35,816 nt of DNA, taken from contig DAOUYT010000004.1 of assembly GCA_030665965.1 (NCBI GenBank), positions 1 to 35,816 on the forward strand, in the 5' to 3' direction. The notes beneath the pieces are model-generated. The model was not told the DNA's origin and did not search any database. It worked only from the letters and a program-made list of their open reading frames with translations. The translations under genes were made by a program, and so were the position numbers. The number at the start of each line of letters is the position of its first letter. The first letter of the stretch is position 1. Of the stretch, positions 1 to 35,816 are shown in pieces. Source of the stretch: a bacterium. GTDB lineage: Bacteria; Patescibacteriota; Minisyncoccia; Minisyncoccales; JANBVM01.

Positions 1-1
1 C

Positions 2-3000
2 AACACCACCCTCACCCAATTCAAGATACGCATCACTCCCAAAACCCATGCCAATATGCCTGCTCCACCAGGCTCTGACTATACTGTTACAGGTACCATA
101 ACTGCCTGGACCAGCAGCAATGAGCAATCAGGTACTGATACGGGAAGCGCCACCATTACCATTGACAACCAATCACCAGCCAATGTTACTGATGCCAGCG
201 GTTCAGCTGGAGACACCCAGGTATCTCTGAACTGGACCAACTCTACATCTACTGATTTAGACAGCACTGTAGTCTTGAGAGCAACATCCACAGTCACTGA
301 TACCCCTGTTGAAGGAAACACTTACATTGTTGGAAACACCATTGGAACCAGCATTGTGGCCTGTATTGCCACTTCTACAGAAACGTCCTGCACTGACACA
401 GGCCTGACCAATGGCACAGCCTATCACTACAAGCTCTTTGTTAAAGACACCAATGAAAACTATTCAGCTGATGGAGTGGTTCCAGCAGGGTCACCGTTTA
501 CGCCGCAAACCACATTAACAATAGACGTTACCAGCGGTCCCAAAGTTGCGAGTTTAGATTCAGGAGCAACGAGTCAGTATGTTAATGATACTGGCTGTAC
601 TACTTCTTCAACCTGCGCCGCTTTTACGCTTTCAATTTCTTTTGGATCAGAAACAATCACCTCAATTAAAATTACCGAAACAGGAACAGCTGCAGCAGAT
701 ACTTATTTGTCTAATTTAGCCTTATTTTATGATACGGACGACAATTTTTCTAATGGCACAACCGGTCAATATGGTACAACCGTTGCAAATTTTGCTGCTG
801 ATCAGACAGCTAATGTTAGTGGTTCTTTAGTAGTTTCCTCTGACACCACCTATTATTTCTATGTTCGTTTTGATGTAGTAAATGGAGCAAATTATCCTAC
901 TGGCGGCCAAACGGTTAATTTCCAAATTGCCGTTGATGCTGATGTTGGCACAACCGGCACACCAAATAAAACAGGCGCGCCCGTAACACTGGCTGGTATC
1001 ACTTCCATTCGTCCCGATGTTACTTCCATTGCCTATCCTCAACCTCCCGATGGCGGCAGAAATGGAGATACTTTTACCATCAGCGGTGTTGGATTTGCAA
1101 CGAGCTGTGCTGATGTCTCTGTTCAAATTCAGACCACAGATTTAACCTGCAACAGTGCTGCCACAACCTCTCTCTCGGTGACTATTCCTGTTGCTCAAAC
1201 AACTACATTTGGCGGTACAGGATCAAATGGTCTTTTGGTTACAGTCGGCGGGACTGCTGATGATGCGCGTCAAGACTTCTTTATCTATCCTAAAATAGAT
1301 TCTATCACCGTGCCAACTGGTTTTGCTTCAAGTACTGCTCGAGAATTTCAAAATGGTGATACAGATGGCATAATCACTCTTAATGGTTCACGATTCGGGA
1401 CTAATGGAACTGTTACAGTCTTGGGTCAAAGTGCCACTACAACCAGCTATGCAGATACGGCAGTTGAATTGCAAATTCCGACCAGTATACCAGATAATGT
1501 TTATACCGGTGATATTGTTCTTACTCGAACCAATCCTTCAGATAATAAAACTGTTACCTCAACTAATTTCAGGATTTTGCCTCGCATCATTTCCCTTATT
1601 CCCAATAACGGACTGGAGGGTGATGCAGTGACCATTAGCGGTAATCATTTTTGCCAGACAGGCACCTGTCCGCCATCGGGGCAAAGAAATACTTCTACTT
1701 CGACCATAACCTTTAATGGTGTTAATGTTCCTGACAGCGATGTTACAGCCTGGTCTGATGCTTCAATTGAAGTTAAGGTGCCGACAGGTGCTACTACCGG
1801 ACTAGTAATAGTAAAAAGTAATAACTTTACATCAAATGGCGTTACTTTTTCTGTCGGTGTACCAGATGCCACCTCATTTATTAATAATACAGATGGTGGT
1901 TTACTTGACGGTGGCCGGCCGGGTCAAAGCATTACTGTTACTGGCACCTATTTCGCTTCTGCCTGTTCTGCTCCATCAACCGAGGTAAAGATTGGTACTT
2001 ACAGCGTACCCTGCTCTGATGTTTCTAATTGGACCGCCACATCTGTCACTTTTACAATTCCAACTTCTACTACAGCCTATGGCGGAAGTGGTTCTGACGG
2101 ACTTATTATTAGAGCCGATGATCAGGATGATCAGACTCCTCTTACTTTCTTTGTTTACCCTAAGGTTACAAATATCGTCACTCCTTTAATTAGTGGGGCA
2201 GCTCGTGAGGGAGAAACTATAACCCTAACTGGTCTGCGCTTTGGTACTGCAGGTACAGTCACTATCCTGGGAGAGAATGCCACTATCTCTTCCTGGCAAG
2301 ATACAAGCGTGAGTATTGCTGTACCTTCAAGCATTGCTGACAATAATTATACAGGAACAGTTATTCTTATGCGAAGTTCGCCCAGCGGTAATAAATCTCA
2401 TACTGCTACCTCATCGTTTAGAATCCTGCCCAGGATTACCAGTCTTAATCCTAATTCTGGTGAGACCGGAGATCCTGTTCAAATCTTGGGCAATCACTTT
2501 TGTCAAACAGGAACCTGTCCTGCTGCTGGTTCAAAAAGTACCTCAACAGACAATGTTAAATTTTACAATGCTATTCAAGTATCTGATGCCAATGTTACTG
2601 CCTGGTCTGATACTCAGATTGACGTCAAGGTGCCCAGTGGTGCTGAGACCGGTAATGTTATAATTAGAAGCAATGATTATAATAGTAATGGGGTTAGTTT
2701 TACAGTTTCTGAAGCCGAGGAACCTCCACCTGCTGCGCCACCTCCTAGTGGAGGAATCTATATTTACATCGGAGACCCTATTGCTGCTACTCCAAAGGCC
2801 ATCTCGCAAGAGACTATTAGATGGTATTTTATTGATACTGCTACAGATGAAACTGGATTTAAATTATATATTAAACAGAATGGTTATTATAAAGAGATTG
2901 TATCTTCCTCAATCCCAGATTTAGAATTTCTGGATGAAACAGGCCTTTCTCCAAATACAAGGTATTCCAAAAGATATGTCAGAGCTTTTAGAGACTCCTG

Positions 3001-4615
3001 GTATAGTAACCTTTCCGGAGAGTTTTCAGCGGTTTATACTTTAATTGAAGAGCCTACAGTCTTAAAGCTAAAACAGAGAACCGGAAATAGTATTACAGTA
3101 GAACTGGTTGATACCTTATCTAATCTTACTTCTGGAAATTCTGGCCTTTTCTTTGAAAATGTTACTTTAGGTACAAATTCTGGCTGGGTTCAAGTTGATT
3201 TTTGGACTTCAGACAATTTAAAGCCAGGAGCTGCTTATAATTTTAGAGTCAAAGCGAGAAATGGTGATGGAATAGAGACATCGTTCTCTCCTCTTTATTC
3301 ACTTTCTAGCTTAGAAGAAGAGATTATTCCTGTTCCTGAAGAAGAGGTACCGCCAGTGGTTCCACCGCCTCCTCCAGAAGAAGTGGTTCTTCCGCCTTAT
3401 CCTCTGCAGCGAGTGCGGGAAGTCACAGAAGATACTTTAGATTTAATAAAAGATGTAATTTTAAAAACCATAGAGACTGTACAAGATATTGAGTCCTTCA
3501 TAAAAGAGACTTTTACTCAAACAACACAAGACATATCTGATACTGCAAAAGATGTAGTTTTAAAAACCACAGAGACTGTCCAAGATATTGAAGAGATTTT
3601 TATCCAAACAACACAAGACATATCTGATACTGCAAAAGATGTAGTTTTAAAAACCACAGAGACTGTGCAGGATATTGAAGAGATTTTTACTCAAACAACA
3701 CAAGACGTATTTGATGCCACAAGAGATGTAGTCTCAAAAGTCATAAAGACCATTGTTTCAACCTATGATAAAGTGGTGTCAAGGATTAAAAGAATTTTAC
3801 CTCCAGAAAAAGAAATTCCTCAGTTGGTTGTACCAGAATACATTCCTCCTCAACCTACTCTTGTTCCTAAAGATATTCCTTTTGATACTCTAATTGCAAA
3901 GAGTAGCTTTGGTAACATTTCTTTGCAATTTGGTCCTGAAGGCAGATTTAATTTATTAGCAGGTGCTAGCTTTAAAGCCTTTATTAGACCGTCAAAACCA
4001 GTAACCTCTATTACTGGAAAGATACTCTTTGAAACAACAGCAGATATTCCTTTTATTAATTTAATTTCCTTCTTGGGTGATGTTGCCCAAGCTGGCCAAG
4101 AGGCTCAAGCCAAGATATTGTTGGTACAAGAATATGTTTTTCAAGACCCAGATAAAGATGGAATTTACACCGCCTCTATATCAATTCCTCCGGTACCAGG
4201 AGACTACATTATAAAGACATCTCTCTCTTATATTGATGGCGAGCTCAAAGAAATAGAAAATCAGACCCTTGTTGACCCTAGGGGATACATATACAGGCTG
4301 GACCCAGACGGACTTAAGGCCAGGATTATTAATGCGATTGTAACCATTCACTATTTTAATCCTTATACTGAGCAATATGAATCATGGCCTGCCTCTGCTT
4401 ATGACCAGAAGAATCCTCAGATTACTGACGATACTGGAGAATATGCCTTTTTTGTCCCTGAAGGGAAATATTACCTTACTGTTTCAGCAAAAAACTATTC
4501 CTTTTATCAATCTGAAGAATTCTTTATATCAGAGGGAGTGTTTATTCACAAGAACATTGAATTAAAACATGAAGGTGGATTTTGGAATACAATAAAGAGA
4601 GGTTTTAATAGATAA
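2..4615 (+). CDS. Giant modular surface protein (partial, 5' end outside window)
   Basis: The frame is open from base 2, so the gene starts upstream of the window; the first ATG inside is at 56 and residues are numbered from it. About 1,519 residues are visible. In order I see a fibronectin-III-like module (residues 36-150), a beta-rich domain (158-308), two homologous blocks of IPT/TIG-like modules (320-600 and 608-885), a proline-rich linker, a second fibronectin-like region (905-1090), a Pro/Glu-rich stretch, a helical region with a 29-residue repeat (about 1120-1250), and a C-terminal carboxypeptidase-regulatory-like beta domain (about 1415-1505). No LPXTG motif or C-terminal membrane helix is visible. 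The composition suggests an exported, cell-surface or adhesive protein; export is inferred because the N-terminus is missing. The first 500 bases are richer in G+C than the rest, suggesting mosaic module origins. Confidence 0.8.
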   Translation, partial: NTTLTQFKIRITPKTHANMPAPPGSDYTVTGTITAWTSSNEQSGTDTGSATITIDNQSPANVTDASGSAGDTQVSLNWTNSTSTDLDSTVVLRATSTVTDTPVEGNTYIVGNTIGTSIVACIATSTETSCTDTGLTNGTAYHYKLFVKDTNENYSADGVVPAGSPFTPQTTLTIDVTSGPKVASLDSGATSQYVNDTGCTTSSTCAAFTLSISFGSETITSIKITETGTAAADTYLSNLALFYDTDDNFSNGTTGQYGTTVANFAADQTANVSGSLVVSSDTTYYFYVRFDVVNGANYPTGGQTVNFQIAVDADVGTTGTPNKTGAPVTLAGITSIRPDVTSIAYPQPPDGGRNGDTFTISGVGFATSCADVSVQIQTTDLTCNSAATTSLSVTIPVAQTTTFGGTGSNGLLVTVGGTADDARQDFFIYPKIDSITVPTGFASSTAREFQNGDTDGIITLNGSRFGTNGTVTVLGQSATTTSYADTAVELQIPTSIPDNVYTGDIVLTRTNPSDNKTVTSTNFRILPRIISLIPNNGLEGDAVTISGNHFCQTGTCPPSGQRNTSTSTITFNGVNVPDSDVTAWSDASIEVKVPTGATTGLVIVKSNNFTSNGVTFSVGVPDATSFINNTDGGLLDGGRPGQSITVTGTYFASACSAPSTEVKIGTYSVPCSDVSNWTATSVTFTIPTSTTAYGGSGSDGLIIRADDQDDQTPLTFFVYPKVTNIVTPLISGAAREGETITLTGLRFGTAGTVTILGENATISSWQDTSVSIAVPSSIADNNYTGTVILMRSSPSGNKSHTATSSFRILPRITSLNPNSGETGDPVQILGNHFCQTGTCPAAGSKSTSTDNVKFYNAIQVSDANVTAWSDTQIDVKVPSGAETGNVIIRSNDYNSNGVSFTVSEAEEPPPAAPPPSGGIYIYIGDPIAATPKAISQETIRWYFIDTATDETGFKLYIKQNGYYKEIVSSSIPDLEFLDETGLSPNTRYSKRYVRAFRDSWYSNLSGEFSAVYTLIEEPTVLKLKQRTGNSITVELVDTLSNLTSGNSGLFFENVTLGTNSGWVQVDFWTSDNLKPGAAYNFRVKARNGDGIETSFSPLYSLSSLEEEIIPVPEEEVPPVVPPPPPEEVVLPPYPLQRVREVTEDTLDLIKDVILKTIETVQDIESFIKETFTQTTQDISDTAKDVVLKTTETVQDIEEIFIQTTQDISDTAKDVVLKTTETVQDIEEIFTQTTQDVFDATRDVVSKVIKTIVSTYDKVVSRIKRILPPEKEIPQLVVPEYIPPQPTLVPKDIPFDTLIAKSSFGNISLQFGPEGRFNLLAGASFKAFIRPSKPVTSITGKILFETTADIPFINLISFLGDVAQAGQEAQAKILLVQEYVFQDPDKDGIYTASISIPPVPGDYIIKTSLSYIDGELKEIENQTLVDPRGYIYRLDPDGLKARIINAIVTIHYFNPYTEQYESWPASAYDQKNPQITDDTGEYAFFVPEGKYYLTVSAKNYSFYQSEEFFISEGVFIHKNIELKHEGGFWNTIKRGFNR
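1015..2710 (+). repeat. Two-copy block duplication (about 849 bp) of TIG modules
   Basis: Within the giant surface gene, the segment at about 1015-1857 is repeated with divergence at about 1880-2710. Both copies contain the same sequence landmarks, for example NHFCQTGTCP, encoded near 1640 and again near 2490, an offset of about 849 bases (283 residues). Each copy holds about three IPT/TIG-like modules. The divergence indicates an old internal duplication. Confidence 0.8.
3518..3710 (+). repeat. 87-bp tandem repeat encoding a 29-residue helical unit
   Basis: The unit starting CAAACAACACAAGAC recurs at 3518, 3605 and 3692, an exact 87-base period. It encodes 29-residue units beginning QTTQD and containing AKDVVLKTTETVQDIEE. 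A more diverged unit precedes it at about 3430. The first two units are nearly identical at the DNA level, so this is a recent expansion. The repeat probably forms an elongated helical stalk between the beta modules and the C-terminal domain. Confidence 0.9.
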
Positions 4616-4713
4616 AATCAAGAAGACATTTGAACTGAATGTTTTTGTCCAGGAATTCTGTTTTAAAACTTTTATTTTCCTGACAGATAGTCTAAAATAA
4701 ATATATCAATAAT

Positions 4714-4722
4714 AAAGGTCGA
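4714..4722 (+). promoter_or_regulatory. AAAGGTCGA leader element, copy 1
   Basis: AAAGGTCGA lies 35 bases before the ATG at 4758, just downstream of a possible -10 (TAAAAT near 4693). Other copies are at 9137, 10370 and 13444, all in upstream intergenic sequence. Confidence 0.4.
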
Positions 4723-4757
4723 TAATATTTTTATTGGCATTAACAGTAAAATTAAAA

Positions 4758-5006
4758 ATGAATACAAAAGATATTTTTTTTGGTATAGCATTAATTGTTT
4801 TAATCGGTCTTAGCTATTATTTATATTCAGGTTTAATGAAATGTAAAGTTGTGGCAACAGACCTGGGAGCTCAATTACAAGAATGTGGAGCCGGGATAGA
4901 CCAACTTCAGATAGGATTACAAGAATGTATGACCCAGGCCACCCAGTGTCAAGAGGCTTTAGTTAGTCTTCAGGAGACATGTGCTCCTTATCTCCCTACA
5001 GAGTAA
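4758..5006 (+). CDS. Small membrane-anchored coiled-coil protein with heptad cysteines
   Basis: This 82-residue protein has one hydrophobic helix (residues 6-24) and then a short helix-forming tail. I chose the ATG at 4758 (MNTKDIFF) over an upstream TTG at 4734 because it places the membrane helix at the N-terminus. From residue 29 to 75 a heptad pattern can be read. One core position carries Ala, Leu, Ile, Leu, Ala, Leu (33 to 68) and the other carries Cys29, Leu36, Cys43, Leu50, Cys57, Cys64, Leu71. The tail probably lies outside the membrane as an oligomeric coiled coil. It follows the giant surface gene by about 140 bases and is preceded by an AAAGGTCGA element. I do not recognise a family. 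Confidence 0.7.
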   Translation: MNTKDIFFGIALIVLIGLSYYLYSGLMKCKVVATDLGAQLQECGAGIDQLQIGLQECMTQATQCQEALVSLQETCAPYLPTE

Positions 5007-5135
5007 TTAAGATACTGGTAAGGAAGCTGAGAATTCTTCACTGTTATCATTCTTAATTTAATATTCCCTAGACGAGCATTTTTCTTTATATTCAACTGAG
5101 AATAGAGTTTGATTCGCGGTTATGTGAAGAAACTT

Positions 5136-5170
5136 AAAAATGAGGAAGGTTTAATCTCCCTCATTTTTCT
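5136..5170 (+). terminator. Intrinsic terminator
   Basis: AAAAATGAGG (5136-5145) and CCTCATTTTT (5159-5168) form a 10-bp stem, with a T-rich 3' arm followed by CTTT. It probably ends the transcript carrying the coiled-coil gene. The rest of 5007-5270 holds no gene that I can see, only a partial match at about 5068-5090 to a motif in the candidate RNA at 16284. Confidence 0.7.
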
Positions 5171-5270
5171 TTAAGATTAATCTTTCTCAACAAAAATCAG
5201 AAGGGATAAGAGAGGGAATCGTCAAGAGGACAATTTTTTGATAAAATTAAAAAATCAAATCTAAAAGAGA

Positions 5271-6083
5271 ATGAATAATATGAACAAGGTGGTAAAGGTA
5301 AAGGTTGAAGAAAATCTGAAAAAATCCATTTTGGATGCAGTGGATGAAATTGGCGGGTTAAAACACTTTATTAATAAAGGAGAAGTGGTTTTGTTAAAAC
5401 CTAATTTTAACACAGCTGATCCTCCTCCAGCTTCCACGGATTTAGAGTTTTTAAAAGCTGTAACTGAATTAGTCTATGATTGCGGGGCAAAGATAGTAAT
5501 GATTGGTGATTCTTCTACTATGAGTTTGAACACCAGAAAGGTAATGGAAACACTTAAGGTTTTTGAATTGGAGGATATGAAGACGCCTCCTCGTATTTAT
5601 GTTTTTGACGAGCGTAAATGGATAAAAAAAGAGATACCAGGGGCTAAATACTTTAAAAGCGTTTCTGTAACAGAATATTTAGACCGGGCTGATAAATTAA
5701 TCCTTCTTCCCTGTCTAAAAACCCATTTTTTAGCCCAGTTTTCGGGGAGCTTGAAATTAAGCGTTGGTTTTATAAAGCCTTTTCAACGGGTTCGGCTTCA
5801 TTTAGGATATATTCAGGAAAAGATAGCAGAATTAAACAAGATTATTAATCCTGACTTAATTATTATGGATGCCAGGAAATGCTTTATTAAAAAGGGTCCA
5901 GCTGAAGGAGAAATGCGGGAGCCAGGATTGATTTTAGCTTCAATAAACAGAGTGGCTTTGGATGTTGAAGGAATAAAGATTATTCAAGGTTTCAAAGGTA
6001 ATTCATTGAAAAATATTGCTCCCTGGGAATTACCTCAAATTAAAAAAGCAGTAGAGCTTGGTATTGACAGTAAGCTTAAGTGA
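5271..6083 (+). CDS. DUF362 domain-containing protein
   Basis: The 270-residue product matches the DUF362 family in layout: an early VLLKPNFN stretch (about residues 40-47), a GDSS motif, a central LPCLKTH stretch, and a C-terminal LDVEGIKI region. DUF362 proteins are often linked to iron-sulfur proteins and their biochemical role is mostly unassigned. No ferredoxin-type cysteine cluster is visible here, so only the DUF362 core is present. Start at 5271 or 5280 (both ATG) is ambiguous. A GATAAAAT box near 5240 could be its -10. The stop is 7 bases before the diphosphomevalonate decarboxylase start, suggesting cotranscription with mevalonate-pathway genes; a functional link is inference. Confidence 0.75.
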   Translation: MNNMNKVVKVKVEENLKKSILDAVDEIGGLKHFINKGEVVLLKPNFNTADPPPASTDLEFLKAVTELVYDCGAKIVMIGDSSTMSLNTRKVMETLKVFELEDMKTPPRIYVFDERKWIKKEIPGAKYFKSVSVTEYLDRADKLILLPCLKTHFLAQFSGSLKLSVGFIKPFQRVRLHLGYIQEKIAELNKIINPDLIIMDARKCFIKKGPAEGEMREPGLILASINRVALDVEGIKIIQGFKGNSLKNIAPWELPQIKKAVELGIDSKLK

Positions 6084-6090
6084 AAAACAT

Positions 6091-7092
6091 ATGAAAGCTT
6101 CAGCTATAGCAAATGCTAACATTGCTCTGGTAAAATATTGGGGAAAGAGGAATAAAGAACTCATACTTCCAAACAACACCAGTATAAGTATGACAGCAGA
6201 TGGCTTATATGCTCATACCACGGTTGAGTTTGATAAGAAATACAAAGAAGACATATTTGTGTTAAACGGTAGGGAATTGAGAGAGGGTTCCAGGGAATAT
6301 GATGAATACATTGGTTTATTTTTAAAGGTAGTTAGGGAGAAAACGAAAGAAGAAGATAGGGTAAAGATTGTAAGCAACAATAACTTTCCGACAGCAGCAG
6401 GTTTAGCTTCTTCAGCAGCAGGATTTGCTGCTTTGGCTACAGCCTTCAACAAAGCTCTTAATTTGGATTTAGATAAAAAGGATTTGAGCATTCTTGCAAG
6501 AAGGGGGTCGGGTTCAGCAACAAGGTCTATTTTTGGTGGTTTTGTTGAATGGAAAAAAGGAGAAAAAAAAGATGGTTCTGATTCTTATGCAGAACAGATA
6601 GCATCTTTAACATACTGGCCTGATTTTAGAATGATAGCTTGTATCACTTCTAAAAAACAAAAAAAGATAAGTTCCAGAGCAGGAATGGCTAGAACGGTTG
6701 CAACTTCACCAATGTACAAAAGCTGGTTATTGGGCATTGAACAAGACATAGAAAAAGTAAAGAAAGGTATACTAAAAAGAGATTTCACTCTTGTAGGAAG
6801 GACATCTGAAGAAAATTGTTTGAAAATGCATGCCACAATGATAACTACCCAGCCTGCTATCATCTATTGGAATAAATCTACCATAGAGACAATACAATCT
6901 GTTATTGACTGGCGGAATAAGGGATTGGAATGTTATTTTACAATCGATGCAGGTCCTCAGGTAAAGATTATGTGTCTGGAAAAGAATGTTGATTCAATTA
7001 TAAAGAGATGTAAAAAATTAGAAGGTGTAAAAGATGTTATTGTTATAAAACCAGGAGAGGGAGCAAAAATTACCAATGAACATTTATTTTGA
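6091..7092 (+). CDS. mvaD: Diphosphomevalonate decarboxylase
   Basis: This enzyme decarboxylates mevalonate diphosphate to isopentenyl diphosphate using ATP, the last step of the classical mevalonate pathway. The 333-residue protein opens with ANANIALVKYWGKRN, diagnostic of the family, followed by LPNNTSISMT. The GHMP-kinase glycine/serine loop is TAAGLASSAAGFAAL (about residues 101-115), and a GSGSATRS motif follows. The ATG at 6091 fits the family N-terminus; an in-frame TTG at 6058 would add an unrelated extension overlapping the DUF362 gene. It sits 72 bases before phosphomevalonate kinase and probably shares its transcript. The soluble enzyme should act in the cytoplasm. Confidence 0.93.
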   Translation: MKASAIANANIALVKYWGKRNKELILPNNTSISMTADGLYAHTTVEFDKKYKEDIFVLNGRELREGSREYDEYIGLFLKVVREKTKEEDRVKIVSNNNFPTAAGLASSAAGFAALATAFNKALNLDLDKKDLSILARRGSGSATRSIFGGFVEWKKGEKKDGSDSYAEQIASLTYWPDFRMIACITSKKQKKISSRAGMARTVATSPMYKSWLLGIEQDIEKVKKGILKRDFTLVGRTSEENCLKMHATMITTQPAIIYWNKSTIETIQSVIDWRNKGLECYFTIDAGPQVKIMCLEKNVDSIIKRCKKLEGVKDVIVIKPGEGAKITNEHLF

Positions 7093-7164
7093 TTTTTTAA
7101 TTGAGACAGAGGAAAAGGTAGGTGATTAAAACGAGAGCTTCTTAAAACAAGGGTATTAATTAAA

Positions 7165-8286
7165 ATGGTAAAGATATCAGCCCCGGGAAAAATTTGCATT
7201 GCAGGTGAATGGTCTGTTTTAGAAGTGGGAAATCCATTAATTGTTGCGGCTGTTGATAAAAGGGTTTTTGCAGAGATAAAAGAATCTAAAGATGAATTCA
7301 TTCATGTATCCATTAAAGATTTTGGGATAGAGGATTTAAAAGCTTCATTTGAGGGAAATGAATTGAGATTTGAAAGAAGTTTAAAAGAAAAAGAGAAGAA
7401 AGATACCCTTTTTATAAAATCTGCAATTGAGTCTGTATTAAGATACTTTGGTTTAATTAAACCTTTTGAAATTAGAACATGGGGAGAGGAAACAACAATA
7501 AAGATAGGGGATGATGTAAAAACGATTGGTTTCGGCTCTTCAGCAGCCAGTGTTGTAGCTGGTATTACTGGTCTTTTTAAATTTTATGGTAAAGACATAG
7601 AAGAAAAACTGTCAAAAGAAAAGATATATAAGTTATCAGCCATTAGCCATTATCTTGCTCAAGGAAAAGTAGGCTCTGGCTTTGATGTTGCAGCTTCAAC
7701 CTTTGGGGGAATTTTAATTTACAAGAGATTTGATTCCCAGTGGTTAATGAATCAATTTAAAGAAAATAAGAATCTTAGAGAAATTGTACAAATGAGGTGG
7801 CCGGGCTTCCATGTTGAGACCCTTCAAATCCCCAATGATTTTAACTTGCTTGTGGGTTGGACAGGACAACCTTCTTTAACTGCTGAAATGGTAAGACAGG
7901 TAAATGGATGGAAGGAGAATAACAAGAAAGAATATAAAAGGATTCTTGACCGGATAAAAAATCTGGTAGAACAATTAATAAAGGTATGGAAAAACAATGA
8001 CAAAGAGAAAATCTTAGAACTTATAAAAAGAAATGAGGATTATCTCAGAGAGCTTGGGGATAAATCTGGGGTAATGATAGAGACAGAGGAACTGTTAAAA
8101 TTAAGCAGGATTGCCAATAAAAACAAGGGAGCAGGAAAACTTTCAGGAGCAGGTGGTGGAGATTGCGGCATAGCAATTACATTCAATAAAGAACATTCAG
8201 AGATAATAAAGAAAGAATGGCAGGAAAACGGAATCTATTTTATTGATACGGCTTTGTCCTTTTTGGGTGTAAGGGAAGAAGATTAA
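7165..8286 (+). CDS. Phosphomevalonate kinase (GHMP family)
   Basis: The predicted reaction is ATP-dependent phosphorylation of 5-phosphomevalonate to mevalonate diphosphate, the substrate of the enzyme encoded just upstream. The 373-residue protein has the GHMP N-terminal motif SAPGKICIAGEWSVLE, the ATP-binding loop IGFGSSAASVVAG (about residues 121-133), the sequence KVGSGFDVAASTFGG typical of this kinase, and the C-terminal GAGKLSGAGGGDCGIA motif. No other GHMP kinase (mevalonate kinase) is in the window, and neither are HMG-CoA synthase or reductase, so the rest of the pathway would lie elsewhere or be absent. Mevalonate kinase is the main alternative, but the GEWSVLE opening and the pairing with mvaD favour phosphomevalonate kinase. 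Confidence 0.88.
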   Translation: MVKISAPGKICIAGEWSVLEVGNPLIVAAVDKRVFAEIKESKDEFIHVSIKDFGIEDLKASFEGNELRFERSLKEKEKKDTLFIKSAIESVLRYFGLIKPFEIRTWGEETTIKIGDDVKTIGFGSSAASVVAGITGLFKFYGKDIEEKLSKEKIYKLSAISHYLAQGKVGSGFDVAASTFGGILIYKRFDSQWLMNQFKENKNLREIVQMRWPGFHVETLQIPNDFNLLVGWTGQPSLTAEMVRQVNGWKENNKKEYKRILDRIKNLVEQLIKVWKNNDKEKILELIKRNEDYLRELGDKSGVMIETEELLKLSRIANKNKGAGKLSGAGGGDCGIAITFNKEHSEIIKKEWQENGIYFIDTALSFLGVREED

Positions 8287-8350
8287 AATATTATTTGATT
8301 TGTATTTAAGATATAATAATTATCTAGGTAAAATTAACAGATTAAATATA

Positions 8351-9097
8351 ATGACTACCCTATTTTATATAATTATTTCCACTTTTTTGATTAGTCTCAC
8401 TGCCTTTGCAGGAACCTTAACCTTATTCTTGAAGGAAAAATTATTAGATAAGGTTTTATTGATTTTGGTGGCTTTTTCTGCCGGAGCCTTAATGGGAGGA
8501 GCATTTTTACATTTAATTCCAGAAGCAATCGAGAAGACTGAATCAGATCAGGTTTTTAATCTCTTTTTGTATTTGCTTTTCGGGTTTTGTACTTTCTTTA
8601 TTTTAGAAAACTTTATTAAGTGGCATCATCACCATAGCAGGGAGCATCCTGATATAATGCCATTTTCTTATCTGGTTTTAATTTCAGATGGCATACATAA
8701 TTTTATTGATGGTTTAATCATTGCCAGCTCTTTTATGGTTTCATTTTCTGTTGGAGTAACCACTACTTTAATGGTGGCTCTACACGAGATTCCTCAGGAG
8801 ATAGGGGATTTTGGAATTTTAATTTATGGAGGATTTAAAAAACTGAAAGCCTTGTTTTTGAATTTCTTATCAGCTTCCACTGTTATCTTTGGTGGAATTG
8901 CGGGATTTTTGCTTTCACAGAAGATAGGGAAATCCATTATTTATTTGTTACCCTTTGCTGCTGGAAGCTTTATTTATATTGCCTCGTCTGATTTGGTTCC
9001 GGAAATTAAACAGCAGACAAGTGTTAAAAAATCAGTAATCTATTTTTTTGTATTTTTACTGGGAATAACACTGATGTTATTGATAAAATTGTTTTAG
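8351..9097 (+). CDS. ZIP family metal transporter
   Basis: The 248-residue membrane protein has about eight hydrophobic segments. The ZIP transport-site motifs are clear: SDGIHNFIDGLIIASSF in the fourth helix and ALHEIPQEIGDFGIL in the fifth. Between helices three and four lies a histidine-rich loop (KWHHHHSREH) typical of ZIP metal-binding loops. ZIP proteins move Zn2+, Fe2+ or similar divalent metals into the cytoplasm; the exact metal cannot be read from sequence. I chose the ATG at 8351 because an upstream TTG at 8300 would add a polar extension. The next gene encodes a ferritin-like protein, which suggests iron as a cargo, but a promoter between the two genes makes this only suggestive. 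Confidence 0.93.
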   Translation: MTTLFYIIISTFLISLTAFAGTLTLFLKEKLLDKVLLILVAFSAGALMGGAFLHLIPEAIEKTESDQVFNLFLYLLFGFCTFFILENFIKWHHHHSREHPDIMPFSYLVLISDGIHNFIDGLIIASSFMVSFSVGVTTTLMVALHEIPQEIGDFGILIYGGFKKLKALFLNFLSASTVIFGGIAGFLLSQKIGKSIIYLLPFAAGSFIYIASSDLVPEIKQQTSVKKSVIYFFVFLLGITLMLLIKLF

Positions 9098-9099
9098 AT

Positions 9100-9127
9100 T
9101 TGTTACCGTTATCTTCACAATTATAAT
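9100..9127 (+). promoter_or_regulatory. Putative promoter of the ferritin-like gene
   Basis: TTGTTA (9100-9105) and TATAAT (9122-9127) are separated by 16 bases. Transcription would begin near 9134, just before the AAAGGTCGA element at 9137. Confidence 0.55.
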
Positions 9128-9136
9128 AATTTTTGA

Positions 9137-9151
9137 AAAGGTCGAACCTTT
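9137..9151 (+). promoter_or_regulatory. AAAGGTCGA leader element, copy 2 (palindromic)
   Basis: AAAGGT-CGA-ACCTTT can form a 6-bp hairpin with a 3-base loop. It lies near the predicted 5' end of the ferritin-like mRNA, and the AAAGGTCGA core ends 36 bases before the ATG at 9182. Confidence 0.45.
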
Positions 9152-9181
9152 AATAATCAAAAATTGAAAATAAGTAAAAAC

Positions 9182-9463
9182 ATGTTGTCAAAACTACCTA
9201 TAAATCTTGAAAAGGTAAATAAAAAAGATATAGATAAGGAAATATTGAGATTGGGCATGATAGCTGAATTGGATGCAGTAAGCCTTTATGAACAATTGGC
9301 AGCCATGACCGAGAATGAAGATATTAAAAAAGTTCTTATAGATATAGCAAAAGAGGAAAAAACCCACATAGGGGAATTTGAGGCCTTGCTTTTGAAAATA
9401 GACAAAGAACAAGAAAGTGAATTGGAGGAAGGAAAAAAAGAGGTTGAGGAGTTAACAAAATGA
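9182..9463 (+). CDS. Ferritin-like protein of the encapsulin-cargo type
   Basis: The 93-residue protein is a two-helix half-ferritin. Helix one carries LGMIAELDAVSLYEQLA and helix two carries IAKEEKTHIGEFEALL, giving the Glu...Tyr...Glu-x-x-His metal-ligand pattern of encapsulated ferritins. From memory it resembles the N-terminal cargo domain fused to the encapsulin shell of Pyrococcus furiosus; that match was not computed. Here the protein ends with EVEELTK, close to where the shell domain would begin, so it is a stand-alone cargo-like protein. Such proteins oxidise Fe2+ at dimer interfaces. I prefer ATG at 9182 over TTG at 9164. It follows the ZIP transporter by 84 bases. A rubrerythrin-like protein is the main alternative. 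Confidence 0.8.
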   Translation: MLSKLPINLEKVNKKDIDKEILRLGMIAELDAVSLYEQLAAMTENEDIKKVLIDIAKEEKTHIGEFEALLLKIDKEQESELEEGKKEVEELTK

Positions 9464-9512
9464 GTAAACGCCAGATTTTTATCAATAAAATAATTTTATT
9501 GTTAAATAAAAA

Positions 9513-9537
9513 AAACCGATTGTTAAAATATCGGTTT
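9513..9537 (-). terminator. Intrinsic terminator for the histidine kinase gene
   Basis: AAACCGAT (9513-9520) and ATCGGTTT (9530-9537) form an 8-bp stem. On the minus strand the stem is followed by an eight-T run immediately after the kinase stop. On the plus strand only a short T run follows, so it may weakly end the ferritin-like transcript as well. Confidence 0.75.
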
Positions 9538-9538
9538 A

Positions 9539-10195
9539 TTATCTTCTTTTTCTTGGATTTGGGATGAAGATAGTAAATTGAGCACCTTTTAATTCTTGAC
9601 CTGTTTCTTTGATTTGCCAGCCGTAGCTTTGGATTATTTTTCTGACTAGATATAGTCCCCGGCCAGTACCTCTTCCATATCCTTGTTCAAAAATCTTCTC
9701 TTTCTCTTTTTTTGCCACACCTTTACCATTGTCCTCGAAAATCAGTTTTAATCCATTTTCTTCTTGTTTACAATATAATCTTATTTTAGTTAAATTTTTA
9801 CCCCCATACTTTAAAGAATTGTCTAACAGATTCAGGAAAACTGACATTAAGCGTGAATCTGCTAGCAATAATAATCCAGGACAATCGTATTTTATTTGTA
9901 TATCCTTTAATTCTGGAAAAAGAGAAACTGCTTTCTTAAAAATCTCAGCTGTTTTCTTATATTCTAACTTTTCTTCCTTGAGTACTGTTTCAAAATTTCT
10001 AATAATCCTTTCCATTGTCTTAAATCTTAATGGAAATTCATTAAGTATCTCCAATATCTCTGGCTCAGTCGTTTTTCCTAATACCGTAATAGAGGCTAAA
10101 TTAAGATAATTTATTATATTAAGAAGATCATGGTTTACTAGTTTGGCAAAACAGGATATTAATTTATATTTATCTTTATATTCCCATTCTTTCAT
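9539..10195 (-). CDS. Orphan soluble histidine kinase
   Basis: The 218-residue protein consists only of a kinase core. The likely phosphorylated histidine is His22 in VNHDLLNIINYL. The ATP-binding domain has an N box (LLDNSLKYG, Asn126), a G1 box (EDNGKGV, 154-160) and a G2 box (GYGRGTGRGLYLV, 172-184). There is no signal peptide, membrane helix, PAS or HAMP domain, so it should be cytoplasmic and sense its signal through a partner. No response regulator gene lies in the window. The gene has a good ribosome-binding site (AGGAGA, 8 bases before ATG on the minus strand) and its own terminator, so it forms a single-gene transcript. A histidine-containing phosphotransfer role without kinase activity is less likely because the ATP boxes are intact. 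Confidence 0.87.
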   Translation of the reverse strand: MKEWEYKDKYKLISCFAKLVNHDLLNIINYLNLASITVLGKTTEPEILEILNEFPLRFKTMERIIRNFETVLKEEKLEYKKTAEIFKKAVSLFPELKDIQIKYDCPGLLLLADSRLMSVFLNLLDNSLKYGGKNLTKIRLYCKQEENGLKLIFEDNGKGVAKKEKEKIFEQGYGRGTGRGLYLVRKIIQSYGWQIKETGQELKGAQFTIFIPNPRKRR

Positions 10196-10369
10196 TATTC
10201 ATCTCCTATGAAGTTTTGAAAAAACTATAGTCTTACCTTACAACTTTGATTGTCAGAGGTCAAATGGGAATTTTTGCCCTAACTTATTAGTATTTAAAGG
10301 GTAAGACAAAATGTTTCAAGCTTGACTTCTTATTAAGAGAATTTTGAACTGAAAATAGAGATAAAGAGC

Positions 10370-10378
10370 AAAGGTCGA
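10370..10378 (+). promoter_or_regulatory. AAAGGTCGA leader element, copy 3
   Basis: The element lies 29 bases before the ATG at 10408 and downstream of a TTGACT box at 10322-10327. The rest of 10196-10407 has no gene that I can see. Confidence 0.4.
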
Positions 10379-10407
10379 AAACTAAAAATCTAATTTAAAT
10401 ATTAAAA

Positions 10408-10716
10408 ATGAAGAAAATAGGTTTAGGAATTTTAGTTGCAATAACTATTTTAGTGATTTCTGGTGTAGCTACAGCAAGGATGCTTATTCCTGCAGAGGAC
10501 AGAGCTAAAGAAAAAGCAGGAGAATATTTACCTTTAACACCCCCAGCTTTAGAAAAGATTCTATTTATACATCGTAAGAAAGATTTTGGTAAGCCACCCT
10601 GGGCTGGAGGACGGACCTCTGTTTTTCTCTTGACAATAGTTTTTAAATTAATATCATTAAATAAATCTGAGATAGGTTGCGATATTAATTTAATAAAAAA
10701 ACTAACTTTTAAATAA
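10408..10716 (+). CDS. Short secreted protein, probably a truncated metalloprotease precursor
   Basis: The 102-residue product begins with a signal-peptide-like segment (MKKIGLGILVAITILVISG). The following part, ending FIHRKKDFGKPPWAGG near residue 68, resembles from memory the pro-region of exported matrixin-like proteases found in related genomes. The zinc-binding HExxH domain that should follow is absent. The remaining 34 residues are low-complexity and look like out-of-frame or non-coding sequence. A small hairpin (GAGG-ACGGA-CCTC plus a five-T run, 10607-10626) sits exactly at the point where similarity ends. I read this as a gene remnant, although a genuine short secreted protein cannot be excluded. 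The pyrophosphatase gene starts 1 base after the stop. Confidence 0.5.
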   Translation: MKKIGLGILVAITILVISGVATARMLIPAEDRAKEKAGEYLPLTPPALEKILFIHRKKDFGKPPWAGGRTSVFLLTIVFKLISLNKSEIGCDINLIKKLTFK

Positions 10717-10717
10717 T

Positions 10718-12373
10718 ATGGAAAACTTAATTTCAATTATTAGTTCTCTTTCCGCCATAGCTTTTGCCGTTTTTTTAATTCAAAAAATAAAACAAGCCTC
10801 TTCTGGTTCAGGTAAAATGATAGAGATATCTCAAGCCATTCGGGAAGGAGCTAAAGCTTTTTTGAGAAGAGAATTTAAAGTAATGGTTATAGTTTTAGCC
10901 TTGATTGCTTTTGGATTGGGATTGATGACCAAGAGTCCTTTAAAGGTTTTGATTTTTTTGAGTGGGGCAGGAGTTTCTTATCTGGCAGGCTATATAGGAA
11001 TGATGGTTTCAACTCAAGCTAATGTTAGGACTACCGAGGCTACCAGGATTAGTTTTTCCAAGGGTTTCAAGATTGCTTTTTCGGCTGGAATGGTGATGGG
11101 ATTTTTAGTAATTGGTTTAGGGTTGTTAGGTATTAGCGTAATTTGGTTTTTCTTTAAAGATGTTGAGCTTTTAATAAGTTTTGCTTTTGGCTCTTCTCTG
11201 ACAGCTCTTTTTTTAAGAGTAGGAGGTGGGATTTTTACTAAGAGTGCTGATATAGGAGCAGATTTAGTTGGAAAGATTGAAATAGGAATTCCAGAGGACG
11301 ACATCCGAAACCCGGCTGTCATTGCTGACCAGGTTGGTGATAATGTTGGGGATATTGCTGGTATGGGTTCTGACCTTTTTGAAACCTATGTTTCAGCAAT
11401 TATAGCCTCCATGGTTATTGGTTGGAATATCTATGGAATAAAGGGTGTTTCCTTGCCAATAATTTTGGCCTCAGCAGGAATTTTAAGCTCACTTGTAGGC
11501 AGCTTTTTTATTAAGGTTTCCAAAGGAATCGAAAAGGCTGAATTTAATAAGCAAGTAGAAGAAATCCAAAAAGCTATGGGAAGAGGAATTTTAATAGCTA
11601 ATGTCTTAATGGTTATTGCTGCTTACTTAATAATTTCTAAACTTTTTGTTCAAATTAATCTTTTTTATACTTTTTTACTGGGTTTGGGAGTTGGTTTTTT
11701 GATTGGCAAGATTACTGAATACTATACCGCAGAAGATAAACCGCCAGTTTTAAGTATTGCTAAAAGTTCTCAGACCGGAGCCTCAATCTTGATTATTGAA
11801 GGACTTTCAGTTGGAATTGAAAGTATCTTTTTACCAATTTTAGGAGTGGCAGTGGCTACGGTTTTGACCCATTATTTGGGGGGCCTTTATGGAATTGCTA
11901 TTGCCTCAATTGGAATTTTGGGAGTTTTGGGAATTAATCTTTCTGCTGATTGTTATGGTCCAATTGCTGATAATGCGGCTGGAATTTCTGAGATGGCTGG
12001 TTTACCAGAAGAAGTGCGTCAAAAAACAGAAGCCTTAGATGCTGTTGGTAATACTACTGCTGCTGCTGGAAAAGGATTTGCTATTGGCTCGGCTGGTTTA
12101 GTTGCCCTGGCTTGGTTAGCAGCTTTTTTTCAGGCTGCTCGCCTTGAGGTAGTTAACCTTTCAAATCCTAAAGTAATGGCTGGACTTTTCCTTGGAGCCA
12201 TGCTTCCTTTTTTGTTTTCTTCTTTATTAATGAGAGGGGTGAGTAGAGGAGGGTTAAAAACAGTTAAAGAGGTAAGAAGACAATTTAAAGAAATTCCTGG
12301 TTTGAGAGAGGGAAAGGTAAAACCTGATTATGGAAGATGTATTGACCTTATTACTAAAATATCCCTAAAATAG
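10718..12373 (+). CDS. hppA: Membrane-bound pyrophosphatase, N-terminal 551 residues (split by TAG)
   Basis: Membrane pyrophosphatases couple pyrophosphate hydrolysis to H+ or Na+ export. This part contains most of the transmembrane helices and the first catalytic motifs: KSADIGADLVGKIEIGIPEDD, then DNVGDIAGMGSDLFETY (about residues 206-222), and NLSADCYGPIADNAAGISEMA. VGNTTAAAGKG carries alanine where K+-independent enzymes have lysine, which indicates the K+-dependent class; the transported ion cannot be read from this. The frame ends in TAG (12371-12373), aligned with a variable charged residue inside the family sequence, and continues unchanged in the next entry. Alone, this product lacks the last catalytic motif and would be inactive. 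The two parts together encode about 660 residues, the normal family length. Confidence 0.9.
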   Translation: MENLISIISSLSAIAFAVFLIQKIKQASSGSGKMIEISQAIREGAKAFLRREFKVMVIVLALIAFGLGLMTKSPLKVLIFLSGAGVSYLAGYIGMMVSTQANVRTTEATRISFSKGFKIAFSAGMVMGFLVIGLGLLGISVIWFFFKDVELLISFAFGSSLTALFLRVGGGIFTKSADIGADLVGKIEIGIPEDDIRNPAVIADQVGDNVGDIAGMGSDLFETYVSAIIASMVIGWNIYGIKGVSLPIILASAGILSSLVGSFFIKVSKGIEKAEFNKQVEEIQKAMGRGILIANVLMVIAAYLIISKLFVQINLFYTFLLGLGVGFLIGKITEYYTAEDKPPVLSIAKSSQTGASILIIEGLSVGIESIFLPILGVAVATVLTHYLGGLYGIAIASIGILGVLGINLSADCYGPIADNAAGISEMAGLPEEVRQKTEALDAVGNTTAAAGKGFAIGSAGLVALAWLAAFFQAARLEVVNLSNPKVMAGLFLGAMLPFLFSSLLMRGVSRGGLKTVKEVRRQFKEIPGLREGKVKPDYGRCIDLITKISLK

Positions 12374-12703
12374 ATGATTCTTCCTGGAATTTTAATCATT
12401 TTAGTTCCAATTTTAGTTGGATTTTTCTTAGGAGTAGAAGGTTTAGCTGGAATTTTAGCTGGAAGTTTAATCGCTGGCTTTCCACTTGCCCTAATCATGG
12501 CAAATGCCGGAGGAGCCTGGGATAATGCCAAAAAATATATTGAAGCTGGAAACTTAGGAGGTAAGGGGTCTGCTGCTCACCAGGCAGCAATAATTGGTGA
12601 TATGGTAGGAGATCCTTTTAAAGATACTTCAGGTCCGGCAATAGATATTTTGATAAAATTAATTGGAAAAGTAGCCCTGATTTCTCTTCCTCTTTTTCTG
12701 TAA
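12374..12703 (+). CDS. hppA: Membrane-bound pyrophosphatase, C-terminal 109 residues
   Basis: This is the same reading frame as the preceding entry, after one TAG codon; the junction reads TAGATG. It encodes the last membrane helices and the conserved C-terminal catalytic region: [15 protein letters not shown] and [18 protein letters not shown], whose acidic residues and lysine take part in pyrophosphate and Mg2+ binding. There is no separate Shine-Dalgarno sequence, but the ATG directly follows the stop, so ribosomes ending on the TAG could restart here. Alternatives are readthrough, a recent nonsense mutation or a sequencing error. If both pieces are made, they would have to assemble into one enzyme subunit. 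Confidence 0.85.
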
Positions 12704-12773
12704 TCCAAGCTTGCTATATTTGTGATTTTTTCTGAAACCAGAATTAAAGTATAATATGTTAATATTAAAAATT

Positions 12774-13328
12774 ATGGAAAGAGATAAAGCATTAGATTTA
12801 TTAAAAGAAAACCTTAAGAATCAAAACCTGATTAAGCATAGTTTGGCAGTAGAAGCTGCAATGAAGGTATTGGCAGGGCATTTTAACAAAGATATTAGAA
12901 AATGGAGTATTTGCGGTTTAGTCCACGATATTGATTATGAAAAAGTTAAGGGTAATCCTGATTTACATTCAAAGAAGGGTTCAGAAATATTAAGAAGCTT
13001 AGGATTTGATGAAGAGGTTTGTAATGCAGTTTTAACCCATAACGAGATCCATGGAATTGAACCTAAAACATTAATGGCAAGAGCTTTATTTTGTGTTGAC
13101 CCTTTAACAGGACTCATTGTGGCAGCCACCCTGGTTTTACCTTCAAGAAAGATTAATGATTTAAAAGATGAAAATGTTTTAAGGCGTTTTAAAGAAAAAG
13201 CTTTTGCCAAGGGAGCAAACAGGGAAATCATTGCAAAATGCCAGGAATATTTAAGCTTACCCTTACCAGAATTTATAGGGATTGTTTTATCCTCAATGCA
13301 AGAAATTTCAGATAAATTGGGTTTATAA
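12774..13328 (+). CDS. HD-domain phosphohydrolase
   Basis: The 184-residue protein (MERDKALDLL start) has the HD-superfamily metal-ligand order: His in LIKHSLAVEA, the HD pair in GLVHDIDYE, His in LTHNEIHG, and a later Asp in ALFCVDPLTG. It resembles predicted HDIG-type hydrolases that act on nucleotides or phosphorylated compounds; the substrate cannot be predicted. I prefer the ATG at 12774 to the in-frame ATG at 12756 because a TATAAT box at 12750-12755 would put the transcription start near 12762, leaving a leader of about 12 bases. It follows hppA by 70 bases but seems to have its own promoter. Confidence 0.85.
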   Translation: MERDKALDLLKENLKNQNLIKHSLAVEAAMKVLAGHFNKDIRKWSICGLVHDIDYEKVKGNPDLHSKKGSEILRSLGFDEEVCNAVLTHNEIHGIEPKTLMARALFCVDPLTGLIVAATLVLPSRKINDLKDENVLRRFKEKAFAKGANREIIAKCQEYLSLPLPEFIGIVLSSMQEISDKLGL

Positions 13329-13443
13329 GGATAATTGGAGTCTTGACTACTATTTTTGCTTAATTTAAGCTATAATAAGAATAATGAGACGTATTAATTC
13401 GATAATGTTGATTCCTGGCTTAGCTTGGAATTAATTATTTTTA

Positions 13444-13452
13444 AAAGGTCGA
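13444..13452 (+). promoter_or_regulatory. AAAGGTCGA leader element, copy 4
   Basis: The element lies 46 bases before the ATG at 13499. A possible promoter just upstream (TTGATT 13408-13413, 17 bases, TTAATT 13431-13436) would place it at the very 5' end of the mRNA. Confidence 0.4.
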
Positions 13453-13498
13453 GCAATTTTGAATCTTAATTAATGTTTAATTGAAATTAATAACATAT

Positions 13499-13660
13499 AT
13501 GGCAACAATAGCATATTGCGTAAAGTGTAAAAAAAAGCAAACAATGCTTGATGAAAAGGAAATAACCATGAAGGGAAAGGGAGGGACAAAGAGAAGGGCT
13601 ATGACAGGAACGTGTCCGGTTTGCGGCACAAAGATGTTTAGAATTATGGGAAAAGCATAG
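13499..13660 (+). CDS. DUF5679-type small zinc-ribbon protein
   Basis: The 53-residue protein has two Cys-x2-Cys knuckles, YCVKC near the start and CPVCGTKMF near the end, with a basic middle. This is the layout of DUF5679 proteins, which are common in Patescibacteria and whose role is unknown. The four cysteines should bind one zinc ion, and the basic charge suggests nucleic-acid or ribosome contact (inference). The leader is long and carries an AAAGGTCGA element. A strong terminator follows at 13692, so it is probably a single-gene transcript. Confidence 0.85.
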   Translation: MATIAYCVKCKKKQTMLDEKEITMKGKGGTKRRAMTGTCPVCGTKMFRIMGKA

Positions 13661-13691
13661 GATAGAGGATTTCCGGAAGTCTTTTAAAAAC

Positions 13692-13720
13692 GCCAGCCTA
13701 TTAATTAGGCTGGCATTTTT
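13692..13720 (+). terminator. Intrinsic terminator after the zinc-ribbon gene
   Basis: GCCAGCCTA (13692-13700) pairs perfectly with TAGGCTGGC (13706-13714) and is followed by ATTTTTCTTCTT. Confidence 0.92.
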
Positions 13721-13772
13721 CTTCTTAAAAGAAATAAAAAAAAGTAAAAAAATAATTATTAAAAATAAGATG

Positions 13773-13791
13773 GGTGCTTTCGCACCTTTTT
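13773..13791 (+). terminator. Hairpin GGTGC-TTTC-GCACC with T run
   Basis: A 5-bp stem with a tetraloop is followed by TTTTTAATT on the plus strand. It looks like a second plus-strand terminator 50 bases after the first and mirrors the minus-strand hairpin at 13831-13857. Confidence 0.6.
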
Positions 13792-13795
13792 AATT

Positions 13796-13816
13796 AGCGG
13801 AGGTCCGACCCCCGCT
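13796..13816. repeat. Interrupted palindrome between the two terminators
   Basis: AGCGG and CCGCT form the outer arms; GGTC (13802-13805) and GACC (13807-13810) form the inner arms. GTTTTATTT follows on the plus strand. CGGAGGTCCGACC from this element recurs at 14488-14500 inside the neighbouring metallo-hydrolase gene. Confidence 0.5.
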
Positions 13817-13830
13817 GTTTTATTTCCTCG

Positions 13831-13857
13831 AAAATTAAAAAGGGGTGCTTACGCACC
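13831..13857 (-). terminator. Intrinsic terminator of the minus-strand orphan gene
   Basis: On the minus strand GGTGC-GTAA-GCACC is followed by CCTTTTTAATTTT, directly after the stop of the gene at 13858-14181. It is an inverted near-copy of the plus-strand hairpin at 13773. Confidence 0.75.
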
Positions 13858-14181
13858 TTATGATTTACAAAGCAAGGGCTTCATTTCTTCATATAGTTGG
13901 ACAATGATGTCAGTTTTACTTAATGCTAACTTTCTTTTAAGACACACCCTCATTATTGTTTCTTGTTTTTCCCAATCTATTGTCGAGGTCACCCAGTCTA
14001 TTTTCCATCTTTTTCTGGCGAAGTTATTTAGTAATTTTTTATCTTTACTTTCTAAATCTAATATTGTGTATTCAAACTCGTCATCGAATTCCCGTTCTGC
14101 TACAAATAAATCCATCAGCGTTTTCTTGAGAAAAAGGCAACATTTAATAAAACGTCCAATATATCCAGCTCTTTCCATCAT
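13858..14181 (-). CDS. Orphan 107-residue protein, function unknown
   Basis: I do not recognise this protein. It is rich in charged and hydrophobic residues and predicted largely helical, with tryptophans at KRWKIDW and STIDWEKQE and a cysteine near the C-terminus. No signal peptide or clear membrane helix is present. It has one of the best ribosome-binding sites in the window: AAAGGAGG, 7 bases before ATG (minus strand), followed by a second in-frame ATG. Its stop abuts a strong terminator. It is flanked by hairpins and points against its neighbours. The perfect ribosome-binding site and terminator support it as a real gene, and the setting suggests it may have been acquired. Confidence 0.6.
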   Translation of the reverse strand: MMERAGYIGRFIKCCLFLKKTLMDLFVAEREFDDEFEYTILDLESKDKKLLNNFARKRWKIDWVTSTIDWEKQETIMRVCLKRKLALSKTDIIVQLYEEMKPLLCKS

Positions 14182-14266
14182 ATTTCACCTCCTTTATTTT
14201 TTTATTTATAATTTAATATACCATTTTATTTCTAAGGTATTTTTCAATCTTTGTCAAAGATTATTA

Positions 14267-14295
14267 TTGAAGTAAATAATCAAATTGTTTATAGT
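14267..14295 (+). promoter_or_regulatory. Promoter giving a leaderless mRNA for the ComEC-like gene
   Basis: TTGAAG (14267-14272) and TATAGT (14290-14295) are 17 bases apart. The ATG at 14303 begins 7 bases after the -10 box, so the predicted transcript starts at or next to the start codon. No Shine-Dalgarno sequence is present. Confidence 0.6.
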
Positions 14296-14302
14296 GTAAA
14301 AA

Positions 14303-15178
14303 ATGATAGAGAAAGACAAAAGATTTATTTTCTGGATTTTTTTTGTTTTGCTCTGGGTTAATTCTTTTGCCTGGGCTGTAGTTTATGATTTAAACAGACC
14401 TCAATCTCTTGAGGTTATTTTTTTTGATATAGGACAAGGAGATGCTATTTTTATTGAAACCCCAAATAATTATCAAATTTTAATTGACGGAGGTCCGACC
14501 TCTGCCATTTTAGAAAAGTTAGGCAAAGAAATGCCTTTCTGGGATAGGACAATTGATTTGGTTGTCCTTACACATCCAGAGCACGACCATATCGCAGGTT
14601 TAATTGAGGTTTTAAAAAGATATGAAGTAGATTATATTTTATGGACAGGGATATTGAGAAATACCGGAGAATATAAAGAATGGAAAAGATTAATTGAAGA
14701 GGAAATAGTTCAGGTAAAGATAGCAAAGGCAAATCAAAAGATATTTTTTCCAGAGACCTTTCTTGATGTATTATATCCTTTTGAAGATTTAGAAGGAAAA
14801 GATTTTAAAAACACCAACAACACTTCAATTGCTCTCCGTTTGGTTTTTAATAATCATTCTTTTATCTTTACCGGAGACCTTTATAAATCAGTAGAGAGAA
14901 AACTTGTTGATAGGGGACTATATCTTGATTCTGATGTTTTAAAGGTTGGTCATCACGGCAGCAAGACTTCTTCTTGTGAAGAATTCTTAGAAAAAGTTAA
15001 ACCTGAAATAGCCGTAATCTCGGCTGGCAAAGAAAATTCTTACGGCCATCCCCATCCAGAAGTTTTGGAGGTTTTAGATAAATATGATATAACAGTTCTA
15101 AGAACAGATATTGATGGAGATATAAAGATTATTTCAGACGGAGAAAGCATGGAAATAAAAAAAACAAAAAATCTATGA
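14303..15178 (+). CDS. ComEC-like metallo-beta-lactamase-fold hydrolase
   Basis: The 291-residue protein has one N-terminal hydrophobic helix (about residues 8-27) and then a metallo-beta-lactamase fold. Key motifs are FFDIGQGDAIFIE (40-52), LIDGG (60-64), the metal site THPEHDHIAGL (90-100), FTGD, KVGHHGSKTSS, and SYGHPHPEVL. These match the periplasmic hydrolase domain of ComEC/Rec2 and its stand-alone relatives. No ComEC channel domain is present. It probably acts outside the membrane, anchored by its N-terminal helix. A nuclease role in DNA uptake is possible, but hydrolysis of another phosphoester cannot be ruled out. Its stop overlaps the next start (ATGA, 15175-15178), so the two genes are probably translationally coupled. 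Confidence 0.87.
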   Translation: MIEKDKRFIFWIFFVLLWVNSFAWAVVYDLNRPQSLEVIFFDIGQGDAIFIETPNNYQILIDGGPTSAILEKLGKEMPFWDRTIDLVVLTHPEHDHIAGLIEVLKRYEVDYILWTGILRNTGEYKEWKRLIEEEIVQVKIAKANQKIFFPETFLDVLYPFEDLEGKDFKNTNNTSIALRLVFNNHSFIFTGDLYKSVERKLVDRGLYLDSDVLKVGHHGSKTSSCEEFLEKVKPEIAVISAGKENSYGHPHPEVLEVLDKYDITVLRTDIDGDIKIISDGESMEIKKTKNL

Positions 15179-16242
15179 TTAAATTTCCTCTTTTTAAAAC
15201 AAAGATCAAGGGCCTTGAAAAAAAGTTTAATTTAATAGACCCCAAAGAGCAAAGAGAGTATTTTGAGGCAAAAGCAGGAGAAGAGATTAAAAAATTAAGG
15301 GAATATTTAAAAGAAAACACCTTTATTGCTTATTTGCTGGGAAAGAAAAACTCTGGCAAGGGTACTTATTCAAAGATGTTTGCCCAGATTATTAATCCTG
15401 AAAGAATAGAACATTTTTCCGTAGGAGACATGATTAGAAGAATAGATGAGGAATTGACAGATGAAAAGCAGAAAAAAGAATTATTTGATTTTTTAAAAAA
15501 AAATTACAGGGGAAGGTTTTCAATGGATGAAATCATTTCCAGCTTGGAAAACCGTAGTACAAAGACTCTATTGCCCACAGACTTGATTTTAACCTTGACT
15601 AAAAGAGAAATAGAGAAAATGGAAAAGAAAACCCTTTTTGTAGATGGCTTTCCCAGGAATCTGGGTCAGATAGATTTTTCCTTGTTTTTCAGAGACTTGG
15701 TTGGTTATCGAGATGACCCCGATGTTTTTATCTTAATCGATGTTCCTGAAAAAGTAATTGATGAAAGAATTAAATGGAGAAGGATTTGTCCTGTTTGTCA
15801 GACCTCAAGAAATCTAAAACTATTTCCCACCTCAAAGGTTGATTTTGACCAGAAGACCAATGAATTTTATTTAATCTGCGACAATCCCGATTGCAGGGGA
15901 GTTCGTATGGTTTTAAAAGAAGGAGATGAATTGGGGATTGAACCAATAAAAGAAAGATTGAAGACATACGATAAATTAATTCAGCAATCACTTTCCCTTT
16001 ATGGCATTCCAAAGGTTTTATTAAGGAATTCGGTACCGGTGAAAAAAGCCAAAGACCTTATCGATGATTATGAGATAACCCCGGAATATGTTTTTGAGTT
16101 TGACAAAGAGACCAAAGAAGTAAAAGTAAAAGAAAAACCCTGGATTGTTTTAGATGATGAAGGTGCTCCTTCTTATGGCTTGTTACCCTCTCCCATGGTT
16201 GTTTCTTTAATTAAACAACTGGTTGAAGTTTTTAATCTTTAA
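15175..16242 (+). CDS. Adenylate-kinase-like nucleotide kinase with long extensions
   Basis: The 355-residue protein has an adenylate-kinase core flanked by extensions of about 45 residues (N) and 80 residues (C). The P-loop is GKKNSGKGT (56-64) and the nucleotide-monophosphate motif is VDGFPRN (156-162). The LID is enlarged and has four cysteines in two pairs (Cys205, Cys208, Cys235, Cys240) that probably bind zinc. Typical adenylate kinases are about 215 residues. It is probably a nucleoside monophosphate kinase; substrate choice is uncertain because of the extensions. It overlaps the upstream hydrolase gene by 4 bases. The spc-type adenylate kinase at 32637 is a different, shorter protein, so this genome carries at least two family members. 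Confidence 0.8.
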   Translation: MIKFPLFKTKIKGLEKKFNLIDPKEQREYFEAKAGEEIKKLREYLKENTFIAYLLGKKNSGKGTYSKMFAQIINPERIEHFSVGDMIRRIDEELTDEKQKKELFDFLKKNYRGRFSMDEIISSLENRSTKTLLPTDLILTLTKREIEKMEKKTLFVDGFPRNLGQIDFSLFFRDLVGYRDDPDVFILIDVPEKVIDERIKWRRICPVCQTSRNLKLFPTSKVDFDQKTNEFYLICDNPDCRGVRMVLKEGDELGIEPIKERLKTYDKLIQQSLSLYGIPKVLLRNSVPVKKAKDLIDDYEITPEYVFEFDKETKEVKVKEKPWIVLDDEGAPSYGLLPSPMVVSLIKQLVEVFNL

Positions 16243-16248
16243 AATCAT

Positions 16249-16278
16249 TTGACACAGGATGCTCAGGAAAGATAAAAT
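16249..16278 (+). promoter_or_regulatory. Strong candidate promoter for a structured RNA
   Basis: A consensus TTGACA (16249-16254) is followed, after 16-18 bases, by GATAAAAT (16271-16278). It lies just after the kinase stop at 16242. No protein-coding gene follows on this strand before a terminator at 16425. Confidence 0.6.
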
Positions 16279-16283
16279 AAAGG

Positions 16284-16446
16284 TAGCCCTGCTTTTTCTG
16301 TTAAGTCTGGTAATAAGCTTTTAAAGGGAATCTGATAATGAATGTATCCCGTGGGATACATCTTAGATACCCACTTAGAATATTCCCGGACGAGCTTTTC
16401 AGAGGAAAGCAGGGTATCAAAAATCGCCTCTGAGAGGCGTTTTTTG
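16284..16446 (+). ncRNA. Candidate structured non-coding RNA, about 160 nt
   Basis: Between a near-consensus promoter and an intrinsic terminator lies a segment with nested pairing. CCCTGCTTT (16287-16295) pairs perfectly with AAAGCAGGG (16406-16414) and would close the molecule. GTCTGG (16305-16310) can pair with CCGGAC (16386-16391). A perfect apical hairpin, ATGTATCCC-GT-GGGATACAT, lies at 16342-16361. GCTTTTC and GGAAAGC (16394-16410) can form an alternative hairpin that competes with the closing stem. No convincing open reading frame or start signal is present. The rod-like shape with a closing stem recalls 6S RNA, but I see no diagnostic sequence. It lacks the conserved SRP RNA tip and the tRNA-like end of tmRNA. 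Confidence 0.5.
16420..16445. terminator. Bidirectional terminator between the candidate RNA and tRNA-Pro
   Basis: CGCCTC (16425-16430), loop TGA, and GAGGCG (16434-16439) are followed by six T on the plus strand and, on the minus strand, by ATTTTT. It ends the candidate RNA on one side and the L28/tRNA transcript on the other. Confidence 0.88.
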
Positions 16447-16518
16447 GTCGGGGTAGGCGGAATTGAACCGCCGCAGCGCCCACCCCAAGGGCGTAGACTA
16501 CCATTATCCTATACCCCG
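16445..16518 (-). tRNA. tRNA-Pro (anticodon GGG)
   Basis: On the minus strand the sequence folds as a full cloverleaf. The acceptor stem is CGGGGTA with TACCCCG, the discriminator is A, and CCA is encoded. The D arm is GGAT...GTCT with GG in its loop, the anticodon stem is CGCCC/GGGCG with loop TTGGGGT (anticodon GGG), and the T arm is GGCGG-TTCAATT-CCGCC. It would read CCC and CCU proline codons. It starts 6 bases after the L28 stop and is probably cut from a shared transcript. Confidence 0.95.
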
Positions 16519-16524
16519 AGACAA

Positions 16525-16746
16525 TTACTTTTTTTTAGAAAGTGTCTTGATGCATTTTGTACAAGCTAGGATTCTTTTTCCAGCAAACTCTTTAAAGGAT
16601 TCTTTTTTTATTCCCACAGGAACCCTTGTCCATTGTAAATTGGGATATCTCCTTTTTTTTGTACTGGGATTATACTTTCCTCTGAGTTTAACCAGTTTCC
16701 TGAATCCTTGTGATTTTTTTCCACAGATTTGACATTCTTTTGCCAT
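16525..16746 (-). CDS. rpmB: 50S ribosomal protein L28
   Basis: The 73-residue basic protein starts MAKECQICGKKSQGF, with the usual L28 CxxC pair, and contains KKRRYPNLQW. A second CxxC (ACTKC) near the C-terminus completes a four-cysteine zinc site, as in the zinc-binding forms of L28. L28 binds 23S rRNA in the large subunit. A possible promoter (TATAAG box) lies in the 59-base gap shared with the divergent site-2 protease gene. tRNA-Pro follows 6 bases downstream. Confidence 0.95.
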   Translation of the reverse strand: MAKECQICGKKSQGFRKLVKLRGKYNPSTKKRRYPNLQWTRVPVGIKKESFKEFAGKRILACTKCIKTLSKKK

Positions 16747-16791
16747 GATATAATAATCTTATAAAGTTTTTCATAATTTAGCAAGATGTGA

Positions 16792-16797
16792 TATAAT
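16792..16797 (+). promoter_or_regulatory. -10 box giving a leaderless site-2 protease mRNA
   Basis: TATAAT lies 8 bases before the ATG at 16806, so transcription would start at about the start codon. A clear -35 is not visible. Confidence 0.5.
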
Positions 16798-16805
16798 TTT
16801 TAATT

Positions 16806-17420
16806 ATGGATATTACCATTACCATCTTTTCAATAATTGTTTTGCTTCTTTCAATTATTATTCATGAGATTGCCCACGGCAGTGTGGCTTATTATCTGGG
16901 AGACCCCACAGCAAAGCATGCCGGCAGATTAACCCTGAATCCCTTGAAGCATTTGGACCTTTTCGGTTCTGTAATCTTACCTTTGTTTTTGTTTTTTACA
17001 ACAAGCGGAAGAGGTCCTATTTTTGGATGGACAAAACCCGTACCTGTGAATCCCTATAACTTTAGGGATCAAAAATGGGGAACATTAAAAGTATCAATAG
17101 CAGGTCCTTCAACCAATTTTTTAATTGCCATAATCTTTAGCTTGATTATTAGATTCTTTGTTTTGCCCCAGAGCCTGTTAATGCTCTTTAGCATTATTGC
17201 TTTTTATAACTTTGCCTGGGGGATATTCAATCTGGTTCCTCTTCCACCCCTTGATGGTTACCACATCCTTTTTGCTTTTTTACCAGATAAACGGTCAAAT
17301 ATTAAAATGTTTTTACTGAAATACAACCTTATCTTTCTTATCCTCTTTATTCTCTTTGGCGGCATCAGTTTAGTTTTCTGGTCAGCAGACCTTTTTTATG
17401 GTTTGTTTTCAGGTCTTTAG
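16806..17420 (+). CDS. Site-2 protease family (M50) membrane metalloprotease
   Basis: The 204-residue integral membrane protein has the zinc motif HEIAHG (His20-Glu21...His24) in its first helix and the third ligand in NLVPLPPLDGYH (Asp150). This is the compact M50 form without a PDZ domain, close to the YwhC-type subgroup. Site-2 proteases cut substrates inside the membrane, often releasing anti-sigma factors or clearing signal peptides; the substrate here is unknown. It sits between the divergent L28 gene and the S12 promoter and is probably transcribed alone from a leaderless promoter. Confidence 0.93.
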   Translation: MDITITIFSIIVLLLSIIIHEIAHGSVAYYLGDPTAKHAGRLTLNPLKHLDLFGSVILPLFLFFTTSGRGPIFGWTKPVPVNPYNFRDQKWGTLKVSIAGPSTNFLIAIIFSLIIRFFVLPQSLLMLFSIIAFYNFAWGIFNLVPLPPLDGYHILFAFLPDKRSNIKMFLLKYNLIFLILFILFGGISLVFWSADLFYGLFSGL

Positions 17421-17471
17421 GGGTTTGGCCTTTTAAATAAACTCAGCCCAGGTTTTATTAAGTAATTAAGA

Positions 17472-17500
17472 TTGACTTTAATCATATTTTTTGTTAAATT
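17472..17500 (+). promoter_or_regulatory. str-operon promoter
   Basis: TTGACT (17472-17477), 17 bases, then TAAATT (17495-17500). The same two hexamers with the same spacing occur before EF-Tu (20594-20622). Confidence 0.6.
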
Positions 17501-17509
17501 TAATCGTAT

Positions 17510-17540
17510 AAGTGCTGGGCACTTAATTATTTTTATTTTT
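17510..17540 (+). promoter_or_regulatory. Hairpin plus T-rich tract in the S12 leader
   Basis: AAGTGC-TGG-GCACTT (17510-17524) is followed by a very T-rich stretch up to the S12 start at 17547. The hairpin lies at the predicted 5' end of the mRNA. It resembles a small attenuator or a 5'-end stabiliser. Confidence 0.5.
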
Positions 17541-17546
17541 TTATTT

Positions 17547-17960
17547 ATGCCCACCATACATCAATTAATTAAGAAAGGAAGAAAAAAAGTTAAAAAGCGT
17601 AGAAAGGCGTCTGTTTTTAAGTTTGGTTTTAATGTTTTGAAAAATAGAAGAATAAGATATATGTCTCCTTTTAAAAGAGGAGTGTGTATTAAGGTTTTTA
17701 CTATGACTCCTAAAAAACCCCATTCAGCTTTGAGAAAGGTAGCAAGGGTTCGTTTAAGCAACGGACAAGAGGTAACTGCATATATTCCTGGAGAGGGACA
17801 TAATTTACAGGAACACTCTGTTATCTTAATCAGGGGAGCAAGAATAAAGGATTTGCCAGGGGTAAACTACAAGGTGGTCAGAGGAGTGTTAGATGTTATA
17901 GGGGTTGAAGGAAGAAAACAAGTAAGATCAAAGTACGGAACCAAAAGAGAAAAGAAATAA
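17547..17960 (+). CDS. rpsL: 30S ribosomal protein S12
   Basis: The 137-residue protein starts [17 protein letters not shown], so the ATG at 17547 is right; a longer frame from 17472 would run through the promoter. S12 shapes the decoding centre. The signature [17 protein letters not shown] is present but has His where most S12 proteins have Asn. [11 protein letters not shown] and KDLPGV, which includes the conserved Lys-Asp pair, are intact. Between residues 20 and 45 the usual short loop is replaced by a segment about ten residues longer ([13 protein letters not shown]...), as I recall for Parcubacteria. It is the first gene of the str operon. Confidence 0.97.
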
Positions 17961-17988
17961 TCCTTAAAAACTTAACCAGACACGATAT

Positions 17989-18459
17989 ATGGCTCGCAGA
18001 AAGAAAATAAAAAGAAGAACAATTGCACCAGATATTATATATAATGATGAGACTGTTGGTAAATTCATCAATTATGTGATGAGACGGGGAAAAAAGACAA
18101 TTGCCAGAAAGATTGTCTATGGTGCCTTTGATATTTTAAAAGAAAAAACAAAGAAAGAACCTTTGGAGGTTTTTAAATTAGCCATGAAAAATGCCAGTCC
18201 TCTTTTAGAGGTGAGACCCAAGAGGGTTGGAGGAGCCACATATCAGATTCCAAGAGAAGTAAGAGGGGATAGGAAGCTGGCTTTAGCCATGCGTTGGATT
18301 ATTCAGGCATCAAAATCAAAAAAAGGAAAACCAATGAGGGAAAGTTTGGCTGAAGAATTACTTAATGCTGCCAATAATACTGGTTGGGCAGTGAAAAGGA
18401 AAAATGATACCCATAAGATGGCAGAGGCAAACAGGGCTTTTGCTCATTTTAGGTGGTAA
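17989..18459 (+). CDS. rpsG: 30S ribosomal protein S7
   Basis: The 156-residue protein has the family motifs [27 protein letters not shown] and [14 protein letters not shown]7 nucleates assembly of the 30S head and lines the E site. It lies 28 bases after S12 without a Shine-Dalgarno sequence and ends 8 bases before the EF-G start, in the usual str order. Confidence 0.97.
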
Positions 18460-18467
18460 ACATTAAT

Positions 18468-20564
18468 ATGAGAGATTATCCGCTTGAAAAATATCGTAAC
18501 ATAGGAATCATAGCCCATATTGACGCCGGTAAAACAACAACAACCGAGCGAATTTTATTTTACACGGGCATCACCCATAAGATTGGTAGCGTTGATAAAG
18601 GTACCACCATTACAGACTGGATGGCCCAGGAGAGAGAGCGGGGAATTACCATTACTTCAGCTGCCATTACCTGTTTTTGGTCGGTTGCTGACTTAAAAGG
18701 AGAAAAGGAATTCAAAATAAATATTATTGACACTCCGGGCCACATTGATTTTACTGCTGAGGTTCAGAGGTCTCTGCGCGTCCTTGACGGAGGAGTGGTT
18801 GTTTTTGACGGAGTGGCCGGGGTAGAGCCCCAATCAGAAACTGTTTGGCGCCAGGCTGATAAGTTCAATGTTCCCAGGATCTGTTTTATAAACAAAATGG
18901 ATCGGATGGGAGCTGATTTTGAAAAGAGTCTGAAATCCATTTGGGAAAAACTATCTCCCAATGCAGTAGCTATTCAGCTGCCTATCGGGACAGAAGAGAA
19001 GTTTGAAGGAATAATTGATTTGCTAAAGATGAAGGCTGTCAGGTTTGAGGGAGATTCTGGAGAAATTATTAAACAAGAGGACATTCCTTCTGATTTATTG
19101 GAAAAAGCCAAAGACTGGAGAAAAAAAATGGTGGAGAAGATTGCGGCTGAAGATGAAGAACTGTTGGAGAAATATTTAGCTAAAGAAGAGATTTCCATTG
19201 ATGGATTAAGAAAAGCCTTAAGAAAAGCTACCTTAGACTATAAATTAATCCCGGTGCTCTGCGGCTCATCCTTAAAGAACAAAGGAGTACAATCCTTATT
19301 GGATGCAGTAGTTTATTATTTACCCCATCCTCTTGACCTTCCGCCTGTTAAAGGAACTGATCCAAAATCAGGAAAGCTCATTGAAAGAAAGAGTGATGAT
19401 TCAGAACCCTTTTCTGCCTTAGTGTTTAAGATTGCCAGTGATCCTTATGTTGGCACCTTAAGCTATTTCAGGGTTTATTCAGGAATGTTAAAGAAAGGTT
19501 CTTATGTTTTCAACACCACCAGTGGAGAAAAAGAAAGGATAGGCAGGATTTTAAGGATGCATGCTGACAAGAGAGAGGATATTGATGAGATTTTTGCTGG
19601 AGATATTGCTTCTACTGTTGGTCTAAAGAATACCTCCACAGGTCATACCCTTTGTGACAAAAATAAGCCTGTTGTTTTAGAAAAGATTACTTTTCCAGAA
19701 CCTGTCATCTCCATTCGGATTGAACCCAAGAACAAGATTGATGAGGAAAAAATGAATGTAGCTTTAAAGAGATTGTCAGAAGAAGACCCTACCTTTAGAG
19801 TAAAGGGAGATGAAGAAACAGGGGAAACAATCATTTCTGGTATGGGTGAATTACACTTGGAGATTATTGTTGACAGAATGAAAAGAGAATTTAAGATTGA
19901 GGGAAATATTGGTAAACCCCAGGTTGCCTACAAAGAGACAATAAAAGCTAGTGCTGAAGCTGAAGGTAAATACATCAGGCAGTCAGGAGGCAGGGGTCAG
20001 TACGGACACGTCTGGATTAAATTGGAGCCCAAAGACAGGGGAAAAGGATTTGAATTTATAGATAAGATTAAAGGAGGAACAATACCCAGGGAGTTTATTC
20101 CAGCTGTTGAAAAAGGGATAAAAGAGGCAATGGAAAGAGGAGTGATAGCAGGTTACCCTTTGATTGATTTTTCAGCCACCCTTTATGATGGTTCCTTTCA
20201 TGAGGTTGATTCTTCTGAATTCGCTTTTAAGATTGCAGCTTCCATAGCTCTTCAACAGGCAGCCAAGAGAGCAAAGCCTGTTTTATTGGAACCCATAATG
20301 AACCTTGAGGTGGTGGTTCCCTCGGAATTCTTTGGTGATGTTATCGGGGATTTATCTGCCAGAAGAGGAAAGATTAAAGAAACAAAAGACAGGTTAAATC
20401 TCAAGATTATTGAGGCTAATGTGCCTTTGGCTGAGATGTTTGGTTATGCCACCACACTGAGAAGCTTGACTGAAGGCAGAGGAACATTTACAATGGAATT
20501 TGATTATTATAATAATGTGCCCCAGAATATTACCCAGGAAATCATTGAAGGAAAGAGGAAATAG
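18468..20564 (+). CDS. fusA: Elongation factor G
   Basis: The 698-residue GTPase drives translocation of tRNA and mRNA. The G1 loop [14 protein letters not shown] (about residues 17-30), the effector region containing [21 protein letters not shown] and [10 protein letters not shown] are intact, followed by the later EF-G domains with [15 protein letters not shown] chose ATG at 18468 ([11 protein letters not shown]) because an upstream GTG at 18453 would overlap S7. Unlike EF-Tu in this window, EF-G keeps the P-loop aspartate. The gene ends with TAG, which matters for judging the in-frame amber codons elsewhere. Confidence 0.97.
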
Positions 20565-20593
20565 TTTATAATAGGTATAAAGGTATTAAGGGG

Positions 20594-20622
20594 TTGACTT
20601 ATTTTAAAAATTTAAATAAATT
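20594..20622 (+). promoter_or_regulatory. Putative EF-Tu promoter
   Basis: TTGACT (20594-20599), 17 bases, TAAATT (20617-20622): the same arrangement as the S12 promoter. The leader to the ATG at 20717 would be about 90 bases and contains short direct repeats (ACCTGAAA twice, TTCATG twice). Confidence 0.5.
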
Positions 20623-20716
20623 AATAATATAATTAAAATTTTGTGGAACCTGAAATTTGAGACCTGAAACATTATATTATGTTCCATGTTTTATATTTCA
20701 TGCTTCATGATTGATT

Positions 20717-21916
20717 ATGGCAGAGAAAGAAAAATTTGTGAGAACAAAACCTCACGTCAATATAGGTACCATTGGCCATGTTGCTCATGGCAAGACCACC
20801 ACTACAGCAGCCATCCTGAAGATTTCCAAACTGAAAGGTTTGAGAGCTTCAGAAGCCGGGGTAGATGATTTAAATGCAGCTCCCGAGGAAAAGGCTAGGG
20901 GTTTGACTATTTCTGTTTCCCATGTTGAATATGAGTCTGATAAGCGTCATTATGCCTTGATTGATTGTCCAGGACACGCTGACTACATAAAAAACATGAT
21001 TACTGGAGCTGCTCAAATGGATGGAGCAATCCTTGTTGTGTCAGCTGTTGACGGTGCCATGCCCCAGACCAGGGAGCATATTTTGTTAGCCAGACAGGTG
21101 GGTCTTTCCTCTATAGTGGTTTTCATCAATAAATGCGATATGGTTGATGATCCTGAGATTATTGAGCTGGTTGAATCAGAATTAAGAGAGCTTTTGAAAA
21201 AATATGAATTTCCAGGAGATGAAATTCCAATGATTAGAGGTTCAGCTTTAAAAGCCCTCAATATTAAATCTATAGATGATAAAGAGGCAAAACCAATCTT
21301 AGACTTAATTAAAGCTGTTGATGAATATATTCCAGAACCTTCTAGAGAAACAGATAAACCATTTTTAATGGCAATAGAAGATGTCTTTTCCATTGCTGGT
21401 CGTGGTACTGTAGCTACAGGAAGGATTGAAAGAGGGATTGTCAAGCCAAACGAAGAGGTTGAATTGGTGGGTATAAAGAAAACCATAAAGACAACTGCTG
21501 TTTCCATTGAAATGTTCAATAAGATTTTGGATGAAGGAAGAGCAGGAGACAATGTGGGAATCTTATTGAGAGGAGTTAAAAAAGAAGAGGTGGAAAGAGG
21601 ACAGGTATTGGCCAAGCCAGGAAGTATTACTCCCCACACTGAATTTGATGTTCAGATTTATGTTTTAACCAAAGAAGAAGGAGGAAGGCATACACCCTTT
21701 TTTGCAGGTTATAAACCCCAGTTTTATTTTAGAACCACTGATGTGACAGGGGATGTTTCCCTGCCTGAAGGAACAGAAATGGTAATGCCGGGAGACACCG
21801 TGAATTTAAAGATTAAACTCTTAGCTCCGATTGCCATGGAAGAAAAGCAAAGATTTGCTATCAGAGAAGGTGGAAAGACAGTGGGGGCAGGAGTGGTAAC
21901 AAAGATAACAAAATAG
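20717..21916 (+). CDS. tuf: Elongation factor Tu
   Basis: The 399-residue factor carries aminoacyl-tRNA to the ribosome. [36 protein letters not shown] and the domain 2 and 3 motifs ([21 protein letters not shown]) are intact. The P-loop reads [14 protein letters not shown], whereas nearly all EF-Tu proteins have GHVDHGKT; the GAT-type codon is GCT here. This Asp helps hold a monovalent cation in translational GTPases. Switch I reads RGLTIS instead of RGITIN. ATG at 20717 gives the normal start ([15 protein letters not shown]). The gene has its own predicted promoter and ends in TAG. Confidence 0.97.
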
Positions 21917-21932
21917 TATCAGGATTTAATTA

Positions 21933-22006
21933 TTTGTAGTTTAAGAGATTAAAAAGTCTTTCAAAATTAAATACCGAAACACGGATTACAAAATATAAAC
22001 TACAAA
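21933..22006 (+). promoter_or_regulatory. Paired leader upstream of S10
   Basis: TTTGTAGTTT (21933-21942) and AAACTACAAA (21997-22006) are perfectly complementary over 10 bases. They enclose two smaller possible hairpins (AAGA...TCTT and CCG-AAACA-CGG). The 3' arm directly precedes AGGTGA, the only Shine-Dalgarno-like sequence for S10. This fits a structured leader controlling S10. Confidence 0.5.
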
Positions 22007-22023
22007 GGTGATGGTCTTTTAAG

Positions 22024-22362
22024 ATGGTTAAAAAGAAAGCTACAGTTGAAGAACAAGTAAAGCCAAAGATCCGCATTAAATTGCGGGCTTATGATCATAA
22101 AGTAATTGATAGCTCTGCTAAACAGATTGTTGAGGTAGCTACCCGTTACGGGGTCAGTATCTTAGGTCCTGTTCCTTTGCCAACAGAGATTCATAAATAT
22201 ACGGTCAATAGATCTACTTTTGTTCATAAAACGAGCAGGGAACAGTTTGAAATCAGGATTCATAAAAGATTGATTGATATATTAGAGCCCAATCCCAAAA
22301 TGCTTGATGCCTTGAGGAGTTTAAATATGCCGGCTGGCGTAGATATAGAAATAAAAATGTAA
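22024..22362 (+). CDS. rpsJ: 30S ribosomal protein S10
   Basis: The 112-residue protein has [31 protein letters not shown] and the C-terminal [11 protein letters not shown]. It is about ten residues longer than usual because of a lysine-rich N-terminal tail ([13 protein letters not shown]). S10 is part of the 30S head and also serves as NusE in antitermination. It starts the S10 operon here and is separated from L3 by 184 bases, unusually far. Confidence 0.96.
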
Positions 22363-22490
22363 ATGATAAATTAGTAAGGAATTTTTGGAAATAATCTTTT
22401 GAACGGGGAGAATCAAGATTAAAATAATTAAAATGTTAAAAGTAAATCTTAAAAAATCGTAAAGTTAATTTTAAATAGCCAGTGGATGAG

Positions 22491-22509
22491 AGCCGGGCTA
22501 TGCCCGGCT
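22491..22509 (+). promoter_or_regulatory. GC-rich hairpin between S10 and L3
   Basis: AGCCGGGC (22491-22498), loop TAT, GCCCGGCT (22502-22509): a perfect 8-bp stem in an otherwise AT-rich gap. Only TTTCAATT follows, so it is a weak terminator at best. It may be an attenuator or a leader structure for L3. Confidence 0.6.
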
Positions 22510-22546
22510 TTCAATTAATGAATAATTATTATTTAATTTACACAAC

Positions 22547-23143
22547 ATGAAGTTCATATTGGGATTAAAAATAGGAATGTCTCAGATTTTTGATAAACAA
22601 GGAAATCAGATTCCTGTGACATTGATTGAATCAGGTCCCTGTAAGGTTTTGCAGATTAAGACAAAAGAAATAGATGGTTATGAATCTGTTCAAATTGGAT
22701 TTAAGAAATTAAAAGACAATAAAGTTAAAAAGAGTCAGAAAATTAAACCCTTTAGATATTTAAGGGAATTTAAAGCAGATGTTTCAAAATATAAATTGGG
22801 GCAGGAATTTAATGTATCGATTTTTGAGGAAGGGGATATTGTGTCTCTTTCCGGGATTTCAAAAGGAAAGGGTTTTGCAGGAGTGGTGAAAAAGTGGGGC
22901 TTTAAAGGAGGGCCAAAAACCCGGGGAACAAAACATGAACACAGAACCATGGGCTCAGTAGGTTCTTCAACTCCTCCCAGGGTTATTAAAGGCAAAAAGA
23001 TGCCTGGAAGAATGGGTGGAAAAAGAATCACAACCAAAAACCTAAAGATTGTTAAGGTTGACCCGGAAAATAATTTATTAATGGTAAAAGGAGCGGTTCC
23101 TGGAAGAAAAGGAACCTTTTTAGAAATAACAAGCAGAGAGTAA
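22547..23143 (+). CDS. rplC: 50S ribosomal protein L3
   Basis: The 198-residue protein begins MKFILGLKIGMSQIFD and has the central GKGFAGVVKKWGFKGGPKT and RVIKGKKMPGRMGGKR motifs. L3 is an early 23S rRNA-binding assembly protein near the peptidyl-transferase centre. No Shine-Dalgarno sequence precedes it. L4 follows 6 bases after the stop. Confidence 0.97.
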   Translation: MKFILGLKIGMSQIFDKQGNQIPVTLIESGPCKVLQIKTKEIDGYESVQIGFKKLKDNKVKKSQKIKPFRYLREFKADVSKYKLGQEFNVSIFEEGDIVSLSGISKGKGFAGVVKKWGFKGGPKTRGTKHEHRTMGSVGSSTPPRVIKGKKMPGRMGGKRITTKNLKIVKVDPENNLLMVKGAVPGRKGTFLEITSRE

Positions 23144-23149
23144 AGTATT

Positions 23150-23794
23150 ATGAAGTATGAGGTTTTAAATCAAAAAGGCAAAAAGACCGGAGAAGCCTTG
23201 CTGCCAAAGGAGATTTTTGAGAGAAAGATTAATCCTGATTTGATTCACCAGGTAGTTGTGTCTCAGATGTCAAACAGAAGAAGGGTGATAGCTCACACCA
23301 AAGACAGGGCAGAGGTTAGGGGAGGAGGAAGAAAACCCTGGCGTCAAAAAGGATTAGGAAGAGCAAGACACGGTTCAATCAGATCTCCCATCTGGATAGG
23401 GGGAGGGGTGACCTTTGGACCTACAAAGGAAAAGAGCTTTAAAAAAAAGATTCCAAAGAAAATGAGAAGATCAGCTCTTTTTATGACATTATCTGCCAAG
23501 GTAAAGAATAAATTAATGATTTTATTGGATGAATTAAATATTAACCAGCCGAAAACCAGACTGATGACAGAGATTTTAAACAAGCTTCCTTGTAAAAAAG
23601 ATAGTTCTCTCCTTGTGTTGCCCAAGCTGGATAAGAATGTAATTCTGGCAACCAGAAATATTCCCAGCACAGAAACCATTCAGGCAAGAGATTTGAATTG
23701 TTTGGAGTTAACGTCTTTTAAATATTTAATCATGCCCCTGGAAAGTATAAAGGTAATAAAAGAAACATTTTTAAGAAAAATAATCAATAAATAA
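23150..23794 (+). CDS. rplD: 50S ribosomal protein L4
   Basis: The 214-residue protein has the family core SNRRRVIAHTKDRAEVRGGGRKPWRQKGLGRARHG in pieces around residues 42-77, the basic loop that reaches the exit tunnel. In many bacteria L4 represses its own S10 operon by binding the leader; whether it does so here is unknown. It starts 6 bases after L3 and ends 1 base before L23. Confidence 0.96.
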   Translation: MKYEVLNQKGKKTGEALLPKEIFERKINPDLIHQVVVSQMSNRRRVIAHTKDRAEVRGGGRKPWRQKGLGRARHGSIRSPIWIGGGVTFGPTKEKSFKKKIPKKMRRSALFMTLSAKVKNKLMILLDELNINQPKTRLMTEILNKLPCKKDSSLLVLPKLDKNVILATRNIPSTETIQARDLNCLELTSFKYLIMPLESIKVIKETFLRKIINK

Positions 23795-23795
23795 C

Positions 23796-24212
23796 ATGGC
23801 TTTACGGGATATTTTAAAAAGGAAAAAGTCATCTGAGACAGAAAAGAAAGAAAAACCTGTTGAGAAACAAAAAGAGGTTAAAAAAGAAACACCAGTGGTT
23901 TCTAAAAAACCAAGAAAGATGGTAAAAGACGGGTTAGCTTTCCGCATTTTAAAATCCCCACATATTACGGAAAAGACAACGGATTTGATTAAAAAAAACC
24001 AGTATACCTTTAAGGTTTATTTAAATGCCAATAAGATTGAGATTAGGAAAGCGATTGAAAAGTTATACAAGGTTAAGGTTTTGAAAGTTAGAATTATTAA
24101 GATGCCGAGAAAAAGAAGAAGACTGGGAAGGATATCAGGATGGAGAAAAGGTTATAAAAAAGCCATTGTGAGAATAAAACAGGGACAAAAGATTGAAGAA
24201 TTACTTCGTTAA
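23796..24212 (+). CDS. rplW: 50S ribosomal protein L23 with N-terminal extension
   Basis: The 138-residue protein has the L23 core from about residue 48 (AFRILKSPHITEKTT, then YTFKVYLNANKIEIRKAIEKLY and GRISGWRKGYKKAIV). The first 45 residues are a lysine/glutamate-rich extension not present in the usual 95-residue protein. L23 sits at the tunnel exit and docks trigger factor and SRP; the extension could reach the surface there (inference). Confidence 0.94.
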   Translation: MALRDILKRKKSSETEKKEKPVEKQKEVKKETPVVSKKPRKMVKDGLAFRILKSPHITEKTTDLIKKNQYTFKVYLNANKIEIRKAIEKLYKVKVLKVRIIKMPRKRRRLGRISGWRKGYKKAIVRIKQGQKIEELLR

Positions 24213-24241
24213 TTACCCTTTTGTTTTTAAAGAATTTCATC

Positions 24242-25033
24242 ATGAGGAAAAAAGCATCATCAAGAAAATTATTAACAAAGAAAAGGCCTGAAAAAAGCTT
24301 GCTTTTGTCTTTTAAAAAAAGAGCAGGCAGGTCTAGTTCAGGCAGGATAAGTGTTCGTCATAGAGGAGGAGGGGTTAAAAGGCTCTATCGGATTATAGAT
24401 TTTGGTCAGGAAAAATTAGACATTAAAGGAAAGGTTGTGTCTTTGGAATATGATCCAAACAGAACTGCTTTTCTGGCCCTGATTGAGTATGAAGAAGGTC
24501 AGAAAGGATATATTTTAGCCCCTGTTGGTCTAAAGGTAGATGATGAAATAATTTGTTCAGAAAAGGCAAAGGTTGAGACTGGAAACAGGATGAAATTAAA
24601 GAATATTCCGGTGGGAACCCAGGTCTATAACATTGAATTAGAATTTAATAGAGGAGGAAAGATGGTAAGGTCAGCAGGTACCTCAGCCAGGATTTTAGCT
24701 CACGAAGGAGGTTATACCCATTTAAAGATGCCATCCAGGGAAGTGAGAAAAGTTTTTACAGATTGTTTTGCTTCCATAGGTCAGGTTTCCCATCCTGAGA
24801 AGAGATTTGAAAAAATAGGAAAGGCAGGAAGGAAAAGACTGAAAGGCTGGAGGCCAACTGTCAGGGGAACAGCGATGAGTCCCCCAGACCATCCCCACGG
24901 AGGAGGATCAGGCAAGAGTCCCATTGGAATGAAGTATCCCAAGACTCCCTGGGGCAAACCCGCTCTTGGGAAGAGAACAAGAAGAAAGAAATGGACAGAT
25001 AAATTAATTATTAAACGAAGAAAAAAGAAATAA
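24242..25033 (+). CDS. rplB: 50S ribosomal protein L2
   Basis: The 263-residue protein has [33 protein letters not shown] and the C-terminal [17 protein letters not shown], whose His is important for peptidyl transfer. The N-terminus is shorter than usual; the KYKPTTPGRR-type opening is missing. ATG at 24242 (MRKKASSRK) is preferred over a TTG at 24221 that would add a hydrophobic, unlikely start. Confidence 0.96.
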
Positions 25034-25034
25034 T

Positions 25035-25319
25035 ATGGCAAGGAGTCTTAAAAAAGGTCCATACATTGATCCAAGGGTATTGAGAAGAATGAAGAAATTA
25101 AAAGGCGACAAGAAAGAACCCATTAAGACATGGGCAAGGAGTTGTGTCATTAGTCCAGAAATGATAGGTTACACTTTCTTGGTTCATAATGGAAAGGAAT
25201 TCATTTCTGTAAAGATTAATGACAGCATGGTTGGCCACAAGCTTGGTGAGTTTTCTCCTACCACTAAGTTCTCAAGACACGGTGGAAAAATGCAGAGAGA
25301 TATAGAGAAAAAAAGGTAG
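25035..25319 (+). CDS. rpsS: 30S ribosomal protein S19
   Basis: The 94-residue protein starts [19 protein letters not shown] and contains [15 protein letters not shown] and [16 protein letters not shown]. It forms the 30S head with S13. It starts 1 base after L2 and ends with TAG. Confidence 0.97.
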
Positions 25320-25371
25320 ATGAAGAACAGCAGAAAAATAGTGTTTGTTAAGATATATAATCTTTATTAAT

Positions 25372-25929
25372 ATGATTTCAACTGCTAAACTAAGTTATTT
25401 AAGGATTAGCCCCCGGAAAGTAAGATTGGTTGCTGATTTAATTCGGGGAGAAAAAGTTGAGAAAGCTCAGACTGTTTTGAATTTTACCCGGAAAAAAGCT
25501 GCCCTGCCTTTATTAAAGCTGTTGAGACAAGCTGTAGCCAATGCCAAGAATAAATATTTAAAGATAGATGAAAAAAATCTTTACATCTCCAAGATTCTTG
25601 TTAATGAAGGGACAAAAAATAAAAGGACTTTTCCCCGGGCTCGGGGAAGAGCAGACATTATTCAGAAGAAAAGCTCTCATATCACAATTGTATTGGATGA
25701 GATTGAGAAAAAGCCGGAAAAGAAAAGATTGAAAGCTGCTGCCAGAAAGAGAAAAAAGAAGTTAAAAGAAAAGGCAGCTGAGATTGAGAAAAAAGAAGGT
25801 GAGGAAAGATTAAGAACAGAAGAACCAAAAGCCTTTAAAGAAAAAATAAAGAGAAGACAAGAGATAAAGAGAGCCAGGACAAAGACAGGAAAAGGATTAA
25901 GAAGGTTTTTTAGAAGAAAAGCTTTTTAA
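25372..25929 (+). CDS. rplV: 50S ribosomal protein L22 with C-terminal extension
   Basis: The L22 core is in the first 110 residues: LRISPRKVRLVADLIRG, then the exit-tunnel hairpin with RARGRAD, and SSHITIVLDE. A highly basic, probably helical tail of about 75 residues follows, rich in Lys, Glu and Arg, giving 185 residues rather than about 112. The tail would project from the tunnel exit. ATG at 25372 fits the family; an ATG-less extension from 25345 does not. Confidence 0.95.
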   Translation: MISTAKLSYLRISPRKVRLVADLIRGEKVEKAQTVLNFTRKKAALPLLKLLRQAVANAKNKYLKIDEKNLYISKILVNEGTKNKRTFPRARGRADIIQKKSSHITIVLDEIEKKPEKKRLKAAARKRKKKLKEKAAEIEKKEGEERLRTEEPKAFKEKIKRRQEIKRARTKTGKGLRRFFRRKAF

Positions 25930-25944
25930 ACCCAAAATAATAAT

Positions 25945-26580
25945 ATGTCACACAAGGTTCAACCAAAAGCATTCAGAATAAGAAGAATAGAAGACTGGGA
26001 TTCCAGGGGATTTTACGAAAAGAAATTCAGCTCATATTTAGAGGAGGATTTTAAGATTAGGGAATTTCTTGAAAAGAAGACGAAAAGGTTTGGAGTAGGA
26101 AGAATTGTGATAGAGAGATCTGCTGGTAAAATAAATATTATAATTTTTACTGCCAGACCTGGTTTAATCATTGGTCGGGGAGGAGAGGAAATTGACAGAT
26201 TAAGGAGAGAGCTGCAGCAAAAAATCTTAAAAAAGAAGTCAGGATTAAATGTTGAGATTAGAGAGATTAAAAACCCCTGGAGTTGTGCTTCTTTGGTTGT
26301 TCAATGGATAGCTGTCCAGATTGAAAAAAGAATGTCTTACAGGAGAGTTTTAAAAAGAGCTTTAGCTAAAGTCATAAGCCAGAGAGATGTAAAAGGAGCA
26401 AGGGTTGAGGTGTCTGGCAGATTGAATGGAATTAGTATTGCTAGGAGAGAATGGTTAAAACAAGGTTTGCTTCCAAGACAGACCTTGAGGGCTGACATTG
26501 ATTATGCCCAGGGTACGGCTTTTTGCAGCTATGGGGCTGTAGGAATAAAGGTTTGGATATATAAAGGAGAGAAATTTTAA
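25945..26580 (+). CDS. rpsC: 30S ribosomal protein S3
   Basis: The 211-residue protein begins MSHKVQPKAFRI and has the KH-domain motif ARPGLIIGRGGEEIDRLR (about residues 70-87) and the C-terminal domain with GARVEVSGRLNGISIARREWLKQG. S3 helps form the mRNA entry site. It is slightly shorter than average at its C-terminus. L16 starts 14 bases later. Confidence 0.96.
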   Translation: MSHKVQPKAFRIRRIEDWDSRGFYEKKFSSYLEEDFKIREFLEKKTKRFGVGRIVIERSAGKINIIIFTARPGLIIGRGGEEIDRLRRELQQKILKKKSGLNVEIREIKNPWSCASLVVQWIAVQIEKRMSYRRVLKRALAKVISQRDVKGARVEVSGRLNGISIARREWLKQGLLPRQTLRADIDYAQGTAFCSYGAVGIKVWIYKGEKF

Positions 26581-26594
26581 CATCAGATTAGAGC

Positions 26595-27005
26595 ATGGCC
26601 ATATTGCAGCCCAGAAAACTTAAATACCAGAAAAGATTCACAGGAAGGTCAAAAGGTCTTTCCACCAGAGGGACTAAGCTTGTCTTCGGTTCCTATGGAT
26701 TGAAATGCTTGGAAACTAAGTGGATTACTGCCAGATAGATTGAAGCTGCCAGAAAGGCAATCATGAGATATTTGAAAAAAGGAGGAAAGCTATGGATTAG
26801 AATTTTTCCTGACAAACCTGTTACGTCCAAGGGTGTGGAGTTTTCAATGGGAGGAGGAAAGGGTTCTTTTTCTCATTATGTTTATCCCATAAAGCCAGGA
26901 AGAATCATTTTTGAATTAGAAGGGGTGAAAGAAGAGATAACTGAGAAAGCCTTTAGAAAGGCATCAGATAAATTACCGGTTAAAACTAAAATGATTAAAA
27001 AGTAA
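26595..27005 (+). CDS. rplP: 50S ribosomal protein L16, interrupted by in-frame TAG
   Basis: The frame from ATG 26595 encodes L16: [19 protein letters not shown] near the start, [17 protein letters not shown] at residues 31-47, and after the interruption [31 protein letters not shown] and SDKLPVKTK. Codon 48 (26736-26738) is TAG where the family has the invariant Gln of TARQIEAARR; CAG to TAG is one transition. The total is 137 codons, normal length, with no frameshift. A restart at ATG 26763 would lack the first 56 residues. L16 organises the A-site tRNA region of the 50S subunit and is essential or nearly so in bacteria, so either the TAG is read through, a second copy exists, or this is an error in the sequence. 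Confidence 0.9.
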
Positions 27006-27188
27006 ATGAAAGCAACTCAATTGCGGAAAAAATCAAAATCAGATTTGAAGAAGATTCTTCAGGATTCAAGGGAGCGATTGCGGGTTTTACGTTTTGATTT
27101 AGCCGAGGGAAAGGTTAAAAATATCAGGGAAGTTCGAAAAGTAAAAAGGGGTATTGCCAGAATACTGACATTATTAAAAGAGATATAA
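27006..27188 (+). CDS. rpmC: 50S ribosomal protein L29
   Basis: The 60-residue helical protein starts directly after the L16 stop. It has LRKKSKSDLKKIL, RERLRVLRFDLAEGKVKNIREVRKVKRGIARILT, the L29 signature. It sits near the tunnel exit beside L23. Translation is probably coupled to L16, so a stop at L16 codon 48 might also lower L29. Confidence 0.93.
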   Translation: MKATQLRKKSKSDLKKILQDSRERLRVLRFDLAEGKVKNIREVRKVKRGIARILTLLKEI

Positions 27189-27211
27189 TAAGAAATTAAT
27201 TATATTAATTT

Positions 27212-27445
27212 ATGCCAAAAAAACAGTTGAAAGGTGTAGTTATTTCAGACAAGATGCAAAAAACAGTTGTTATTGAGGTGGAAAGAATAAAAAAGCATCC
27301 AAAATACAAGAGGAGATACAAGGTTCATAAAAAGTACAAAGCCCATGATGAAAAGGAAGAGTATAAGATAGGGGATAAGGTTATAATCCAGGAATGCAGA
27401 CCCATGAGCAGGGATAAGAGGTGGAGGGTTATTGGCAAGATATAA
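27212..27445 (+). CDS. rpsQ: 30S ribosomal protein S17
   Basis: The 77-residue protein has LKGVVISDKMQKTVVIEVER, KYKRRYKVHKKYKAHDE and GDKVIIQECRPMSRDKRWRV, the OB-fold S17 pattern. It binds 16S rRNA early in assembly. It follows L29 by 23 bases. Confidence 0.96.
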   Translation: MPKKQLKGVVISDKMQKTVVIEVERIKKHPKYKRRYKVHKKYKAHDEKEEYKIGDKVIIQECRPMSRDKRWRVIGKI

Positions 27446-27473
27446 AGAATAGATAAATCTTTAATTTTTAAAA

Positions 27474-27845
27474 ATGATTCAACTACGTTCAATAGTAAAA
27501 GTAGCAGATAACAGCGGAGCAAAGGTCATTCAATGCATCCATGTTTTAGGTGGCACCAGAAAACGTTATGCTAGAATCGGGGATATTATTGTGGGAACAG
27601 TAAAGGTGGTTGAGCCCAGAAGGGAAGTTAAAAAACATGAAGTGACAAGAGCCTTGATTATACGTCAGAGAAAGGAGCTCAGGAGGCCTGATGGTTCCTA
27701 TATTCGATTTGATGATAATGCCTGTGTTGTTCTGGAAGGTAAGACAAAGAATCCAAGAGGAGGAAGGATATTTGGTCCTGTGGCCAGAGAAATAAAAGAA
27801 AAAGGGTTTGAAAAAGTAGCATCTTTGGCTAAAGAATTAGTATGA
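27474..27845 (+). CDS. rplN: 50S ribosomal protein L14
   Basis: The 123-residue protein begins MIQLRSIVKVADNSGAKVIQCI and has RYARIGDIIVGTVK and the GRIFGPVAREI end. L14 lies at the subunit interface. Its end overlaps the L24 start by 4 bases (ATGA), which suggests translational coupling. Confidence 0.97.
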   Translation: MIQLRSIVKVADNSGAKVIQCIHVLGGTRKRYARIGDIIVGTVKVVEPRREVKKHEVTRALIIRQRKELRRPDGSYIRFDDNACVVLEGKTKNPRGGRIFGPVAREIKEKGFEKVASLAKELV

Positions 27846-28147
27846 AGATTAAAAAGGGAGATACAATTTTAATTATTTCAGGGAAATATCGGGGTAAAAA
27901 AGGTAAGATTTTAAAAGCCTTTCCCAAACAAGGAAGGATTATGATTGAAGGAATAAATTTGGTAAAAAAACACCAGAAACCCAAGAAAACAGGAGAGAAG
28001 GGTCAAATTATTGAGATACCCGCTCCCATCGATGTTTCAAATGTCAAATTAATCTGTCCTAAATGCACAAAGGCAACGAGGGTGGCTTATAAAATCATAA
28101 ATGATAGAAAATACCGTATTTGTAAAAAATGCGGCAAAGAAGTATGA
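27842..28147 (+). CDS. rplX: 50S ribosomal protein L24
   Basis: The 101-residue protein has the KOW motif (KKGDTILIISGKYRGKKGKILK) and INLVKKHQKPKK. Its C-terminal part contains ICPKCTKATRV and RICKKCGKEV, two Cys-x2-Cys pairs that probably bind zinc, as in many bacterial L24 proteins. L24 starts 50S assembly. Overlaps of 4 bases exist with both L14 and L5. Confidence 0.96.
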   Translation: MKIKKGDTILIISGKYRGKKGKILKAFPKQGRIMIEGINLVKKHQKPKKTGEKGQIIEIPAPIDVSNVKLICPKCTKATRVAYKIINDRKYRICKKCGKEV

Positions 28148-28701
28148 TTCCTTTAACTGAAAAATACAAAAAAGAAGTGATTCCCGGCATGATGAAGAAA
28201 TTCGGTTACAAGAACAGGATGGCTGTTCCGAAAATTGAAAAAGTGGTGATAAATACAGGTTTGGGAAAATTGATTTCTGAAAAGACTTCTGATGAGAGAA
28301 AAAAGATTTTAAAGAGCACTTCCAATGATTTGTCTATCATTACTGGTCAACATCCTGTTATAACCAAGGCCAGAAAATCAATTTCTGGGTTTAAAATCCG
28401 TAAAGGTTCACCAGTGGGAATAGCAGTTGTCTTGAGGAAAAAAAGGATGTTTGATTTTCTTGAAAGATTGATTCACATAACCTTACCCCGTTCCAGGGAT
28501 TTTTCAGGAATAAAACCTGATTCTTTTGATAAAAGGGGAAACTTAACCATGGCTATAAAAGAACACATTTCCTTTTCTGAGATTTTACCCGAGAAAGCCA
28601 GGAGAATCTTTAGTTTAGAAATAACAGTGGTTACTTCCACTCAAAATCGGGAAGAGGGAATTGAGTTGTTGAGATTAATGGGATTTCCCATAAAGCATTA
28701 G
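28144..28701 (+). CDS. rplE: 50S ribosomal protein L5
   Basis: The 185-residue protein has NRMAVPKIEKVVINTGLG, TGQHPVITKARKSISGFKIRKG and LPRSRDFSGI. L5 carries 5S rRNA and touches the P-site tRNA. ATG 28144 overlaps the L24 stop (ATGA); an earlier in-frame start at 28129 would overlap L24 further and is not needed. Confidence 0.96.
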   Translation: MIPLTEKYKKEVIPGMMKKFGYKNRMAVPKIEKVVINTGLGKLISEKTSDERKKILKSTSNDLSIITGQHPVITKARKSISGFKIRKGSPVGIAVVLRKKRMFDFLERLIHITLPRSRDFSGIKPDSFDKRGNLTMAIKEHISFSEILPEKARRIFSLEITVVTSTQNREEGIELLRLMGFPIKH

Positions 28702-28736
28702 GTTCAATTTATTATTTATCTAAATCATTAATGTAA

Positions 28737-28922
28737 ATGTCTACCAAAACCCAAATCGTCAAAGCAAAGAAGAAACCAAAATTTAAAACACGAATTGTTC
28801 GACGTTGTTTTAGATGTGGAAGGAAAAGGGGATATATGAGAAAGTTTGGATTGTGCAGGATTTGTTTTAGAGAAATGGCAAATAAAGGTCTGATTCCCGG
28901 GGTTAAAAAGAGCAGTTGGTAG
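28737..28922 (+). CDS. rpsZ: 30S ribosomal protein S14, zinc-binding type
   Basis: The 61-residue protein has [23 protein letters not shown], the Cys-x2-Cys...Cys-x2-Cys zinc site of the short S14 type, and the C-terminal [12 protein letters not shown]. It binds the 30S head. The stop is TAG after the conserved final Trp, showing that TAG is used as a true stop here. Confidence 0.97.
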
Positions 28923-28969
28923 TTTGTATATAGAGAAACTTTTTAAAATATTAATTATTAATTAAAACA

Positions 28970-29356
28970 ATGGACCCAATAGCTGATATGTTAACATCAA
29001 TTAGGAATGCCCAGGCTGTTTCCAAAGAAACAGTTGAGGTTCCTTTTTCCAAATTAAAGTTTGGAATTGTTAAAATTCTGGAAAAGGAAGGCTTTATTGA
29101 AAAGATTGAGAAAAAGGGCAGGGGGGTTAAAAAAATAATAGAGATTAAACTGAAATATGAGGACAAGAAATCTGCCATATCTTATTTAAAAAGAATCTCC
29201 AAGCCAGGCCAGAGGATTTATTTTAAAAGCCAGGGGTTGAAGCCTGTAAGGAGCGGTTATGGAATTACCATTATTTCAACTTCAAAAGGTCTAATGACAG
29301 GCAGAGAAGCCAAGAAAAAGAAAATAGGAGGGGAGGTATTGTGTCAGGTTTGGTAA
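28970..29356 (+). CDS. rpsH: 30S ribosomal protein S8
   Basis: The 128-residue protein starts MDPIADMLTSIRNAQAV and has SKPGQRIYFKS and ISTSKGLMTGREAKKKKIGGEVLC, the S8 C-terminal RNA-binding signature. In E. coli S8 represses the spc operon. It lies 47 bases after S14. Confidence 0.97.
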   Translation: MDPIADMLTSIRNAQAVSKETVEVPFSKLKFGIVKILEKEGFIEKIEKKGRGVKKIIEIKLKYEDKKSAISYLKRISKPGQRIYFKSQGLKPVRSGYGITIISTSKGLMTGREAKKKKIGGEVLCQVW

Positions 29357-29386
29357 AATGGGAAATCTTAAATTTTAACTATTATT

Positions 29387-29941
29387 ATGAGTCGTATAGG
29401 TAAAAAACCAATTGAAATACCAGAAGGGGTTGAGGTGAAAATAGAGAATGGGAATGTAACAATAAAGGGTCCCAAAGGCGAACTTTTCCAAGGAGTCAGA
29501 CCTGAGATTGGGGTTGAGGTTAAAGAAGGAAAAATCTTTGTTTTGCCAAAGGTGAGCACTAAAAAAACCAAAGCTTTTTGGGGTTTGACCCGGGCCCTTC
29601 TGGCCAACATGGTAAAAGGAGTTGTTGAAGGCTACCAAAAGAAATTAGAAATACGTGGCCTGGGTTATAAAGCCAAACTGGAAGGGGAAGATTTAGTTCT
29701 GCAGGTTGGTTTTACTCATCCTGTTAAGTTAAAGATTCCAGAAGATATTAAGATTTTAGTGGAAAAAAATATAATTACTGTTTCAGGAATTAATAAAGAG
29801 CGGGTGGGTTTAATAGCATCAAAGATAAGAAAGGTAAAACGCCCTGAACCATATAAGGGAAAGGGAATCAGGTATTTAGGTGAGCAGGTCAGGAGAAAGG
29901 CGGGAAAGAAGGTGGTAACAGGAGGGATAGCCGAAAAATAG
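29387..29941 (+). CDS. rplF: 50S ribosomal protein L6
   Basis: The 184-residue protein begins MSRIGKKPIEIPEGVEV and has GLTRALLANMVKGVVEGY and the C-terminal PEPYKGKGIRYLGEQVRRKAGK. L6 lies near the GTPase centre. The stop is TAG. Confidence 0.97.
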   Translation: MSRIGKKPIEIPEGVEVKIENGNVTIKGPKGELFQGVRPEIGVEVKEGKIFVLPKVSTKKTKAFWGLTRALLANMVKGVVEGYQKKLEIRGLGYKAKLEGEDLVLQVGFTHPVKLKIPEDIKILVEKNIITVSGINKERVGLIASKIRKVKRPEPYKGKGIRYLGEQVRRKAGKKVVTGGIAEK

Positions 29942-29971
29942 GTTCTTAAATCAACAAGAAGATAATTTATT

Positions 29972-30370
29972 ATGAATGTAAAGGAAAAACAAAAGAAAAG
30001 ACACAGGCGGCACAAAAGAGTAAGGGGTAAGATTTTTGGAACCAATAAGAGGCCCCGGCTTTGTGTTTTTCGTTCCAGTAAACATATCTACGCCCAACTG
30101 ATTAACGATGAGAAAGGTAAGACATTGGCTTCAGCCAGTGACTTAAAATTAAAACCAATGAAAAAAAAGAAACAAGCAGGAAAGAAAAAAAAGGAAGAAA
30201 AAGTATTTTCCAATAAGTCAGCCCTGGGTTTTGAGGTGGGAAAATTAATTGCCCAAAAAGCCAAGGATTTGAAGATTAAAAGCATTGTTTTTGACAAAGG
30301 AGGATATAAATACCATGGAAGGGTAAAGGCCTTGGCAGAGGGAGCCAGGCTAGGAGGATTAAAGTTTTAA
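29972..30370 (+). CDS. rplR: 50S ribosomal protein L18 with lysine-rich insertion
   Basis: The 132-residue protein has [33 protein letters not shown] and [20 protein letters not shown]. Between about residues 58 and 80 it carries an extra run rich in lysine ([16 protein letters not shown]), which explains its length over the usual 115-120. L18 binds 5S rRNA with L5. Confidence 0.95.
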
Positions 30371-30386
30371 ACCTTAGACAAATAAA

Positions 30387-30863
30387 ATGCAGCGTAAAAG
30401 ATTTAATCGTTATAAAGAGAAAAAGGATGAGTTTGAATCAAAACTCTTGGATTTGGCCAGGGTTTCTCATACCAGGGAAGGAGGTAAAAGATTAAGGTTC
30501 AGGGCAGTGATGGTGGTAGGGGACAAGAAAGGAAAGGTGGGAGTAGGAGTAGCTTCTGGTCGGGATGTTGCCAAAGCCATTGAAAAAGCAACAAGATTGT
30601 CCAAAAAGAATTTGATTGAGGTATTGATAATAAAAGATACCATTCCCCATCAGGTTGAAGCTAAATTTGGAGCAGCTAAAGTGCTTTTAAAACCCCAGAG
30701 AAAGGGAAGGGGTTTGGTGGCCGGGGGAACGGTGCGTATTATCTGCACGTTAGCTGGAATAAAAAATATATCTTCTAAGGTCTTGGGAGCAACGGGCAAC
30801 AAACTGAACAATGCCAGAGCAATGATAAAGGCATTGAAACAATTAAAACAGAAAAACATATAA
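30387..30863 (+). CDS. rpsE: 30S ribosomal protein S5
   Basis: The 158-residue protein has LLDLARVSHTREGGKRLRFRAVMVVGDKKG, VGVASGRDVAKAIEKAT and GATGNKLNNARAMIKALK. S5 helps decoding accuracy and mRNA unwinding. L15 follows after 24 bases; there is no L30 gene in between. Confidence 0.97.
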   Translation: MQRKRFNRYKEKKDEFESKLLDLARVSHTREGGKRLRFRAVMVVGDKKGKVGVGVASGRDVAKAIEKATRLSKKNLIEVLIIKDTIPHQVEAKFGAAKVLLKPQRKGRGLVAGGTVRIICTLAGIKNISSKVLGATGNKLNNARAMIKALKQLKQKNI

Positions 30864-30887
30864 TATTATTAATCTTGGATTATTTCC

Positions 30888-31322
30888 ATGGAATTGCACG
30901 AATTAAAACCAATCCATAAAAGGAAGAAGCCCAAACGGATAGGACGGGGCGGAAAAAGGGGTACTTATTGCGGACGGGGGATAAAGGGACAAAAAACAAG
31001 GGCAGGCCGCAAAATGGTGCCTCCCATCCGGCAGTTGATCAAAAAATACCCAAAGCTGAGAGGGTACCGTTTTAAGTCAAGAAAGCTGAAGCCAGCAATA
31101 ATTAATATTGGGGTTTTGGAGAAAAACTTTAAGAAAGGAGAATTGGTTTCTCCCTTGGTCTTGCTTAAAAAGAAATTGATTCGTAAAATAAAAGGGAGGG
31201 GGCCTGAGGTAAAAATCTTGGGAATGGGCAGGTTGACCAAAAAATTAACGGTTCAAGGATGCCTAGTTTCAAAATCAGCTAAAGAGAAAATTGAGAAAGC
31301 AAGAGGAGTTGTTAAACAATAA
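30888..31322 (+). CDS. rplO: 50S ribosomal protein L15
   Basis: The 144-residue protein begins MELHELKPIHKRKKPKRIGRGGKRGTYCGRG and contains KGQKTRAG and LGMGRLTKKLTVQG. L15 is a late-assembly 23S rRNA-binding protein. It is followed by SecY after 6 bases. Confidence 0.96.
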   Translation: MELHELKPIHKRKKPKRIGRGGKRGTYCGRGIKGQKTRAGRKMVPPIRQLIKKYPKLRGYRFKSRKLKPAIINIGVLEKNFKKGELVSPLVLLKKKLIRKIKGRGPEVKILGMGRLTKKLTVQGCLVSKSAKEKIEKARGVVKQ

Positions 31323-31328
31323 ATAATC

Positions 31329-32606
31329 ATGTGGTATAACAACGTCATTCAAATATTTAAAATAAGAGAATTGCGAAATAAGATTCTTTTTGTTCTGGGT
31401 ATTTTTGCCATGGTGCGGGTGATGGCCAATATCCCTATCCCAGGCATTAATATTGAGAATCTAAAGGAAATCTTTGAACAATTCCAGGTCCTGGGTCTTT
31501 TGAATATCTTTACAGGCGGTGCCTTAGAGAGGATGTCCATTATTATGCTGGGTTTAGGTCCCTACATTACAGCTACCATAATCTTGCAATTGTTGACAAT
31601 GATTTTTCCCCAACTGGAAGAAATGTATAAGGAAGAAGGGGAAGCAGGCAAAAGGAAATTTGAACAGTATGGAAGGATTCTAACCCTTCCCCTGGCTTTT
31701 CTTCAAGCTTTTGCAATGCTCAGTCTGTTCACCAGGCAGGGGGTAATTGGAGAGCTTGGTTTCCTTGCTAAAATCAGTGCCATTATTACTGTCACAGCTG
31801 GAAGTTTCTTGTTGATGTGGCTGGGAGAATTGATTTCAGAAAAAGGTATTGGAAATGGCGTTTCTTTATTAATATTTGCTGGAATCATTGCTGGTTTTCC
31901 CAGAAATGTAGGCCAGCTTATATTTACCTTTGAAGCTTCAATGATTCTTTCTTATCTTATTTTCTTTTTAATGTCTCTGCTCATTATTGCAGGGGTTACC
32001 GTGGTTAATGAAGCCAGGAGAAACATCCCGGTTTCTTACGCAAAAAGGGTGAGGGGAAGGATGGTTTATGGGGGGGCTTCCACTTATCTGCCCTTAAGCG
32101 TTAATCCAGCAGGAGTAATTCCCATTATCTTTGCCCTGTCTATTTTGACCTTTCCTTCCATGATTGCTAATTTTTTGACCGGTTCTGAGGGTTTCTTGGG
32201 AGGAGTTGCCCAAACCATTTTGAATATTTTTAATAATACCTGGATTTACGGAGGCCTGTATTTTCTTTTAATCTTTCTTTTCACTTATTTTTACACCCTT
32301 ATTACCTTTGAGCCAGATTCAATTGCAGAGAACCTAAAGAAAATGGGTGGTTTTGTTCCTGGTATCAGGCCAGGAAAATCCACTGCTCATTTCTTGAATT
32401 TTATCTTAAACCGGATTCTGCCTTTCGGAGCTTTATTCTTGGCTTCAATTGCTTTAATGCCCTCTATTGTTCAGTCCATAACAAACATCACTGTTTTCAG
32501 TTTTTTAATTGGAGGGACATCACTCATCATTATTGTTTCAGTGGTTTTAGAGACAATAAGGCAGATCCAGTCTCAATTAGAAATGAGGGAATATGAATCA
32601 TTCTAA
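31329..32606 (+). CDS. secY: Preprotein translocase channel SecY
   Basis: The 425-residue membrane protein has ten predicted helices. Signatures include VRVMANIPIPGIN, LGLGPYITATIILQLL, EKGIGNGVSLLIFAGI, PVSYAKRVRGRMVYGG, VNPAGVIPIIFALS and MGGFVPGIRPGKST. It forms the Sec channel with SecE and SecG. The gene is in its normal place at the end of the spc operon, followed after 30 bases by adenylate kinase. Confidence 0.98.
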   Translation: MWYNNVIQIFKIRELRNKILFVLGIFAMVRVMANIPIPGINIENLKEIFEQFQVLGLLNIFTGGALERMSIIMLGLGPYITATIILQLLTMIFPQLEEMYKEEGEAGKRKFEQYGRILTLPLAFLQAFAMLSLFTRQGVIGELGFLAKISAIITVTAGSFLLMWLGELISEKGIGNGVSLLIFAGIIAGFPRNVGQLIFTFEASMILSYLIFFLMSLLIIAGVTVVNEARRNIPVSYAKRVRGRMVYGGASTYLPLSVNPAGVIPIIFALSILTFPSMIANFLTGSEGFLGGVAQTILNIFNNTWIYGGLYFLLIFLFTYFYTLITFEPDSIAENLKKMGGFVPGIRPGKSTAHFLNFILNRILPFGALFLASIALMPSIVQSITNITVFSFLIGGTSLIIIVSVVLETIRQIQSQLEMREYESF

Positions 32607-32636
32607 TTTTATTTCTTGAGTTAAAACAAATTCAAT

Positions 32637-33338
32637 ATGAAAAAACAAAATAAAAGAGCGGTGATTATTCTAGGTCCTCCAGGTTCCGGGAAAGGAACCC
32701 AGTCTGAATTATTGGCAGAAAAACTTAACCTTTTTCATTTAGAAACAAGTGAGATTATTGAGAAAAATTTAGCCAATGTCAAGAAAAGTGATTTTGTAAG
32801 GGTAAAGAATAAAAAATATTTCTTGTTTGATGAAATAAAATTAAGACAATCAGGGGAATTAATGAGTCCTCCCTTAATCACTTTTTGGACAAAGAAAAAA
32901 ATCAAGGAGCTGGCAAAGGAAGGAGAAGGAATAGTTACGTCTGGCTCTTCCCGTACTCTTTATGAGGCAAAGGAATTAATACCTCTTTTGAAAAAACTAT
33001 ATGGCAGCAGAAACATTCAGGTAATTTTGATTAACCTGACTGAAAAAGAATCCATATGGAGGAATTCTCATCGAAGAACCTGTAAACTCATGCGCCATAC
33101 CATTTTATATACCAAAGACACTGCCAAACTCACCAGATGTCCCTTTGACGGTTCAAGATTAATACTTCGCAAAGATGATAAGCCAGCAGTAATTAAGATA
33201 AGACTGAAAGAATACAAAGAGAGAACATTTCCTTTGATTGATTATTTTAAAAAACAGAAATTAAAAGTGATAAGAATAAATGGTTCTCCTTCTCCAGCCG
33301 TTGTTTTTAGGAATGTTTTAAAACGTCTTAAGGCATGA
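32637..33338 (+). CDS. adk: Adenylate kinase of the spc operon
   Basis: The 233-residue protein has the P-loop ILGPPGSGKGTQSELLAEKL (about residues 11-30). The usual DGFPRT motif is replaced by TSGSSRTLYEA, keeping the arginine. The LID begins RRTCKLMRH and contains TRCPFDGSRL, so only two of the usual four zinc-site residues are cysteines. It should interconvert AMP, ADP and ATP. It overlaps Map by 4 bases (ATGA). A decayed relative lies just after Map, and a third family member is encoded at 15175. Confidence 0.88.
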   Translation: MKKQNKRAVIILGPPGSGKGTQSELLAEKLNLFHLETSEIIEKNLANVKKSDFVRVKNKKYFLFDEIKLRQSGELMSPPLITFWTKKKIKELAKEGEGIVTSGSSRTLYEAKELIPLLKKLYGSRNIQVILINLTEKESIWRNSHRRTCKLMRHTILYTKDTAKLTRCPFDGSRLILRKDDKPAVIKIRLKEYKERTFPLIDYFKKQKLKVIRINGSPSPAVVFRNVLKRLKA

Positions 33339-34084
33339 TTCCCATAAAATCAAAAGAAGAAATTGAAATAATGAGGGAGGGTGGTAATATTCTGGCAATA
33401 ATAATGAAGGAACTGGAAAAAAGAGTAGAACCTGGCATTGCCACCATACAGCTAGATAGGCTTGCTGAAAGCCTTATTTTTAAATACGGTGGCAAACCAT
33501 CATTTAAGGGATACCAAGGGTATCCTGCAGCTTTGTGTGTTTCAATAAACAAGGAGATTGTCCATGCAGTGCCTTCCCAGAGAATAGTAGAAGGAGGAGA
33601 TATAATATCCTTGGATCTGGGTTTTTTTTACAAAGGTTTTCATGCTGATATGGCAGTTACCTTAGCTGTGGGAGATGTTAGCTCTGAAGCAAGGAGATTG
33701 TTAAGAGCAACAAAAAAAGCCTTAAAAAGAGGGATTAAAAAGGCCAGGTCGGGAAATACCTTTGGTGACATCTCAAACACCATTCAGAGATATACAGAAG
33801 ATCAGGGTTTTAGTGTTGTAAGAGATCTTTGCGGTCATGGCATTGGCAGGGAGTTACATGAAGAACCCAAGATTTTAAACTATGGAAAACGTCATTCAGG
33901 ACCTGAAATTAAAGAGGGAATGTGTTTTTGTATTGAACCCATGTTGACTCTGGGAGGATGGGAGATAAAGAAATCAGAAGATGGTTTTGGTTATGAAACC
34001 CGAGACAATTCTCTGTCTTGCCATTTTGAGCATACAATGGTGGTAACCAAACAAGGTTGTCAGATACTGACAAGCCTTCAATGA
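33335..34084 (+). CDS. map: Methionine aminopeptidase, type I
   Basis: The 249-residue enzyme removes the initiator methionine. Metal ligands are visible in LDLGFFYKGFHADMAVT (two Asp), LCGHGIGRELHEEP (His), CIEPMLTLG (Glu) and the final Glu in CHFEHTMVVT. It starts inside the adk stop (ATGA). IF-1 and the S13-S11 genes, which usually come next, are absent. Confidence 0.95.
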   Translation: MIPIKSKEEIEIMREGGNILAIIMKELEKRVEPGIATIQLDRLAESLIFKYGGKPSFKGYQGYPAALCVSINKEIVHAVPSQRIVEGGDIISLDLGFFYKGFHADMAVTLAVGDVSSEARRLLRATKKALKRGIKKARSGNTFGDISNTIQRYTEDQGFSVVRDLCGHGIGRELHEEPKILNYGKRHSGPEIKEGMCFCIEPMLTLGGWEIKKSEDGFGYETRDNSLSCHFEHTMVVTKQGCQILTSLQ

Positions 34085-34093
34085 GAAGAGTAA

Positions 34094-34625
34094 AAAAAAT
34101 ATTATTTCGGGAAAGAAAAACAATTATGGAGAGCAGGTAAGGTATGGGATCCCTCATTTGTGATTTATTTTGTAAAAGAAAAAATTAGATCATTGTTTAA
34201 AGAAGAGAAAGGAATTATTTTTTCTGGTTCTCCACACACTGTTTACGAAGCAAAAGAAGTAATTCCTTTATTGAAAGCTTTATGGGCAGGAAAATATTAA
34301 AGTCGTTTTGATTGAAATCAGCTCTGAAGAAACAATGTTCAGGAATTCTCATAGAAGAATCTGTGAATTAATGCGTCATCCAATTTTATATAACAAAGAG
34401 ACCAAAACTCTTAAACATTTTCCCTTAGATGGTTCTAAGTTAATTAAAAGAGAAGGACTTGATGATCCTAAAACGATTAAAACAAGATTATAGGTATATA
34501 AAAAAAAGACACATCATGTTTTAGAAATTTTTAAAGAAGAAAAAATAGAAGTTAAAAAAATTAACGGTGGACAAACAATAGCTAATGTTTATGACGATAT
34601 TCTTAAAATTATAAAAAAAAATAAC
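34094..34625 (+). pseudogene. Decayed second adenylate kinase
   Basis: Sequence homologous to the last two thirds of the spc adenylate kinase can be read after Map, but it is broken in several ways. The P-loop part is missing; the frame is closed upstream by TAA at 34091. Homology runs from GKVWDPSFVIYF through IIFSGSPHTVYEAKEVIPLLKAL. At about 34283 the frame shifts (one extra or two missing bases) to QENIKVVLIEISSEETMFRNSHRRICELMRH. A TAG at 34491-34493 then interrupts KTRL and VYKKKT, and similarity continues to about 34610. The Arg of the substrate motif (SSRT in the intact copy) is His here (SPHT). It lies three genes' space from its intact relative, fitting an old tandem duplication now decaying. 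Confidence 0.85.
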
Positions 34626-34653
34626 TTGACATATTATTTTTATAATGTAACAT
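34626..34653 (+). promoter_or_regulatory. Putative promoter of the MazG-like gene
   Basis: A consensus TTGACA (34626-34631) is followed after 16 bases by TAACAT (34648-34653). Better TATAAT boxes at 34641 and 34655 have poor spacing (9 and 23), so the -10 assignment is uncertain. Confidence 0.4.
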
Positions 34654-34730
34654 TTATAATACTTTATGATTGAAGTATCCAAAAGAAGAAAAGAGTTAGT
34701 TACAAAATAAAAGAAAGGAGGTAAAACATT

Positions 34731-35081
34731 ATGAAAAAGGAAATTACAATTAGAAGCCTACAGAATTGGGATAGGGATTTTTCAAAAAGAAAAGGAATTG
34801 AATTTTCAGAAGAAGAATTGATACTGATGTCTATATGAAAACTTATTGAAGAGGTTGGAGAAGTATCAAAAGCGCTTCATGAAAAAGATTGGAAGAATAT
34901 TCAGGGAGAAGTCTGTGATGTTGTTATTTTTGCATTGAAAATTGCAAATATCGCAGAAGATATTCACGGAGCAGAAGAATTATCGAAAGTATTTAAGAAA
35001 AAAATAGAGTATAGTGAGGCAAGGAAATTCAATAGAAAGACAAAAATATTCAACAAAGCAGATGGAGACCAATTTAAATAG
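34731..35081 (+). pseudogene. MazG-like pyrophosphohydrolase, interrupted by in-frame TGA
   Basis: A perfect Shine-Dalgarno sequence (AAAGGAGG) precedes the ATG at 34731. The 116-codon frame encodes a MazG-type domain: KLIEEVGEVSKAL carries the Glu-Glu-x-x-Glu motif and GEVCDVVIFALKIANI carries the Glu-x-x-Asp motif, the Mg2+ and nucleotide-phosphate ligands. MazG enzymes hydrolyse nucleoside triphosphates to monophosphates. Codon 36 (34836-34838) is TGA, just before the first metal-ligand helix, between LILMSI and KLIEEVGEV. No restart codon lies between it and the motif, so without readthrough no active enzyme is made. The gene ends in TAG. The region contains an old duplicate gene as well, so decay is plausible, but a sequence error cannot be excluded. 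Confidence 0.75.
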
Positions 35082-35150
35082 AGTCTTGTGTTAACATAAA
35101 GAACATTAAGAATATTAAAAATTAAATAAAAAGGAAAGGAGGTGATTTAG

Positions 35151-35816
35151 ATGATTAAACCAGAAAAAGACAGATATGACTTGGTGTTAGTTAATACTCC
35201 CACCAAAGATTATTCTAAATTCAGTGGAAATGATGAAAATTTTATCCCACCGATAGGACTAGGCAGTATAGCAACTTATGTAGAAGAATTTGGATTTACT
35301 GTTGGAATACTTGATGCTGATGCTCTAACATTGTCCCTAAACAAGATTGTGGAGTATTTAAAAGAAGTTGAAACAAACTATGTTGGACTTAATGCCACAT
35401 CAGAGAATATTGGTATCGCTGTAAAAATAGCAAAAAGACTTGTTCCCAAAAAAGTGATTATTGGAGGAGTTCACACGTCGCTTACACCTGAAGAAACTGC
35501 TGAGAAATATCCATTTCTTTATGCTGTAGTACACGGCGAGGGAGAATACCCAGTGAGATGTATCTTGGAAGGAATGAATATTGAAGATGTTCCAGGTATA
35601 GCATTTAAAAAAGGAAAAAGGGTAATAGTAAATATTAGAGGTAAATTTTTGGATTTGAATTTATTACCAACAATTAACAGGAAGTTTTTTGAGCCCATTG
35701 AAAGAGAATTTCATTTGATATCTTCGAGAGGTTGTCCGCATAATTGTGCATTTTGTGCTTCGCCTGTTTTATGTGGAAGGATTGTACGATTTATTCCAAT
35801 AGGAGCTGTTGTCAAA
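35151..35816 (+). CDS. B12-binding radical SAM protein (partial, 3' end outside window)
   Basis: The frame is open for 222 codons to the window end. It begins MIKPEKDRYDLVLVNTP after a perfect AAAGGAGGTGAT ribosome-binding site. Residues 10-140 form a B12-binding-like Rossmann domain with IPPIGLGSIATYVEEFGF, VGLNATSENIGIAVKIAK, and VIIGGVHTSLTPEE followed by VVHGEGEYPV. The radical SAM cluster motif SSRGCPHNCAFC (Cys-x3-Cys-x2-Cys) lies at about residues 184-195. Such enzymes carry out radical methylations or rearrangements on lipids, RNA or natural products; the substrate cannot be predicted. With its strong ribosome-binding site and position after the MazG-like gene, it seems to be part of an accessory cluster unrelated to ribosomal proteins. 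Confidence 0.9.
   Translation, partial: MIKPEKDRYDLVLVNTPTKDYSKFSGNDENFIPPIGLGSIATYVEEFGFTVGILDADALTLSLNKIVEYLKEVETNYVGLNATSENIGIAVKIAKRLVPKKVIIGGVHTSLTPEETAEKYPFLYAVVHGEGEYPVRCILEGMNIEDVPGIAFKKGKRVIVNIRGKFLDLNLLPTINRKFFEPIEREFHLISSRGCPHNCAFCASPVLCGRIVRFIPIGAVVK

Follow-up and report, generated by a model that had tools for sequence, protein, structure and literature searches.

The segment from 16286 to 16415 on the + strand of the window, a stretch of 35,816 nt from contig DAOUYT010000004.1, very probably encodes a divergent, shortened 6S RNA (ssrS) of Patescibacteria, which would act as an inhibitor of the sigma-70 holoenzyme and would be released by product-RNA synthesis. Comparative sequence analysis established the homology to 6S RNA in both sequence and structure, and binding and regulatory function would follow from this homology. 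6S RNA is a global transcription regulator, described as widespread in bacteria, which mimics an open promoter and holds back RNA polymerase. The ultra-small Patescibacteria form a very large group, for the most part uncultured, and little is known of how they regulate their genes. The source genome comprises 470 kb in 33 contigs.

Locus and conserved transcription unit

The following elements were located (positions in the window). Within the RNA, the order from 5′ to 3′ is P1, P2, 5′ central bubble, P3, P4, 3′ central bubble, P2′ and P1′.

15175..16242, + strand: adenylate-kinase-like gene of 355 aa with an ADK domain (PF00406, 50.1 bits); upstream neighbour, outside the RNA
16249..16278, + strand: sigma-70-type promoter TTGACA-N18-TAAAAT, found in the sequence with 11/12 consensus matches (-35 TTGACA at 16249-16254, -10 TAAAAT at 16273-16278, spacer of 18 nt)
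16286..16415, + strand: structured body of the predicted 6S RNA, about 130 nt (models R1, R2 and R3; fold z -5.6)
16286..16300, + strand: P1 closing stem, 5′ strand; its partner is the 3′ strand ending at 16415
16306..16310, + strand: P2 helix, 5′ strand UCUGG, with CCGGA at 16386-16390 as partner; corresponds to the downstream duplex of 6S RNA
16311..16325, + strand: central bubble, 5′ strand; matches the 5′ central bubble of RF00013 in the alignment and holds a conserved pyrimidine, here U16314
16326..16372, + strand: apical arm (P3 and P4); covariation helices 4 and 5
16326-16332 with 16366-16372, + strand: P3, GGG-AUC with GAU-ACCC; the strands correspond to the GGGagcc/ggcaCCCACCU core of RF00013
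16342-16361, + strand: P4 hairpin with the loop motif CCCGUGGG; 16342-16349 pairs with 16354-16361 (8 bp)
16373..16385, + strand: central bubble, 3′ strand; part of the CACYUGGA core motif, in the window ACTTAGAATATTC
16425..16445, + strand: intrinsic terminator of the predicted 6S RNA; stem 16425-16430/16434-16439, then six T
16445..16518, - strand: tRNA-Pro(GGG), convergent neighbour (ARAGORN and permissive Rfam search)

The closing stem contains a perfect 9 bp at 16287-16295/16406-16414 (CCCTGCTTT/AAAGCAGGG). The earlier note on this DNA had listed a near-consensus promoter, a closing stem, internal structure and a terminator in this order, all of which are present in the sequence; the apical hairpin it described exists as well, with 8 bp instead of the 9 claimed. 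Its description of a stand-alone structured non-coding RNA also holds, as the RNA is equipped with a promoter and a terminator of its own, no coding sequence was found to explain it and no same-strand gene follows downstream in the window.

Due to the promoter-body spacing, which is conserved in homologous loci, the 5′ end of the RNA is predicted at 16285/16286, and the transcript most likely extends from about 16286 to 16445. For 40 of 71 homologous loci, the best promoter-like site has a -10 box whose end is exactly 7 nt upstream of the RNA body. Promoter-like sites with at least 10 of 12 matches were found in 55 of the 71 loci and in 2.9% of the shuffled sequences, and an intrinsic terminator downstream in 37 of 70 loci, compared to 1.1% of the shuffles. 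By inspection, several loci lacking a terminator match carry a T run right behind the closing stem. By its sequence, the locus forms a transcription unit of its own, for an RNA of about 130-160 nt.

The terminator stem (16425-16439) can be read in both directions and looks like a terminator on the minus strand too, facing the transcription of tRNA-Pro. The tRNA-Pro gene itself was missed by the Rfam search of the whole window at gathering cut-offs, probably by a filter effect, since it scores 56.8 bits in the permissive search at a cut-off of 29 bits.

Fold, covariation and relationship to 6S RNA

Including the terminator, the RNA reaches a folding energy of -63.5 kcal/mol, compared to -38.8 +/- 3.8 kcal/mol for shuffled sequences (z = -6.5), and none of 200 shuffles was as stable. 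Without the terminator, z still amounts to -5.6. Covariation was computed on A6, a MAFFT alignment of 52 homologs from the order of the source genome. Standard pairs are formed in 88.2% of the cells, compared to 76.5% in shuffled alignments and at most 55% for slid versions of the structure, over which the structure string has a bias in its favour, having been derived with RNAalifold from A6 itself; the covariation effect is far larger than this bias. Changes on both sides were observed in 31 of 36 pairs, and double-sided compensatory cells amount to 276, compared to 92 in the shuffles. Strong covariation was found in all five helices. The closing stem P1, for which the earlier note had proposed to look for compensatory changes in relatives, corresponds to helices 1 and 2, paired in 98.3% and 86.0% of the cells respectively, with both-sided changes in 12 of 13 pairs. 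P2 corresponds to helix 3 (78.5% of the cells paired; both-sided changes in six of seven pairs). Covariation of the closing stem, P3 and P4 persists across the phylum-wide alignment, with 326 double-sided cells versus 98, and the helices of P3 and P4 are paired in 88-92%. The MAFFT alignment was incorrect over the 3′ half of divergent copies, and one genome (G005) was for this reason omitted from the first model.

A pairing alternative kept in relatives is a hairpin in the 3′ central bubble that opposes P2, of the kind described for 6S RNA (PMC8876501) and distinct from the competing hairpin at 16394-16410 proposed in the earlier note. With a score of at least 10, it was found in 78% of 36 phylum-wide sequences (21% of shuffles) and in 54% of the sequences of the order (15% of shuffles). 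With the same scoring, this hairpin is absent from the window copy.

Searches with the Rfam covariance models gave no match at gathering cut-offs anywhere in the window. For the window copy, no RF00013 match was obtained even at E < 10, and the permissive matches on the plus strand are at chance level only. The RF00013 cut-off of 46.4 bits, which is a curation threshold and not a biological feature, was reached by none of 60 relatives in the order (best 28.2 bits). A permissive Rfam scan of 20 divergent homologs returned sub-threshold RF00013 matches for two of them at the exact place and strand of the homolog, L011 with 28.2 bits (model positions 18-170) and L063 with 27.9 bits (model positions 1-187). 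In these alignments, the stretch GGGagcc...ggcaCCCACCUggaA has the highest conservation both in the 6S consensus and in the Patescibacteria RNA, and RF00013 is also aligned with the A-rich/U-rich 5′ bubble and with P2. The core common to RF00013 and the Patescibacteria RNA reads GGGagYC...GRcaCCCACYUGGA. The earlier note had seen no family signature and had termed the RNA undescribed, which does not hold, as the RNA carries this best-conserved stretch of the 6S consensus and is homologous to 6S RNA; the likeness of its rod shape to 6S RNA, which the same note had pointed out, is borne out by this homology.

The identification as 6S RNA is based on the two-way agreement of RF00013 and R2, a model trained on the order of the source genome only. 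In a sample of 287 Patescibacteria genomes, both models matched 13 genomes in common, and in all 13 the matches coincide in place and strand. Conversely, R2 recovered three loci from other classes that are all above the Rfam cut-off for 6S RNA (L113, L114 and L115), with E-values between 3e-7 and 0.002 for a search of 15.8 kb. Pairwise alignments of the window RNA with Rfam-positive loci were little or no better than those of shuffles, so that the link to 6S RNA rests on profiles. A search with R3, a model built from the phylum-wide alignment A8, gave no match on the E. coli 6S RNA (ssrS).

Like 6S RNA (RF00013), the RNA is rod-shaped, composed of a closing stem, a central bubble and an apical arm, has P2 beside the bubble and the core motifs in the same places, and in many homologs, though not in the window copy, contains the 3′-bubble hairpin. 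A predicted own promoter and terminator and the usual single copy per genome are further common traits. It differs in its body of about 130 nt, compared to 187 model positions, with the gaps mainly in the apical arm, and in its CCGUGG apical loop; the window copy escapes RF00013. Proteins with sigma-70 region 4 are encoded in the genome of the window.

Two kinds of insertion were observed among the homologs. In L024, L034, L036, L043 and L047, an extra hairpin (UURGAARUUAU...AUAAUUUCUAAC) is located 5′ of the usual RNA start, with the promoter farther upstream; it represents an insertion domain on the 5′ side, present in several families (L036 and relatives). In L011, a GC-rich hairpin (1453-1500, minus strand) is inserted into the 3′ side of the 6S closing stem.

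Distribution and gene neighbourhood

Homologs in several genera with 71-86% identity were found by DNA search, and an exact-pattern search with the RNA core returned three public records, among them JAHCRH010000010.1 (Patescibacteria group bacterium). The covariance model R1, built from six sequences including the window copy, gives matches in 165 of the order's 246 genomes, in agreement with the conservation in relatives asked about in the earlier note, and a second match was found in few genomes only. In the strand-resolved table, R1 also matches the antisense strand of some copies weakly; these matches, which are expected of a rod-shaped RNA, were excluded. The window copy scores 130.8 bits with R1, 101.1 bits with R2 and 86 bits with R3. 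Two full-scoring copies, of 96 and 92 bits, are present in G087 (C2:9399-9535 and C5:19118-19257) and may be 6S paralogs or a contamination.

In the phylum sample, R2 detects the RNA in 74 of the 287 genomes. RF00013 matches 22 of the 287 at E <= 0.1, only three above the cut-off. The retrained model R3 finds the RNA in 111 of the 287 genomes; as some RF00013-positive loci were among its training sequences, it was used to assess the spread and not as a proof of homology. An apparent gap in the distribution of 6S RNA, which Rfam calls in three of 287 genomes, is filled by these matches, and the alignments are directly usable to extend RF00013. Among the open papers searched, none was found that joins 6S RNA with Patescibacteria, CPR, Saccharibacteria or Parcubacteria, though earlier reports may exist; the sole joint match of the topic with Patescibacteria concerns the SRP.

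The gene order adenylate-kinase-like gene, 6S RNA and tRNA-Pro(GGG) is kept. In most loci with long flanks, the RNA is preceded on the same strand by an ORF of about 350-370 aa, which is adenylate-kinase-like in all five that were tested. In E. coli, by contrast, 6S RNA is flanked by zapA and fau (ygfA). Apart from the window, tRNAs near the RNA were found in 28 loci of the order, and all of them are tRNA-Pro(GGG), located 3′ of the RNA in convergent orientation (L011, L014, L016-L019, L022, L025-L027, L029, L030, L033, L035, L037, L039, L040, L042, L043, L046, L051, L056, L058, L063, L068, L073, L074 and L079). In other classes, tRNA-Pro(GGG) is often located downstream on the same strand, at distances from a few bases to several dozen (L089, L090, L094, L108 and L109), and in several of these classes the 6S RNA and tRNA-Pro(GGG) would probably be co-transcribed. 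This co-transcription is part of a wider reading, of rather low probability, of a compact, lineage-specific 6S RNA tied to tRNA-Pro(GGG), in which polymerase storage would be adapted to a host-dependent life with a reduced genome, possibly with an altered partner or trigger.

Proposed mechanism and alternative readings

Known 6S RNA is a rod with a central bubble and a 3′-bubble hairpin, whose P2 is unwound during product-RNA synthesis (PMC8876501), and the product RNA of B. subtilis 6S-1 begins with G (PMC12005410). By analogy, the RNA described here would bind the housekeeping sigma-70 RNA polymerase holoenzyme as an imitation of an open promoter, and the holoenzyme would be held back at low nutrients or NTPs. 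With a rise in NTPs, the polymerase would be templated by the bubble's 5′ strand and start opposite U16314, giving a predicted product RNA 5′-AUUACCAGACUUAAC... / 5′-AUUACCAG...; copying through P2, it would cause the RNA to refold and the enzyme to be set free. Column 38 of the 5′ bubble in the alignment of 52 homologs contains C in 39 and U in nine sequences, a gap in four and a purine in none, which is compatible with a purine-initiated product RNA. The window copy has a gap in this column, and the base matching it by eye is U16314 (C in most relatives), the predicted start site of the product RNA. A short natural 6S RNA would thereby be gained for mechanistic work, as well as a point at which growth control could be tested in host-dependent organisms.

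A change of function in a descendant of 6S RNA, which would then bind core polymerase without sigma or serve as a polymerase store instead of inhibiting sigma-70, appears improbable. A precedent is Ms1 RNA of Actinobacteria, a 6S-related RNA that was missed by standard homology search and found via its gene neighbourhood (PMC9130861). It shares with the window RNA that it is a bubble RNA related to 6S and overlooked by standard search, and it demonstrates that a change of partner is possible in 6S-like RNAs (PMC9130861). The shorter form in Patescibacteria and the hairpins inserted in some lineages (L011, L036) would fit such a change. However, the central bubble, P2 and the core motifs of 6S RNA are kept in the Patescibacteria RNA, as is the 3′-bubble hairpin in many homologs. 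Ms1, which binds core polymerase, is moreover longer, with about 300 nt and two extra terminal hairpins (PMC9130861), whereas the window RNA has a body of 130 nt without these hairpins.

The sigma-70 inhibitor was also weighed against a new class of structured RNA unrelated to 6S, such as a switch, a leader or an antisense regulator of tRNA-Pro. Such a reading could draw on the lack of any match above an Rfam gathering score in the window, on the convergent orientation to tRNA-Pro and on the competing hairpin of the earlier note. As a non-6S class it is refuted by the coincidence of R2 with RF00013 and the recovery of L113-L115 by R2, and there is no downstream same-strand gene in the window that such an RNA could control, which leaves it with a very low probability. 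An antisense role towards tRNA-Pro was rejected, as the terminator precedes the tRNA gene; moreover, such an action is not conserved, since tRNA-Pro lies on the same strand in several loci of other classes.

Even less probable, and largely refuted, is the reading as a different rod-shaped housekeeping RNA, with the SRP RNA as the foremost candidate. The bacterial small SRP RNA (RF00169) resembles the window RNA in being a rod-shaped housekeeping RNA that is poorly detected in the order: no SRP RNA was found in the genome of the window, and among 20 relatives there is one sub-threshold match. This sole RF00169 match (G005) is located on contig C24, whereas the copy of the 6S-like RNA in the same genome is on C18. 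In the permissive scan of 20 homologs, no SRP family match was obtained at the 6S locus, whereas 6S RNA does match. As an observation on RF00169 itself, no copy above the cut-off was found in the window genome and 20 relatives, and the model possibly does not cover this group broadly enough.

A chance fold without function, conceivable insofar as rod-like inverted repeats beside a terminator can form at random and weak model matches also occur on the antisense strand, is refuted by the occurrence in 165 of 246 genomes, the covariation and the conserved promoter and terminator, and is practically negligible beside the 6S RNA reading.

Elsewhere in the window, two adjoining ORFs (7165-8286 and 6058-7092) resemble, by eye, a mevalonate-pathway kinase and a diphosphomevalonate decarboxylase.
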